From positions 744,001-808,000 of the forward strand of contig NZ_AWXE01000004.1 of assembly GCF_000469155.1 (NCBI RefSeq): 64,000 bases of DNA, in the 5' to 3' direction. The number at the start of each line of letters is the position of its first letter. Position 1 is the first letter of the stretch. The notes under the pieces were generated by a model. The model saw nothing but the letters and a program-made list of their open reading frames with translations. It did no database searches and was not told where the DNA came from. The translations under genes were made by a program, and so were the position numbers. Origin of the DNA: Candidatus Micropelagos thuwalensis. GTDB taxonomy: Bacteria > Pseudomonadota > Alphaproteobacteria > RS24. Positions 1 through 64,000 of this stretch are shown here, one piece after another.

Positions 1-38
1 GTCACGTCCAAGTTTCCGCAGCCTGTTATCCGATCACC

Positions 39-1277
39 TTGCCGGTCTTCGCCCGGCGAGCCATTATACTGATCTTGACTTCTAAGATTGAAAACCACGC
101 GCATATTGATGCACCTGAAGACCTGACGCGTCTTTTCAGAGATATAGCTCATGCTGAAGGATTTGATGCCGTTGGTTTTGTCAGCCCTGATGCCATTCCC
201 GAGGCCGCGACACGCCTGCATGAATTTATCAGTGCGGGAAGACATGGTGATATGGATTGGATGGAGACACACCAGACACGACGAGAAGCGCCACTTAATC
301 TTTGGGCCGATGTAAAAACCGTCATTATGCTTGGCATGAATTATGGCCCTGACACCAATCCGCTGGATGCGTTGGAGGTCAAAGAAAAGGGTGTGATTTC
401 CGTATATGCGCGTGGGCATGATTATCATGATATCATTAAGAAGAAATTGAAAAAGCTGGCGCGGCGGCTTGTTGAGGAAACCGGCGGGGCAGTGAAAGTA
501 TTTGTCGATACAGCGCCAATTATGGAGAAACCACTCGCGGAAGCCGCCGGACTAGGGTGGCAAGGCAAGCATACAAATCTTGTCTCTCGTACTTTTGGTT
601 CGTGGCTTTTTCTTGGGAGTATTTTCACCACTTCTGATTTGCCAAAAGACACGCCTGAAATTGATCACTGTGGGAGCTGTTCGGCGTGTCTCGACATTTG
701 CCCCACTGACGCGTTTCCCGAACCCTATAAACTTGATGCGCGGCGGTGTATTTCTTATCTGACGATTGAGGCTAAATCTCAAATCCCGCTCGAGTTTCGT
801 TCTAAAATGGGCAACCATATTTATGGCTGTGATGATTGTCTAACTGTTTGCCCGTGGAATAAATATGCCTCTATCAGCCGGGAAGCCAAATTGCACGCGC
901 GTACAGAGCTTACGGCGCCTGATTTGTTAACGCTTGTGAAATTGGATGACACCAATTTTCGAGCTTTGTTTCGTGCCTCGCCCATTAAACGAACAGGGCG
1001 GGACAGATTTGTGCGCAATGTCTTAATTGCTATTGGTAATGCGGCGGGGGCGGCAAACAACGCGCAGAGATTAAAATATCTCACAGCCATAGAAAGCCGC
1101 TTGGCGGATACGGCACCGCTTGTGCGTGGCATGGCGGTCTGGGCGCTTGGCCAATATCTTTCCGCTGATGACATGAAATCCCGAGCGACCAATGTTTTGT
1201 CTGACTCCTCATCAGGTGTTGTTTCCGCTCAGGAGATGGATGAAACTGTGCGGGCTGAATGGGAGTTCTGGTTATGA
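39..1277 (+). CDS. queG: Epoxyqueuosine reductase QueG
   Basis: Cytoplasmic cobalamin- and iron-sulfur-dependent enzyme that reduces epoxyqueuosine to queuosine in tRNA, the last step of queuosine synthesis. The sequence shows the family's VDTAPIMEK segment (the Asp is the usual catalytic acid), a GWQGKH segment, and two ferredoxin-type cysteine clusters, CGSCSACLDICP and CDDCLTVCPWN. A C-terminal HEAT-like helical tail follows, as is usual for full-length QueG. The start is uncertain: only TTG codons are available (39 and 75), neither with a clear ribosome site. The TTG at 75 would remove a poorly conserved leader. It overlaps the next gene by four bases (ATGA), so the two are probably translated together. 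Confidence 0.9.
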   Translation: MPVFARRAIILILTSKIENHAHIDAPEDLTRLFRDIAHAEGFDAVGFVSPDAIPEAATRLHEFISAGRHGDMDWMETHQTRREAPLNLWADVKTVIMLGMNYGPDTNPLDALEVKEKGVISVYARGHDYHDIIKKKLKKLARRLVEETGGAVKVFVDTAPIMEKPLAEAAGLGWQGKHTNLVSRTFGSWLFLGSIFTTSDLPKDTPEIDHCGSCSACLDICPTDAFPEPYKLDARRCISYLTIEAKSQIPLEFRSKMGNHIYGCDDCLTVCPWNKYASISREAKLHARTELTAPDLLTLVKLDDTNFRALFRASPIKRTGRDRFVRNVLIAIGNAAGAANNAQRLKYLTAIESRLADTAPLVRGMAVWALGQYLSADDMKSRATNVLSDSSSGVVSAQEMDETVRAEWEFWL

Positions 1278-2128
1278 ATCTCTTTTGTTTCGGGTTGGGC
1301 TATTGTGCGGATTATTTGTCTGCCAAATTGATAAAGCAAGGATGGCAGGTTTCTGCAACCTGCCGGACATCAGAAAAAGCAGCTGTGCTGGAAGCATCGG
1401 GTATTCGCCCTGTCTTGCTGTCAGGAAAAAAAGTAACGGTTACTGATTTAGGTAAAGCTGATCATATCTTGATTTCGGTGCCGCCTGAACAAGATGGCAG
1501 TGACCCGGTTTTAAATTTTGCTGGGGCGGCATTGGCGGCTCTTCAAGACCAAATAAAATGGGTGGGCTATCTTTCTACAACCGGTGTCTATGGTGATCAT
1601 CAAGGTGCATGGATTGATGAGGAAACACCTGCTGGCTTGTTGAGTGAACGTGGGCAGCGACGGGTTGCGGCGGAAGCGCAATGGGCGGCGACTGGTTTGC
1701 CGATGCATTATTTCAGGCTGGCGGGGATTTATGGCCCAGGGCGTAACAGTCTACGTGCGTTACAAAACGGAACGGCACGCCGCGTTGTGAAACAGGGGCA
1801 GGTTTTTTCTAGAATTCATTTGGCAGATATTACGCGTATCCTTGAAGCCTCAATGGCAAACCCCAATGCCGGACGTGCCTATAGTGTTTGCGATGATACA
1901 CCAGCGCCGCCACAGGATGTTGTTACCTATGCTGCCGAACTCATGGGTGTTTCCCCCCCGGCATTGCAGGATTTTGCGACGGCTGAACTGAGCCCAATGG
2001 CACGGAGCTTTTATGGAGAAAATAAGCGTATCCGTAATAACAGAATTAAAGAGGAACTCGGTGTATCTTTAGAATACCCCGATTATCGCGCTGGCCTGTC
2101 AGCGCTCTGGGAAAGTGGGACATATTAG
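1274..2128 (+). CDS. SDR-family NAD(P)-dependent epimerase/dehydratase-like protein
   Basis: Extended short-chain dehydrogenase of the YeeZ-like type, substrate unknown. The N-terminus has a Rossmann strand with a glycine-containing turn (FGLGYCADYL). Around residues 105-115 is the STTGVYG segment, typical of atypical epimerases, and further on RLAGIYGPGR and a SRIHLADI segment. The classical YxxxK catalytic pair is not obvious, so catalytic activity is unproven. The ATG at 1274 overlaps the queG stop by four bases and was preferred over the in-frame upstream start at 1259. It probably forms a two-gene unit with queG. The stop lies three bases from the stop of the convergent hydrolase. Confidence 0.8.
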   Translation: MNLFCFGLGYCADYLSAKLIKQGWQVSATCRTSEKAAVLEASGIRPVLLSGKKVTVTDLGKADHILISVPPEQDGSDPVLNFAGAALAALQDQIKWVGYLSTTGVYGDHQGAWIDEETPAGLLSERGQRRVAAEAQWAATGLPMHYFRLAGIYGPGRNSLRALQNGTARRVVKQGQVFSRIHLADITRILEASMANPNAGRAYSVCDDTPAPPQDVVTYAAELMGVSPPALQDFATAELSPMARSFYGENKRIRNNRIKEELGVSLEYPDYRAGLSALWESGTY

Positions 2129-2131
2129 GTT

Positions 2132-2965
2132 TTATAGCTGTATCTGGTCGCATAGCCGCGACAGTGTTGACGTTAGCAGGGTAATGTTTTCCGGCTCTGA
2201 AAGGCTGTGGTCACCCTGTTCGACAAAAGTAATCTCTACATCCTTACTTTCCAAAGCGCCGGCGAGTTCGAGAGATAAAGACCAAGGCACTGAGTCATCC
2301 AAGCGTCCGTGCAATATTCTCACCGGACCTTCAAATTCGATACCTTTTTCAAGCATGAGATATTTTGCACCATCCTCAATCAGGTTGCTGGTGATGGGAT
2401 AGCCTTCATCATCATAATCTGACGGCATGTAACAGACGCCTTTGCTATCAAGCTCTTTCAACATGGTCTGATCGAAACGCAATCTCATTAATTTATCTGT
2501 CATATCCACAGCCGGTGCGATAAGAACAAGCGCGGCGATATTGAGTGGTTTTTGGCAAGCTGCCATGAGAGACAGCCAACCCCCAAAACTGGAGCCAACG
2601 ATAATCTGTGGGCCGTTGGTAAGTTCCGAAATGATAGAGAATACATCTTCCCGCCAAAGCGAGACCGTGCCGTCAATAAAATCACCTTCTGACCGACCAT
2701 GACCAAAATAATCAAAGCGTAAAAAGTCTCGTTTTTCAGATGCACACCATGCGGCAAGAGCTTCCGCTTTTGATCCATCCATATCGGATTTAAAGCCGGT
2801 AAGAAAAACGACGCCCGGCCCCGGATTACTCCCTTTTTGTTGCCTGTAAGCTGTTCTAAAATTTTTGATGTTTTCGTGATGGTCGGCAATTGCCCGGTCA
2901 AGGAATTTGACACTCGTATCATTTACGAGATCATCATCTTTGTGATTTGGCATATCTTCTGGCAT
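2132..2965 (-). CDS. Alpha/beta hydrolase, ABHD10-like
   Basis: Serine hydrolase of the alpha/beta fold, 277 residues. The nucleophile elbow is GSSFGG with Ser at about 126. It is preceded by FLRFDYFGHGRSEG and GPQIIVGSS, and followed by LHGRLDDSVP (acid Asp) and a GDHSL histidine. The GPQIIVGSSFGGW stretch and the surrounding order closely recall mitochondrial ABHD10-type thioesterases/depalmitoylases and their alphaproteobacterial relatives; this is from memory. The natural substrate is unknown. The gene is divergent from the glycosyltransferase at 3009. A second in-frame ATG (2953) is an alternative start. Confidence 0.8.
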   Translation of the reverse strand: MPEDMPNHKDDDLVNDTSVKFLDRAIADHHENIKNFRTAYRQQKGSNPGPGVVFLTGFKSDMDGSKAEALAAWCASEKRDFLRFDYFGHGRSEGDFIDGTVSLWREDVFSIISELTNGPQIIVGSSFGGWLSLMAACQKPLNIAALVLIAPAVDMTDKLMRLRFDQTMLKELDSKGVCYMPSDYDDEGYPITSNLIEDGAKYLMLEKGIEFEGPVRILHGRLDDSVPWSLSLELAGALESKDVEITFVEQGDHSLSEPENITLLTSTLSRLCDQIQL

Positions 2966-3008
2966 TTAAAGCGTGTCCACTGGTCGATGATACATGTTAT
3001 AGAAAGTT

Positions 3009-4205
3009 ATGACTTCTATTACTGGCACAGCACCAAATATCCTGCAAATTATTCCGCGTCTTGACGGTGGCGGGGCTGAAGCAACGACGCTGGAAATTAC
3101 TAAAGCTCTTACGGCGGCGGGAGGCAGGTCGGTCGTTGTCAGTGAAGGCGGAAAGTTATCAGATTCAATTATTGCGGCGGGGGGCGAGATAATTAACGCG
3201 CCTGTTGCATCCAAAAACCCCTTTATTATTTATCAAAATATCAATCGGTTGGCTCGGATTGCTGAGGAACAGAATATCGATATTCTCCATGCTCGTTCTC
3301 GTGCTCCGGCTTGGTCCAGTTTATGGGCGGCGCAAAAAATTGGTAAGCCTTATCTGGCGACTTATCACAGCAAAGTGCATGATAACCCGAAGTTAAAAAT
3401 TCTATACAACTCAGTCATGACCAGAGGTGTGCGGGTGATTGCTAATTCTGAATTTACTGCTGCGCGCATCAGAGCAGTTCACAAGATTGCATCTGAAAAA
3501 ATTGCGATTATCCCGCGCGGCTGTGATCCAGCCCGATTTGACCCGGCGCATATTTCTGATGCTGACATCAAAAAGCAACGTGCGGCATGGGGTGTGCAGG
3601 ATGGCGAATTTGTCATTCTGTGCCCTGCACGATTGACACGCTGGAAAGGACAAATGGTTTTATTGGATGCCGTGGCGCGTTTGCCCGGCAATTTTCGTTT
3701 GATACTGACAGGGGATACATCCGATAAAACCGGTGCAGAAAGTCGCTTTGCGAAAGAGTTGAAAGCACGCGCTTTGGAGGCCGGGTTGAGTGAAAAGCTG
3801 GTTTTTGCCGGGCATGTTGCAAATATGCCACTAGCTTATGCCGTTGCCGATTTGGCTGTTCTCCCGTCTCTTGACCCTGAACCTTTTGGGCGTACGGCGG
3901 TAGAAGCTCAAGCGGCAACTTTGCCAGTGATTGTATCGGATGCAGGTGGGTTTCGTGAAACCGTAAGAGAGGATGATGCGCTATATGACAGCGATACCAA
4001 TCGGACTGGCTGGCGTGTGCCGTCAGGTGATGTGGATGCCCTCGCTGACAAATTGCAAACTGTAACAAGTTTAAGTCATGATGCGTTATCCGCTATCGGT
4101 CAGGCGGCACGCCTGTGGGTTATGGAAAATTTTACGACCGAAAAAATGTGCGTGCAAACTTTGCAAATATATCAGTTAGTTATTCGCGATTATCATGGCG
4201 CATAA
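3009..4205 (+). CDS. Glycosyltransferase family 4 (GT-B), probably envelope polysaccharide or LPS
   Basis: Retaining GT-B glycosyltransferase that would move a sugar from a nucleotide donor to an envelope glycan; donor and acceptor are unknown. The N-terminal half opens with ILQIIPRLDGGGAEATTLE, the usual glycine-rich start of family 4. The C-terminal half carries CPARLTRWKGQ (phosphate-binding Arg/Lys) and SLDPEPFGRTAVEAQA, the E(x7)E donor-binding region. Length of 398 residues is normal. The short GT9-like gene at 4195 overlaps its 3' end by 11 bases in another frame, suggesting a small glycan operon. Confidence 0.88.
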   Translation: MTSITGTAPNILQIIPRLDGGGAEATTLEITKALTAAGGRSVVVSEGGKLSDSIIAAGGEIINAPVASKNPFIIYQNINRLARIAEEQNIDILHARSRAPAWSSLWAAQKIGKPYLATYHSKVHDNPKLKILYNSVMTRGVRVIANSEFTAARIRAVHKIASEKIAIIPRGCDPARFDPAHISDADIKKQRAAWGVQDGEFVILCPARLTRWKGQMVLLDAVARLPGNFRLILTGDTSDKTGAESRFAKELKARALEAGLSEKLVFAGHVANMPLAYAVADLAVLPSLDPEPFGRTAVEAQAATLPVIVSDAGGFRETVREDDALYDSDTNRTGWRVPSGDVDALADKLQTVTSLSHDALSAIGQAARLWVMENFTTEKMCVQTLQIYQLVIRDYHGA

Positions 4206-4563
4206 TCAATCTGCTAAGCGTCGGATACTTAAAGAGCCTGGGGGCGTATTGGTCATACTTCTTGACCTTCCTGATACTGAGATAGAGTCGACCATCACAC
4301 GCTTTTTGGATGATGCGAACATAAATTCTGTTACCGTATTGGCTTTACCCCGGCAAAAAAATCATGTGGCACTTGCCGATGAGGTCTGGTGGTTGGAACG
4401 GCTGGGACCGTTTGGCTTAATTGCAATGTTACGCCGCATTTCATGGCGGCGGTTTGAAGCCGTTTACCAACCTCATCAAGCGGCAAACAGAAGTGGGTAT
4501 TCATGGCTGAGGTTTTTCATTTTGCCCCGACCTATGTGGCACAATACATCTTATCCTGCTTGA
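4195..4563 (+). CDS. Short GT9/heptosyltransferase-like fragment
   Basis: A 122-residue protein overlapping the preceding glycosyltransferase by 11 bases. Its start (GGVLVILLDLPDTEIE) resembles the first Rossmann strand of GT9 enzymes. LADEVWW and RRFEAVYQPHQAANRSG resemble the later acceptor-half motifs of heptosyltransferase-like proteins. It ends after about one third of a normal GT9 and lacks the whole donor-binding domain, so it is either a degraded gene or a small stand-alone protein. No continuation is visible before infC, 63 bases downstream. The GT9 relation is by eye and weak. Confidence 0.5.
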   Translation: MAHNQSAKRRILKEPGGVLVILLDLPDTEIESTITRFLDDANINSVTVLALPRQKNHVALADEVWWLERLGPFGLIAMLRRISWRRFEAVYQPHQAANRSGYSWLRFFILPRPMWHNTSYPA

Positions 4564-4611
4564 CTTCCTTGTCAGGTCGCCTAAACATTCAAACATATTT
4601 GCTGAAACATC

Positions 4612-4629
4612 AGAGGAGATTGAAAGATA
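4612..4629 (+). promoter_or_regulatory. infC ribosome-binding site and AUA start codon
   Basis: A strong Shine-Dalgarno, AGAGGAGA (4612-4619), sits eight bases before an ATA codon at 4627. The ATA opens a frame that reads straight into IF3. An in-frame TGA at 4621 sets the upstream limit, and no ATG, GTG or TTG lies between that stop and the internal ATG at 4684. Confidence 0.8.
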
Positions 4630-5163
4630 GTTCGCAGACCTTTACAGGCACCTCCGTCCCGAGAGGGACCTCGTGTTAACAATATGATTCCCCACCCCGA
4701 AGTTATGGTGATTGATGCTGCTGGTGAAAAAAGAGGTGTTCTTTCATTGGAAGATGCGCTTTCGGTAGCTGAAGAGTCTGGACTTGATCTCGTGGAAGTT
4801 TCCCCGAATACATCCCCACCTGTATGCAAGATAATTGATTACGGCAAGCTGAAATATCAGAACCAGAAAAAAGCCAGCGAAGCCAGAAAAAAGCAAAAGA
4901 CAGTTGATATCAAAGAAATCAAAATGCGTCCGAATATCGACACGCATGATTATGATGTCAAAATGAGAAGTGTGAATAAGTTTTTAACTGCTGGCGACAA
5001 GGTCAAAGTCACAATGCGCTTTCGCGGACGTGAAATGATGCACCATGAACTTGGCATGGAAGTGCTTAATCGCGTACGCGATCATTTTGAGGAAGAGGCT
5101 AAAGTTGAAGCCGCCCCTAAAATGGAAGGCCGTCAGATGGTTATGGTTCTTGCGCCGCGCTAA
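4627..5163 (+). CDS. infC: Translation initiation factor IF-3 (AUA start)
   Basis: IF-3 binds the 30S subunit, keeps the subunits apart and checks the start codon and initiator tRNA. The internal ATG at 4684 would begin at [17 protein letters not shown], which cuts off the family's conserved N-terminal lead-in. Reading from the ATA at 4627 gives [18 protein letters not shown] before that point. This matches the usual alphaproteobacterial RRPF-APP-DGPRVN beginning and gives 178 residues, the normal length. IF-3 discriminates against non-AUG starts, so such a start permits autoregulation, as is known for the AUU start of Escherichia coli infC. The 3' end overlaps the convergent phosphodiesterase by four bases. 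Confidence 0.93.
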
Positions 5164-6044
5164 TTTTCCTCACTGGCCCACTGTCCTATTTTTAAAGCGA
5201 TATCCGGACGATCGGTTATTATGCTGTCTACTCCAAGGTCGTGCAGCCGTTTCATTTCGTTAGCTGTGTTGACAGTCCAGGCATATATCGCCAGACCTTG
5301 ATTATGAGCGAAAGCGGCGGTTTCGGCGGTGATGTCGCCATACCACGCATTCCAAGCGTTCAGATGTGATTTTGTACCTGCTTTTGTTGCCAACTCATTC
5401 ATCTTTTCAATGTGACGCTTAATCAAAGTCGTTGCTTTTCCGGCATCCTCCTGGCGAGAAACAGGCAGGGTGGTGAAACCAAGCGGCGTGTCGGGCAGCA
5501 AGCTTGCCAAATGTGTCAGACACCGCCAATCAAAACATAAAGTAACGATATTTTCCGGGTTTATGTCTACAATCTGGTGGGCAAATATGCCAGTACGGTT
5601 GCGGCAGGCCGCATTGGAGGTTGCCGCCCCTTCTGTTTTGATTTCAGCCATTAAGAAGGGCGTTTTCTCATAAGTGGCATTCATTTCCAGTACTTCGGAA
5701 AATTTAGGGACGTGAAGACCCTGAAAATCTCCGCGTTCTGGGTGTTTTTGACGAATTTCGGAATGGTCGCGGCAAACCCCTACCTCAAAATTTGCCAATT
5801 CTTTGCATGTCAGGTCTTCGAGCTTCATGGGTGGAAAAGCTTCAGGTAACCACTCACCGTTCCGACGAGTCGAGTCAGCGCGGAGAGTGGCATCATGATG
5901 AACAACCAACACATCATCTTTTGTAAGTTGTAAATCCAGCTCCATGCCGTCGCATCCAAGCCTTAAAGCCTGATCGAATGCCATAAGCGTGTTTTCAGGC
6001 CATAAGCTTGCACCGCCACGATGAGCAATAATGCGCGTTTTCAT
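5160..6044 (-). CDS. Glycerophosphodiester phosphodiesterase
   Basis: Hydrolyses glycerophosphodiesters from phospholipid turnover to glycerol 3-phosphate and an alcohol. Sequence landmarks of the family are [15 protein letters not shown] at the N-terminus (catalytic His and Glu), [19 protein letters not shown], and near the C-terminus [10 protein letters not shown] and DSIITDRPD. There is no signal peptide, so it is probably cytoplasmic, of the UgpQ type. The ATG at 6044 has AAGGAAG seven bases upstream and was chosen over the TTG at 6047. The gene sits inverted between infC and rpmI-rplT, which are usually adjacent. Confidence 0.9.
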
Positions 6045-6087
6045 CAATCATCTTCCTTTTACTGAAGTTTAAGGGGTCATCAGGGGC

Positions 6088-6115
6088 TTGCAATCTCTTG
6101 CCAGACGGGTATAAA
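6088..6115 (+). promoter_or_regulatory. Likely sigma-70 promoter for rpmI-rplT-pheS-pheT
   Basis: TTGCAA (6088-6093), a 16-base spacer and TATAAA (6110-6115). Transcription would start near 6122 and give a leader of about 110 bases before rpmI. The leader contains GC-rich inverted segments around 6125-6165 that could fold. I could not match it to a known L20 leader. Confidence 0.5.
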
Positions 6116-6234
6116 ACGTCATTCAGGACGGTCCGGCTGAAGGGCTGCCGTGTCTGTCCGAAATGCAAACCCGGTAAGGCTATATCTTTATAACGTCGTT
6201 ATATCATGTGGTCGCCGTATATTAGGAGAGCAAA

Positions 6235-6432
6235 ATGCCCAAAATGAAAACCAAGAGTGGTGCCAAAAAGCGTTTTAAGCTCACCGCCTCCGGTAAAGTT
6301 AAAGCCGGTCAGGCAGGCAAGCGCCATGGCATGATTAAACGTTCCAATAAGCAAATCCGTAATTTGCGCGGCACGGATACATTGTCCTCACCGGACGCCC
6401 GTACCGTTAAAAAATATATGCCATATGGCTGA
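6235..6432 (+). CDS. rpmI: 50S ribosomal protein L35
   Basis: Small, very basic large-subunit protein of 65 residues, the normal size. It begins [14 protein letters not shown] and contains [19 protein letters not shown], as L35 does. A good ribosome site (TTAGGAGAG) precedes the ATG. It is first in a unit with rplT 14 bases downstream, then pheS and pheT. Confidence 0.97.
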
Positions 6433-6446
6433 TAGGAGAGTTTGAT

Positions 6447-6803
6447 ATGTCACGAGTAAAACGCGGAGTTACCTCCCACGCACGTCATAAAAAAATCCTT
6501 GATAAAGCCAAAGGTTATTATGGACGTCGTAAAAATACCATTAAAGTTGCCAAGCAGGCTGTTACCAAGGCGGGGCAATATGCCTATCGTGATAGACGTG
6601 TCCGCAAGCGCAATTTTCGTAGCCTCTGGATTCAGCGGATAAATGCTGCTGCGCGTCAACACGGCCTGACTTATGGGCGTATGATTGACGGTCTGACCAA
6701 ATCCGGCGTCGAAATTGATCGTAAGGTTCTTGCGGATCTGGCTGTTCATGAGCCGGTTGCTTTTGAAGCTCTGGTTGAGAAAGCCCGCGGAGCGTTGCAA
6801 TAA
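6447..6803 (+). CDS. rplT: 50S ribosomal protein L20
   Basis: 118 residues, the standard length. L20 binds 23S rRNA early in assembly. Recognised by [17 protein letters not shown] at the start, [10 protein letters not shown], and [21 protein letters not shown]. Basic N-terminal extension followed by the globular C-terminal domain. The ATG has TAGGAGAG upstream. In many bacteria L20 represses its own operon; a leader site was not identified here. Confidence 0.97.
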
Positions 6804-6820
6804 GCAACGACAAAGAAGCT

Positions 6821-7927
6821 ATGGCTGATCCAGCAACAGATCCGGCCAGCCTCGAAAAAGAGTTTTTGGCTGCTATAGAAAACGCTTCCACGCTTTCGGA
6901 GCTTGAGGAAGTGCGTCTTGCTGCGCTTGGAAAAAAAGGTCGCGTTTCCGAACTTTTAAAAAGTCTTGGTGGCATGACGGCTGAAGAGCGCCAAGAACAA
7001 GGGCCGATTATAAATGGCTTAAAGCAGACATTGTCACAAGCTTTGGATCATCGTAAATCTTCTTTGGAGATAGAAGCGCTTAATATCCGACTGGCGGCTG
7101 AAACAGAGGATGTCACGCTTCCAGTGCAACCTAGGGCCTTGTCGGATGGGCGTCTTCATCCTATCAGCCAGGTCACGGAAGAAATCGTCACGATTTTTGC
7201 GGATATGGGTTTTTCGGTTGCCGAAGGGCCGGATGTGGAAACGGATTTCCATAATTTCACAGCGCTTAATATTCCCGAGTCGCACCCTGCGCGCCAGATG
7301 CACGACACATTCTATTTTGAAGAAAATGAAGATGGTGAGAGGCTGCTGCTACGGACGCATACCTCGCCTGTTCAAATTCGCACAATGGAAGCTGGTGAGC
7401 CACCATTCAGATTTATTGCACCCGGACGAACATATCGCTGTGACAGTGATCAAACGCACACGCCTATGTTTCATCAGGTTGAGGGGCTGGTTATCGACAA
7501 AGATACACATCTCGGTCATCTGAAATGGGTTTTAGAGACTTTCCTGTCTGCTTTCTTCGAGGTGGATGGCGTTGGGTTGAGACTGCGCCCAAGTTATTTC
7601 CCCTTTACTGAACCGAGCATGGAAGTTGACGTGCAATGTGCAAGGGCGGGCAATGAAATTCGTATTGGTGAAGGCACGGACTGGATGGAAATTCTAGGTT
7701 GCGGCATGGTACATCCGAATGTTTTAACGAATGTCGGCATTGACCCCGAGGTTTATCAGGGCTTTGCCTTTGGTATGGGTATAGACCGTCTTGCCATGCT
7801 GAAATATGGTATGCCGGATCTCAGAGCCTTTTTCGATGCTGATTTACGATGGCTTCGTCATTATGGTTTCTCCGCTTTGAATGTGCCGACTTTGCAACGC
7901 GGCCTCTCAGTTGATGAGGGGATCTAG
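6821..7927 (+). CDS. pheS: Phenylalanine-tRNA ligase alpha subunit
   Basis: Catalytic alpha subunit of the alpha2-beta2 enzyme that charges tRNA-Phe. An N-terminal coiled-coil arm (about residues 1-100) is followed by the class II core: motif 2 around [12 protein letters not shown] and [16 protein letters not shown], and motif 3 [14 protein letters not shown] near the end. 368 residues is a typical length. It is 17 bases after rplT, and its stop abuts the ATG of pheT, so the two subunits are coupled. Confidence 0.97.
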
Positions 7928-10342
7928 ATGAAGTTCACGCTCGACTGGTTACATGACCACCTTGAAACCGACGCCAATCTGGACATGATTTGCGATACTT
8001 TGAACCGCATCGGTTTGGAGGTTGAAGAAGTCATCAATCCTTCCGCAAAACTTGTAGGTTTTGAAGTGGCAGAAATTGTGTCAACTGAACAACATCCGGA
8101 TGCTGACCGGTTGAAAATCTGTACGGTTAAGAGTGGTCAGGGAGAACAAAAGCTGGTCTGTGGTGCGCCTAATGCCCATGCTGGCCTTAAAGGTATTCTT
8201 GCTAATGAAGGCGCGGTTATTCCTGCCAGTGGCATGGTTTTGGGAAAGGCTAAAATCCGTGGTGTTGAAAGTCGCGGTATGATGTGTTCACTGGCTGAGT
8301 TGGAACTGTCTGACGATCACGACGGCATTATTGAATTGCCAGAAACTGCTGTCGTTGGTACGCCGGCGGCGGAAGCGTTGGGGGATAACGGATTTCCAAT
8401 TGATCCGGTGATTGAAATCGCTATTACGCCTAATCGCCCTGATTGCCTCGGCGTGCGTGGTATAGCCCGTGACCTTGCGGCGGCGGGTCTGGGTTCGCTC
8501 AAGGCCGATACGGTTCAGCCAGCCCAATCGGATTTTGAAAGCGAAATTAATATTAGCGTCACGACGCCGGATTGTCCTGTCTTTGCCGGACGCGTTATAC
8601 GCGGTCTGAAAAATGGTGTGTCCCCAGATTGGTTATCAGCCAGATTGCAGGCGATTGGGCAACGTCCGATTAATACGCTTGTTGATATTACCAACTACAT
8701 ATCTTTTGATCGTGGGCGCCCCTTACATGTTTACGATGTGACCTATCTTTCCGGTACGGTTATGGCGCGGGCAGGCCAGATAGGTGAAAAATTCACCGCG
8801 CTTGATGATGAAAGCTATGAGATTAATGAGAATGATTGCGTCATTGCCGATGATAAATCCGTTTTGGGTTTCGGTGGTGTTATGGGGGGGCTTGAGTCCG
8901 GGGCGCGTGAGGCTACAACTGAAGTTTTGGTTGAGAGTGCCTGGTTTGAGCCTGTCGCCGTTGCAAATACAGGCCGCCGCCACGGTATAGACAGCGATGC
9001 ACGTTACCGTTTTGAGCGCGGGGTTGATCCTCAAACAGTTTTGTCTGGTCTGGATCAGGCGGTTCAGATGATCACGCAACTTTGCGGCGGTGAGGTGTCA
9101 TCTTTAATAAAAGCTGGTGATGTGCCGGACAAGCAACAAGAAATAGCGTTTGACCCTGGGCGCGTGAAATCACTAACTGGAATTGATTTAACTGACGACA
9201 ATATTGAGGATATTCTTCTTCGACTTGGTTTTGACGTCACCCGTCATGATAAAAAATGGAAAGTGAAAGCGCCAAGCTGGCGTCCGGATGTGCATGGTTC
9301 CGCCGATCTTGTTGAGGAAGTCACCCGCATTTATGGTCTTGATAATGTGCCGAGCGTGCCATTATCAAGTGACGCAAATATCACTCAGGCCATACAAACT
9401 CCACAACAAACGCGCACCGCATTAGCGCGTCGGGTTATGGCTGGTTCTGGTCTGACGGAAGCCGTTACATGGTCATTCATTGCCGAAACGGACGCTTTAA
9501 AATTTGGTGGACATCTAGATTTGAAACTCGCCAATCCGATTTCTTCAGAACTGTCCAATATGCGCCCATCGCTTTTACCTGGCTTGTTGCACGCCGCCGG
9601 ACGTAATGTCGCGCGCGGGCTGTCGGATTTTGGTTTGTTTGAAGTTGGGCAGGTTTTCTCGGGTGCTACGCCAGGCGCGCAAGAAACGGTTGTTGCCGCA
9701 CTCAGATATGGTCATGTGAAACCGCGGGACTGGTCCGGTAAGGCCGAACCTCTTAATCTTTTTAATATTAAGGCTGATGTACTAACCTTGTTGTCTGCTT
9801 ATGGTGTTCAGGCTGAGTCCCTGCAGGTTTTGCGCGATACGCCCGACTGGTATCATCCGGGTCAGTCAGGCATTGTGTGCCGTGACCCGCGAACGCCCTT
9901 AGCACGCTTCGGGGCATTGCATCCGGCGTTGCTGAAAGACTTTGATCTCAATAGGCCAGTTATGGTTTGTGAAATTTTTCCAATGGCAATTCCAATGCCC
10001 AAGAAGAAACCTTCGCGCAGCAAACCCGTTTTGTCTTTGTCACCTTACCAAGCTGTGCGTCGTGATTTTGCATTTGAAGTTGCCGCTGATTTACCTGCCG
10101 ATAAGCTCATTAAAGCAGCAAGAGGTGCAGATAAAAAATTGATTTCAAATATCGTTCTATTTGATGCTTTTATGGGTGCCTCCGAAGGTGGAAGTGCGCT
10201 GGGAGAGGGCATGAAATCGCTTGCGATTGAAGTTACGCTTAGTCCGATGGAAGCGACCTTGACCGATGCTGAAATTGAGGCGGTTGCAGATAAAATTATT
10301 CAAGCTGTAGAAAAGGTAACAGGTGGGAAACTCCGCCGATAA
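7928..10342 (+). CDS. pheT: Phenylalanine-tRNA ligase beta subunit
   Basis: 804-residue beta subunit. Domains in order: N-terminal segment with [14 protein letters not shown], an EMAP/tRNA-binding OB fold (about 39-150, [15 protein letters not shown] and [11 protein letters not shown]), the B3/B4 editing region (about 210-380), B5, a catalytic-like core, and a C-terminal ferredoxin-fold anticodon-binding domain (about 705-804, [14 protein letters not shown]). All regions appear intact. It starts directly after the pheS stop. About 100 bases separate it from lepA, and no terminator is apparent. Confidence 0.97.
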
Positions 10343-10440
10343 TCCAGAAACAACACCCCTTTGAATTTGATGATTTGACGCATTGGCGGTGCGCTGACGC
10401 AGTGCTATATCACACCAATGATACAGATTGTGACCCGAAA

Positions 10441-12240
10441 ATGACCAAACAAGAAAATATCCGTAACTTTTCCATTATTGCCCACATTGATCATGGAAAA
10501 TCAACCCTTGCTGACCGCCTCATACAGGTGACGGGGGGGTTGTCTGATCGTGAGATGCAGGAGCAGGTGTTGGACAATATGGAATTGGAACGCGAGCGCG
10601 GGATTACGATTAAAGCGCAAACTGTTAGGCTTGATTATACTGCCGCAGATGGTGAGTTGTATCACCTCAATCTAATTGATACGCCCGGTCACGTCGATTT
10701 TGCTTACGAGGTAAATCGCTCATTGGCGGCGTGCGAAGGCTCTTTGCTCGTAGTGGATGCCAGCCAGGGTGTCGAAGCGCAGACTCTTGCAAATGTCTAT
10801 CAGGCAATTGAGGTTGATCATGAAATTGTTCCTGTGCTCAACAAGATAGACCTCCCTGCTGCTGAGCCGGCGCGTGTTAAGCAGCAGGTTGAGGATGTTA
10901 TCGGGCTTGATACTGAGAACGCTTTAGAAATTTCTGCCAAGACGGGTATTGGCATTGAGACGGTCCTTGAAGCAATAGTTACACAATTACCGCCGCCTCA
11001 GGGAACATCCGACGCCGCGCTTAAAGCCATGCTGGTGGATAGCTGGTATGATCCTTATCTTGGGGTTGTGGTGCTGGTGCGGGTTATTGATGGCGTTATG
11101 AAAAAAGGCCAGAAAATCCGCATGATGTCGAATGGTGCTTCTTATTTATTAGACCGCGTGGGGGTGTTTCGTCCGAAACAGGAAAGTGTCGCCCAACTCG
11201 GTCCGGGCGAAATTGGTTTTTTCACCGCTGCCATTAAAGAAGTTGCAGATACCCGCGTCGGGGATACAGTTACGGATGATCGCCAGCCATGTGAGGTGCC
11301 ACTAGAGGGCTTTAAGCCATCCCAGCCGGTGGTATTTTGTGGCTTATTTCCCGTCGATAGCAGTGAGTTTGAAGATTTGCGCGATGCGATGGGGAAGTTA
11401 CGCCTTAATGATGCGAGCTTTGAATTTGAAATGGAGACCAGTGCCGCTTTGGGGTTTGGTTTCCGGTGCGGGTTTCTTGGTCTGCTGCATTTGGAGATAA
11501 TCCGCGAACGTATTGAACGCGAATTTGACATTGACCTGATTACAACTGCGCCATCTGTGGTTTATCACTTGCACATGAATGATGGTGAGATGATTGAGAT
11601 GCATAATCCTGCCGATATGCCGGATGTTGTGAAAATCGAACATATTGAGGAGCCTTGGATTAAGGCGTCAGTTCTTGTGCCGGATGAATATATGGGCGCG
11701 GTTTTAAAGCTATGTGAAGACCGGCGCGGACGGCAGTTAAATATGAGTTATGCCGGTAGCCGCGCTATGCTGGAATATGCTTTGCCTCTAAATGAGGTTG
11801 TTTTCGATTTTTACGACAGACTTAAATCTGCCACCAAAGGTTATGCCAGTTTTGACTATAGTGTGACAGGTTATGAGCAGGGCGATTTGGTGAAGATGTC
11901 CATTCTCGTCAATGCAGAGCCTGTTGATGCGCTGTCAACGATTGTTCATCGTGAGCGGGCAGAGAGTCGTGGGCGTGCCATGTGCGAACGTTTGAAAGAC
12001 CTCATCCCCCGGCATTTGTTTAAAATTCCGGTGCAGGCAGCGATTGGCGGCAAGATTATTGCGCGTGAGACGATTGCGGCTTTGCGTAAAGATGTGACGG
12101 CTAAATGTTATGGCGGTGACGCGACACGTAAACGTAAGCTTCTGGATAAGCAGAAAGAGGGTAAGAAGAAAATGCGTCAATTCGGTAAGGTGGACATCCC
12201 TCAGGACGCGTTTATCTCTGCATTAAAAATGGATGATTAG
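10441..12240 (+). CDS. lepA: Elongation factor 4 (LepA)
   Basis: Ribosome-associated translational GTPase. G1 is [15 protein letters not shown]2 lies in [12 protein letters not shown]3 is DTPGHVDF, G4 is NKIDLPAA and G5 is SAKTGIG. The C-terminal EF4-specific domain ends with [18 protein letters not shown], which is characteristic. Starting at the ATG at 10441 ([18 protein letters not shown]) gives 599 residues, the standard length. An in-frame ATG at 10375 would add a 22-residue leader not typical of the family. The ribosome site is weak. Confidence 0.96.
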
Positions 12241-12242
12241 GG

Positions 12243-12270
12243 TTGTTTTTCCAAAAGCCCTAGCTATAAA
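12243..12270 (+). promoter_or_regulatory. Possible promoter for tRNA-Ser
   Basis: TTGTTT (12243-12248), a 16-base spacer and TATAAA (12265-12270), placing a start near 12277, six bases before the mature tRNA. It lies immediately after the lepA stop. Confidence 0.45.
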
Positions 12271-12282
12271 TGCACCTTCTGG

Positions 12283-12372
12283 GGACAGGTGGCCGAGTGG
12301 CTGAAGGCGCACGCTTGGAAAGCGTGTAGGCGTTAACGCGTCTCGAGGGTTCGAATCCCTCTCTGTCCGCCA
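12283..12372 (+). tRNA. tRNA-Ser(GGA)
   Basis: Full cloverleaf of 90 bases with encoded CCA. The acceptor strand GGACAGG pairs with TCTGTCC (one G-U) before discriminator G. The anticodon stem CACGC/GCGTG holds the loop TTGGAAA, so the anticodon is GGA. The long variable arm after it (TAGGCGTTAACGCGTCTC) is the class II hallmark of serine tRNAs. The T arm GAGGGTTCGAATCCCTC is perfect. Reads UCC/UCU codons. Confidence 0.97.
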
Positions 12373-12491
12373 TACTCCCTAATCAAATTTTTTTATTCAC
12401 AATAAATTTTTTTTAAAAAAATAGGGAATATTTTTTGCAAGTGTTATCATCATTTAAATCAATTGATTTTTATTTAAATATGAGGTGATGC

Positions 12492-12851
12492 ATGATGTCT
12501 TTAAAAAGTTTCCCCCTTTGTCTTGCCTTTTCTGCGGCATTACTGGCTGGTTGTGCATCGGGTAGTTCTAATGCTTCGGCTAAGAAAGATTTCCTTGATC
12601 AAAATGATATAGCAAAGAATTTCGAAGCCGGTTTCGTTGAGGGATTGGAAGGAACTATTATCCAACGACGTTTAGACGCTCTAGAAAAAATGGCCCAGCT
12701 TTGTGGTCGTAATAACTACCGTATAACAAATATGGATGAAACTAATGAAGGCAACATGAATGTTGGCGGCCCGGAACCAGTTGGTGACGGTATGGTTCTA
12801 GTGAGTGAGAGTATAATTAAATTCCGCTGGGAATTTGTGTGCAATAATTAG
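12492..12851 (+). CDS. Small predicted lipoprotein, unknown function
   Basis: 119 residues. A lipoprotein signal peptide is clear: a Lys, a hydrophobic stretch, then the lipobox LLAGC at about 18-22, so the mature protein is lipid-anchored to a membrane. The remainder is mixed-charge with three further cysteines or so, and I recognise no family. GAGGTGAT precedes the ATG. It opens an AT-rich islet directly behind tRNA-Ser and is followed 46 bases later by a membrane hydroxylase-type gene on the same strand. Confidence 0.7.
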   Translation: MMSLKSFPLCLAFSAALLAGCASGSSNASAKKDFLDQNDIAKNFEAGFVEGLEGTIIQRRLDALEKMAQLCGRNNYRITNMDETNEGNMNVGGPEPVGDGMVLVSESIIKFRWEFVCNN

Positions 12852-12897
12852 ATTAATCACTAGAAACTAAATTGGGATATACTAACTATTAAGAGTT

Positions 12898-13698
12898 ATG
12901 TTTGATTATTTCCTTCATTATGAACCTCAATTCCGACTAATAATATTTGTTAGTACTTTTATAATAATTTTTTCATGGGAATTACTAGCAAAGAAAAGAT
13001 CCTCTGAATTTAGTGTAGATAGAACACTAACGAATTTCTTGCTAATGCTAATTAACTCGCTGGCACTTCGTCTTGTAATGCCAATTCTTGCTATTGAACT
13101 TGCTTTTCAACTAGAGACAAAGGGCTTTGGAATTTTGCAACAGATAGCTTTACCTGAGTTTGCCATCTTTTTAATCAGTCTAATTTTACTAGATTTAGCT
13201 ATTTATATTCAGCACGTGATTTTTCATAAAGTACCTTTTCTTTGGCGCTTTCACCGAGTACACCACGCAGATACTGGCTTTGATGTCACAACAGGAGTTA
13301 GATTTCATCCTGGTGAAATAATTTTTTCTATGTTCTATAAATTGATCTTAGTGCTGTTATTAGGCCCTTCTGCTGCCGCAGTTCTTATGTTTGAGATTTT
13401 ATTGAGTTCCTCTTCGCTTTTTACACATGCTAATGCTCGCATGCCAAGAAATATCGATATTTTATTGCGATGGTTTATTGTGACACCGGATATGCATAGA
13501 ATACATCACTCCGATCAAACCGATGAGGCTTTAACAAATTTTGGTTTTAATTTAAGCCTATGGGATAGATTATTTGGAACTTATCGCCCTGATCCTAATT
13601 ATGACCATATAGATATGAAAATAGGTACGCGAAATATTCCTGCTAAAAAAGCTTCGTCTATTTGGTATATGCTTATTTCACCAGTCTATAAAAATTAA
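12898..13698 (+). CDS. Sterol desaturase / fatty acid hydroxylase superfamily membrane protein
   Basis: Integral membrane di-iron protein of 266 residues. The histidine boxes are HVIFH (about 115), HRVHH (about 127) and, further on, FTHAN and HRIHH (about 200). Three to four hydrophobic helices precede and separate them. Members hydroxylate or desaturate lipids, sterols, fatty acids or carotenoids; the substrate cannot be read from the sequence. Base composition is more AT-rich than the housekeeping genes around it, as in its two islet neighbours. Confidence 0.85.
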   Translation: MFDYFLHYEPQFRLIIFVSTFIIIFSWELLAKKRSSEFSVDRTLTNFLLMLINSLALRLVMPILAIELAFQLETKGFGILQQIALPEFAIFLISLILLDLAIYIQHVIFHKVPFLWRFHRVHHADTGFDVTTGVRFHPGEIIFSMFYKLILVLLLGPSAAAVLMFEILLSSSSLFTHANARMPRNIDILLRWFIVTPDMHRIHHSDQTDEALTNFGFNLSLWDRLFGTYRPDPNYDHIDMKIGTRNIPAKKASSIWYMLISPVYKN

Positions 13699-13790
13699 TA
13701 TGCAATGATAATGGTTTTACACTCTCACCATATCATTCTAGGTTCATTTAAGAGCAATTTATTTTAAGTCCTATCCTCAAAGGGTGTTTG

Positions 13791-14243
13791 ATGTTTTTAA
13801 ACCATAAAATTCCACCACCAATCGTCACGCTAATATTTATTGGACTTATTTATTGGTCCACTAATTATGCAGCTGCAGATACTTTTCCATTTCAAGATTT
13901 TATTTCTTTAGCAATTTTATTAATTGGACTGGGGTTTATGTTCTTTGGAGTAAGAGAGTTCAAAAAACTTCAAACAACTGTTAACCCTTTAAATCCAGAG
14001 GCGGCAACATCCCTCGCTACCGCTGGTGTTTTCAGTGTCACTCGTAATCCGATGTATCTTGGAATGTGCTTTATATTATTGGCGACCAGCATTTTTAGTG
14101 GTGCCTGGTTGGGTCTGCCACTTATTTTTATTTTTATGGCCTATATAACCTTGTTTCAAATTCTTCCTGAAGAAAGAGCTATGAAGGATTTATTTGGAGA
14201 AAAATTTGAAGTTTACAAAGCAAGTGTTCGCATGTGGATATGA
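13791..14243 (+). CDS. Isoprenylcysteine methyltransferase (ICMT)/PEMT-like membrane protein
   Basis: About 150 residues with four predicted membrane helices and the family C-terminal signature VTRNPMYLGM plus EERAMKDLFGEKFEVYK. This signature binds S-adenosylmethionine at the membrane surface. The bacterial members' acceptors are mostly unknown; lipid or small hydrophobic acceptors are likely. The ATG at 13791 has AGGG six bases upstream and was chosen over the adjacent TTG at 13788. It is the last gene of the AT-rich islet. About 108 bases of AT-rich DNA without a recognisable element separate it from the end of thiC. Confidence 0.8.
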   Translation: MFLNHKIPPPIVTLIFIGLIYWSTNYAAADTFPFQDFISLAILLIGLGFMFFGVREFKKLQTTVNPLNPEAATSLATAGVFSVTRNPMYLGMCFILLATSIFSGAWLGLPLIFIFMAYITLFQILPEERAMKDLFGEKFEVYKASVRMWI

Positions 14244-14351
14244 ACCTTTTTTTGAGATTAGAAAAATTTTCAAAAGTATTTTAACGTTTAAGTTATCGTT
14301 ATTCGGTCAATCCATATGATGTTGTCAAATGACTCAAGCTAATTAAACCAA

Positions 14352-16301
<1,950 letters not shown>

Positions 16302-16334
16302 CTAAATAGGCAGATTGCCGGGTCGCTTAAGAAA

Positions 16335-16424
16335 GACACTCCCTGCAGCGGCATTACCCGTAAACAGGTTCAAAGGGTATCATCTCACCGGCCAGAATTT
16401 AAATCTGCACGGACCCCCGGTAAA
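16335..16424 (-). promoter_or_regulatory. TPP riboswitch (THI element)
   Basis: On the minus strand, in order: ACCGGGGGTCC, a variable stem, then GTGAGATGATACCC, TTTGAACCTG and GGGTAATGCCGCTGCAGGGAG. These are the conserved THI-box blocks, including the CUGAGA-like pyrimidine-sensing loop (here GUGAGA) and the pyrophosphate helix. It lies between the promoter and the thiC start, about 55 bases from the ATG. This fits translational control, since no poly-T terminator follows. Confidence 0.92.
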
Positions 16425-16427
16425 CTT

Positions 16428-16456
16428 ATGTTAGATTAATATGTCGCTATGGACAA
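16428..16456 (-). promoter_or_regulatory. thiC promoter
   Basis: Minus strand TTGTCC (16456-16451), a 17-base spacer and TAACAT (16433-16428). The start would fall at about 16421, right at the 5' end of the TPP riboswitch. Confidence 0.6.
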
Positions 16457-16526
16457 GCAAACTGTCTATTGACGTAGCCCGTTATTGTCGGTCAATCTTG
16501 CAACACTTAATAAAGGCGGATTTGAT

Positions 16527-17912
16527 TTGGAAAATCTTTTTATAGTTGATAAAGGCCGTCCGGCATGTCCGATATATCTCTTAACTAAGCAAAGCCTTAA
16601 GGGCTGGCTAGAGGAACATGCCGGCAAACAAGCTGCATGGGTCGAAACCAATCATTTCAAAGCTGCTCACAGTGAAATTCTGCTTCTGCCGGATAAATCT
16701 GGTGGCGTTGAGGCGGTTTTGCTGGGGCAGGGCGTAGAAGTGGATATTTTTACCCTCGGCGCTTTATCAAAAGCTTTGCCATCTGGCGTTTACAGACTTG
16801 CCCATGAACTTGATAACGGTGATATGGAACTTGCAGCACATGCGTGGTTGATTGGTACTTATCACTTTGACACGTATCTGCCCCAAAAACCAGATTTTGA
16901 AGCGCCACAACTTGTTCTACCTAAAGATAGCCGATTGGATAGAATTCAGGCTTTAGGCGCGGCAGTCTTTATGGTCAGGGATCTTATCAACACCCCTGCG
17001 GCAGATATGGGGCCGATTGAACTTGAAATGGCTGCACGTAATTTGGCTGAAAAATTCAATGCTGAAATCGAAGTCATTGCCGGGGATGCACTTGTTGAAG
17101 CTAACTATCCGCTGATACATGCGGTAGGACGGGCGGCATATGAAGCGCCAAGGCTCATTGATATACGCTGGGGTAATCCCGAAGGTAAAAAACTTGTGCT
17201 TGTTGGCAAGGGCGTTTGTTTTGATAGCGGGGGACTAAACTTAAAACCCGGCTCCTATATGGATCTCATGAAAAAAGACATGGGCGGTGCTGCAAATATT
17301 CTCGGTCTTGCTAGGGCTGTGATGCAATGTGGTCTCGATGTTAATTTGCGCGTCTTGATTGGGGCCGTTGAAAATGCCATTGGCCCTGAAGCTTTCCGCC
17401 CGGGTGATATTCTGCCAAGCAGGCAGGGCATGACAGTTGAAATTGGTAACACGGATGCAGAAGGGCGGCTTGTTCTGGCAGATATGCTGACAGAGGCCGA
17501 GAGTGAGCAACCTGATTTAATTATCGATATGGCAACATTGACCGGCGCCGCGCGAACTGCTTTAGGACCTGAAGTTGCCCCGTTTTTTGTACGTCAGGAT
17601 GCGCTTGCGAATGATCTGGAAGCGGCGGTGCATGCCGAAAGTGATCCGATGTGGCGTCTTCCGCTCTGGGCCGGATATGATGATTGGCTGTCTAGTCGTG
17701 TTGCGGATGTTAGAAATATCAGCAATGGACCCCATGCGGGAGCCATAACGGCAGCGCTTTTCTTGTCCAGATTTGTTGATGCACAGACCGATTGGATTCA
17801 TTGCGATATTTATGCGTGGAATCCTAAATCAAGCCCCGGGCGGCCTGTTGGTGGAGAAGCCCAAGGAATGCGTGCGCTTTTCCGAATGTTGGAGCAAAGG
17901 TATGGGCGGTGA
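16527..17912 (+). CDS. Leucyl aminopeptidase family (M17)
   Basis: Two-metal cytosolic aminopeptidase that removes N-terminal residues from peptides. The catalytic C-terminal domain shows GKGVCFDSGGLNLKP (metal ligands and Lys), KKDMGGAAN and NTDAEGRLVLAD, the diagnostic M17 motif with its Asp/Glu ligands. The start is TTG at 16527, with AAAGGCGG about seven bases upstream; another in-frame TTG lies at 16485. The stop overlaps the NlpC/P60 start, so the two genes are coupled. They face the yej peptide transporter. Confidence 0.92.
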   Translation: MENLFIVDKGRPACPIYLLTKQSLKGWLEEHAGKQAAWVETNHFKAAHSEILLLPDKSGGVEAVLLGQGVEVDIFTLGALSKALPSGVYRLAHELDNGDMELAAHAWLIGTYHFDTYLPQKPDFEAPQLVLPKDSRLDRIQALGAAVFMVRDLINTPAADMGPIELEMAARNLAEKFNAEIEVIAGDALVEANYPLIHAVGRAAYEAPRLIDIRWGNPEGKKLVLVGKGVCFDSGGLNLKPGSYMDLMKKDMGGAANILGLARAVMQCGLDVNLRVLIGAVENAIGPEAFRPGDILPSRQGMTVEIGNTDAEGRLVLADMLTEAESEQPDLIIDMATLTGAARTALGPEVAPFFVRQDALANDLEAAVHAESDPMWRLPLWAGYDDWLSSRVADVRNISNGPHAGAITAALFLSRFVDAQTDWIHCDIYAWNPKSSPGRPVGGEAQGMRALFRMLEQRYGR

Positions 17913-18783
17913 CAGCAAACCTGATCCACGCTTAAGCCCATGGCGAGATGATCTCGCTGCATCGCATTTGAGGGGCGAAGTGAAGGCTTCGAAATATGTT
18001 GATGGCGAGCCTTATTGTGTTTCTGCGCCAGTAACAGCTCTGCGGCGGAGTCCGGCAGATGCTGCCATGATGGATACCCAACTTCTTTTTGGCGAAGGTT
18101 TTCGTGTTTATGAAAAACGTGGGAATTGGGCTTGGGGGCAATCTTTGATAGATGATTATGTCGGTTATGTTCTGTCAGGCGATCTACAACCTTATTATGA
18201 GACCAACCATATTGTGCGTGTGCCACGCAGTTTTGTTTACCGTGAGCCGGATATTAAATCCCGTCCCGTAATGGCCATTTCTATGGGTGCGCGCTTAAAT
18301 GTAACCAAACATGAAGGACGGTTTTCTCATATTGAAGATGGTGGGCAGGATGAAGCGACGGGCTGGATTATCAGTGCGCATATTTCTGCCGAAGGTGATT
18401 ATGCGGATGATTATGTTGCGGTTGCCGAGATGTTTCTTCACGCCCCTTACTTATGGGGCGGACGCGAAAGCCTTGGCTTGGACTGCTCGGCGCTGGTGCA
18501 GCTTTCTTTAATGCAAGCTGGATATGCTTGCCAGAGAGACACTTACATGCAGGAAGCCACGCTTGGTCAAGAAATTAAAAAAGATTTCCAGCGCGGCGAT
18601 TTGGTGTTCTGGAAAGGTCATGTTGGGATATTGCAAAGCCCGCATCAGCTTCTTCATGCCAATGCCAGTTTTATGCAAACTGTATCTGAAGATTTTGAGA
18701 GTGCCTGTCAGCGCATTGAGAAAACCGACGGACCGATAACATCTATCCGTCGTCTTTCGGGTTCATCAGCTATTGGTGTTTAG
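17902..18783 (+). CDS. NlpC/P60 family peptidase
   Basis: 293 residues: N-terminal SH3-like domains (DPRLSPWRDDLAASHLRG to about 130), then a C-terminal NlpC/P60 fold. The catalytic Cys is in LGLDCSALVQLSL, the His in FWKGHVGIL, and a second polar His in LLHANASF. These enzymes cut gamma-D-glutamyl bonds in murein peptides. No signal peptide is visible, so it probably acts on imported muropeptides in the cytoplasm. The ATG at 17902 has GGAG at a good distance and overlaps the aminopeptidase stop. The 3' end interlocks with that of yejF. Confidence 0.9.
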   Translation: MGGDSKPDPRLSPWRDDLAASHLRGEVKASKYVDGEPYCVSAPVTALRRSPADAAMMDTQLLFGEGFRVYEKRGNWAWGQSLIDDYVGYVLSGDLQPYYETNHIVRVPRSFVYREPDIKSRPVMAISMGARLNVTKHEGRFSHIEDGGQDEATGWIISAHISAEGDYADDYVAVAEMFLHAPYLWGGRESLGLDCSALVQLSLMQAGYACQRDTYMQEATLGQEIKKDFQRGDLVFWKGHVGILQSPHQLLHANASFMQTVSEDFESACQRIEKTDGPITSIRRLSGSSAIGV

Positions 18784-20390
18784 AGGTCAAATGCCGCGCT
18801 GATAAGATCGCGCGTATAGGCTTTTTTGGCGTTTTCAAAAATATCGCTTGTTGTTCCGGTTTCAACAACCTTACCCTGTTTCATGACCATAACGCGATGT
18901 GACAATGCGCGGACGACTTTCAAGTCATGGCTGATGAAAATATAGGATAGCCCTCTTTGTTGTTGGAGGTCCCGCAATAAAGTTACAATTTGAGCTTGAA
19001 CTGATCTATCGAGGGCGCTGGTTGGTTCATCAAGCACCACAAGGCGCGGGTTAAGAATAATGGCGCGGGCAATAGCGATACGTTGGCGTTGACCACCAGA
19101 AAACTCGTGCGGATAACGATTTGCGCTGTCGGGTTCTAATCCGACATCTTCGAGCGTTTTTCGAACTTTAAAGATTTTTTGATAGCGATTGAGTTCAGGC
19201 TCATGCAAGTCCAGACCTTCAGTAATAATGTCGCTTACTGACATCCTTGGTGATAGTGCGCCGAACGGGTCTTGAAAAACAATCTGCATATGTTTGCGGA
19301 GATTTCTAAGAGGCGTACCTTTAAGTGCGTCGATGTCTTGCCCTCTGAAATTAATCTGCCCGTCACATCCTGTTAACTTAACGATAGCGCGCCCTAATGT
19401 GGTTTTTCCAGAGCCGCTTTCTCCGACGATGCCCAGAGTCTCCCCCGCAGTAAGCGAGAGGTCAATGCCGTCCACCGCTTTCACATAATCCAGTGGCTTG
19501 CCGTACCAGTTTTTGGTGCGGGGAAACCAGACTTTAATATTTTGTGCGGCCAAAATAGTCTCAGCCGCCTCTTCGTCAATCAAGTCGGGTTGACCGCTTG
19601 GTTCGGCCTCAACCAGCATTTTCGTATAAGGGTGCGCGGGTTTCGTGAAAATATGCTCGGGTTGGCCTATTTCAACAATTTCGCCATCTTTCATGACACA
19701 TACCTTGTCAGCCACTTGTTTGACCACACCGAGATCATGGGAAATCAGCAACATGGCCATACCGGTTTCTTGCTGGAGTTGTTTCAGTAAAGCGAGAATT
19801 TGTTTTTGCACTGTTACGTCAAGCGCGGTGGTTGGTTCATCTGCAATCAGCAATTTGGGATTATTGGCGAGTGCTATAGCAATCATAACCCTTTGGCGTT
19901 GCCCGCCTGAGAGTTCATGGGGTAGTGCAGAAAGCCGTTTCTCAGCTTCTGGAATGCCAACTTTATGCAGCAAATCCAGCACGCGGGTTCGTATTTGGGT
20001 GCGGCCTGTTTTTGGGTCTAGATTGTCGCCATGAATTTCCAGACATTCGGAGATTTGTTTTTCAATACTATGTAACGGGTTCAGTGAGGTCATTGGTTCT
20101 TGAAAAATCATGGCGATGTCATTACCGCGAAGGTTTTTTAAGGCGGTTGTATCAAGACCTGAAATATCTCTGCCCTCAAAACTGATAACCCCCTGACTGA
20201 TGCGTGCAGAAGGTGGTAGAAGTTTTAAAATAGATAGAGCTGAAACGGATTTGCCCGAACCGCTTTCGCCAACCAGCCCAACGGTTTCACCCGGTGCTAT
20301 TGAAAAAGACACATTTGAGACGGCGCGGGTTTCCTGTCCCTGATTATGGAAACCGATGGTCAGATTTTCAATTTTGAGTAAATCTGTCAT
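18780..20390 (-). CDS. yejF: Peptide ABC transporter ATP-binding protein YejF
   Basis: A double ABC ATPase of 536 residues. Each half has a Walker A (GESGSGKSVSAL and GESGSGKTTLGR), a signature (LSGGQRQR and FSGGQRQR) and a Walker B (LLIADEPTTALD and LVVLDEPTSALD), with the oligopeptide-family C-terminal pieces between. It powers the YejABEF importer. It is the last gene of the four; its start overlaps the yejE stop by four bases. Confidence 0.95.
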   Translation of the reverse strand: MTDLLKIENLTIGFHNQGQETRAVSNVSFSIAPGETVGLVGESGSGKSVSALSILKLLPPSARISQGVISFEGRDISGLDTTALKNLRGNDIAMIFQEPMTSLNPLHSIEKQISECLEIHGDNLDPKTGRTQIRTRVLDLLHKVGIPEAEKRLSALPHELSGGQRQRVMIAIALANNPKLLIADEPTTALDVTVQKQILALLKQLQQETGMAMLLISHDLGVVKQVADKVCVMKDGEIVEIGQPEHIFTKPAHPYTKMLVEAEPSGQPDLIDEEAAETILAAQNIKVWFPRTKNWYGKPLDYVKAVDGIDLSLTAGETLGIVGESGSGKTTLGRAIVKLTGCDGQINFRGQDIDALKGTPLRNLRKHMQIVFQDPFGALSPRMSVSDIITEGLDLHEPELNRYQKIFKVRKTLEDVGLEPDSANRYPHEFSGGQRQRIAIARAIILNPRLVVLDEPTSALDRSVQAQIVTLLRDLQQQRGLSYIFISHDLKVVRALSHRVMVMKQGKVVETGTTSDIFENAKKAYTRDLISAAFDL

Positions 20391-21427
20391 GCGATTGTGT
20401 TTCTCGGGTCAAAGGCATCCCGGACGGCTTCGCCAATAAATATCAACAAAGACAGCATAAAGGCGATGGTGAAAAAACCAGTCAATCCAAGCCATGGTGC
20501 TTGTAGATTGGCCTTACCCTGCGCCAGCAATTCTCCTAAAGATGGTGATCCGGGTGGTAAGCCAAAACCCAGAAAATCCAGAGATGTTAGTGTCGTGATA
20601 GAGGCGTTAAGCAAGAAGGGGAGGAAAGTCAGTGTTGCCACCATTGCATTAGGTAGAAGATGGCGATACATGAGCGTGAATGTACCGACACCCAGCGCGC
20701 GGGCGGCGAGTACATATTCAAAATTACGGGCACGCAGAAATTCAGCACGGACAACACCAACCAGTGATACCCATGAAAAAAGCAATAATATGCCGAGAAG
20801 TATCCAGAAACCGGGTTCTATGACCGAGGCAATGATAATGAGTAAATATAGAGAAGGGACGCTGGTCCATATTTCGATAAACCGCTGGAACAGCAAATCC
20901 GTCCATCCCCCGAAATAGCCCTGAACCGCGCCAGCTGCGATGCCAATAAGAGATGAAAATATGGTGAGTGACAGGCCGAATAAGACAGAAATTCTAAAAC
21001 CGTAAATCAGCCGCGCCAGCACATCCCGCCCTTGATCGTCAGTACCCAGCCAGTTTTCACCACTTGGTGGTGCAGGGGCGGAAACAGTAAGATCGAGATT
21101 GATTGTGTTGTAGGAATATTTAATCGGTGGCCAGAGTATCCACCCTTTATCTTCAATCAGTTTTTTAACATAGGGGTCTCTGTAATCAGCCTCGGTTTCA
21201 AAATCTCCACCAAAAGCGGTTTCGGGGTAGCTAAAGAAAACCGGTGCGTAAAGCGACCCGTCATAACGCAATATAAGCGGCTTATCATTGGCAATAAATT
21301 CGGCACATAAGGTCACAAGAAACATGACCAGAAATATCCGTAGTGACCACAGGCCGCGGCGGTTGGCTTTAAAACTCTCCCAACGCCGTTGATTAATCGG
21401 AGACAAATTTAGCTGAAGTTTCCTCAT
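20387..21427 (-). CDS. yejE: Peptide ABC transporter permease YejE
   Basis: Inner-membrane permease of 346 residues. One N-terminal helix is followed by a periplasmic loop ([20 protein letters not shown], typical of YejE), then five further helices. The EAA-type loop is in the segment beginning [20 protein letters not shown]. Overlaps yejB and yejF by four bases on either side. Confidence 0.94.
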
Positions 21428-22521
21428 GTCTCGCGGCTTTCAAAGTCAATGCGCGGATCCATCAGCACATAAGTCAGGTCGGATAGCAGGGTGATAATTA
21501 AACCCACTAGGCCAAAAATATAGAGATTTGCGAATACAACTGGATAGTCGCGATTAATAATGGACTCGTAAGATAAGAGTCCAAGCCCGTCGAGTGAGAA
21601 AATCGTTTCAATAAGCAGTGAACCGGTAAAGAATGCGCCGACAAAAGCCCCCGGAAAACCCGCTACGACGATTAGCATGGCATTACGAAAAACGTGGTGA
21701 TAAAGCACCTTTCCTTCACTCAGCCCCTTGGCGCGTGCGGTGGTGACATATTGTTTTGAAATTTCGTCCAGAAATGAATTTTTGGTTAGCAATGTAGTGG
21801 TTGCGAAAGCGCCAATGGTCATGGCAAGCACAGGTAGAGAAATATGCCAGAGATAATCAAGAATTTTACCGCCGGTGGAAAGGCTGTCGAAATTATCAGA
21901 AGTCAGACCCCGTAAGGGGAACCAGTCAAAATAACTCCCCCCCGCAAAAAGGATAATGAGCAAAACAGCAAATAAAAAACCCGGAATAGCATAGCCAACA
22001 ATAATCACGCCGGATGTCCAAATATCAAAACTGCTACCACTTCGGCGGGCCTTAGCGATGCCCAGCGGGATGGAGATGAGATAGGTGATAAGTGTGGTCC
22101 ATAACCCCAGTGAGATGGAGACAGGGAGCTTTTCAGCGATTAATTGGGCGACCGGCACATCTCGATAGAAACTGTTGCCAAAATCAAATTGTGCATAATC
22201 ACCAATCATAATGAGGAAGCGTTCATGCGCTGGTTTGTCAAAACCGAATTGTTTTTCTAGCTCTTCTATAAAAGCTGGATCCAGACCTTGAGCGCCCCGA
22301 TATTTACTTCCCCCGTCAAAATTACCGCCGGAGAGATTGTTCATTTCAGATTGCCCGCCTGCAAATCTTGCGGTTGCGCCGACATCATGCCCCTGGAGCT
22401 GGGCTATAATGCGTTCTACAGGCCCGCCCGGCGCAAATTGGATGATGGTGAAGCTGATGAGCATAATACCCAGAATGGTTGGAATCATCAGAGCAAGGCG
22501 ACGCAAAATATAGGCAGCCAT
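21424..22521 (-). CDS. yejB: Peptide ABC transporter permease YejB
   Basis: 365-residue permease with six membrane helices. The N-terminus [19 protein letters not shown] and the permease loop ending [19 protein letters not shown] are typical of the DppB/YejB group. A large periplasmic insert follows the first helix. It lies 115 bases after yejA and overlaps yejE by four bases. Confidence 0.94.
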
Positions 22522-22636
22522 TATCCTTTTTCCTCCAAGCTGTGGACTCTATGAAAGAGCATATTCATCACATCCATTATGCCATGAAATCAGAATTTAT
22601 CATCCCAATATAAAAACGCTTTAAATGCCTAAAAAT

Positions 22637-24451
22637 TTATTGCTGATTGTCTTCATTTGCCCACCAGATGTTTGGAAAGCCATGACTGTAAAGCGGCAGA
22701 TTACCGGGTCTGCTGATATTGTGCCAATAGGCCAGCCGATGAGTTGGGATATGCCAATGCGGGACAACAAAATGATGCGCCAGAAGAACACGGTCTAGCG
22801 CTCGGGTAGCTGTAATTTGTGCTGCCCGATCAGGAGCAAAAATAATATGCTCAACAAGCTTGTCGATGGCAGGGTTTTTAATGCCAATCAAATTGCGTCC
22901 GCCCGGACGATCTGCATTTTCGGCACTCCAGTAATTACGCTGTTCATTGCCGGGTGACAGGGATTGGCCGAAACTATGCACAATAATATCAAAATCATAA
23001 TCCATGACCCGGTTTTGGTACTGGGTCGGGTCTATGGTACGAATGTTTGCCGTGATACCGAGTTTTTCCAGGTTTCTGATGAAGGGCGCAACGATGCGCT
23101 CAAATGCCGGTTGTACGAGCAGAAACTCAACCTCAAGAATTTGTCCATTTTTTTGGAGTTTGCCATTCGTGACATTCCAACCAGCTTCCTCGAGAAGTTT
23201 TTTGGCTTTTCTCAAATTCTGCCTGAGGGCGTTAGGGTCAAGGTTCTCAGGATTTTTATATTCTTGAGTAAACACCGAAACCGGAAGCTGATCTTTGAGA
23301 GGGGTCAGCAATTCTAGCTCTTCTGTTGAGGGTAAACCGGTCGCTGCGAGTTCGGAATTATCAAAATAACTACCGGTGCGAACATATTGCCCGTAAAAAA
23401 GCGTGTTGTTCGCCCATTCAAAATCATAGGCATGGTTAAATGCCTGGCGCAGTTTGAGGTCTTTGAATTTATTTTTACGGGTGTTGAAGATAAATCCTTG
23501 CATGCCCTGAACGGAGCCATTGGCCGGCATTTCAAGGGTCATTCTCCCATCTTTTACAGCGGGGATATCATATCCGGTTGCCCAGTTTTTGGAGTTATTC
23601 TCATTTCTGAAGTGAAGTTCCCCTGCTTTGAAAGCTTCAAAGGCAACGGTGAAATCGCCAAAATAATCATAGCGCACGCGGGCGAAATTATACTTGCCGA
23701 CAGAAACGTTTAAGTTTTTTGCCCAGTAATCGGGGTTACGGCGATATGTGACGTAGCGGCCTGTCTCGAATGTGTCGATAATATATGGCCCACTGCCTAT
23801 AGGCGGTTCCAATGTTGTTTTTTGAATATCTTTACCTTCACCCGTCCAATAATGCTTGGGCAAGACAACGAGTTGCCCAACGATTTGTGGTAATTCCCGA
23901 TTGCCTGATTTTCGGAAAGTAAATTTAACGATGTTTTCTGAGATGGCCTCAACGCTCTCTACATCGGCATAATAAGCACGGTAGAATGGGTGGTTGGTAG
24001 TCAGCGTCTCGAAGCTCCAAACAACATCGGCTGCCTTGACGGGGACACCGTCATGAAAACGCGCACGCTCATCAAGAGTGAATGTCACAGAGGCGTAATC
24101 ATCGGGATGCGATATTGATTTTGCGAGCAAGGCGTATTGCGTGCCGGGCTCATCTAAACTGGAGGCTGTCAGCGTATCGTATATTAGGCCAAGCCCCTGT
24201 GCTGGGGTGCCTTTGAGAATATAAGGGTTAAAACTGTCAAAACTGCCATAGGCTGCTTCGCGCACTTCGCCTCGCTTGGGTGCATTTGGATTAACATAAT
24301 CAAAATGAGCAAAATCCGGTTTATATTTTGGGTCGCCGAAAAGAGAAAGCGCGTGACGCGGTGAGTCAGCATAAGCAGGAAACATGACAGCCTGAAAGAC
24401 AATGACGAGCAAGCTGAAGGCGAAAAGAAATTTTTTTGAAGAAAGAAACAT
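22637..24451 (-). CDS. yejA: Peptide ABC transporter substrate-binding protein YejA
   Basis: Periplasmic family 5 solute-binding protein of 604 residues with a clear Sec signal peptide (KKFLFAFSLLVIVFQAVM, cleavage near AYA-DSP). Landmarks: HALSLFGDPKYKPDFAHFDY, which is typical of YejA, PIGSGPYII, and a C-terminal WHIPTHRLAYW. It captures peptides for YejBEF. In Escherichia coli the system takes up microcin C. In some Rhizobiales the YejBEF core is linked to muropeptide recycling. First gene of the operon. Confidence 0.94.
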   Translation of the reverse strand: MFLSSKKFLFAFSLLVIVFQAVMFPAYADSPRHALSLFGDPKYKPDFAHFDYVNPNAPKRGEVREAAYGSFDSFNPYILKGTPAQGLGLIYDTLTASSLDEPGTQYALLAKSISHPDDYASVTFTLDERARFHDGVPVKAADVVWSFETLTTNHPFYRAYYADVESVEAISENIVKFTFRKSGNRELPQIVGQLVVLPKHYWTGEGKDIQKTTLEPPIGSGPYIIDTFETGRYVTYRRNPDYWAKNLNVSVGKYNFARVRYDYFGDFTVAFEAFKAGELHFRNENNSKNWATGYDIPAVKDGRMTLEMPANGSVQGMQGFIFNTRKNKFKDLKLRQAFNHAYDFEWANNTLFYGQYVRTGSYFDNSELAATGLPSTEELELLTPLKDQLPVSVFTQEYKNPENLDPNALRQNLRKAKKLLEEAGWNVTNGKLQKNGQILEVEFLLVQPAFERIVAPFIRNLEKLGITANIRTIDPTQYQNRVMDYDFDIIVHSFGQSLSPGNEQRNYWSAENADRPGGRNLIGIKNPAIDKLVEHIIFAPDRAAQITATRALDRVLLAHHFVVPHWHIPTHRLAYWHNISRPGNLPLYSHGFPNIWWANEDNQQ

Positions 24452-24501
24452 CAGAACAAGCTAAGACCAAAAAGAGCCATCAGCAAGAGAGGTATAGAGA
24501 T

Positions 24502-25209
24502 TTATTCTGTTTGCGATTCCGTGACCAAATCTGAAAACATATCCTCAGTTGCATCAGCAATAGGCTCGATTTGGGACTCATCTTCATCTTCGGGGATTGC
24601 TTCAATTTGAGTTTCTGCGGCAGGTTCTTCAACTGGGGTAACTTCTGGCTCGGCAGTAGGCGGTGTGTATCCGGCTGTAAAATCTGTCGGCGTGTCGCTC
24701 TGAGCGTTTAGATAGGCAATTATGGCTGCCCGGTCTTGGGGTTTTCTCAGACCCGCAAAAGCCATTTTTGTTCCAGCCGCATATTTTTTCGGGTTTTCGA
24801 GGAAGCCGTTCAGAGCGTTATAATCCCAGTTTCCCTCCATCTCGTCGAGTGTACCGGAATAGACAAATCCACCAACACTGGCTATGTCACGATCTACAAT
24901 GCCCCAAAGTGCAGGGCCAATTTTGTTTGCGCCACCCTTTTCAAAGGCATGGCAAGAAACACATTTCTTAGCGACCTTCGCGCCCTTCTCGACTGAAGCA
25001 GTTTGAAGCAGCGCCAGAATATCAACTTCTGGTTCGGCAGTTGCTGTTGATGACGAAACCGCATCTACTTCTAAGCCTTCAACAATGTAGGCGTTGGCAT
25101 CGGCAGTCTCGACATGAAACAGAATGTCGCCCAAATTTTGCACACCAAGATAGACCAATAGTGTGAAGAAAACGGCGCCAGCAATTTTGTTGAGTTCGAA
25201 GCTATCCAT
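24502..25209 (-). CDS. cycM: Membrane-anchored cytochrome c (CycM/c552 type)
   Basis: 235 residues. An uncleaved N-terminal helix (about 8-30) anchors a periplasmic class I cytochrome c. The heme site is CVSCH at 83-87, and the probable Met ligand is Met149 in GTKMAFAG. This type shuttles electrons between the bc1 complex and cytochrome c oxidase. It carries an unusual acidic, Pro/Glu-rich tail of about 55 residues after the cytochrome fold. It is divergent from kdsB, a common alphaproteobacterial arrangement. Confidence 0.92.
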   Translation of the reverse strand: MDSFELNKIAGAVFFTLLVYLGVQNLGDILFHVETADANAYIVEGLEVDAVSSSTATAEPEVDILALLQTASVEKGAKVAKKCVSCHAFEKGGANKIGPALWGIVDRDIASVGGFVYSGTLDEMEGNWDYNALNGFLENPKKYAAGTKMAFAGLRKPQDRAAIIAYLNAQSDTPTDFTAGYTPPTAEPEVTPVEEPAAETQIEAIPEDEDESQIEPIADATEDMFSDLVTESQTE

Positions 25210-25336
25210 GACGTTCTGTAGACCTTTAATTCCCGACCAGAGTATGTAAATTTAATACCTCTTTACCGCGCTAAAAACTTGCGGCGAAGCGTCGCACAAT
25301 GTAGTGAAGTGCAAGATCTCACCGAGGATTTATCAG

Positions 25337-26104
25337 ATGACTGAAATAAATAAAAAGTTAATCGTCACAATACCCGCCAGATTGGCGGCAACACGATTAC
25401 CTAATAAACCTCTGGCAGATATCCATGGTCGTCCGATGATTGTGCATGTTTGGGAACGTGTTGTGGCGGCTATCGGGTCTGGTGATCAAGTCATTGTCGC
25501 TGCAGGTGATGCCGAGATTGTTGATGTGATGCAGTCTGTCGGTGGACGGGTTGTGTTGACTGACCCTGATTTACCCTCAGGTTCCGACCGCGTTTTCAGG
25601 GCAATACAAGAAATTGAGAAACAAGACGGTATAACGCTTGAGCATATTATTAATGTGCAGGGCGATTTACCGACATTGGCACCTGAACTTGTTAAAAAAA
25701 CCGCTGATCTTTTGCAGGATGGCTCGGACATGGCCAGCCTTGTGGCCGAAATCAAAGACCCGAGAGAAATTGATAATCCGAATGTTGTTAAGGCTGTTGT
25801 GAGTTGGGATGAAGCGTCAACTGAGCAAGAAAAAGTTGGGCGGGGGCTTTATTTTACCCGTGCGGCGGCTCCGTCAGGGGATGGCCCATATTATCATCAT
25901 ATCGGGATTTACGGCTATCAACGCGATGCGCTGGAGAAATTCGTGAATTTACCACCATCAACTCTGGAAAAGAGAGAAAAACTAGAGCAACTAAGGGCGC
26001 TTGAAGACGGTATGACAATTCGTCTGGCCTGCGTTGACACTATTCCTTTGGGTGTTGATACTCATGAGGATTTGGAGAAAGCCCGTAAAATTCTACAAGC
26101 ATAA
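25337..26104 (+). CDS. kdsB: 3-deoxy-manno-octulosonate cytidylyltransferase
   Basis: Activates Kdo to CMP-Kdo for the LPS inner core; cytoplasmic. The N-terminal VTIPARLAATRLPNKPLADI is the diagnostic nucleotide-binding motif, with NVQGDLP and a C-terminal IPLGVDTHEDLEKAR. The ATG at 25337 has GAGGA eight bases upstream and gives 255 residues, the normal length. The in-frame ATG at 25304 would add an atypical leader. It is followed 57 bases later by pheA. Confidence 0.95.
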   Translation: MTEINKKLIVTIPARLAATRLPNKPLADIHGRPMIVHVWERVVAAIGSGDQVIVAAGDAEIVDVMQSVGGRVVLTDPDLPSGSDRVFRAIQEIEKQDGITLEHIINVQGDLPTLAPELVKKTADLLQDGSDMASLVAEIKDPREIDNPNVVKAVVSWDEASTEQEKVGRGLYFTRAAAPSGDGPYYHHIGIYGYQRDALEKFVNLPPSTLEKREKLEQLRALEDGMTIRLACVDTIPLGVDTHEDLEKARKILQA

Positions 26105-26161
26105 TTTCAGCAATGATTTAAACAGTGGTGACTGCGCTGAAATGTTTACTCGTAAAGGTGT

Positions 26162-27013
26162 ATGATGACACAAAAAGATAAACCAATCGCTTTTCAAGGT
26201 GAAATGGGTGCCAATTCCCATATCGCTTGTAATGATATTTTCCCTGATAGAGATGTATTACCCTGTACGACTTTTGAAGGTGCATTTAAGGCTGTGGAAA
26301 ACGGGTTGGCTGCGTTGGCTGTCTTGCCTGTTGAAAATACTGTTGCCGGACGTGTTGCGGATATTCACCGACTTTTGCCGGGTTATAATCTTTATATTAT
26401 CGGAGAATATTTCATGCGCATACGTCACTGCCTTTTGGGGCTTTCGGGCGCGTCAGTTGACGGGCTGACGCATGTACGTAGCCATGAAATGGCATTGGGA
26501 CAATGCAGGCATATTATCAATGAATTAGATCTGGAGCCCGTGGTTAGTGCAGATACGGCTGGATCAGCGCGTGAAATTGCCGAGCTGAATGACCCTGCTC
26601 TGGCGGCTATTGCCAGTCCGCTTGCAGCCGAGATCAACGGGCTTCAAATTTTCAAAGAAAATATTGAGGATGCCAAGCATAATACCACACGGTTTTTGGT
26701 CATGGCACCCGAGCCAGATGATGCCGAACCCAATTCCGGTGATGTTATTACAAGTTTCATCTTCCGATGCCGCAATGTTCCTGCTGCGCTTTACAAGGCG
26801 CTGGGGGGCTTTGCGACAAATGGGGTCAATATAACTAAGCTGGAAAGTTATCAAATTGAAGGTAGTTTCATGGCAACCCAGTTCTATGCGGATATTGAAG
26901 GCCATCCCGATGATGAAGCTGTCAGGCTTGCTTTGGACGAATTAAATTATTTTTGCTCGGAGCTTAATATTCTGGGTGTCTATCCGGCGGCTGAGTTTCG
27001 CAAAACAATGTGA
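26162..27013 (+). CDS. pheA: Prephenate dehydratase
   Basis: Converts prephenate to phenylpyruvate in phenylalanine synthesis. A monofunctional enzyme of 283 residues without a chorismate mutase domain. It contains the IAFQGEMGANSH start, LPVENTVAGRV, and the catalytic TTR in KHNTTRFLVM, followed by an ACT regulatory domain (about 195-275, GVNITKLESYQIEG). The ESR motif that senses phenylalanine appears here as ESY. Co-directional with kdsB; its stop is eight bases from the stop of the convergent nudC. Confidence 0.94.
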   Translation: MMTQKDKPIAFQGEMGANSHIACNDIFPDRDVLPCTTFEGAFKAVENGLAALAVLPVENTVAGRVADIHRLLPGYNLYIIGEYFMRIRHCLLGLSGASVDGLTHVRSHEMALGQCRHIINELDLEPVVSADTAGSAREIAELNDPALAAIASPLAAEINGLQIFKENIEDAKHNTTRFLVMAPEPDDAEPNSGDVITSFIFRCRNVPAALYKALGGFATNGVNITKLESYQIEGSFMATQFYADIEGHPDDEAVRLALDELNYFCSELNILGVYPAAEFRKTM

Positions 27014-27021
27014 CATTGCTT

Positions 27022-27972
27022 TTAGCCCTTCATCTCCACAAATGCTTTGATGAGGTGATGGGCGATTGCCAGAGAAGGTGGAATATCAAATTCTGCCGTG
27101 CCGTTGAAAGCGTTTTTTATTTCTGTAACGCTAAACCAACGCGCTTCTGCCAGTTCTTTCTCGTCCACTGAAATCGTTTCGTTTTCAGCTTCAGCTAAAC
27201 AACCAATCATCAGCGAGCTTGGAAATGGCCAAGGCTGGGTTGAATGATAGTGCACTGAACTAATTGCGACACCGGCTTCTTCCATAGTTTCACGAGCGAC
27301 AGCTTCCTCAATTGTTTCGCCGGGTTCCATAAAGCCCGCTAAAGCGGAAAACAGATTTTCCGGCCATCCAGCCTGTCTTCCGAGCAGACATTTATCGCCA
27401 AGATAAGGCAACATGATGACAACCGGATCGGTTCTTGGAAAATGGTCTGCTTCACAGGAGATACAAGTGCGTTTATAGCCGCCTTCAGCGATGACACTTT
27501 TGGCACCGCATTTGGAACAAAAGCCATGCGTGGCATGCCACTCCAGTAGCCCTTTGCCTTGCGCAAGTATGGCCAGTTCTGTTGCAGGCATGTCGCCGAC
27601 CATGGCTAGGGTACGCAAATTTTCAAAAACACCACCCGCACGGCACAGCGCATCAAATGGAGCCGTTTGCTCTGGAGCTTCGAGCAGGCTGATATCAACA
27701 GCAAAGCGGGGCGCGTTATTTCTGTTCAGTCCAAGAAAAATAACGTCATTATTGAGAAAAGCTGAAATTGCAGCTTTTGGGAGCCAGGCTACATCTCGCC
27801 CCTGTCCTGCGGCGGCTTCAGGCAATACCAGGGTATCTCCGCGCCAAAGAGGAACAAACAGGGCATCATTTGCAGCTATTTGTGAGGCCAGCCATGCCTC
27901 ATCTGTTCTTAAATGACCCGCACGATCAAGCGGGTTATTAGCAAACATATTCAATCTTTGCGTGAGGGGCAT
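27022..27972 (-). CDS. nudC: NAD(+) diphosphatase / NAD-RNA decapping enzyme NudC
   Basis: Cleaves NAD(H) and removes NAD caps from RNA. Seen: a zinc ribbon with four cysteines (CSKCGAKS and CISCEADH), FPRTDPVVI, and the complete Nudix box beginning GFMEPGETIEEAVARE and ending TMEEAGV. The SQPWPFPSSLM motif after the box, here as TQPWPFPSSLMIG, identifies NudC. The ATG at 27972 has GGAG six bases upstream and was chosen over the TTG at 27984. Confidence 0.94.
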   Translation of the reverse strand: MPLTQRLNMFANNPLDRAGHLRTDEAWLASQIAANDALFVPLWRGDTLVLPEAAAGQGRDVAWLPKAAISAFLNNDVIFLGLNRNNAPRFAVDISLLEAPEQTAPFDALCRAGGVFENLRTLAMVGDMPATELAILAQGKGLLEWHATHGFCSKCGAKSVIAEGGYKRTCISCEADHFPRTDPVVIMLPYLGDKCLLGRQAGWPENLFSALAGFMEPGETIEEAVARETMEEAGVAISSVHYHSTQPWPFPSSLMIGCLAEAENETISVDEKELAEARWFSVTEIKNAFNGTAEFDIPPSLAIAHHLIKAFVEMKG

Positions 27973-28110
27973 TGAGAACTCCAAAAATCCTGAATGAGAA
28001 GGCCTTAACGAACGGCTATATGAGGGTGTGGTTAATCATTAACTTTAAACACCTTATCCACAATTACGACGATTAGACAGGTTAAAAACACTCTTATCAC
28101 ATGGCAAGCC

Positions 28111-28140
28111 TTGTCCTCTGTTTTGAAAAAATGATATGTT
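28111..28140 (+). promoter_or_regulatory. SRP RNA promoter
   Basis: TTGTCC (28111-28116), an 18-base spacer and TATGTT (28135-28140). The start falls about six bases on, at the 5' end of the SRP RNA. Confidence 0.6.
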
Positions 28141-28144
28141 ATTT

Positions 28145-28244
28145 GTGAGAGGTTGGCGGCAGACGCATCCCTCGCCAACCGGGTCAGGTCCGGAAGGAAG
28201 CAGCCCTAACGAGCCCGGTGCGGGTTGCCTGTCCAGCCTCTCAC
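28145..28244 (+). ncRNA. ffs: Signal recognition particle RNA (4.5S, small type)
   Basis: About 100 bases. The ends pair (GTGAGAGG at 28145-28152 with CCTCTCAC at 28237-28244). The centre holds the conserved domain IV: GGGTCAGGTCCGGAAGGAAG, CAGCCCTAACGA and GCCCGG, with the GGAA tetraloop and the asymmetric loop that binds Ffh. The intergenic stretch 27973-28359 contains only this RNA and its promoter. Nothing else is evident in the 115 bases before dnaX. Confidence 0.95.
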
Positions 28245-28359
28245 TTTAACTTCTGGCAAATATCTGGGTGAAAATTTAAGTAATGCCAAAAGTGAATCCT
28301 ATTAAGTTTAGAACTTCTATTTAGTTTTCATCAAAGCCATCACAGAAAAGCTATCGGAT

Positions 28360-30309
28360 ATGAGCGACCAAAACCAAGAAGAAGACATTACGCCGATGGC
28401 ACCCGATCCTGATACCGAGCCAGGTTTCGGCCTGATTGCTGAAGCTGATGAAGAAAATAATGTATCGTTAAAATCAGAAGCCTATGAGGTCTTGGCGCGC
28501 AAATATCGCCCGCGCATATTTGACGATATGATCGGCCAGGAAGCGATGGTGCAAACGCTTCGCAATGCTTTTGAAACTGGGCGGATTGCGCATGCCTTCA
28601 TGCTGACGGGTGTGCGCGGGGTGGGTAAAACAACCACGGCGCGTATTTTGGCGCGGGCACTGAATTATAAAACCGCACAAGAAAACGCTCCCAATGTAGA
28701 CATGCCCGAACCTGGGTTTCATTGTGTGGATATTATGGCTGGCAGTCATGTCGATGTGATTGAGATGGATGCAGCTTCTGCAACGGGCATAGATGATATT
28801 CGCGAAATCATTGAGAATGTCAGATACCGCCCAAGCGCAGCGCGGTATAAGGTTTTTATCATTGACGAGGTGCATATGCTGTCGACTCAGGCTTTTAATG
28901 GCCTGTTAAAGACCCTGGAAGAGCCACCTGCTCATGTCAAATTTGTTTTTGCGACTACCGAAATCCGAAAAGTTCCGGTTACTGTTTTGTCACGCTGTCA
29001 GCGTTTTGATCTGCGACGTTTGACAATTGAGGAAACACTGCAACTCCTCAATAAGGTTTGCGCGGCAGAAGGGACATCATTTCAGGATGAAAGCCTTGCT
29101 TTGATTGCGCGTGCGGCGGAAGGATCGGCGCGTGATGCGTTATCGCTGCTGGATCGGGCGCTTGCTCATGGTACGGAAGGTGATGCTGAGAACGGGCCGG
29201 ATGCAGATACAATGCGACAAATGCTCGGGCTTGCGGATCGCGGCAGAGTTTTTGATTTGTTTGATTTAGTCATGCAGGGCAAATTGCCTGAGGCGCTTGG
29301 CGAGTTCGAAATGCAATATAATCTGGGTGCTGACCCGATTGTAATCCTTGCCGACCTGGCGGAACTCACCTATCGGTTGACACGCATGAAGTTTGTTCCC
29401 TCTGCAATAGATGACATTACTATGGCAGAAGCGTTGCGCCATCGCAGTAAGGAAACTGCTGACGCGCTTTCCACTCAGGTTTTGTCGCGTTGTTGGCAAG
29501 TTCTGTTAAAAGGACATAAAGAGGCTATGACTGCACCAGATCCGATGGCGGCAGCTGAAATGGTTTTAATTCGTCTTGCGCATATGTCTGATTTACCTAC
29601 GCCGGAAGAATTATTAAAGCAGATACAAAAATCAACGCCTGCCAAGAATGAAACCCCGTCACCTAATGTGACACCCACAACCACTGAGCCGCCCAGCGTG
29701 CCACAAAATAAAGCTGATACGACTGCAGTATCAGGTGCTCAACTTTCTCAGCAGGCATCCGGTGGCCCCATGACGGAGCGCTTACCTCAAACCGAGACGC
29801 AAGCAGAAACACAAATTAATCCCGCCCAATCTCCTCATGCCCATCAGGTCATGCCATGCCCTGATACGTTTAAAAAACTGGTCGCGCTGGTCGGGCAAAT
29901 GCGTGAAATAAAACTTAAAACAGTTTTGGAAACGGGCGTTCATCTTGTGCGCTTTGAGCCCGCCTCCGAGCATAAAGCCGGTGTGATTGAATATCGTCTT
30001 GCTGAGGGGGCAGAGGATATCTCCCGCCCACTTTCACGAGCGTTGAAAGAATGGACCGGCTTGCAATGGGTAGTCAGCCTCTCGCAAGATATGGGTGCGG
30101 AAACCCTTTATAAGGAAGCGCATGATGATGCCGCGCGACGCAGAGACAATGCGGCTGATAATCCGCTGGTTCAAGCCGCGCTTGAAATATTTCCCGGTGC
30201 TGAAATTGTCAGTGTTACCAATATGGATGAGCTTTCGGGGCCCCTTTCGCAAGATATAGAGGGCGACCATGAAGGTCATGAATTCCCTAATGATGAGGAT
30301 AAGACTTAA
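28360..30309 (+). CDS. dnaX: DNA polymerase III subunits gamma/tau
   Basis: Clamp-loader ATPase of 649 residues. Domain I-II AAA+ core: EVLARKYRPRIFDDMIGQ, Walker A GVRGVGKTTTARI, Walker B FIIDEVHMLS, sensor region VTVLSRCQRFDLRR. Domain III follows to about 370, then a Pro/Thr/Gln-rich linker (about 425-495) and a tau-type C-terminal domain. The usual zinc module (four Cys) is replaced by a segment with one Cys (PEPGFHCVDIM), which I recall as normal for Rhizobiales-like DnaX. No convincing slippery site for a short gamma form was found. recR follows after 20 bases. Confidence 0.96.
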   Translation: MSDQNQEEDITPMAPDPDTEPGFGLIAEADEENNVSLKSEAYEVLARKYRPRIFDDMIGQEAMVQTLRNAFETGRIAHAFMLTGVRGVGKTTTARILARALNYKTAQENAPNVDMPEPGFHCVDIMAGSHVDVIEMDAASATGIDDIREIIENVRYRPSAARYKVFIIDEVHMLSTQAFNGLLKTLEEPPAHVKFVFATTEIRKVPVTVLSRCQRFDLRRLTIEETLQLLNKVCAAEGTSFQDESLALIARAAEGSARDALSLLDRALAHGTEGDAENGPDADTMRQMLGLADRGRVFDLFDLVMQGKLPEALGEFEMQYNLGADPIVILADLAELTYRLTRMKFVPSAIDDITMAEALRHRSKETADALSTQVLSRCWQVLLKGHKEAMTAPDPMAAAEMVLIRLAHMSDLPTPEELLKQIQKSTPAKNETPSPNVTPTTTEPPSVPQNKADTTAVSGAQLSQQASGGPMTERLPQTETQAETQINPAQSPHAHQVMPCPDTFKKLVALVGQMREIKLKTVLETGVHLVRFEPASEHKAGVIEYRLAEGAEDISRPLSRALKEWTGLQWVVSLSQDMGAETLYKEAHDDAARRRDNAADNPLVQAALEIFPGAEIVSVTNMDELSGPLSQDIEGDHEGHEFPNDEDKT

Positions 30310-30329
30310 GCGTTTGGTCTTGATTGGTA

Positions 30330-30923
30330 ATGATTGGTCCTGAAATTGAAACCCTGATAAATTTGTTGTCACGCATGCCCGGGCTTGGCCCAAGGTCGGC
30401 TCGTAGAGCGGTTTTACATTTAGTGCGTAAGCGTGAAAGTCTGCTTTTACCTTTGGCGGATGCCCTTCAGACTGCCAGAGAAAGTATCGTTACGTGCAGC
30501 ACATGCGGCGCGATAGATACGACAGACCCTTGTACTATATGTGCTGATCCGCGCCGAGATGACAGCGTTATTTGTGTTGTCGAGGATGTTGGTGACCTTT
30601 GGGCGCTGGAGCGTGCCAAAGCGACAAAGGGGAGATATCATGTGCTGGGCGGCGTTCTATCAGCATTGGATGGCGTAGGGCCTGAAGATTTGAGCCTTGC
30701 TGGTCTAAAAACCCGTTGCAACACGGGCTTGGTAAAAGAAGTTATTTTGGCGACCAATGCAACTGTTGAGGGGCAATCCACTGCGCATTATATTATGGAT
30801 ATGCTTAAAGGCAGTGACGTTACTGTTTCGCGTCTTGCTCATGGCGTGCCTGTTGGCGGGGAGCTGGATTATTTGGATGACGGCACACTTGCGGAGGCCA
30901 TGAAGTCCAGAACCGAATTTTAG
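30330..30923 (+). CDS. recR: Recombination protein RecR
   Basis: Gap-repair protein that works with RecO/RecF. 197 residues: N-terminal helix-hairpin-helix ([16 protein letters not shown]), a four-Cys zinc finger ([16 protein letters not shown]), a Toprim domain ([14 protein letters not shown]), and the C-terminal [17 protein letters not shown]. The ATG at 30330 was preferred over the TTG at 30324. The ribosome site is poor. In most bacteria ybaB/ebfC lies between dnaX and recR; here there is no room for it. Confidence 0.95.
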
Positions 30924-30925
30924 GA

Positions 30926-32047
30926 TTAGTCTGGTTGTGATGACAGCAAGTCGTTTGTTGTGTCACTGATTTTTTCTTTATCTGTTTTTGAGTCTTCAAC
31001 TTCCAGTGCAGTGATTTTCTCGCCCCGTCGTGAGATTTTTGTGCCGGAGGTTTCTATCATTTCGATATCTTTATTGGCTTGATCAAAATGACTGCGCAAT
31101 TTGGCAATACGGTCATTCAGGCGCACAACATCCTCAATCATGACCTGCACTTCTTTTTGAATAATGCTGGCTTGTTCCCGCATTTTTACATCACGCATAA
31201 TGGCGCGAACCGTGTTGAGTGTGAGCGACATTGTATTAGGGGAAACAGGATAAACCCGCATGGAACGGCATTTATCGACGATATCGGCACGGCGCAGATG
31301 TAATTCGGAGAAAATACTTTCTGAGGGCAGGAACATCAGCGCGGCATCGGCGGTCTCACCAGTGATAATATATTTATCTCGTATCGCTTCAGCGTGTTTG
31401 AGCGTATCCTGCCCAAATTGTTGCAACGCGGCTTTTTGTTCAACCTCGTCGGCGGCTTGCTTAAATTTTTGATAAGCCTCAAGCGGGAACTTACTATCCA
31501 CCACGACAGGCCCGGGCGGGTTCGGAAGGTTAATGAGACAGTCAGCTCGTTTGCCATTGGAAAGTGTGTGTTGAAACAGATAGGTGCTTTCCGGCAGACC
31601 ATCAATCACAATATCGGCCAGTTGAGCTTCGCCAAACGCGCCGCGTGCTTGCTTGTTATCAAGAATATGCTGAAGTTCAACGACCTGCCCTGAAAGTGCC
31701 GTTATCTGCTGTTGTGCCTGATCTATGAGAGACAGCCTTTCACCAAGTTCACCGAGTGTTTTGGAGGTTTTCTCGCGGCTTTCTTGTAATGTGTGGGTGA
31801 CATTTTTTGATACACTCTCAAGCCGTTCCGATAGCGTTCGGTTAATTTCCCCTTTGGCGGCCTCTTGCATTTCGGCAAAACTGTTTAGCCGTCCGGTCAT
31901 TTCAGATTGTTGGCGGTTAATGTCGGCCAGCATTGCGTCAAGATGGTCGGGTGTATTGTCCTTGCGTTTGATCAATAGGCCAATACTCACCCCCAAAAGG
32001 GCGGCAAAAACTACTAGAATACAGATTGTAACTGACATAATACTCAT
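30926..32047 (-). CDS. rmuC: DNA recombination protein RmuC homolog
   Basis: Membrane-anchored protein of 373 residues. One N-terminal helix (about 4-26) is followed by a coiled coil (about 35-130) and the PD-(D/E)XK-like RmuC domain (about 135-310), with VVDSKFPLEAYQKF as the characteristic nuclease-like motif. Implicated in limiting DNA inversions; the mechanism is not well settled. Convergent with recR, with two bases between the stops. Confidence 0.92.
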   Translation of the reverse strand: MSIMSVTICILVVFAALLGVSIGLLIKRKDNTPDHLDAMLADINRQQSEMTGRLNSFAEMQEAAKGEINRTLSERLESVSKNVTHTLQESREKTSKTLGELGERLSLIDQAQQQITALSGQVVELQHILDNKQARGAFGEAQLADIVIDGLPESTYLFQHTLSNGKRADCLINLPNPPGPVVVDSKFPLEAYQKFKQAADEVEQKAALQQFGQDTLKHAEAIRDKYIITGETADAALMFLPSESIFSELHLRRADIVDKCRSMRVYPVSPNTMSLTLNTVRAIMRDVKMREQASIIQKEVQVMIEDVVRLNDRIAKLRSHFDQANKDIEMIETSGTKISRRGEKITALEVEDSKTDKEKISDTTNDLLSSQPD

Positions 32048-32135
32048 GAGAACTTTTTATCAGATTCGTTGATTTACAGCCTGGCTTCATTCAGCATGAC
32101 TTGACGACGGTGGACTCACATCGTATCTCAAATAT

Positions 32136-32711
32136 ATGACAATAAGACCTATAATAGCTGTGCCGGACCCTAGACTGAAACAAGTATCCGAGCCTGTTGA
32201 AGCTGTAACTGACGCGTTGCGGCTGCTCATGGATGACATGGTAGAAACTATGCATGATGCCAAAGGCATTGGATTGGCTGCCATTCAGATCGGCGTTAAT
32301 AAGCGTGTCATTGTGATGGATTTATCGCCCAGTGATCCCGGTGATGATGGCGAGAGCTCGGACCGTTACGACCTCTCAGAACTCAAAGATGAAACCATAA
32401 GATATTTTGTGAATCCTGAGATTGTCTGGACGTCTGAGGAGATGAATAATTATCAAGAGGGATGTCTGTCCGTTCCAGGCTTTTTTGATGATGTTGAACG
32501 TCCGAAAGCCTGTAAAGTTACTTATCTCGACTATCAAGGCCAACCGCAGGAGCTTGATTGCGACGGCTTGCTGGCGACGTGTATCCAGCATGAAATGGAT
32601 CATCTTAACGGCGTTGTTTTTCTGGATCATTTATCACGTTTAAAACGCGATATGATTGTCAAAAAACTTCGTAAGCAGTCTAAAGATACTAATGTTGTTG
32701 AGCCCCTATAA
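32136..32711 (+). CDS. def: Peptide deformylase
   Basis: Removes the formyl group from new proteins; iron or zinc hydrolase. 191 residues. The three motifs are [18 protein letters not shown] (Cys ligand) and QHEMDHLNG (HEXXH ligands). It is followed 33 bases later by fmt, the enzyme that adds the formyl group, the classic pairing. Divergent from rmuC. Confidence 0.96.
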
Positions 32712-32744
32712 AAGCAGTTGTCATAGACTTGCGGAGGTTCTGTC

Positions 32745-33674
32745 ATGCGTTTGATTTTTATGGGAACACCAGACTTTTCTGTGCCATCCCTGAATGCCCT
32801 GCATGAGGCCGGTCATGATATTTGTGCCGTCTATACCCGTCCGCCCGCCAAAAAAGGACGTGGCATGAGCGCGCAATTAACGCCAGTACATGAATGTGCT
32901 GAAGCTTTGGGGTTGACAGTTTTTACTCCTGAAAATTTTAAGACACCCGAAACAGTGAGCATGTTTGCGTCGCATCAAGCAGATTTGGCAGTGGTGGTGG
33001 CTTATGGTCTGATTTTGCCGGAAAGCGTTCTTTCTGCACCTGTTAAAGGATGTTGGAATATCCATGCGTCCTTACTGCCACGCTGGCGCGGGGCCGCGCC
33101 GATACAAAGGGCGATAATGGCTGGAGATATGAAAACGGGAATCTGCATCATGCAAATGGAAGCTGGCCTTGATACTGGCCCGGTTTTGCTGCGGCAGGAA
33201 CTTGACATTAATGATACAGACACTGCAGCGGATTTGCATGACCGGCTCATGTGGTTGGGGGCAGATGCTATAGTTGAAGCAATCAGCGCACATGAAAACC
33301 TTCAGCCCATTCAACAAAGCGCGGCGGGTGTAACATATGCCCAGAAAATCAACAAACAGGAAAGCCGAATAAATTGGTCGCAGAGTGCAAGTCAACTTGA
33401 TTGTTTTATTCGTGGGTTATCACCTTTTCCCGGTGCTTGGTTTGACGCTGATGGTGACCGTATCAAGGTGCTTGCAGTTCGCCCGATAGAGAGTTCATCA
33501 GAAGCAAAATACAAATGCGGAGAGGTTTTGGACTCCGGCAACGGGAAACCAATTATTGCCTGTGGTCGTGGTGCGCTGGAATTGGTGCGCCTCCAACGTT
33601 CCGGTAAATCAGCGATGACAGGTGAAGAATTTCAGCGTGGCAAAAGTTTGAAGCCTGGAACGCTTTTGTCATGA
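32745..33674 (+). CDS. fmt: Methionyl-tRNA formyltransferase
   Basis: Formylates initiator Met-tRNA using 10-formyl-THF. 309 residues: [16 protein letters not shown] at the start, the catalytic [17 protein letters not shown] (Asn, His), and a C-terminal OB-type tRNA-binding domain from about 205. A GGAGG ribosome site precedes the ATG. Overlaps truA by four bases. Confidence 0.96.
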
Positions 33675-34417
33675 CGCAAAGATTTAAACTCATAATTGAA
33701 TATGAAGGAACCAAGTTTTGCGGGTGGCAAACCCAGCGCGGGGGTGGTGCAGTGCAGGATGCTTTATCGGAGGCGGTTTTTAAATTCTGCGGCGAAGAGG
33801 TGAATGTCAACGGTGCAGGCCGCACAGATACAGGCGTTCATGCGCGGGGGCAGGTTGCGCATTTGGATATAGAGAAATCCACCGATGCATCAACTCTCCT
33901 TAAGGCATTAAATTTTCATCTTAAACCGCATCCGGTGGCTGTGCTTTCTGCCCAGTTGGTGGATAGTGAGTTTGATGCGCGTTTTTCAGCCATTCGGCGC
34001 CATTATGAATACCGCATCTTATCGCGACGGGTGCGTCCGACACTCCTGGTGGATAGGGTGTGGTGGGTACCTGTTGAATTGGACGTTGCGGCAATGCAGG
34101 AGGCGTCAGGGCGGCTCACCGGGCGACATGATTTCACAACTTTCCGCTCGGTTCAGTGTCAGGCTGCTTCGCCTGAGCGCTCGCTTGACCGTCTCGATGT
34201 GGTGGCAGAGGATGGTGAGATTAGAATTCGGGCGGTCGCGCGAAGTTTTCTGCACAATCAGGTGCGCTCCATGGTCGGTTCTTTGAAGCTTGTGGGGGAA
34301 GGCAAGTGGTCAGCAGATAATTTATCCGCTGCACTAGAAGCCAAAGATCGTGCAGCCTGTGCGCCCGTTGCACCGGCGCATGGTTTGTATTTTATGTCTG
34401 TGGATTATGAAAAATAA
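33671..34417 (+). CDS. truA: tRNA pseudouridine(38-40) synthase TruA
   Basis: Modifies U38-U40 of the anticodon arm. 248 residues. The catalytic Asp is in [11 protein letters not shown], with [10 protein letters not shown] at the N-terminus and [13 protein letters not shown] near the end. Its ATG overlaps the fmt stop by four bases. Its 3' end overlaps that of the convergent dapE by 13 bases. Confidence 0.96.
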
Positions 34418-35583
34418 CCGGACAGAATTTCTTGATAAATTTTTGTTAGAGATTGAATGTCATTGACTCTGACGTGCTCATCCACCTTGTGCATGGTTTT
34501 GCCGACAAGCCCAAACTCAATCACACGCGCGTGATCTTTAATAAACCGTGCATCAGATGTGCCACCACTTGTAGATAATTTGGGTGTCATGCCTAGCGTT
34601 TTTTCTACCGCACTGACAGCAAGCTCACTCAAGGTGCCGGTCGGGGTCAAAAAAGCCTCGCCGGAATGGTTAATATCAACAGTCAAAGAAAATTTATTCT
34701 CACCATCAATGGCATTATTTAAAGCGTCATGAGCCGCGTTGAGGTTTTCGTTAATCCAGTCGGTGATGGTGTCACGGCTCCATATATCATTATAACGGAT
34801 ATTAAAACGTGCTTGTGCCAGTGCGGGAATGACATTGGTTACAGCATTGCCGACATCAAAACCCGTCAGTTCCAGATTGCTTGGCTGGAAATGTGGTGTG
34901 CCGTCATCAAGTTTTGCCGTGATTAACCGCTCCAATAATTGGACAAGATGCGGAACAGGGTTCGCCGCGCGATGCGGATAGGCGACGTGACCTTGAATAC
35001 CTTCAATGGTAACAGTTGTGTTCACGCTGCCGCGACGCCCGATTTTAATCATTTCGCCCAATGTTTCGGGGTTGGTCGGCTCACCGACAATGCAATCATC
35101 AATGACTTCTTGCTGGGTGCTTAACCAATCTAGCATTTTGATTGTGCCATTGACCGAAGGGCCTTCTTCATCGCCGGTAATCAGCAAACTTATAGAACCT
35201 ATAGGTTTGCCATTTTGCGAAAGATAATCTGCCGTGGCGGCAACGAAAGCCGCTATTGCACCTTTCATATCAGCCGCCCCGCGCCCCCATAACTTGTCAT
35301 CGGAAATCTCACCGGAAAAAGGATCTTTCTGCCAGTTATCCGCTGCGCCAACCGGCACAACATCTGTATGGCCTGCAAAGCAGATATGAGGCGCCGCATC
35401 GCCAAGACGTGCATATAGATTATCCACACGTGCGGTATTAGGTTCCTGAAATGGAAGGCGCGTACAAGTGAAGCCGATTTCCGTTAGTACTTTTTCAAGC
35501 AAATCTAAGGCCCCTGCATCTGCAGGCGTTACGGACGGACAGCGTATCAACTCGGCAGCAAAATTTACCGGATCAATTTGCAT
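34405..35583 (-). CDS. dapE: Succinyl-diaminopimelate desuccinylase
   Basis: Di-zinc M20-family hydrolase of the lysine/murein precursor pathway. 392 residues. Metal and catalytic motifs: CFAGHTDVVPVG (His, Asp), WGRGAADMKG (Asp), LLITGDEEGPSVNGT (Glu pair), GEPTNPE, and the C-terminal TSGGTSDARF. Start codon overlaps the dapD stop by one base (TGATG), so the two are coupled. Confidence 0.95.
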   Translation of the reverse strand: MQIDPVNFAAELIRCPSVTPADAGALDLLEKVLTEIGFTCTRLPFQEPNTARVDNLYARLGDAAPHICFAGHTDVVPVGAADNWQKDPFSGEISDDKLWGRGAADMKGAIAAFVAATADYLSQNGKPIGSISLLITGDEEGPSVNGTIKMLDWLSTQQEVIDDCIVGEPTNPETLGEMIKIGRRGSVNTTVTIEGIQGHVAYPHRAANPVPHLVQLLERLITAKLDDGTPHFQPSNLELTGFDVGNAVTNVIPALAQARFNIRYNDIWSRDTITDWINENLNAAHDALNNAIDGENKFSLTVDINHSGEAFLTPTGTLSELAVSAVEKTLGMTPKLSTSGGTSDARFIKDHARVIEFGLVGKTMHKVDEHVRVNDIQSLTKIYQEILSGYFS

Positions 35584-36425
35584 CAGTCCCTCAGCAATTC
35601 ATTAATAGATGTTTTTGCACGCGTACCTGCATCCACGGTTTTCACAATCACGGCACAAGCGAGACCGGGTTTGCCAGGCGTACCGGAAGCGTCAGGTAAC
35701 ATGCCCGGGACAACCACAGAGAAAGGGGGGACTTCACCAAAGGAAATGTCACCACTGGCGCGGTCAACGATTTTAGTTGATGCCGATAGAAACACACCCA
35801 TAGACAGCACCGCGCCCTCACGGACAATCACGCCTTCCGCAACTTCGGAGCGCGCCCCGATAAAGCAATTATCTTCAATAATTGTCGGGTTGGCTTGTAA
35901 GGGTTCCAGTACACCACCAATGCCTGCGCCACCAGAGATATGGACATTCTTACCAATTTGAGCGCAAGAACCAACCGTCGCCCATGTATCAACCATGGTG
36001 CCTTCATCAACATAGGCACCAAGATTCACAAAGCTGGGCATCAAAACAACATTTGGAGCAATATAAGCGCCGCGCCTGACCACACAATTTGGTACGGCTC
36101 GGAAACCTGCCGATGAAAAATCTTCTTCTCCCCAGCCATCAAATTTTGACGGGACTTTATCCCACCAACTTGCCGTGCCGGGGCCATGTGCAATGGTTGT
36201 CATATTATTTAGACGAAATGACAACAAGACAGCCTTTTTAAGCCATTGATTAACGTGCCATTCGTCCTCATTCTTTTCGGCAACGCGCAGTGTGCCATTA
36301 TCTAGGAAAGACATAGCCGCTTCAATTGCATCGCGTTTCTCGCCCGTCATGTCGGGTGAGATATCATCAGGGTTCTCAAAAGCTGAATTGATAATTTTTT
36401 CGATTTCTTCGTAAGCTTCAGCCAT
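35583..36425 (-). CDS. dapD: Tetrahydrodipicolinate N-succinyltransferase
   Basis: Left-handed beta-helix acyltransferase of about 280 residues, upstream partner of DapE in the succinylase branch. Hexapeptide repeats run from about 120 to 240 ([40 protein letters not shown]). The GGAG six bases before the ATG at 36425 selects this start over two upstream in-frame ATGs (36449 and 36434). A 97-base stretch separates it from the nucleotidase gene. Confidence 0.95.
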
Positions 36426-36522
36426 AGCCATCTCCATTCGCCATCTCATATTGAAAAACTTAAAATGAACCTAGTCATCCTCTCGGTTCAGTCAAGCGTG
36501 CTACCATTCATGTGACGTTTTA

Positions 36523-37209
36523 TCACTTTCCGTTCATGAGTGACAGAAAATCCACCAGATTATCAATCTCATAATTTATGTGCCCGCCGTCAGCGCCTTC
36601 ATGCCCGATTTTGGCATGTTGTGGAGCATCCTCGGATAGTTTTGGTTTTAACCATACGGTCGTCATGCCAAGCTCATATGCCGGTAATAAATTCCGCGCC
36701 ATATCTTCGAAAAAAATGGTTTTATCGGGGTTGATGTCATAATTGGCGATTAATTTGTGGTAGACATTTTTGTCGGGCTTTGGAACATAGTCAGCCGCAC
36801 GAATATCAAAAATATCATCAAAATGGTGCAATACCCCGAGTCGGTCGCTTACTCTTTCGGCATGTTTTTGTGTGCCATTGGTGAAAATATATTTTTTCCC
36901 CGGGAGATTGGCGAGCGCGGTGGAGAGTTCAGGGTCTGGCGTAAGCGGTGAGACATCAATATCATGCACAAAATCGAGAAACTCGTCCGGTTCTAGTCCG
37001 TGGAATTGCATCAGGCCAGATAGAGTTGTGCCATATTCCCTCCAGTATTTCTTCTGGATAAAAAAAGCCTCATCATGCGTCAGCCCCAATTTTTCCTCAA
37101 TAAATGCAGTCATGCGCACATCCACATGAGCGAATAAATTTTTTTCAGGCGGGTAGAGCGTGTTGTCGAGGTCAAACAGATAGACCGTTTGTGGTCCTAT
37201 AACTGGCAT
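36523..37209 (-). CDS. HAD-family pyrimidine 5'-nucleotidase
   Basis: HAD phosphatase of the SDT1/pyrimidine-nucleotidase group, about 228 residues from the start at 37209. Motif I is YLFDLDNTLYPPE, motif II is IFTNGTQKH, motif III is the Lys in VPKPDKNVY, and motif IV is TIFFEDMARNL. Predicted to dephosphorylate pyrimidine nucleotides; some relatives act on other phosphates. A longer reading from 37266 would overlap the upstream gene; the ATG at 37209 avoids this. The gene sits between dapD and argB as in many alphaproteobacteria. Confidence 0.85.
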   Translation of the reverse strand: MPVIGPQTVYLFDLDNTLYPPEKNLFAHVDVRMTAFIEEKLGLTHDEAFFIQKKYWREYGTTLSGLMQFHGLEPDEFLDFVHDIDVSPLTPDPELSTALANLPGKKYIFTNGTQKHAERVSDRLGVLHHFDDIFDIRAADYVPKPDKNVYHKLIANYDINPDKTIFFEDMARNLLPAYELGMTTVWLKPKLSEDAPQHAKIGHEGADGGHINYEIDNLVDFLSLMNGK

Positions 37210-37222
37210 AGGGGAAGACTTA

Positions 37223-38266
37223 TTACTCAAAACGCATGATCCATTTCTGTTCTTTACCGGTGTCAATCTTCATAAACCCGGTCTTGTCGAAACCTTTCTC
37301 GGCACATTCGTTCCGCCCCTCAATCGTGAAGCGTGTCGGCTTGGTACATAGGTTAAACGTTCCACCCCAGATAAGTGGTTTGCCAGCTTGTAATAAAGGC
37401 TTTCCTTTTATATCGACTGCTTCCGCATAAACAAAATAATATCGATCCAGAAGAGATTTATTAATGGCGCGAATACACTCACCCGATGGGATTTTAAGCC
37501 AGCCCTGAGTGGTGAAATTATCTTTACTGACAAACCCAATTGCCGACCAGACAAGATGAGGCGTGTCATTGCAAAGCTGGAGACCACGCGTCTTGCTTTT
37601 TTCTTCTGCCGCTTCGAATAATTTGGCGAGAAGGTTTTGTGAGATTGTTTTGCTCTGGTTAAGGTCATTCTTATTTTGAAAATCTTTTAGCGAGTCCCGT
37701 GTGCGACGTCCGGCAAATCCGTCAATTACACCAATTTCATAACCAATATCGGATAGTAATCTTTGCGCGCCCGCAACTTGCGCCTGTTTTCGGTTAAAAT
37801 TATAGGACTCAGAAAAGAAAATCTTGTTCTTCTTACTTGAATATTCTGCCGGAGAGAAATCCGCAGCTACATAGCCGCGCATTCGGCATTCACGCCTGCC
37901 ATTTATGTCAAAATTTGTATCATTGCGAATACAAAAACGTTCAGCACCAGTGAAGTTTTGAACATCCCCTGCATGCACTTTCAAAGACCTTGCATAGACA
38001 AATAATTCAGTGCCGCTTGCAGGCGCTTGTGGTGCAGCTTCACATTTGCCGGGGAACATTCTTACCCAACCCTTGCTTTGGCTTGCATTGCCGTCTTGCA
38101 CGGCAGTGGCTGCTTCAAGCACATAGCTGGTGTAGTTGCACAATTTGACGGTCTCTGCCGATGCTGTATTTAAGCTCAAGAGATTTACCAGCAAGCAACC
38201 AAAGAGTGCCCGACTGGTCAAAATTAAACTGCGCCACAGGCCACGTTTTTTTACACTGAAAACCAT
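37223..38266 (-). CDS. Secreted protein with two DUF1036 domains flanking a peptidoglycan-binding domain
   Basis: About 347 residues, from an ATG (38266) just after the argB stop. A signal peptide ends near NTASA-ETV. The mature part begins with a DUF1036-like unit (KLCNYTSYVLEAATA, GWVRMFPGKCE). A peptidoglycan-binding-type helical repeat follows (AQRLLSDIGYEIGVIDGFAG, RTRDSLKDFQ), then a second DUF1036-like unit (QLCNDTPHLVWSAIGF, GWLKIPSGECI). Each unit repeats the pattern LCN-hydrophobic-GW-P-GxC and a late C-x(n)-C pair, so disulfides are likely. Probably periplasmic and wall-associated. Function unknown. Confidence 0.8.
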   Translation of the reverse strand: MVFSVKKRGLWRSLILTSRALFGCLLVNLLSLNTASAETVKLCNYTSYVLEAATAVQDGNASQSKGWVRMFPGKCEAAPQAPASGTELFVYARSLKVHAGDVQNFTGAERFCIRNDTNFDINGRRECRMRGYVAADFSPAEYSSKKNKIFFSESYNFNRKQAQVAGAQRLLSDIGYEIGVIDGFAGRRTRDSLKDFQNKNDLNQSKTISQNLLAKLFEAAEEKSKTRGLQLCNDTPHLVWSAIGFVSKDNFTTQGWLKIPSGECIRAINKSLLDRYYFVYAEAVDIKGKPLLQAGKPLIWGGTFNLCTKPTRFTIEGRNECAEKGFDKTGFMKIDTGKEQKWIMRFE

Positions 38267-38279
38267 CCCAGCTATGCCT

Positions 38280-39242
38280 TCAAGAAATAAGAGTGCCGGC
38301 CCCAAGGGCAGTGAAAAGTTCCAGAAGAATGGCATGCGGAATCCGCCCATCAAGAATTGCAACAGCTTCCACGCCGTTTTTCCGTGCTGTAATCGCCGTG
38401 CCCAGCTTTGGTATCATGCCACCAATAGCGGTACCGTTTTTGATAAGCGCATTGGCCTGGCGTAAATTGAGGTGTTCAATCAACGCCCCCTTTTTGTCCA
38501 GCACGCCGGCCACATCGGTCAACATCAGCAATCTTTCTGCTTTAATGGCGGCGGCAATAGCCCCGGCGGCTGTATCGGCGTTAACATTAAAGGTCTGACC
38601 ATTCCGCGATGTTGCAACCGGTGCAATCACCGGTATCGCATCAGATCTGGCGAGGTCATGCAGGACTTCAGGGTTCACCTTTTCAGGCTCTCCGGCAAAG
38701 CCAATATCAATCACTTTTTCAATATTACTGTCCGGGTCGCGGGTTCTGGCTTTTGTTTTTTTAGCGACCAACAAATTACCATCTTTGCCTGACAGGCCGA
38801 TAGCTCTGCCGCCAGCCTGATTTAGTGCCGTGACAATTTGTTTATTAATAGAACCTGCAAGCACCATCTCGACAACTTCCATGGTTTTTCCGTCCGTCAC
38901 TCTCAAGCCGCCGGCAAATTTACTTTTCATGCCCAGCCTTTGCAGCATTTCAGCGATTTGAGGCCCACCACCATGCACCACGACTGGGTTAATACCGGCC
39001 TGTTTCAGCAGAACAACATCGCGGGCAAAAGCGGCGGAAAGTTCAGGGTCACCCATGGCATGTCCGCCATATTTAATGACCACGGTTTTTTTATCATAGA
39101 GCTGCATAAATGGCAGGGCTTCTGTCAGCACATGCGCTTTCTCCAGCCAAGCAGCATGCTTTCCCGATTTTGAGGGTGTGGATTTGCGCTGCGTCGTCTT
39201 GCGCTGCGTCGTCTTGCTCTGTGTGGACTTTCTGGGTGCCAT
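38280..39242 (-). CDS. argB: Acetylglutamate kinase
   Basis: Second step of arginine synthesis. 320 residues. The amino acid kinase fold shows [12 protein letters not shown] (nucleotide-binding Lys), [38 protein letters not shown] and [10 protein letters not shown]. The N-terminus carries an unusual basic Thr/Ser/Lys/Gln-rich extension of about 27 residues, built from repeated five-residue units (see the repeat entry). The next in-frame start is past the family's conserved beginning, so the extension is probably translated. Confidence 0.95.
39171..39230. repeat. 15-base tandem repeat in the 5' end of argB
   Basis: Two exact copies of GCGCTGCGTCGTCTT (39186-39200 and 39201-39215) are flanked by a degenerate copy on each side (39171-39185 and 39216-39230). 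Read on the coding strand they give the units [15 protein letters not shown] and KSTPS. Confidence 0.85.
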
Positions 39243-39261
39243 GTCGTCGTTTCCTGATTGA

Positions 39262-39954
39262 TTAGGCTTTATACCCTATTGCGGACAAATCAACCAGCCC
39301 AGCAATCTCAGCTTGAAGCAAATTTATGCCATGGCCTTTGACCGCAGAGGTGGCAATCATCTCGGGATGTGCGGCGGGCCTTTTGACCAGCGCGTTTTGC
39401 ATTGTCTCAATTGTTGCAGCCAGTGCTGCTTCTTTAGGTTTATCTGCTTTGGTTAACACAATCTGATAAGACACGGCTGCCTCGTCCAGTAAATTCAAAA
39501 TATCCATATCGTTTGATTTGATACCGTGACGTGCATCGATCAAAACAAAGACGCGCCTTAAATTCATCCGTCCGCGCAAATAATTTCTAAGGAGTTTATT
39601 CCATGCCGCGATTTTGGATTTTGACTCCTTGGCATAACCATAGCCGGGCATGTCCACCATCCATAGTGCCTGGGTCGTTTCGTTACGTTCGGCGAGCGCA
39701 AAGAAGTTTAGCTCTTGCGTACGTCCCGGCGTGGAGGAGGTGCGGGCCAGGGCCTTGTGTCCGGTTAATGCATTTATCAGGCTGGATTTACCGACATTGG
39801 AACGTCCGGCAAACGCTATTTCTGTCAGATCATCATTCGGCAGACCATTGACGTCAACAACGCCGAATTTGAAGTTACACGGTTGGGCAAACAACCACCG
39901 ACCCGCAGCCAGTCTATCGGCTTCAGCCGGATTGAGTTCCTGATCCGGCATCAT
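39262..39954 (-). CDS. engB: Ribosome biogenesis GTP-binding protein EngB/YihA/YsxC
   Basis: Essential GTPase for 50S assembly. G1 is [14 protein letters not shown]2/G3 are [13 protein letters not shown] and DMPGYGYA, G4 is TKADK, G5 near SAVKGHG. From the ATG at 39954 the protein has 230 residues; an adjacent ATG at 39951 and an earlier start at 39981 exist. Even the shortest reading overlaps the end of yidC by about 30 bases, so translation is coupled. Confidence 0.94.
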
Positions 39955-41764
39955 CGCCCTCGCTTTTTTTGTTCTTGCCAAAACCTAAATTTGGCAACAA
40001 CTCGATGCTAGCGCCGTGCCTGCTCATAATCACACCTTGTTGAAGGAGTGAGAGGAAATTGTTCCATGCCCAATAAATGACAAGACCTGCCGGGAAACTT
40101 GCCAGCAGAAAGGTGAACATAATTGGCATGAGTTGAAACACACGGCGTTGTATGGGGTCGGGTGCAGGCGGATTCATTTGCATCTGAATGAACATGGTCA
40201 GACCCATAATAATTGGCCAGATACCAATCATTAGTAATTGAGGCGGATCCCAAGGTATCACCCCGAAAAGATTAAACAGGGAGGTTGGATCAGGCGCAGA
40301 AAGGTCTTTAATCCAGCCAAAGAAAGGCTGATGTCGCATATCAATGGTGACAAACAAGACCTTGTAAATTGAGAAAAAGACCGGAATTTGTATCAAAATC
40401 GGTAAACAGCCCGCCAGTGGGTTTAGTTTCTCTTCCCGATAGAGTTTCATCATTTCCTGTTGTTGTTGCATTTTATCATCTGCATAGACATCGCGGATAC
40501 GCATCATTTCAGGTTGAAGCTTTTTCATTTTTGCCATTGTGACATAGGACTTATTGGCAAGCGGGAAAAACACCAGCTTAATCAGAATCGTCACAATTAA
40601 AATGGAGACGCCGTAATTACCAAAAATATCATAAAATAAAGCAAGTAACTTAAACATCGGTTTGGTCAGGAAGTAGAACCACCCCCAATCAATCATCAGG
40701 TCAAACTTCAGAATGTCCTGATCATTGTAATTATCTATGAGCTTAACCTGTTTTGCTCCTGCGAAGAGGCGACCCGTTGTTTCGATTTGCCCACCTGATA
40801 CAAGCTGTTTAGGGGCGAGTGAATAAAGAGCATTATAGGCGTCACCCTTGGCGCTTTGCTTGCCGGTTAATCGCCCTCTGAAAACTTCATCCTGCGGTGG
40901 GATGAGAGCCGTGGCCCAGTATTTGTCTGTTAGGCCAAGCCAGCCGCCTGTTGTTGTCATGTCAAAGGCAGGGTCTTCTCTCAGGTCGCCATAGCTAATC
41001 TCTTCCGAGCCGTGTTCTGCACCAAAGACGCCAATCCCACCTTCATGTAAGACGAAAATTGGTGCATCTGGTACCGCGCCAAGACGTGTTATACGTCCGA
41101 AAGGAAAAAGGGTAAAAGCTGTCTCACTGGTATTTTCAACTGATTGCTTGACTGTAAACATGTAATGCGCGTCTACGGAAATATGCTGTCTGAATATCAG
41201 TCCATTCGGTGCTTCATATTTGAGCGTAACGGGTGACTCTGGCGTTAAAATCGTACCGCTTTCAATAGTCCATAATGTTGTGCTGTTTGGCATATTGTTC
41301 GGATTACCGTCAGCGCTGTTCCAGCCATAGCTGGCCTGCCAGGTATTATTATCTTCAAGAGTTGCATGTTCCAGCAATCTTATTGAGGGTGCGTTTTCCG
41401 CGAGAGATGTCGGGAAATTATTCAGTTCAATATCATCAAACCGAGCCCCCATCAATGCTATGCTACCTGAGAGTTCAGGTGTTTGGATACTCAACCGTGG
41501 GCTATCGGCAAATTCTTTGTCGATTGAAGCTACGCCTTGTTGTGCATTGAGTGTACCAACACCCAAGCCATTTGCATCCGGTGCAACCACGTCAGCATCT
41601 TTGCGTAACTCAAAGCCATCTGCCCCGCCCTGTAATTTTTGTAACTCTGCCTGTCTTGCCCGTTCGGCAGCGAGTTTGGGTTCAACAACAAAATATTGCC
41701 ACCCGAGGAGAACAATCATGCACAAAAAAATGGCTGATAAAAAATTACCGTTTTTCTGATCCAC
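39923..41764 (-). CDS. yidC: Membrane protein insertase YidC
   Basis: Inserts proteins into the inner membrane, alone or with Sec. 613 residues. The first helix (about 8-27) is followed by a large periplasmic domain (about 55-350), then the conserved core with five helices (IFGNYGVSILIVTILIKLVF, NPLAGCLPILIQIPVFFSIY, FPAGLVIYWAWNNF). The core Arg needed for insertion lies in the KLVFFPLANKSYV-MAKM region or nearby; I did not assign it. The start is GTG at 41764, preceded by AGGAG. It follows rnpA by 16 bases; yidD, often found between them, is absent. Confidence 0.96.
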   Translation of the reverse strand: MDQKNGNFLSAIFLCMIVLLGWQYFVVEPKLAAERARQAELQKLQGGADGFELRKDADVVAPDANGLGVGTLNAQQGVASIDKEFADSPRLSIQTPELSGSIALMGARFDDIELNNFPTSLAENAPSIRLLEHATLEDNNTWQASYGWNSADGNPNNMPNSTTLWTIESGTILTPESPVTLKYEAPNGLIFRQHISVDAHYMFTVKQSVENTSETAFTLFPFGRITRLGAVPDAPIFVLHEGGIGVFGAEHGSEEISYGDLREDPAFDMTTTGGWLGLTDKYWATALIPPQDEVFRGRLTGKQSAKGDAYNALYSLAPKQLVSGGQIETTGRLFAGAKQVKLIDNYNDQDILKFDLMIDWGWFYFLTKPMFKLLALFYDIFGNYGVSILIVTILIKLVFFPLANKSYVTMAKMKKLQPEMMRIRDVYADDKMQQQQEMMKLYREEKLNPLAGCLPILIQIPVFFSIYKVLFVTIDMRHQPFFGWIKDLSAPDPTSLFNLFGVIPWDPPQLLMIGIWPIIMGLTMFIQMQMNPPAPDPIQRRVFQLMPIMFTFLLASFPAGLVIYWAWNNFLSLLQQGVIMSRHGASIELLPNLGFGKNKKSEGDDAGSGTQSG

Positions 41765-41780
41765 ACCTTACTCCTATTTT

Positions 41781-42146
41781 TTAATCACTTTTTGACGAAA
41801 TATTACCTTGCGGCGCATCATGGATGCGCTTGAGGGCGGTTTCAAGGTCTTTTAGCAAATCCCGAAATGACCGGACTAACGTTGCCTGACGACCAATTAG
41901 CACATAATCAAACCCACGACGACCTGCATTGGGTAAAATTTGTTCTGCCGCGACCCGCAAACGTCGACGAACACGGTTGCGCGCAACAGCGTTACCGACT
42001 TTTTTGCTGGCGGTTAACCCATATCGAATATGATTATGATTGGCATTGTCTCGTGCTTGCAAAACCAGACCGGGCATAGGTTTTTTTTCACCTTTAGCGG
42101 CGGCAAGAAAGTCTGGCCTTATCCGCAAGCGTTCCAACTGAGTCAT
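41781..42146 (-). CDS. rnpA: Ribonuclease P protein component
   Basis: Basic protein that helps the RNase P RNA process tRNA 5' ends. The signature is VARNRVRRRLRVAAEQ (RNR motif). From the ATG at 42146 (TQLERLRIRPDFLAAAKG) it has 121 residues, the usual size. A longer in-frame reading to 42200 would run into rpmH. It is 22 bases downstream of rpmH, the classic rpmH-rnpA pair. Confidence 0.94.
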   Translation of the reverse strand: MTQLERLRIRPDFLAAAKGEKKPMPGLVLQARDNANHNHIRYGLTASKKVGNAVARNRVRRRLRVAAEQILPNAGRRGFDYVLIGRQATLVRSFRDLLKDLETALKRIHDAPQGNISSKSD

Positions 42147-42168
42147 GAGACAAGATGTGAACGACCAG

Positions 42169-42303
42169 CTAGGCCGACAGAACTTTTCTGCCTTTAGCAC
42201 GGCGGCGGTTTAAGACGAGCCTGCCATTTTTTGTGGCCATTCTGGAGCGAAAACCGTGACGGCGTTTACGCACGAGATTGGATGGTTGGAATGTCCTTTT
42301 CAC
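42169..42303 (-). CDS. rpmH: 50S ribosomal protein L34 (GTG start)
   Basis: 44 residues, exactly the usual length. It begins with the L34 opening [18 protein letters not shown], continues [20 protein letters not shown] and ends VLSA. The start is GTG at 42303 with AGGAGA eight bases upstream. Easy to miss because of its size and start codon. It is first in the rpmH-rnpA-yidC-engB-argB series. Confidence 0.96.
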
Positions 42304-42367
42304 GACACAGTCTCCTGAAAAATGCATATAAGGGTTTTCTTACAAGAAAAACCTGAATTAGAGCGTG

Positions 42368-42395
42368 GATATACCAAAATATTCAATAAAGTCAA
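42368..42395 (-). promoter_or_regulatory. rpmH promoter
   Basis: Minus strand TTGACT (42395-42390), a 16-base spacer and TATATC (42373-42368). The start would fall near 42361, giving a leader of about 58 bases. This is among the best sigma-70 matches in the window, fitting a ribosomal protein gene. Confidence 0.65.
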
Positions 42396-42548
42396 TAAAT
42401 GGCTTGCTTTTGAGCGGTTTTAATTCGCTTAGATTTAAATTCACGCGGGTCTCTCGTTTTATCAATTATTTGTGAGACGGGTTTTAAAGCTGGACAGGCA
42501 GGTGTTTCATCTTGATATTTGTGAAAAAAACCATGAGGATCTCCAGGT

Positions 42549-43238
42549 TTGGAAAAAATAAAGAAATTGTCTCCGCTGCTTTTGCTTCTTTTTGGACTTA
42601 TCGCCGCAATTTATTTTGATCTCGGCAGATATGTTGATTACCGGTTTCTGCAAACACATCAAGACATTGTGAAGGGTTTTATCGCTGATATGCCTGTTCG
42701 GGCCGCACTGGTTTTTTTGGCGCTTTATGCACTTTCCACCGCGTTTTCTCTGCCTTTCGGAGCAATTATGACAATATCTGGTGGCTGGTTATTTGGTATC
42801 TGGATTGGCGGTAGTCTGACAATTATAGGGGCCACAATCGGAGCCAGCACTCTTTTCTTGGCGACGCGTTATGCGCTTCGTGAGGTGATGGTTGCGCGTG
42901 CCGGTGCGCGTTTACAGCAATTTGAGGCAGGTTTTAACCGCCATTCGACCAGCTATTTGCTGGCGATGAGGCTTATTCCAATCTTTCCGTTCTTTTTGGT
43001 CAATTTTCTCCCCGCCTTGATTGGTGTTAAATTCAGAACTTATGCTTTGACAACACTGATTGGTATTGCGCCAGGGACATTTGTTTATGCCGGTTTAGGG
43101 AATGGTATTTCTTATGTTTTATCCGCGGATGAACCGCTGAATACATCCGTGATTTTTAGCCCGTTGGTTTTTTTGCCATTGTGTGGTTTGGGGTTTTTGA
43201 GTTTACTTCCAGTTATGTGGAATAAAGTAAAGGGTTAG
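42549..43238 (+). CDS. TVP38/TMEM64 (DedA-like) family membrane protein
   Basis: 229 residues with about five to six hydrophobic helices. The SNARE-associated/VTT domain includes YALSTAFSLPFGAIMTISGGWLFG and the later RLIPIFPFFLVNFLPALIGV, both typical. Related proteins are linked to lipid scrambling and envelope maintenance; a precise function is not known for this subgroup. The TTG at 42549 has GAGGA about eight bases upstream. It is followed 16 bases later by a flavin disulfide reductase, a recurrent pairing, and the two are sometimes fused. Confidence 0.85.
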   Translation: MEKIKKLSPLLLLLFGLIAAIYFDLGRYVDYRFLQTHQDIVKGFIADMPVRAALVFLALYALSTAFSLPFGAIMTISGGWLFGIWIGGSLTIIGATIGASTLFLATRYALREVMVARAGARLQQFEAGFNRHSTSYLLAMRLIPIFPFFLVNFLPALIGVKFRTYALTTLIGIAPGTFVYAGLGNGISYVLSADEPLNTSVIFSPLVFLPLCGLGFLSLLPVMWNKVKG

Positions 43239-43254
43239 TCAGTTAGGCCGGATT

Positions 43255-44679
43255 ATGAAAGCCATATCGAAATTTGATTTATGTGTCATTGGTGCAGGTT
43301 CGGGCGGCTTATCGGTTGCCGCGGGAGCGGCACAAATGGGGGCGCGTGTTGTGCTTGTGGAAAAAGGAAAAATGGGTGGGGATTGCCTTAATTATGGCTG
43401 TGTACCATCTAAAGCTCTGCTTTCTGCTGCACATAAAGCCAATAACATGCAAGACGGGAAAGAGTTTGGGATTAAACAGAATGGTCTCGATATAAATTTT
43501 AGATCTGTTCATAACCATGTACATGATGTGATTGAAGGCATTGCCCCGCATGACTCCGTCGAACGGTTTGAAGGGTTAGGCGTTACTGTCATTAAGTCAA
43601 AAGCTAAATTTATGGATGCGCGGCGCGTGCGTGCCGGGTCTAAAATAATCATGCCGCGTTATACGGTTATTGCCACCGGTTCTAGCACAGCTCTCCCGGA
43701 TATTCCGGGACTTGCAGATATTGATTATCTGACCAATGAAACTGTTTTTGATCTTACCCGTGCGCCCCGCCACATTGTGATTATTGGAGGTGGACCCCTT
43801 GGTGTCGAAATGGCACAAGCTCTCAGAAGATTGGGGAGCGAGGTCACAATTTTGGAGGCCAAACGCCTTCTCCCAAAAAGCGATCACGAACTTGCCGAAG
43901 TCGTATCGGGGCAACTCCGCAAAGAAGGCATCCGAGTTGTTGAAGAAACAAATATTATTCAAATCAGTCAGCGGCGTGGCGGTGCCGTTATTCATATCGC
44001 TGATGGGAAGAGTGTTCGCGATATTGATGCCACCCATGTTCTAGTTGCGACAGGGCGGCGCCCGAATTTCGATGACCTGGATTTGGATAAGGCTGGAGTT
44101 TTATTTTCTGAAAACGGCATTGAGGTCGACCGTCGGTTGCGGACAACAAATAAAAAAGTGTTTGCGATTGGCGATGTGATTGGCGGTACGCAGCAAACTC
44201 ATGCTGCCGGTTATCATGCGGGTATCGTTATCCGAAATACACTCTTCAGGCTTCCGGCGAAAGCCGACTTATCCGTTATGCCGCGTGCGGTTTATACAAA
44301 TCCTGAAATCGCTGAGGTTGGTCTCACCGAATCTGAGGCCAGTCAAATTTATACGGGTGTACGGTCTCTTAAATGGAGTTTCGATGATAATGACAGGGCG
44401 CGTGCCGAACGCGAAATTGAAGGGCTTGTGAAAATCATTGTCTCTCGACGTGGTAAGATTTTAGGCGCTGGCATAGCCGGGAAAAATGCAGGAGATTTGA
44501 TTACTCCTTGGACACTTGCCATGCAGGAAGAGTTAAACATATCCTCTATGGCCAGTTTAATTTCTGCATACCCAACGAGAAGTGAAGCATCGAAGCGTGC
44601 CGCAGGTTCATTTTATTCACCAATTTTGCATGGAAAAGCCACAAGAAGGTTAGTGAGATTTTTAAGCTTTTTTGGTTAG
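43255..44679 (+). CDS. FAD-dependent pyridine nucleotide-disulfide oxidoreductase (mercuric reductase/Lpd-like)
   Basis: 474 residues. The FAD Rossmann motif is CVIGAGSGGLSVAAGAA, the redox-active disulfide is GGDCLNYGCVPSKAL, the NAD(P) site is IIGGGPLGVEMAQALRRLG, the second FAD motif is VFAIGDVIGG, and a C-terminal dimerisation domain runs from about 345. The usual HPT-type catalytic His of true lipoamide dehydrogenases is replaced by AYPTRSEASK, so it is probably neither a standard Lpd nor MerA (which has a C-terminal Cys pair, absent here). Likely works with the TVP38 membrane protein. Substrate unknown. Confidence 0.85.
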   Translation: MKAISKFDLCVIGAGSGGLSVAAGAAQMGARVVLVEKGKMGGDCLNYGCVPSKALLSAAHKANNMQDGKEFGIKQNGLDINFRSVHNHVHDVIEGIAPHDSVERFEGLGVTVIKSKAKFMDARRVRAGSKIIMPRYTVIATGSSTALPDIPGLADIDYLTNETVFDLTRAPRHIVIIGGGPLGVEMAQALRRLGSEVTILEAKRLLPKSDHELAEVVSGQLRKEGIRVVEETNIIQISQRRGGAVIHIADGKSVRDIDATHVLVATGRRPNFDDLDLDKAGVLFSENGIEVDRRLRTTNKKVFAIGDVIGGTQQTHAAGYHAGIVIRNTLFRLPAKADLSVMPRAVYTNPEIAEVGLTESEASQIYTGVRSLKWSFDDNDRARAEREIEGLVKIIVSRRGKILGAGIAGKNAGDLITPWTLAMQEELNISSMASLISAYPTRSEASKRAAGSFYSPILHGKATRRLVRFLSFFG

Positions 44680-44705
44680 ACACAGTCTCTCTAAGGATAG
44701 ATATT

Positions 44706-46478
44706 TTATTGTAATAAAACTCTACCTTCTCTTCGTGGATCAGCCCCGCCATCTAAAATCTCTATAGAATTATCTCTGAGCAGTCGGATACCATGCAAGC
44801 CGCTATGTTGTCTTTTCAGTATCACCCTATGGCCCATGGCTTCCATTTTTGGTTTTAATTCTGAAACCCTTGTATCCGCCTCTAGTTCTAAGGTTTTTCC
44901 TGTGGTCACATGGCGCGGTAAATTAATTGCTTCTTGCATTGATAGGTCATAGTCCAATAGTGCAATAACTGTCTGGGCAACATATGAAATAATTTTTGGA
45001 CCGCCCGGTGAGCCAATGGCGGCAAAGAATGACCCGTCTTGATTAAAAATTATCACTGGTGTCATTGATGATCGCGGGCGTTTACCAGGAGCGACTGAAT
45101 TTGCAACCGCGATACCATCTTTCTTTGGCGAAAATGAGAAATCTGTTAATTGATTATTCAGGAACATCCCCCCCGACATAATGCGTGATCCAAAAGCTGC
45201 CTCAACGGATGAGGTCATGGAAACCACATTACCCTCCGCGTCACGAACAACAAAATGTGTTGTTGATTGTTGTTCAGGACTAAAGGAAGGTGTCAAAAAA
45301 GAAGAATTTTTAATCACTCCAGGAGTAATATTTTCAAGTGATTTGTCGGGATTAATAAGCTCGCTTCGACTTTTTATATAAGAGGCCTCCAATAATGATG
45401 TAACAGGTACATTTATGAAATCTGGGTCTCCGATATATTTTTCTCTATCTGCAAAAGCTAGGCGTGTAGACTCGGTAATGAGATGTATTACTCTTGCATC
45501 GTCTATGTCATGTGTTGACAAATCGAAGTGAGAAATCACTCCAAGAATTTGTAATAATGCTATACCACCGGAACTTGGTGGGCCCATACTGCAGACCTTG
45601 TAAGCTCGATAAGGTAAACATAAATTTTCTCGTTGTTTAGCTTGATAGTTAGAAAAGTCCTTTTGTCTAAGTTTTTGCTTCGGGTTTAAGTCTGCCAAAT
45701 CAGAAATGATTTTTTTGCTATTTTCACCAGCATAAAAACTTTTAGCACCGTTCTCAGCCAACTTAATAAGTGTTTCAGCATATTCTGGGTTCTTTAAAAG
45801 TGTGCCAATAGGTTTGGCTTTCAGTTTCGTAAAGTTATCAGATGAAATTTTATCTGTGTTACCTGGCTGGATGAAATAAATTGAACGCGCGGAGGGGCTG
45901 TTTTGTATGAATGGGTCGGCACTTAACAGATAATGAAGCCTCGGAGTAATTTTAAAACCATCAGTTGCCAGTTTGATGGCAGGCAAAAAGAGGCTGGCCC
46001 AATTTAGTCGTCCATACTTTTTATGAACTGTTTCCAATAATGCAGGTATACCAGGCACTCCTACTGCGTCAGTGCTGGTCATAGCCTTTACAAAACCCTC
46101 AAGTGTCCCGGCGCGGTTAGAAAAAATTTCTGGTGTTATGGCTGATGGCGCAGTTTCTCTTCCGTCCCAACTGGTTAATTCATCAGCTAACGCATCGTAA
46201 TGAAGAATAAACCCGCCGCCAGCAATGCCAGATGATTGTGGCTCGACAAGTCCTAAAACTGCTTGAATAGCAATTGCTGCATCAGTTGCACTGCCGCCAT
46301 TACTGAGAATTTCTATTCCTGCTTTTGCTGCAAGTGGGTGTGCTGCTGCTACGATAAAATTTTTAGGTTCAGGCTGTTCGATATTATCTGCATATGCATG
46401 TGTTCTAGTTAAGGCTAAAAATAAACCCAAAAGGCATAAAAGTGGTGAGTAAGATAATTTGCTGATTGATTTATTCAT
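44706..46478 (-). CDS. ggt: Gamma-glutamyltransferase
   Basis: Periplasmic N-terminal nucleophile hydrolase that splits glutathione and other gamma-glutamyl compounds. 590 residues. A signal peptide ends near THAYA. The precursor would self-cleave before the Thr of STTHFVVRD. Other landmarks: GGGFILHYD, FMPPSSGG-type segment MGPPSSGGIALLQ, NNQLTDFSF, GKRPRSSMTP and GSPGGPKII. The substrate-binding Arg is in SWDGRETAP. Expression context: alone, convergent with the reductase gene, on the edge of the AT-rich tRNA-Arg region. Confidence 0.93.
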   Translation of the reverse strand: MNKSISKLSYSPLLCLLGLFLALTRTHAYADNIEQPEPKNFIVAAAHPLAAKAGIEILSNGGSATDAAIAIQAVLGLVEPQSSGIAGGGFILHYDALADELTSWDGRETAPSAITPEIFSNRAGTLEGFVKAMTSTDAVGVPGIPALLETVHKKYGRLNWASLFLPAIKLATDGFKITPRLHYLLSADPFIQNSPSARSIYFIQPGNTDKISSDNFTKLKAKPIGTLLKNPEYAETLIKLAENGAKSFYAGENSKKIISDLADLNPKQKLRQKDFSNYQAKQRENLCLPYRAYKVCSMGPPSSGGIALLQILGVISHFDLSTHDIDDARVIHLITESTRLAFADREKYIGDPDFINVPVTSLLEASYIKSRSELINPDKSLENITPGVIKNSSFLTPSFSPEQQSTTHFVVRDAEGNVVSMTSSVEAAFGSRIMSGGMFLNNQLTDFSFSPKKDGIAVANSVAPGKRPRSSMTPVIIFNQDGSFFAAIGSPGGPKIISYVAQTVIALLDYDLSMQEAINLPRHVTTGKTLELEADTRVSELKPKMEAMGHRVILKRQHSGLHGIRLLRDNSIEILDGGADPRREGRVLLQ

Positions 46479-46624
46479 AGAAATTTTAATTAACCAGATA
46501 ATTCACATTATACTTTAACCCAATTGAGGGGTAAATAAAGACCCCAAGTTTATTCATGTCTTGCCAAGCTGTTGGTAAGCATTTAAACACAGATCATTAA
46601 TTTGATCTTGTGTAGGTCTAAAAA

Positions 46625-46701
46625 GCACCGGTAGCTCAGCTGGATAGAGTACTTGACTACGAATCAAGGGGTCGGGAGTTCGAATCTTCCCCGGTGCGCC
46701 A
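46625..46701 (+). tRNA. tRNA-Arg(ACG)
   Basis: 77 bases with encoded CCA. Acceptor GCACCGG pairs with CCGGTGC before discriminator G. The anticodon stem CTTGA/TCAAG holds loop CTACGAA, so the anticodon is ACG, read as ICG after deamination for CGU/CGC/CGA. The T arm is GGGAGTTCGAATCTTCC (one weak pair). The 146 bases before it (46479-46624) hold no gene I can see. Confidence 0.97.
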
Positions 46702-46741
46702 TAATCTTTATTACAGAATTGATAATATATTTTTTAATTTA

Positions 46742-46863
46742 ACTTTCGATGACGACATAGTCGTTGATTATGAGGGCATAAGTAAAATCAATACCGGCGA
46801 GGGTAATGATAGAGTGTCTAGTCTGATTTCAAAGATTTTGATATTGATGGGGATGTAGATTAA
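46742..46863 (+). pseudogene. Possible RTX-type calcium-binding gene remnant
   Basis: Between tRNA-Arg and the esterase, one frame reads TFDDDIVVDYEG then INTGEGNDRV, which resembles an RTX nonapeptide unit. After a frame change the next bases read DFKDFDIDGDVD, an acidic calcium-loop-like string, ending in TAA. No start codon or ribosome site fits. It looks like the decayed 3' end of an RTX protein gene, but the similarity is short and judged by eye. Confidence 0.3.
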
Positions 46864-46921
46864 TCAGACACAATGACAGAATATTGGTTTTGAAACTGAT
46901 GAAAATCCTGAAATTTTAAAA

Positions 46922-47923
46922 ATGAAAAATTATAAAAAATATATCCTCATTGTTATTTTTACATCTTTAGTAATTTTATTAACTTTTCTTTATTTATCTT
47001 ACAGACAAGTAAACTTTCATGCTTTGAGAGACCCACCAAAAGATGGTGAGATTATTAAAAAAAGCTTAATGCATGAGGGCATTAATAGAAAATATCTCGT
47101 TTATAAACCAAGTAAGATTAACAAAAATCCACCATTAGTGATTTATTTTCACGGTTCATTAGGAACCGGAGAAAACATGCGTAATCTGTCTGGTTTCGAC
47201 TTTGATTACTTAGCTAACGAGTATGGGTTTGTAGTTGCATATCCTGACGGTTATGAAAATCATTGGAATGACTGCAGACGAAGTGCATCATATTCTGCCA
47301 ATTTAGAAAATATTGACGACGTTGGCTTTGTTAAAGCGTTAATCAGTCAACTTCAGTCAGATTTTAATATTGATCCTCAAAAAGTTATTGCTTCCGGTTT
47401 TTCAAATGGTGGACACATGGTCTACAGATTAGCAATGGAAGCGCCAGAAAGTATTTTTATTGCTGCACCAATTGCCGCAAATATGCCGGTAGATGAAAAT
47501 TTAGATTGCGTTAAATCGGAACTACCTGTGCACATAACTATTTTTAATGGCACAGAGGACCTCATTAATCCCTATGAGGGTGGCCTAGTAGAGGTTTTGG
47601 GGAATAAAAGTAGAGGCGAGGTTTTGTCTTCGCAAAAAACGCTTAATTACTGGGCAAGTTTAGCTGATGTGTCCCTTCAAGAGCCAACGATTACAAATTT
47701 TCCTGAAATAGATGGTAATCCCGAAACTAAAGTTTCTAAGATCTCTTTTTCTGGGCAAAGGGATGTATCACTATATCGATTGGAAGGTTCCGGTCACGTG
47801 GTGCCATCAAAATTTATGAATTTTGGAGAAATTTTAGGCGGTAACGCGAAAGAAATATCTGCAGCCGAAGAGATTTTTAGCTTTTACAAAAGTTTAACTC
47901 TTAAGTCTTCAATGTCAGAATAA
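46922..47923 (+). CDS. Predicted esterase, PHB-depolymerase/feruloyl-esterase-like (LpqC type)
   Basis: 333 residues. An N-terminal hydrophobic helix (about 6-26) anchors or exports the protein. The alpha/beta hydrolase fold then shows VIYFHGSLGTGENM (oxyanion region), AYPDGYENHWNDCR, the nucleophile elbow ASGFSNGGHM with Ser161, an Asp in FNGTEDLINPYEG and a C-terminal GSGHV histidine. This set is typical of the extracellular poly(3-hydroxybutyrate) depolymerase/feruloyl esterase group; the actual ester substrate is unknown. The gene is AT-rich relative to the core genes. Its 3' end overlaps the restored end of the convergent methyltransferase. Confidence 0.8.
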   Translation: MKNYKKYILIVIFTSLVILLTFLYLSYRQVNFHALRDPPKDGEIIKKSLMHEGINRKYLVYKPSKINKNPPLVIYFHGSLGTGENMRNLSGFDFDYLANEYGFVVAYPDGYENHWNDCRRSASYSANLENIDDVGFVKALISQLQSDFNIDPQKVIASGFSNGGHMVYRLAMEAPESIFIAAPIAANMPVDENLDCVKSELPVHITIFNGTEDLINPYEGGLVEVLGNKSRGEVLSSQKTLNYWASLADVSLQEPTITNFPEIDGNPETKVSKISFSGQRDVSLYRLEGSGHVVPSKFMNFGEILGGNAKEISAAEEIFSFYKSLTLKSSMSE

Positions 47924-48711
47924 TATTACCTCTTGTTTTACCTGTTCTTTGATAACCAAGAGTTTCCAGATGTTTTAAGATATCTCTTTTCCATGACTTA
48001 CTGTTTGGCTCGATAACAATACATCTAGGCCATAATTTCTCTGGTGCTTCATCAAAAAAATGGAAAAAGAGCCTGATCTTCGAAGCCTTCGATATCAATT
48101 TTCATAGAGTCTATTTTAATAATATTTTGATTGTTTAAAATATTGATTAGAGTTTCAGTTTCTACATAAATAGGCGGGGTATTATCCGAGTTCTCCCTAA
48201 TTACGCTTGCTGTTCCCAGTCCGCTACCACAATAAAAAGGCACTTTATCTCCTTGACCGATACATAGTGGTACGATGGTGATTATTTCGTCCAAATCATT
48301 AATTGAAACATTGAAATTCAAGAGTTCCAATGTCGGCGGATTTGGTTCAATAGCAATAATTTTAGTGAAACCGCGTTTGGCCAGACTCAAGGAGTAATGC
48401 CCTGTATTAGCGCCTATATCTATAAAAACTTTATCTTTTTGTGATTTATGGCCCTCACATTCGAGAGCATCAATTTCTTTCAAATCATAAAATTTTGAGG
48501 TTGTTAGAATTTTTGCGTCAGTTGTGTTTTCGCTAATGTTCAAACGGTATTTGATGCCATGGATTGTCGCATCAACAACTTCATAACCTAGACGTTCCCA
48601 TATTTTTTGAATTTGACGTCTTATAGTACCTCTGCTTATGCCGAGTTTTCTTAAAAACTCTAATATAAAAGTTATATTTCTAGGTTTATAGTATCCAAAT
48701 TTTTCAGACAT
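47901..48711 (-). pseudogene. FkbM-family methyltransferase, broken by a frameshift
   Basis: The first 219 residues (48711 down to a stop at 48052) hold a normal FkbM SAM-binding region (VFIDIGANTGHYSLSLA, AIEPNPPTLELL) and then KIDIEGFEDQALFPFF followed by a stop. Shifting one base at a run of seven A (48054-48060, T on the coding strand) lets the reading continue DEAPEKLWPRCIVIEPNSK to a stop at 47901, completing the fold at about 269 residues. It is either a real frameshift mutation, phase variation at the homopolymer, or a sequencing error. Family members methylate sugars or other small acceptors. AT-rich composition fits the surrounding islet. Confidence 0.75.
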
Positions 48712-48866
48712 TTTTTGCCCATAGGTTAGATTTTGTAAAATTAAGTTTATACGTTTTTTTATTTTTACTTATCAAAAGTTAAGAAAATTTCATTTCAAAT
48801 ATTGTTGTTATGTAATTTAAACCATGTAATGCTCTTTGCGTTGAGAAATATACTTGGAGTTTTGCG

Positions 48867-51293
48867 ATGGCCACGCGTAAGTCCACTAACGACAAAAAAC
48901 CAACTGAGGCTTCAGTAAGCCCTGGAGAAAATAAGTTAGGGTTTTCACCAAACATTAATTCTACCTATAGTCTTGGTAGGACGGTTTATATCACCGCGTG
49001 GATTGTTGAAATCGTAGCTGCGATTATCGGACTTTTCATAGCCTTCTCTATAGGTATTTCCGAATTTGTAAATATCCCTGAAGCGGAGAGAGATTTTGGG
49101 GCTCACACGCGTGCAATTTTGGGTGCATTACCGTTTGTCTTGATTGCAATTCTCGAGCCGACCAAAATTTATCTCGCATCTGGTCTTTATCATTCACGTA
49201 TTGCAAATCGGCTAGGTATGACTTTGGCCTTTCTTGTCGGTCTCACAGCTCTGACTTTTGTAACATTTGAAACAATGTTCAATGCCTTAATTCAGCAAAA
49301 TACAAATATCACACAGCAAACCCGCCAGCTTGTTAATGAAAGATACGAAGTTCTTGATGCCATAGAAACCATTGATCGTGATATTAATCGCTTCTCATCA
49401 GCGACCCCTCAACAAATCCGTCAGCAATTTTCTGGACCAATTGAAAATCTTGAAGCAGATCGTAAGAGACGAATAGATACTGCCGCGCGCGACCATGATG
49501 AAACACTTACAACATTAACTGCAAGGCTTGACAGCTTGCAGGCCCAAAATGTGAGCAATGCTGGGGAGGTTCTAAGAGAAGAAATTTCTCGATTGAGTAC
49601 TGCCATTCAAGATGTGACGCGCCTTAGACAAAATGCCGTTAGTAATATTAATAGCCGCTACAAGCAGCAAATTGATGAAATTAAAGCTCAAATCGAAGGC
49701 ATTAATGAGGACAGGCGCGAGCAAATTGATAGCACGGATGACTTCTTTTTTGGTCGGTCACAGATTGTGCGTGAGATTAACACTGCTAGTAACAGTCAGA
49801 TTGACGATTTAAGTGCTTCGATAGCCAAGCTTGAAAGTCAACGCGATGAAGAACTACGCGTTGCTATTTCCGGTTATGAAACAAGACAACGGAGTTTATC
49901 AACAGAGCAGGATCGCTTACGTAAAATTATTGCATCCCAATCTGAACGGCTTTCACAGGTGCGCAACACTCAAATCGAAACAGTTCAACGTTTGATTGCA
50001 AACTCAAAAGCTGATTATGCCGAAAGGCTGGATGCAATTAATGCACAAATTGACAAACAAATTGGCGAAATCAATGTTCAAAAACAGGCATCACTCGAAA
50101 CCTCTGGCTCGCAGGCACTGTTGATACCGGCTTTACAGGAAAAAAAGAGCGAGCTGGTTATAAAAAGCAATGAGCTTCGTAAGGCTTACCGCGAAAAAGT
50201 TGAGAAAGTTCAAGTTTATCAGCTTACTGCCATTGTCTGTGGCACGCTGGAAGAATGGTGTTTTAAAGATAGTTCGCTTCTACCGACTGGAAGCGAGAGT
50301 TTTACGCGCGCGCGGGCGCGAGGTTTTGATGTTGCAGATTTGCCTGAAGAAAAAGTAAAATTTGTTTCGACACTCTGGTTTGGATCCACAGCGCTTATTG
50401 TCGCCACAATGGGGACATTTCTGGCGTTTATTTCATTCGTATTATCTGAAGACAGACAAATCAGAGCCCAACGCCGTAGCCGGTCGGGTAAAGTGATTGT
50501 CATGATGTTCCTGCGGTTCTCAAGTTTGCTCAAGGCTTTTGGGCAAAGCCTTATAGAGATAGCCGCACGAACAGGCGATGGCTTTATTTATGTGACGCGT
50601 GCATTGGTCTATTTGTTCCGTTTTGTTGTTGAGACGGTACTCGATATTATCGGCATGCTGGCGGATAGCTTGCGCATTCTGATTTTGGTGTTAAGCCGAG
50701 GTGTGCATATGACATTTGTCGAAATCCGACGCAATATTCGCAAGAATGCAGCCCGGACAATTAACGATGTTGAAGCCACAGCCCTGGTCACACCGTCGCT
50801 TGATAAGCCGACACAGGCCGATGGTGCTGGTGAAATCAATGCGGCGAACAGCGCCGCCGCGCAGGAGGCTCAGCCCCCCCAAAAATTAATGAAAGAGCCG
50901 CCTATCGAAGAACTAAAGACAGAAGAAATTGCAACGAAAGCGACAAAAGTTGATGCTCGACAAAATGCTGAAGAGCCAAAAGTAAGAGCTGTTCCGGTAA
51001 CCAAAAAAATATCAGCTTCAGTAAATGCCTCACTTTCGTCAGTTCGTGAGACACTCAATAAAACGCTCTTTAATCCGGATATCATAAAATCTATCGGCGA
51101 GAAAATTCCCTTTAAGAGTGATGTTGCAGAACGCGTGGAGACGCCAAAAAAAGCACCGGTTCCCAGAAAGAAACCAGCAACTAAAAAGCAAGCCTCTGTC
51201 TCTACCAAAGAGTTGAATGCCGGACGGCGTACACCGCCGCGCCCGCCTAAAACCACACGTAAATCTCCACCAAAAAAATGGTATGAAGATTGA
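48867..51293 (+). CDS. Large membrane protein with long coiled coil and basic tail, unknown function
   Basis: 808 residues, no family recognised. N-terminal basic tail; three hydrophobic helices at about 39-63, 83-106 and 116-139; a long, charged, Gln-rich coiled coil at about 145-450; a Cys pair (C458, C465) in AIVCGTLEEWCF; a fourth helix at 499-526; then an amphipathic/hydrophobic stretch (543-615); and a Lys/Pro/Ala-rich tail to the end. By the positive-inside rule the coiled coil would be periplasmic and the basic tail cytoplasmic. The 3-helix, coil, 1-helix plan recalls DUF4407-type proteins, but I see no sequence match. It lies 102 bases upstream of phoR on the same strand. Confidence 0.8.
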   Translation: MATRKSTNDKKPTEASVSPGENKLGFSPNINSTYSLGRTVYITAWIVEIVAAIIGLFIAFSIGISEFVNIPEAERDFGAHTRAILGALPFVLIAILEPTKIYLASGLYHSRIANRLGMTLAFLVGLTALTFVTFETMFNALIQQNTNITQQTRQLVNERYEVLDAIETIDRDINRFSSATPQQIRQQFSGPIENLEADRKRRIDTAARDHDETLTTLTARLDSLQAQNVSNAGEVLREEISRLSTAIQDVTRLRQNAVSNINSRYKQQIDEIKAQIEGINEDRREQIDSTDDFFFGRSQIVREINTASNSQIDDLSASIAKLESQRDEELRVAISGYETRQRSLSTEQDRLRKIIASQSERLSQVRNTQIETVQRLIANSKADYAERLDAINAQIDKQIGEINVQKQASLETSGSQALLIPALQEKKSELVIKSNELRKAYREKVEKVQVYQLTAIVCGTLEEWCFKDSSLLPTGSESFTRARARGFDVADLPEEKVKFVSTLWFGSTALIVATMGTFLAFISFVLSEDRQIRAQRRSRSGKVIVMMFLRFSSLLKAFGQSLIEIAARTGDGFIYVTRALVYLFRFVVETVLDIIGMLADSLRILILVLSRGVHMTFVEIRRNIRKNAARTINDVEATALVTPSLDKPTQADGAGEINAANSAAAQEAQPPQKLMKEPPIEELKTEEIATKATKVDARQNAEEPKVRAVPVTKKISASVNASLSSVRETLNKTLFNPDIIKSIGEKIPFKSDVAERVETPKKAPVPRKKPATKKQASVSTKELNAGRRTPPRPPKTTRKSPPKKWYED

Positions 51294-51395
51294 TTTGGTC
51301 GATTATTTTGGTCTTACTGAAAGTTTCCTGTCGCTTTATGGTAAGATGGTTACTATGTAATCAATACGCACCAAATATAGGCATCCGGTTAGATA

Positions 51396-52433
51396 ATGAA
51401 ATCAGACCCTCACACATTGTTCGATAATTTTGATTTGTTGATCGATGACGGGCTCATTCTTGTGGACCCAAATGGAGAGGTTGTTCGGGCAAATCAATCG
51501 TCACTTTCCACTCTGGGCGAACGCATCATAAATCAGCCGCTTGAATATTATTTACGCCACCCCGATATAAATCAAGCGATTGATAATATTAAAGAATTTG
51601 GTGAGACGAGTCCACTTACCTACCTTCGTTATGATGATGTCCAGCACGAATATGTTGTGAAATTTGCTCCTTTTCCAGATGATCATTGTCTGGTTCGCAT
51701 GAATGATGTCACAGCGCGTATCAGTTTTGATAAAATCAGATCGGAATTTGTCGCAAATGTGAGCCATGAATTACGTTCCCCCCTCACAACTCTTACCGGA
51801 TTTATCGAAACCCTACAGACAACTGCTGCGGATGATCCTAAAGCCCGTATTGAATTTCTTGCTATTATGCGAGAGGAAGCAGGACGCATGCAGCGGCTAG
51901 TTGATAGTTTGTTGTCTTTGTCCCGCGTAGAGTCGCAAGAGCATTTACATCCCAATGACGATGTGCAGATGACGGATGTGGTGAAGGAAGTTTACGATTT
52001 GATGACGCATCGCGCAGCGCAATGCGGGATGCGTATAGAGCTTATAAATAATTTGCCGCAAAAACTTAATCCTATTGTTTTGGGCAAGAAAGATGAGTTG
52101 AGTGAGGTGCTCCATAATCTTCTGGAGAATGCAATTAAATATGGTTATCAGAACTCAACGGTTAAATTTATCCTTGAAACTGACGAGCCTAAAAAAATGG
52201 TGCAGATAAGTGTCGTTAATTCAGGTGAGGGTATTGATGAGATTCATCTGCCCCGTCTAACAGAAAGATTTTACCGTGTAGATAAAGCCCGCACTCGTAA
52301 GCTGGGTGGTACAGGACTCGGGCTTGCAATTGTGAAGCATATTGTGAACCGTCATAGAGGCCGTTTACAAATCACAAGTGAAAGGGGTGGTGAGACTGTA
52401 TTCACAGTTTATTTCCCGATTATAGGGGCGTAG
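51396..52433 (+). CDS. phoR: PhoR-type histidine kinase lacking membrane helices
   Basis: Sensor kinase of the phosphate regulon. 345 residues. A PAS-like domain (about 12-105) is followed by a HisKA domain with the H box FVANVSHELRSPL (His124). The ATPase domain has N box LHNLLENAIKYG, G1 VVNSGEGI, F box ERFYRVD and G2 GGTGLGLAI. No transmembrane segment precedes the PAS domain, and an in-frame TAG just upstream of the ATG rules out a longer reading. Position before pstSCAB-phoU-phoB identifies it as PhoR. About 200 bases separate it from pstS. Confidence 0.9.
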   Translation: MKSDPHTLFDNFDLLIDDGLILVDPNGEVVRANQSSLSTLGERIINQPLEYYLRHPDINQAIDNIKEFGETSPLTYLRYDDVQHEYVVKFAPFPDDHCLVRMNDVTARISFDKIRSEFVANVSHELRSPLTTLTGFIETLQTTAADDPKARIEFLAIMREEAGRMQRLVDSLLSLSRVESQEHLHPNDDVQMTDVVKEVYDLMTHRAAQCGMRIELINNLPQKLNPIVLGKKDELSEVLHNLLENAIKYGYQNSTVKFILETDEPKKMVQISVVNSGEGIDEIHLPRLTERFYRVDKARTRKLGGTGLGLAIVKHIVNRHRGRLQITSERGGETVFTVYFPIIGA

Positions 52434-52553
52434 ATTTCTGACATATCAGTTTAAAAATCAAAAGAACTAAAACGACTGTATATCGGGGGGGCATCCACAT
52501 GATTTTGCTCTATTTTTGCAGTTATATGTAATGCGTCGATGCTTTTTGTGAAT

Positions 52554-52576
52554 TTGTCACATTTCTGTAATATGAA
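52554..52576 (+). promoter_or_regulatory. Pho box and -10 of the pstS promoter
   Basis: Two half-sites, TTGTCAC (52554-52560) and CTGTAAT (52565-52571), spaced 11 bases apart as PhoB requires. A -10 like TATGAA (52571-52576) lies at the position expected when PhoB replaces the -35. The pstS start is about 55 bases on. Confidence 0.75.
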
Positions 52577-52631
52577 TGGGGTTAGTTGCAAATTACTGCT
52601 ACTCTCATGCTCAAATCTATTGGAGGCAAAC

Positions 52632-53708
52632 ATGCCCAAAGTAAAAGTGTTTCAACCACATTTAAAAAAAATAATTCTCAAGAGTTTTCTTTCATTATTC
52701 ATCCTCTCCGTAACAACGATTATTGCATCAGCGCGCGATCAAATTGTTGTTGTCGGCTCTTCGACAGTCTTCCCTTTTTCAACCACGGTTGCTGAGCAAT
52801 TTGGCCGCAATACAGAATTTAAAACTCCTATCGTCGAGTCAACTGGATCCGGTGGCGGCTTAAAGCTTTTTTGTGCCGGTATCGGTTTGGAACACCCGGA
52901 TGTGACAAATGCTTCTCGTCGCATCAAGAAAAGTGAATTTGATAATTGCCAGTCCAAAGGTATTGATATGACTGAGGTGGTTATCGGCTATGACGGCATT
53001 GTTGTGGCAAATGTCAAATCTGCCCCAAAACTCAATCTGAGTTTGAAGCACATTTTTATGGCGACCGCCGCTAAAGTCCCTGCACCGGGTTGTGAGACCG
53101 ATTGTGCGCTGGTGGATAACCCTTATAAAATGTGGAGTGACATTGATAAGTCCCTGCCTGCCAAGAAAATCGAAATTCTCGGCCCACCACCGACATCCGG
53201 TACACGTGATGCGTTTCAGGAACTGGCAATGCAAGGTGGTTCAAAAGCATTCCCGACCCTCAATGCGCTTAAAAAATCAAATAAGAGTCAATGGAAGCGC
53301 ATTGTTCATACCGTGCGTGAAGACGGCTCATGGATTGACTCGGGTGAAAACGATAATTTGATGGTTAACAAATTAATCGCTAATCCTGATGCAGTAGGTG
53401 TTTTTGGCTATAGTTTCCTTGAGCAAAATGCAGATAAGCTTAAAGGCGCTAATATTGACGCTGTCGCGCCAACTTTCGATAATATTGCCGAGGGCAAGTA
53501 TAATATTTCCCGTTCCCTCTATTTTTATGTGAAACTTGCCCATATTGGCACGGTTCCAGGCATACAAGAGTTTGTAGAGGAATTTACGAGTGAAGCCTCA
53601 TTTGGTGAGGAAGGTTATCTCGTTGATAAAGGTCTCATACCTCTCTTTGAAGGAGAGCGGGAAACCATACGGATGCAAGCCCTTACCTTGAAAAAACTGG
53701 ATTTGTAA
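52632..53708 (+). CDS. pstS: Phosphate ABC transporter substrate-binding protein PstS
   Basis: Periplasmic phosphate-binding protein, 358 residues from the ATG at 52632, which has GGAGG five bases upstream; an in-frame ATG at 52539 lies before the Pho box and is rejected. The signal peptide ends near IIASA-RDQ. Phosphate-contacting segments are VVGSSTVFPF, ESTGSGGGLKLF and GPPPTSGTRDAF. The protein belongs to the group with NASRRIKKSEFDNC, common in alphaproteobacteria. Confidence 0.94.
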   Translation: MPKVKVFQPHLKKIILKSFLSLFILSVTTIIASARDQIVVVGSSTVFPFSTTVAEQFGRNTEFKTPIVESTGSGGGLKLFCAGIGLEHPDVTNASRRIKKSEFDNCQSKGIDMTEVVIGYDGIVVANVKSAPKLNLSLKHIFMATAAKVPAPGCETDCALVDNPYKMWSDIDKSLPAKKIEILGPPPTSGTRDAFQELAMQGGSKAFPTLNALKKSNKSQWKRIVHTVREDGSWIDSGENDNLMVNKLIANPDAVGVFGYSFLEQNADKLKGANIDAVAPTFDNIAEGKYNISRSLYFYVKLAHIGTVPGIQEFVEEFTSEASFGEEGYLVDKGLIPLFEGERETIRMQALTLKKLDL

Positions 53709-53790
53709 ACTTCTTCATCGCGTTAAATCGTCCTGAATTGAGATTTTCAAAAGGGTATCACTATTCAGGGTTTTAATAGAGGTAATAATT

Positions 53791-55200
53791 TTGGAACTTA
53801 TTGGGTGGGCATTTCTTGCTTTAATATTCCTGTTACCACTGATTGCCAATTTTTATGGTCGACGGCGCATACGTGGGCTAATGCTTGTGTCCGCGCAAAG
53901 GCAAACCGAAGGGAGTGTTAAACAACACTCCCTCACCTCTTTTCACGGCCTCTTTATGTCCATGAGTGTGCTTTTGCCAGTCTTGGTGATTCTCTTGTCT
54001 TGGCTGGTTTTTTCGCCAATGATTGTCTCCTCCTTATTGGTGTCAGAAATTACCAGACTGACCGGTGAGACAGATCCCCGTATGCTCAGTATTCTTATTT
54101 CTAAGCTGGAGGCCCTCTATGACGGTGTGCTTCAAGCAGAATTTGTTGAGCCGGAAGTGCGACAGGCGCTGGACTATTATAGCGCGTTAATAATCCGAGC
54201 TGATATATTTCTTTATGTTGTTACAATCGCAACGGCGCTTGCAGGTTTTGTCTTTTCAGCCCGATATATCTCTCCCCGGTTTGCGGCGCGGGATAAGGTT
54301 GAGGTCATCATCAAACGCCTGATGCAATTGGCTTCAGGTGTTGCGATTTTAACCACGATTGGCATTATTTTATCGTTGGCTTTTGAGGCTAGCCGATTTT
54401 TTGATACCATACCGATTAGCGATTTTTTATTCGGTACGCATTGGAGTCCGCAGATTGCTATTCGTGAAGGCCAGGCCGGAGGCTCGGGGGCTTTCGGTGC
54501 CATACCGCTTTTTGCCGGCACATTGATGATTACTTTTATTGCCATGTTGCTGGCTGTCCCTATTGGCTTGATGTCAGCGGTTTATCTGTCGGAATATGCG
54601 TCGAAGCGTTTACGGAATTTTGCCAAACCTGCGATTGAATTACTCGCCGGTATTCCAACTGTTGTTTATGGTTTTTTTGCCGCTTTGTTTGTCGCGCCTT
54701 TTTTACGGAATAATGGGAGTGTCCTTGGGCTGGATTTATCTTCCGAGTCGGCGCTGGCTGCCGGGTTGGTGATGGGAATTATGATTATTCCTTTTATCTC
54801 GTCACTCTCAGATGATGTGATTAATTCCGTACCGCAAAGTCTGCGCGACGGCGCGTCTGCGCTGGGTGCGACACAAGCAGAGACAATTACACAGGTTATT
54901 CTCCCTGCCGCTTTGCCTGGCATTGTGAGCGCTATCTTGCTTGCAATATCCCGTGCCATTGGCGAGACCATGATTGTTGTTATGGCCGCAGGTGTGGCAG
55001 CGAATTTAACCGCCAATCCGTTCGAGTCGGTTACAACGGTAACGGTTCAGATTGTGATGTTGTTGGTGGGCGACCAAGAATTTGACAGCGCCAAAACACT
55101 TGCTGCTTTCGCGCTTGGGCTTGTATTATTTTTTGTAACGCTGATGCTCAATGTTTTGGCGCTCTATATTGTTCGCAAATATAAGGAGCAATATGACTGA
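53791..55200 (+). CDS. pstC: Phosphate ABC transporter permease PstC
   Basis: 469 residues, longer than enterobacterial PstC owing to an extra N-terminal region with two helices (about 2-20 and 50-75) and a periplasmic segment. The core permease begins near PLFAGTLMITFIAMLLAVPI and contains LAGIPTVVYGFFAAL and the loop GASALGATQAETITQVILPA. TTG start at 53791, with GAGGTAA upstream. Its end overlaps pstA by eight bases. Confidence 0.93.
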   Translation: MELIGWAFLALIFLLPLIANFYGRRRIRGLMLVSAQRQTEGSVKQHSLTSFHGLFMSMSVLLPVLVILLSWLVFSPMIVSSLLVSEITRLTGETDPRMLSILISKLEALYDGVLQAEFVEPEVRQALDYYSALIIRADIFLYVVTIATALAGFVFSARYISPRFAARDKVEVIIKRLMQLASGVAILTTIGIILSLAFEASRFFDTIPISDFLFGTHWSPQIAIREGQAGGSGAFGAIPLFAGTLMITFIAMLLAVPIGLMSAVYLSEYASKRLRNFAKPAIELLAGIPTVVYGFFAALFVAPFLRNNGSVLGLDLSSESALAAGLVMGIMIIPFISSLSDDVINSVPQSLRDGASALGATQAETITQVILPAALPGIVSAILLAISRAIGETMIVVMAAGVAANLTANPFESVTTVTVQIVMLLVGDQEFDSAKTLAAFALGLVLFFVTLMLNVLALYIVRKYKEQYD

Positions 55201-56476
55201 TCAGGTGACACAAACAGCACAATCAAAGCGTTTGAAAAAACGCTATCAAGCTGAAAAAAGATTTAAATTTTTTGGGCTTGCAGCTATTTGTTCTGCAGCT
55301 GGTATATTGCTTATATTGCTTGGTGGATTGACACATATGTCTGTTCCAGCCTTTACGCATCATTACGTCACGCTCGATATTACCATTCCTGAAACGACCT
55401 TGAGCGCAAACCAAATAGCAGACGCCGCTGCCATACGCAAAGTGAATTGGCGCGGGATAGTGCGTAAAACGCTCAGAAACGAATTCCCGGATGTGACTGA
55501 CCGACGTGGCAAGCGCGCTATCGGGAATCTGTTATCTGGCGGGGCTGGTGATGCGTTGCGTGATAAGGTAGTCAATGAACCTTCTATTATCGGTTCGACC
55601 GTATCGGTAGCTCTGCCGTTATCTGATGATGTTGATTTATTATTGAAGGGGCTGATTGACAGATCTCAACCCGAAGAAAATAGGGTGATATCTGACCGCG
55701 AATTGTCTTTTATCGACCATTTGGAGGCTGCCGGCCGGATTGATAGACGCATTGCCTGGTTCTTGTTTACATCGGGTGATAGCAGGGAAGCTGAGATGGC
55801 GGGCTTACGCAGCGCTTTTGTCGGTACGCTTTTGACCATGCTGGTGACACTCCTTTTCAGTTTTCCATTAGGTGTGATGGCGGCAATTTATCTGGAAGAA
55901 ATCGCAACAAAAAATCGCCTCACGGATTTGATTGAGGTGAATATCAATAATTTGGCTGCTGTGCCATCCATTGTGTTCGGCTTGCTGGGCCTTGCGGTGT
56001 TTATTAACTTCTTTCATCTCCCACGTTCAGCGCCACTCGTCGGGGGGATGGTGCTGGCTCTCATGACGCTTCCGACCATTATCATTGCAACACGTGCCGC
56101 GCTTGCTGCTGTGCCACCCTCTATTAGAGAGGCCGCTTTGGGGGTTGGCGCTTCGCCTATACAGGTGATTTTTCATCATGTGTTGCCACTTGCCATGCCA
56201 GGAATTTTGACGGGAACAATTATCGGTCTGGCGCAGGCTGCAGGTGAAACGGCACCGCTTTTGATGATTGGTATGATGGCATTTATTGTTGATACACCAA
56301 TGTGGATTGATGATAAGGCGACGGTTTTGCCGGCACAGATTTATATGTGGGCCAATAACCCCGAACGTGCCTTTCAGGCTAAAACAGCCGCCGGTATTAT
56401 TTGCCTGATGGTATTTCTTCTGTTTATGAATGCCTTAGCGATATATTTGAGAAAAAAATATGAAAAGAGATGGTGA
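55193..56476 (+). CDS. pstA: Phosphate ABC transporter permease PstA
   Basis: 427 residues from the ATG at 55193 (AAGGAG upstream). One N-terminal helix (about 25-48) and a long periplasmic domain (about 50-210) precede the permease core: [39 protein letters not shown] and the loop [20 protein letters not shown]. The long extra domain is shared by the alphaproteobacterial type. Overlaps pstC by eight bases and ends just before pstB. Confidence 0.93.
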
Positions 56477-56477
56477 T

Positions 56478-57245
56478 ATGACGAGTTCAATTCCCAAAAT
56501 CAAATCATCAGGCATCATCGTTGATTATGACGGTAAGCGCGCCTTGCATGGCATTGATTTAGATATCTATCCGAATGAAGTCACCGCACTGATTGGCCCC
56601 TCGGGTTGTGGAAAATCAACATTTCTGCGCTGTATCAACCGTATGAATGACGTCATTGATAATTGCACCGTGAGTGGGCGGTTGATGATTGACAATATGG
56701 ATGTGTACGATCCTAAGATTGATGTTGTGGAACTCCGTGCGCGGGTGGGTATGGTTTTTCAGAAGCCTAACCCTTTTCCAAAATCAATTTACGATAATGT
56801 AGCCTATGGGCCGCGTATCCATGGTTTGACGGAAAACAAAGATGATATGGATCAGATTGTCAAAAAAAGCCTAAAGCGTGCCGGCCTATGGGGTGAGGTG
56901 AAAGAGCGTTTAGATGACAAAGCGTTGGGGCTTTCAGGTGGGCAGCAGCAGCGACTTTGTATTGCTAGAGCGATTGCGGTTAATCCTGATATTCTTTTGA
57001 TGGATGAACCGTGCTCAGCACTCGATCCGATTGCGACATCTATTATCGAAGAACTTATTGATGAATTAAGGGGGCGCTTTACGATTGTTATCGTGACTCA
57101 CTCCATGCAACAGGCGGCACGCGTATCGCAAAAGACAGGGTATTTTCATCTTGGGAATATCATCGAATATGGTGAAACACAGGAGATTTTTACGCGCCCA
57201 CAAAATGAGCAGACAGAAGCTTATATATCAGGGCGGATTGGATAG
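56478..57245 (+). CDS. pstB: Phosphate ABC transporter ATP-binding protein PstB
   Basis: 255 residues from the ATG at 56478; an in-frame ATG at 56460 would overlap pstA. Walker A is [12 protein letters not shown], the Q loop is [14 protein letters not shown], the signature is LSGGQQQRL, Walker B is [13 protein letters not shown], and the switch His is in VTHSMQQ. Standard length and intact. Confidence 0.96.
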
Positions 57246-57252
57246 TTATTAA

Positions 57253-57963
57253 ATGGTAGAAAAACAACATATCGTGACGGCATTTGATGAGGATTTGGCG
57301 ACATTGAACGACATGATGGCCAGAATGGGGGCTTTGGCCGAGACTCAACTTTTTGCCTCTACTGAAGCACTTATTGCCCGAAACCCGTCGAGTCTTGATG
57401 ATATCATCAAACGTGATAAGGAACTCGATAATCTCGAGGCAGTGCTGAATGATAAAGTCATTGAGATTATTGCGTTGCGTGCTCCGCGTGCTGCAGATTT
57501 GCGGCATGTGATTGTCGCCTTGAAAGTGGCTTCAACACTGGAGCGTATTGGTGATTTGGCTAAAAACATAGCCAAAAGAAATAAGGTGATATTGGAAACC
57601 ACGCTAAAAACGCAAATGTTGCCTTCTATCAGAGCCATGACATCTATGGTTCTGAAAATGCTCAATAAGACGCTGGATGCTTATGTTGATGTTGACCCGG
57701 TCACAGCGCTAGAAGTCATGGAGTATGATGTTGAGGTGGATAAGCTCAACACGGTTGTCTTTCAAAGTCTTATTGAAGAAATGTCGGATGATCAGGAACA
57801 GTTGAAGATTGGCCCACATCTGCTCTTTGTTGCTAAAAATATTGAACGCATCGGTGATCATATTACGGGTATCGCAGAACAAATTTACTTTTTACATCAC
57901 GGAGAAATGCCAGATCAGGACCGGCCTAAAGCCGATAAATCGAGTACAATTGTATTGAGTTAG
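57253..57963 (+). CDS. phoU: Phosphate signalling regulator PhoU
   Basis: 236 residues, all-helical, two PhoU repeats. Metal-binding type motifs: IIKRDKELDNLE (about 53) and MEYDVEVDKLN (about 158). Connects Pst transport activity to PhoR inhibition. The start is an ATG seven bases after pstB. Confidence 0.95.
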   Translation: MVEKQHIVTAFDEDLATLNDMMARMGALAETQLFASTEALIARNPSSLDDIIKRDKELDNLEAVLNDKVIEIIALRAPRAADLRHVIVALKVASTLERIGDLAKNIAKRNKVILETTLKTQMLPSIRAMTSMVLKMLNKTLDAYVDVDPVTALEVMEYDVEVDKLNTVVFQSLIEEMSDDQEQLKIGPHLLFVAKNIERIGDHITGIAEQIYFLHHGEMPDQDRPKADKSSTIVLS

Positions 57964-57971
57964 GTAGAGAG

Positions 57972-58676
57972 ATGCCAGCCAAAATCCTTATAGTTGATGA
58001 TGAGCCAGCACAGCAGCAATTATTGAGATATAATATCGAAAAAGCAGGCTATGACACTTTGCTTGCGGATAATGGTAAAGATGCCCTCCTCATTATTGAG
58101 GAAGTCAACCCGGATTTAATCATTCTTGACTGGATGATACCTGAAGCTTCTGGCATTGATGTTTGCCGTGAGTTACGCAGTCGCCCAGAGACGCGCCTGT
58201 TGCCGATTCTTATGATCAGCGCGCGTGGTGAGGAAGGTGACCGTGCGCTGGGGCTGGACTCGGGTGCTGATGATTACATCACTAAGCCATTTTCTCCACG
58301 AGAAATGGTATCGCGTATCAAAGCTTTGTTGAGACGTTCACGCCCGACATTGTTGCAGGATAAGCTGGAGTTTCAGGGCTTGGAATTGAACCCTGAAACC
58401 ATGCGGGTAACGAGAAACGGCGATAATATTCATCTTGGAGCACGTGAATTTAAGCTTCTGAGCATACTAATTGAACGTCCGGAAAGGGTGTTTAGTCGTG
58501 ACCAGCTACTTGATTTGGTCTGGGGGCATGGGGTTTATGTCGAGGAACGCACGGTCGATGTGCATATGAGCCGTCTGCGTCGCGCCTTAAATAAAAGGTC
58601 GGATGGCGGTCCGGATAGGCCGGATATGATACGCACTGTGCGCGGCGCAGGTTATGGGCTGACCAAAAAATATTAA
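57972..58676 (+). CDS. phoB: Phosphate regulon response regulator PhoB
   Basis: 234 residues. Receiver domain: acidic pair in IVDDEPAQ, phospho-acceptor Asp53 in ILDWMIPEASG, Thr/Ser and Lys in MISARGEEG and YITKPFSPRE. The C-terminal OmpR-type winged helix includes LGAREFKLLSIL and VYVEERTVDVHMSRLRRALN. It ends the pho operon; its stop codon interlocks with that of speB. Confidence 0.96.
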   Translation: MPAKILIVDDEPAQQQLLRYNIEKAGYDTLLADNGKDALLIIEEVNPDLIILDWMIPEASGIDVCRELRSRPETRLLPILMISARGEEGDRALGLDSGADDYITKPFSPREMVSRIKALLRRSRPTLLQDKLEFQGLELNPETMRVTRNGDNIHLGAREFKLLSILIERPERVFSRDQLLDLVWGHGVYVEERTVDVHMSRLRRALNKRSDGGPDRPDMIRTVRGAGYGLTKKY

Positions 58677-59557
58677 GTTGATTTGAGTGTCGTTTTAGCG
58701 GCCATCGCCATAATGGTGTAGCAAATAAGCGCCGCCGTAAAATCATTCGATGTTTGTCCTTCAACTGGCGCAAGTTCGGTGATATCAATGCCGACACAGC
58801 GCCGTCCTCTTAGGGTGCTTTCCACCAAATCCAGAGATTGATAAAACCCTAACCCTCCCGGCACAGGTGTCCCTGTCGCGGCGATTACGGACGGGTCAAG
58901 ACCGTCCACATCAAAGGTGATATAAATATTTTCTGGGAAATCATCCGGAACCTCAATTTGGCTGATATTGTTTCTTACCAGCATTGGCCCGTCATGGGTG
59001 ATGACCCCGTGTTTGGTGCGGGCAAGCTCTTCTTCTGTGCTGAGCGCGCGAACGCCCAGAGAGACAATTGGCAGTCCCGCTTCCGCAAGTAGATGCATAA
59101 CGCTGGCATGAGAGTGATGATGACCCTGATAGGCCACACGGAAGTCCGCATGGGCATCAATCTGAACGATACCAAGTTTTTCACCTTTCCGATGTAATGC
59201 ATCCATGACGCCCATTACCGCGCCATAGCTAACACTATGCTCGCCGCCAAGTGTCACCGGAATATGTCCCTTTGCGCAAATATTGGTGGTTAGGTCGCGT
59301 AAGTCTTGCATGACCTTTTCAATCGGTTGGGTGCAATCAAGTTCAGGGTGCGTGAAAATACCCTGTTCGCATGGCTCGAAGCCCAAGACATTCCTCTCCA
59401 GCTGGTCGCTGGCTTGCAAAATAGCCTCCGGCCCTTTGTGCGTGCCTGTGCCATAAGAGACCGTGGCTTCCAGTCCACAGGGAATAATCTGAAACAAAGC
59501 GTCGGCTTGTTGATTTTCAGATGAGGTGAGTTCTGAACCTAAAAACTGAGACGTCAT
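58673..59557 (-). CDS. speB: Agmatinase (ureohydrolase family)
   Basis: Binuclear manganese ureohydrolase, 294 residues. Metal motifs: GGEHSVSYG (His), QIDAHADFR (Asp-His-Asp) and TFDVDGLDPSV (Asp-Asp), all complete. Agmatinase rather than arginase or guanidinobutyrase is inferred from its place at the end of an arginine decarboxylase operon: it would give putrescine plus urea. Overlaps nspC by four bases. Confidence 0.9.
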   Translation of the reverse strand: MTSQFLGSELTSSENQQADALFQIIPCGLEATVSYGTGTHKGPEAILQASDQLERNVLGFEPCEQGIFTHPELDCTQPIEKVMQDLRDLTTNICAKGHIPVTLGGEHSVSYGAVMGVMDALHRKGEKLGIVQIDAHADFRVAYQGHHHSHASVMHLLAEAGLPIVSLGVRALSTEEELARTKHGVITHDGPMLVRNNISQIEVPDDFPENIYITFDVDGLDPSVIAATGTPVPGGLGFYQSLDLVESTLRGRRCVGIDITELAPVEGQTSNDFTAALICYTIMAMAAKTTLKST

Positions 59558-60717
59558 GATAAGCGCCTTTCAAAATCACCGAAATCAAATTCCCTAACTA
59601 GTTTAAGCGCATCCGTCTGGCTGTTCCAGATAGCGATGGATGGCATCTTCATCCCGTTAAAAGTGGTTGTTTTGACCATTGAGTAATGCGCTTGATCCAG
59701 AAAGGCGAGGCGTTGCCCACTTATGGGTCGTTCAGGGAGTGTGTAGGTACCGATAACATCACCGGCGAGACAACTCGGCCCACCCAGCGTGACGGTCACG
59801 CCATCTCCTGGCGTCTCATTGATGAGAGCCGGGCGGTAAGGGGCTTCCAACACATCCGGCATGTGGCACGTTGCCGAAATATCCAAAATAGCAATCGGGC
59901 CATCATTATCTGCCACATCCAGGACTTCGCCGACCAGTATACCCGCGTCAAACGCAATTGCAGTGCCGGGCTCAAGATAAATCTGCGCGTCATAGTCAGA
60001 GCGCAGTCTTTTCAATAAGGTGATAAGAGCTTCTGTCTCGTAATCTGGTTGCGTCAACATGTGACCGCCACCGAGATTGAGCCATTTAAACCGCCCCTTT
60101 TGTGCCGCCAGATAAGGTTCAATGGCGGCGACGGTGCGTGCAAGTGGATCGAGACCCTGTTCGCATAAATTATGAAAATGCAAACCGTCTATCTCTGGCA
60201 GGTCAAGCTGCATGAGTTGTTCTAGTGGTTGACCGAGCCGCGAGCCGGTCATGCTCGGGTCATATTTTGCTGTCTGCCCCTCTGAATGTTGTGGGTTGAT
60301 ACGCAAACCGGTGTCTGCCCCTTGTTGGCGTGTTATATCTGCAAAATTTGCGTGCTGGCTCAAATTGTTAAAAACCACATGGCTGGAAAGAGTTGCAATT
60401 TCTTCGATTTCTGACGGCTTGAAAGCAGGCGCAAAGCTGGAGAGCTCACCGGCAAAATATTTTCTGGCAAGTTGGGCTTCCCATAAACCCGACGCGCAAC
60501 ACCCTGCAAGATAGTCACTGATTAGCGGCGCGAGCGACCACATGGAGAAGGCTTTTAAGGCCAGTAGTATTTTTGTGTCAGCGGCAGTCGCTATGTCTTT
60601 GAGAATTTGCAGATTTTCTGTCAGTTTAATTTCGTCAATGACAAAACATGGGCTGGGGAGTCTCGACAAATCAAGTTCAGCAAATCTTCCGGCACCAGAT
60701 GACTGAGTTGGTAACAT
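59554..60717 (-). CDS. nspC: Carboxy(nor)spermidine decarboxylase
   Basis: PLP enzyme of the alanine racemase fold, about 387 residues. PLP lysine in ILLALKAFSMW, substrate and cofactor segments in NLGGGHMLT, IYLEPGTAIAFDAG and LGGPSCLAGDVIG (catalytic Cys). N-terminal LPSPCFVIDE is typical of the family. Decarboxylates carboxyspermidine to spermidine. The ATG at 60717 was chosen over the TTG at 60723. It lies between carboxyspermidine dehydrogenase and speB. Confidence 0.93.
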   Translation of the reverse strand: MLPTQSSGAGRFAELDLSRLPSPCFVIDEIKLTENLQILKDIATAADTKILLALKAFSMWSLAPLISDYLAGCCASGLWEAQLARKYFAGELSSFAPAFKPSEIEEIATLSSHVVFNNLSQHANFADITRQQGADTGLRINPQHSEGQTAKYDPSMTGSRLGQPLEQLMQLDLPEIDGLHFHNLCEQGLDPLARTVAAIEPYLAAQKGRFKWLNLGGGHMLTQPDYETEALITLLKRLRSDYDAQIYLEPGTAIAFDAGILVGEVLDVADNDGPIAILDISATCHMPDVLEAPYRPALINETPGDGVTVTLGGPSCLAGDVIGTYTLPERPISGQRLAFLDQAHYSMVKTTTFNGMKMPSIAIWNSQTDALKLVREFDFGDFERRLS

Positions 60718-60736
60718 AATCAAAAATCCAACATGA

Positions 60737-61942
60737 TTAAAAATCTAAAGCGGCGGGCAACTCGGTGATATGCCATGGCAAACCATAAATATTCAACCTG
60801 TCCATAAACGGGTCGGGGTCAAATTGTTCCATATTCCAGACTCCGGGTTTACGCCAGCTTTTATCTAATATTAAAGACGCGCCAATCATTGCAGGCACGC
60901 CTGTTGTGAAACTCACGGCCTGACTACCGACTTCCGCAAAGCACGCTTCATGGTCGCAGACATTATAAAGATAAACAGTTTTCGGTCTTCCCTCATGTGT
61001 CCCACTGATAATGTTACCAATGCAGGTTTTGCCTTTTGTGGTCTCTCCCAACCCTGAAGGTTCGGGGAGAACGGCCTTCAGGAACTGAAGTGGCACAATT
61101 TCTTGGCCCTCATATATTATCGGCTCAATCGAGGTCATGCCGATATTCTCCAGCACATTAAGATGCGTGAGATAGGCATCCCCGAAGGTCATCCAGAAAC
61201 GGGCACGGGTCAGTTCGGGGAAATGTTTGGAAAGGGACTCAAGTTCCTCATGATACATCAGATACATGTTGCGATTGCCGACTTGGGGAAAATCAAAAGT
61301 TTGCTTATGGCTTAAAGCCGGAGTCTCGACCCAGGCGCCATCTTGCCAGTGCCGCGCGGGGGCTGTCACTTCACGGATATTAATTTCGGGATTAAAATTA
61401 GTGGCAAAATGTTGTCCGTGGTCACCACTGTTACAATCCAGAATATCCAGCGTCTGCATATTCTGGATATGGTGTTTGGCGATATAGGCTGTGAACACAT
61501 TGGTCACACCGGGGTCAAAGCCCGAGCCTAAAAGGGCTGTTAGACCCGCTTTTTTAAATCTTTCCTGATAGGCCCATTGCCAATGATATTCAAATTTTGC
61601 TTCATCCAATGGCTCATAATTTGCCGTATCCAGATAATCGGCGCCGGCAGCAAGGCAGGCTTCCATAATATTTAAATCCTGATAGGGCAAAGCCAGATTA
61701 ACTACGAGTGATGCCCCTGTCTTTTCGATAAGCCGTGTTGTCGCTTCGACATTATCCGCATCTAGTTCAGACGTTGTTATGCTAACGCCGGTGCGACTTT
61801 TAACACTGGTAGCTATCGCGTCGCATTTGGCAACACGGCGGCTGGCAAGCGTGATTTCTGAAAACATATCTGGCCACTTTGCCATTTTATGGACCGCAAC
61901 AGAGCCGACGCCCCCGGCACCGATAACGAGAACTTTAGACAT
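60737..61942 (-). CDS. Carboxy(nor)spermidine dehydrogenase (saccharopine dehydrogenase-like)
   Basis: 401 residues. Rossmann motif VLVIGAGGVGSVAVHKMA, then ADYLDTANYEP and LLGSGFDPGVTNVFTAY, followed by a C-terminal domain of the saccharopine dehydrogenase type. This family condenses putrescine (or diaminopropane) with aspartate semialdehyde and reduces the product to carboxyspermidine with NADPH. True saccharopine dehydrogenase is unlikely given the flanking nspC and speA. Confidence 0.92.
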   Translation of the reverse strand: MSKVLVIGAGGVGSVAVHKMAKWPDMFSEITLASRRVAKCDAIATSVKSRTGVSITTSELDADNVEATTRLIEKTGASLVVNLALPYQDLNIMEACLAAGADYLDTANYEPLDEAKFEYHWQWAYQERFKKAGLTALLGSGFDPGVTNVFTAYIAKHHIQNMQTLDILDCNSGDHGQHFATNFNPEINIREVTAPARHWQDGAWVETPALSHKQTFDFPQVGNRNMYLMYHEELESLSKHFPELTRARFWMTFGDAYLTHLNVLENIGMTSIEPIIYEGQEIVPLQFLKAVLPEPSGLGETTKGKTCIGNIISGTHEGRPKTVYLYNVCDHEACFAEVGSQAVSFTTGVPAMIGASLILDKSWRKPGVWNMEQFDPDPFMDRLNIYGLPWHITELPAALDF

Positions 61943-61956
61943 ATTGCCCTCCAGAT

Positions 61957-63894
61957 TTAATGCTCAAAGTAGGTGTAGCCCTGAATGCTATCTTTGAAAG
62001 TGGAAATCATTTCCTTTCTTTCTGCCGCGCTGACGCGCCCGGCGCGGACAGCATTTTCAACAATCACCTTAAATGTATCGACCATACGGCGCGGATCATA
62101 TTCGACATAGCTCAAAACTTCAGAAACCGTATCGCCTTCTTGCTCATGCATCATCTCGAAACTTCCATCTGGTTTTAACTCAATGGTTACAACATTCGTA
62201 TCGCCAAAAAGATTGTGCAAATCACCCAGAGTTTCCTGATAGGCGCCGACAAAAAATACACCCAGATAATATTCTTCACCTGCCATAAGGTCATGCACAG
62301 GGAGGGCGTTGGATACGCCTTTTTCGAGGACAAAGCGATCAATTTTGCCGTCGCTATCGCATGTAATGTCACTAAGAATAGCTTCTCTTTGAGGTTTTTC
62401 ATTTAACCTTTGTAAGGGTGCAATAGGGTGAATTTGATCTATCGCCCATATATCTGGCAAACTTTGGAATAGAGAGAAATTGCAATGGAAAATATCGGCA
62501 GCTTGTTCTAGCGCATTAACCATATCTTCACCAATGCTGGTTGTATCGCATTGATGGGCGGGTAGAAGCAGGTTTTTAATCCTGTTCATCAAATACAAAT
62601 ATGTCCGTTCGGATTTTGCGGTCATTGCTAGATTGATCTGATTGCTTTGGAAAAGACTCCGCACCTCATCGCGGTAATATTGCAAATCGTTCCAGCATTC
62701 TTGTAATCTTTCATGTGTAAGATAGGTCTCAATTTCTAGCATTTTCGTTAAAAGCGGATGGTCATCATCTGCCGCATCAACCTTTAATGTGCTGTCAAAA
62801 TGGGTTGCTTCAAGAACGTTGAATAACAGCATTGAGGATTGCGCAACACAGGCGCGCCCGCTTTCCGTAACAATCACAGGATGCGGCAGGTCATGGGAGT
62901 CCATCATATCTTTCACGGTCTCAATAATATTCAAACAATATTCACTCAAAGAATAATTTACCGAATTTGCAGAGGCGACATGTTCACCCGTATAGTCAAC
63001 CCCAAGACCGCCGCCAAGATCGAGGTGAGTCAGCGGTGCGCCCTCGCGTTGCAATTCGACAAAAAACCGAGCCGCTTCCTGTGTGGCGTGACGGATTTCA
63101 ATAATATTAGGTACCTGACTGCCCAGATGCGAGTGTTGCAGGACCAGCCAATCAAGCGCGTTATGCTGGCGAAGTTTTTCAACAACATCCATGACCTGTG
63201 GAATACTTAAACCGAAAGTGCTGCGATCCCCGCTGGATTTTGCCCAGTTGCCGCTGACAGTATAAGTCAGTTTCACGCGGATACCGAGTTGCGGGATAAT
63301 GTCTGTTTCTTTTGCAACATCAAGCACCAGATCGAGTTCGCGTGGGCTTTCGAGCACCAGAAAACAATTATAGCCCAGCTTTTGCGCCATGAGGGCAAGT
63401 CTAACAAATTCACTATCTTTGATACCGTTACAGATAATCGCGGCTTCTTTTGAGAGATTATGCGACAGGGCAATCAAAAGTTCTGCTTTAGAGCCGACTT
63501 CCAGACCAAAATCATAGGGCCGCCCAAATTCAACAATCCTGTCTACGACAGGGGCTTGCTGGTTCACTTTGACCGGAAATACACCGCGATATTTGCCTTT
63601 ATAGGCCAGTTCATCAATCGCTGCGTTGAATGAAATGTTAATTTGGTCAATACGGCTTCTGAGGAAATTTGTGACACGCAATAAAACTGGGGCCGTAATT
63701 CCCCGCTGGTCAAGGTTCTTGATAATCTCGGTTAGGTCGGTTGGTATACTGTCAGGCTTTTCGGGTTGGCACAGGCCGATATGACCATTTTCCAGTATTG
63801 TGATAAGGCCATCACCCCAGCGGGAGATACCGTATATATCCTCGGTTAGTAGGTCTTTATCGAAATAATCAGAAATAGTGATGCCAGCAGACAT
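61957..63894 (-). CDS. speA: Biosynthetic arginine decarboxylase
   Basis: PLP fold III decarboxylase, 645 residues, converts arginine to agmatine. The PLP lysine is in GVFPVKVNQQAPV; other landmarks are YDFGLEVGSKAELL, HLDLGGGLGVDY, ESGRACVAQ and the long family-specific helical insert (about 390-500). The ATG at 63894 has GGAGGG close upstream and was chosen over the in-frame ATG at 63951. It is the first gene of the four-gene polyamine unit, 14 bases before the dehydrogenase. Confidence 0.95.
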   Translation of the reverse strand: MSAGITISDYFDKDLLTEDIYGISRWGDGLITILENGHIGLCQPEKPDSIPTDLTEIIKNLDQRGITAPVLLRVTNFLRSRIDQINISFNAAIDELAYKGKYRGVFPVKVNQQAPVVDRIVEFGRPYDFGLEVGSKAELLIALSHNLSKEAAIICNGIKDSEFVRLALMAQKLGYNCFLVLESPRELDLVLDVAKETDIIPQLGIRVKLTYTVSGNWAKSSGDRSTFGLSIPQVMDVVEKLRQHNALDWLVLQHSHLGSQVPNIIEIRHATQEAARFFVELQREGAPLTHLDLGGGLGVDYTGEHVASANSVNYSLSEYCLNIIETVKDMMDSHDLPHPVIVTESGRACVAQSSMLLFNVLEATHFDSTLKVDAADDDHPLLTKMLEIETYLTHERLQECWNDLQYYRDEVRSLFQSNQINLAMTAKSERTYLYLMNRIKNLLLPAHQCDTTSIGEDMVNALEQAADIFHCNFSLFQSLPDIWAIDQIHPIAPLQRLNEKPQREAILSDITCDSDGKIDRFVLEKGVSNALPVHDLMAGEEYYLGVFFVGAYQETLGDLHNLFGDTNVVTIELKPDGSFEMMHEQEGDTVSEVLSYVEYDPRRMVDTFKVIVENAVRAGRVSAAERKEMISTFKDSIQGYTYFEH

Positions 63895-63950
63895 AACGCC
63901 CTCCTCATAAACATGTTTTCGCATAAATCTTTGCAAGGATAAGGTCAACA

Positions 63951-63985
63951 ATAAATAAAAACCCCGGGAGCATCGCTCCCGGGGT
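63951..63985 (-). terminator. Intrinsic terminator of a gene beyond the right edge
   Basis: A perfect 11-base stem (63961-63971 with 63975-63985, ACCCCGGGAGC paired with its complement) has a three-base loop. On the minus strand it is followed by TTTTATTTAT. It would stop a minus-strand transcript entering from beyond 64000, just before speA begins its own unit. Confidence 0.85.
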
Positions 63986-64000
63986 CAAACTTAACAGGAA

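Follow-up and report, generated by a model that had tools for sequence, protein, structure and literature searches.

Membrane-anchored coiled-coil hairpins are an already known kind of protein. In DUF4407 (PF14362), whose function is unknown, several N-terminal transmembrane (TM) helices are followed by a long coiled coil and a further TM helix. Chemoreceptors carry a long antiparallel helical hairpin in the cytoplasm, with its tip about halfway along the coiled coil; the periplasmic adaptors AcrA, MacA and HlyD carry a helical hairpin that is linked to the inner membrane; and enterococcal PrgA, a Gram-positive surface protein, has a long, membrane-linked coiled-coil stalk. The 64,000-nucleotide stretch of DNA analysed here (the window), from an alphaproteobacterial genome of 1.96 Mb with IMCC14465, a PS1-clade bacterium, among its near relatives, encodes an 808-residue protein of this kind, which represents a rare and previously unnamed family with an undescribed signature.

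Despite an outline similar to that of DUF4407, no match to PF14362 (curated cut-off 31.3 bits) was obtained in the window protein, in the family members scanned (Pfam, E up to 1), or in the whole genome. The structural model of the protein resembles chemoreceptor hairpins (2ch7, 3g67 and Tsr; Z 12.8-14.5), but its hairpin is predicted to be periplasmic, there is no sequence similarity, and MCPsignal, the domain of methyl-accepting chemotaxis proteins, gave no match in Pfam at E up to 1. Unlike the periplasmic adaptors, it has four TM segments and about 150 residues per arm, and no HlyD, lipoyl or barrel-sandwich domain flanking the hairpin was detected (Pfam, E up to 1). PrgA (6z9l) aligned with Z 12.7 over 349 residues; no sequence relation was found, and such a match may simply mean that the arrangement is a common one. 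Zorya ZorA and Lamassu LmuB gave weak profile matches to the coiled coil only, whereas no MotA/ExbB or SMC/ABC ATPase domain was matched, and a MotA/TolQ/ExbB proton-channel domain was likewise not found in Pfam at E up to 1. Membership in ZorA was rejected, its matches being confined to the coiled coil at residues 136-447.

The original prediction that no family can be recognised has stood up to these searches: Pfam, NCBIfam and PADLOC assign none, and the PHROGs gave weak matches within the coiled coil, phrog_3590 and the tape measure family phrog_1538, which were rejected. A sequence search of the PDB returned nothing significant, Foldseek and VIA-align retrieved generic antiparallel coiled coils only, and a literature search yielded nothing on the hairpin family, the papers on DUF4407 not being about this protein. 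No relative was detected in viral contigs by whole-protein or TM1-3 profile search, nor in phage records by tblastn, where one match at E 0.7 was ignored.

The gene is a single intact ORF on the forward strand, with an ATG start and its stop codon included in the coordinates given in Table 1. In comparison with three congeners, dN/dS was 0.08-0.10 overall, lowest in the loop plus TM4 (0.01-0.02) and 0.19-0.24 in the tail. These values mark the ORF as a real, constrained gene under purifying selection.

Table 1. Positions in the window of the 808-residue protein gene and of its predicted parts
Feature	Position	Strand	Evidence
Ribosome-binding-site-like GGAG	48856..48859	+	read directly in sequence, 7 nt 5' of ATG
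Complete membrane coiled-coil hairpin protein, 808 aa	48867..51293	+	ORF, orthologues, purifying selection
TM1 (aa 35-67), conserved AW..E, E48 within membrane segment	48969..49067	+	hydropathy, family alignment, AlphaFold2
TM2 (aa 78-104), conserved P89; E97..K100-I101 near cytoplasmic end	49098..49178	+	hydropathy, family alignment
TM3 (aa 112-142), conserved T133-F-E135-T, continues into arm 1	49200..49292	+	hydropathy, family alignment, AlphaFold2
Hairpin arm 1 (aa 143-289), predicted periplasmic	49293..49733	+	AlphaFold2 helices, periodicity
Hairpin tip, DDFFFGR-type motif (aa 290-297)	49734..49757	+	AlphaFold2 break 290-296, midpoint analysis, conservation
Hairpin arm 2 (aa 298-450), ends in base motif VQVYQL	49758..50216	+	AlphaFold2 helix 297-460, base motif aligned across lineages
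Membrane-proximal loop (aa 451-493), C458 and C465	50217..50345	+	alignment
TM4 (aa 494-527), signature STLWFGS...G..LA	50346..50447	+	hydropathy, alignment, TM4 profile, conservation, dN/dS
Basic amphipathic helices (aa 539-625), predicted cytoplasmic, membrane-surface	50481..50741	+	hydrophobic moment, AlphaFold2 helices
Lys/Pro/Ala-rich tail (aa 626-808), fast-evolving	50742..51290	+	alignment, dN/dS
Conserved KxWYED C-terminus of tail	51273-51290	+	alignment

Three TM helices, about 300 residues of coiled coil, a cysteine pair, a fourth TM helix and a basic tail had been described beforehand, and hydropathy, cysteine content and charge agree with that description. Hydropathy places the TM segments at about residues 35-71, 77-105, 112-142 and 500-528; AlphaFold2, whose input alignment consisted of PS1 proteins only (6 related sequences), predicts helices at 32-68, 77-109 and 113-144 and, for TM4, at 494-526, with low confidence in the TM part (pLDDT 41-61; pTM 0.31-0.33). 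The loop between TM1 and TM2 is acidic, and the loop between TM2 and TM3 and the segment after TM4 are basic. Since this distribution of charges fits the positive-inside rule, we infer, solely from that rule, that both termini are cytoplasmic and that the hairpin is periplasmic. The two cysteines of the loop are the only ones in the protein and are invariant in the aligned PS1 members; if periplasmic, they would probably be oxidised to a disulfide.

The region behind TM4 (residues 531-625) is amphipathic, with 15 K/R against 6 D/E, and its basic amphipathic part is not seen in the short members from the other class. The remaining tail is basic (35 K/R against 23 D/E), with pLDDT mostly under 50. 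Its C-terminal motif is kept between PS1 genera whose tails are otherwise not alignable, and WYED followed by a stop occurs once in the whole genome. The G266 and Microvirga members (L031:2176-4434 and L035:7965-9563) have a common cytoplasmic tail with repeats of the V-E-V-P-V-E-K type, ending near V-P-[LI], that is absent from PS1.

Structure prediction had been proposed as a check, and in the AlphaFold2 model residues 146-289 are helical (with two short breaks), the chain is interrupted at 290-296, and one continuous helix follows at 297-460. The same break was obtained in two separate runs, both with PS1 sequences only, and pLDDT in the arms is mostly 68-96. In the window protein, arm 1 shows a strong heptad-type signal (reached by 0 of 2000 shuffles) and arm 2 a weak one (p 0.19); heptad periodicity is weak in some arms. 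Structural matches to the model are antiparallel hairpins, many of them centred on the helix break: the break lies at model positions 257-263, chemoreceptor 3g67 covers positions 150-372, and the PI3K iSH2 hairpin covers 197-325. Because the matching solved hairpins centre on the predicted break, the model is a folded-back hairpin and not one extended rod. With a rise of 0.15 nm per residue, a fully helical arm of about 150 residues would be about 22-23 nm long.

Hairpin length was scored as the distance from the TM3 glutamate to the base motif [VN]Q[IV]Y[RQ][LM] in PS1, in members from the other class and in Microvirga, four members with variant motifs being left unscored. This span is 314 residues in PS1, 307-315 in the other-class members scored, and 273 in Microvirga. 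Nearly all scored members have an FF pair within 0-4 residues of the exact span midpoint; two members have FL at this position, and Microvirga has neither. F294 is shared by six or more of the 7 lineages, which is true of very few columns in the coiled coil. The hairpin length is not universal, given the shorter Microvirga span without FF and the extra residues before TM4 in the G266 member. That length, tip and helix break agree is our strongest new result, and a four-TM architecture with a near-constant hairpin and a centred tip is well supported by sequence comparison and by the predicted model.

Profiles of the whole protein returned mostly coiled coils and a single genuine distant relative, G266; four weak profile matches were rejected as relatives, as were the whole-length matches G291, a TRAP transporter permease, and G312, which matched in the coiled coil only. 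With the membrane end of the G266 member as query, tblastn found two Rhizobiales proteins (E 2e-3 and 2e-2), both encoded on large plasmids. A profile restricted to TM1-3 matched proteins in genomes outside the Alphaproteobacteria at E 1e-26 (G528) and 2e-13, and the members in the G528 genus were matched by the family TM1-3 profile at E 1e-46 to 6e-28. In the Pseudomonadota sampled, the family is represented in 17 genomes from outside the Alphaproteobacteria; within this class it occurs in PS1 bacteria, in one further alphaproteobacterium and on two Rhizobiales plasmids. Its occurrence by sampled group, in counts that cover only part of each group, is 13/49, 4/116 and 1/32 genomes, the first two values being those of the taxonomic families of the other-class hits and the 13/49 reflecting a patchy occurrence within one genus; in its own class the gene is rare (3/385 sampled genomes, of which genus g1 contributes two).

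Homology was also checked for transitivity with profiles built from PS1 members alone (Z=100000). The TM1-3 profile recovered all other members (E 2e-17 to 4e-3), and the TM4 profile landed at the matching place, with E 6e-8 for G266 and 1e-3 to 0.2 for most others, and was not significant for three members. The family signature consists of AW..E in TM1, E..KI in TM2, TFET in TM3 and [IL]WF.S..G in TM4. At least 6 of 7 lineages share the columns A44, W45, E48, A51, G55, I58, P89, F90, A94, E97, K100, I101, L129, T133, F134, E135 and T136 in TM1-3 and V500, W504, F505, G506, S507, A509, G516, L519 and A520 at TM4, and the approximately 350 residues in between contain only I166, F294, L312 and Q449. 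The window protein has the TM1-3 signature, a hairpin in the range of about 270-315 residues and the TM4 signature, which on sequence grounds places it in this unnamed family.

Several features were observed near the distant copies. Directly downstream of the G266 homologue lies a one-TM coiled-coil protein (L031:663-2170), and a TerB-like protein is also found beside it; these are possible companions in that lineage only. A PAN/Apple-domain protein follows both Rhizobiales plasmid homologues (L034:7965-10841 and L035:7965-10542), and in Mesorhizobium the homologue is broken up into two ORFs.

The original prediction had also considered a link with envelope sensing conceivable, the gene being close to, and on the same strand as, a phoR whose product has no membrane part. 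The arrangement itself is as described: the gap is 102 bp, and no membrane segment is present in PhoR (51396-52433) of the window genome. The four near-complete genomes of the PS1-clade genus g1 and the five of its sister genus g3 all carry the gene; no copy was detected in g2, g4, g5 and g6 or in two further, incomplete genomes of g1. Absence from an incomplete genome is weak evidence, and the absences in g4 and g6 were mostly scored in genomes of at least 90% completeness. Within g1 the order esterase/methyltransferase, 808-residue gene, phoR, pstS is largely kept, no terminator-like site was found on the plus strand of the gap, and the gene may be co-transcribed with phoR there. These features would suit a membrane accessory subunit of PhoR that would control PhoR/PhoB in response to the envelope or to phosphate, but the g3 orthologues (39-46% identity) are located elsewhere, either downstream of a cluster of ExbB/ExbD/TPR type (names read from the sequences) and two enzyme genes or on contigs without phoR, and the distant members stand in unrelated gene contexts unlinked to phoR. 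Scattered orthologues had been named beforehand as the observation that would speak against the link, and adjacency was found in g1 only.

PhoR was present in 20 of 28 genomes of the taxonomic family, and in 10/10 non-g1 genomes examined it lacks a membrane segment (ORFs of 350-380 aa; maximum 19-residue hydropathy 0.82-1.56); there pstS follows phoR wherever the contig shows it, and other genes precede it. Because these ten PhoRs are membrane-free as well, this form is ancestral to the taxonomic family and independent of the 808-residue protein, which it does not need: g4 and g6 have a membrane-free PhoR, yet no copy of the gene was detected in them. Neither conserved linkage nor co-occurrence, by which an accessory protein of PhoR would be recognised, was thus found. 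A Pho-box scan gave no site upstream of the gene, its matches in the window being near chance level. We consider a PhoR subunit highly improbable; nothing demonstrable connects the protein with the neighbouring phosphate sensor, and a tempting but wrong link between a membrane protein and phosphate sensing is thereby removed.

Further observations concern the flanking genes. The pstS ORF start (52539-52640) looks overcalled, since relatives begin later, and a weak Pho-box-like site with 3 mismatches, near chance level, lies at 52554-52571. An FkbM-type methyltransferase gene (48052-48711 on the minus strand, extending to about 47900) carries a frameshift near its C-terminus in this genome: the ORF has 219 aa, the proteins of congeners have 268-272 aa, and the residues lost from the C-terminus can be read in a different frame.

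As to function, we lean, at somewhat less than even confidence, towards an accessory inner-membrane protein whose periplasmic antiparallel hairpin of fixed length would serve as a strut, a tether or a sensor of envelope distance. A four-helix anchor with both termini in the cytoplasm would hold one long hairpin upright in the periplasm, where its conserved aromatic tip may reach the peptidoglycan or the outer membrane, contacting in the latter case either a protein or the inner leaflet. The membrane-buried residues E48, E97, K100 and E135 may stabilise the anchor or relay a signal to the basic, PS1-specific cytoplasmic tail, whose KxWYED end may carry a docking motif; none of this would act through PhoR. 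Length can matter in such a role, because Rcs signalling in E. coli is lost when the envelope distance changes by 3-4 nm (PMC5736177). As the inner-to-outer membrane distance of 30-32 nm in hyperosmotic E. coli cells (PMC8824477) exceeds 23 nm, the tip of a hairpin of about 23 nm may reach only peptidoglycan.

Other functions can be read into the same architecture. In a chemoreceptor-like or mechanosensing transducer, the hairpin would be the sensor rod and the TM charges would relay to the cytoplasmic tail; the likeness of the model to chemoreceptor hairpins (Z 14), the conserved charges inside TM helices and the C-terminal WYED conserved in PS1 are consistent with this, but the chemoreceptor hairpin is cytoplasmic and accompanied by MCPsignal, long helical models often reach Z near 14, and the short cytoplasmic part of the other-class members leaves little to signal with, so that we regard this role as unlikely. 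Quite unlikely, too, is a horizontally moving accessory or defence-type gene whose product senses phage injection or envelope damage and acts via its tail. Its patchiness within one genus and rarity elsewhere, the two plasmid-borne copies and the neighbours of two copies (a CBASS phospholipase gene at about 4 kb in Mesorhizobium and, at about 5 kb in G266, a McrB-like AAA protein, named from sequence reading) speak for mobility or defence. However, PADLOC gave no confident match (the LmuB and ZorA matches, at E of at least 1e-3, fall in the coiled coil), purifying selection keeps the gene in all near-complete g1 genomes and all of g3, phage records and viral contigs hold no homologue, and the other-class copies sit among housekeeping genes. 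A hairpin with a conserved tip on an inner-membrane anchor also recalls a periplasmic adaptor-like part of a transport or secretion system, docking on an outer-membrane channel as MacA or HlyD does on TolC; this we judge improbable, as no barrel or lipoyl domain is matched, no transporter or channel gene is conserved nearby, and the arms are longer than those of well-known adaptors.

Our findings show that the coiled coil had concealed this family: unrelated coiled coils swamp whole-protein searches, and the membrane ends reveal the homology between the alphaproteobacterial and other-class members. Across two classes of Pseudomonadota, the hairpin span of the PS1 and other-class members scored stays at 307-315 residues at roughly 20% identity. 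These proteins might be trans-envelope molecular rulers, in which hairpins of 307-315 residues with a centred aromatic tip, on a TM bundle with invariant buried charges, would report spacing or tip contact to the cytoplasm, although we hold this more specific view to be rather doubtful. Since the length of the hairpin and the position of its tip are conserved and its sequence is not, the family offers a testable case of a protein selected for its periplasmic reach.
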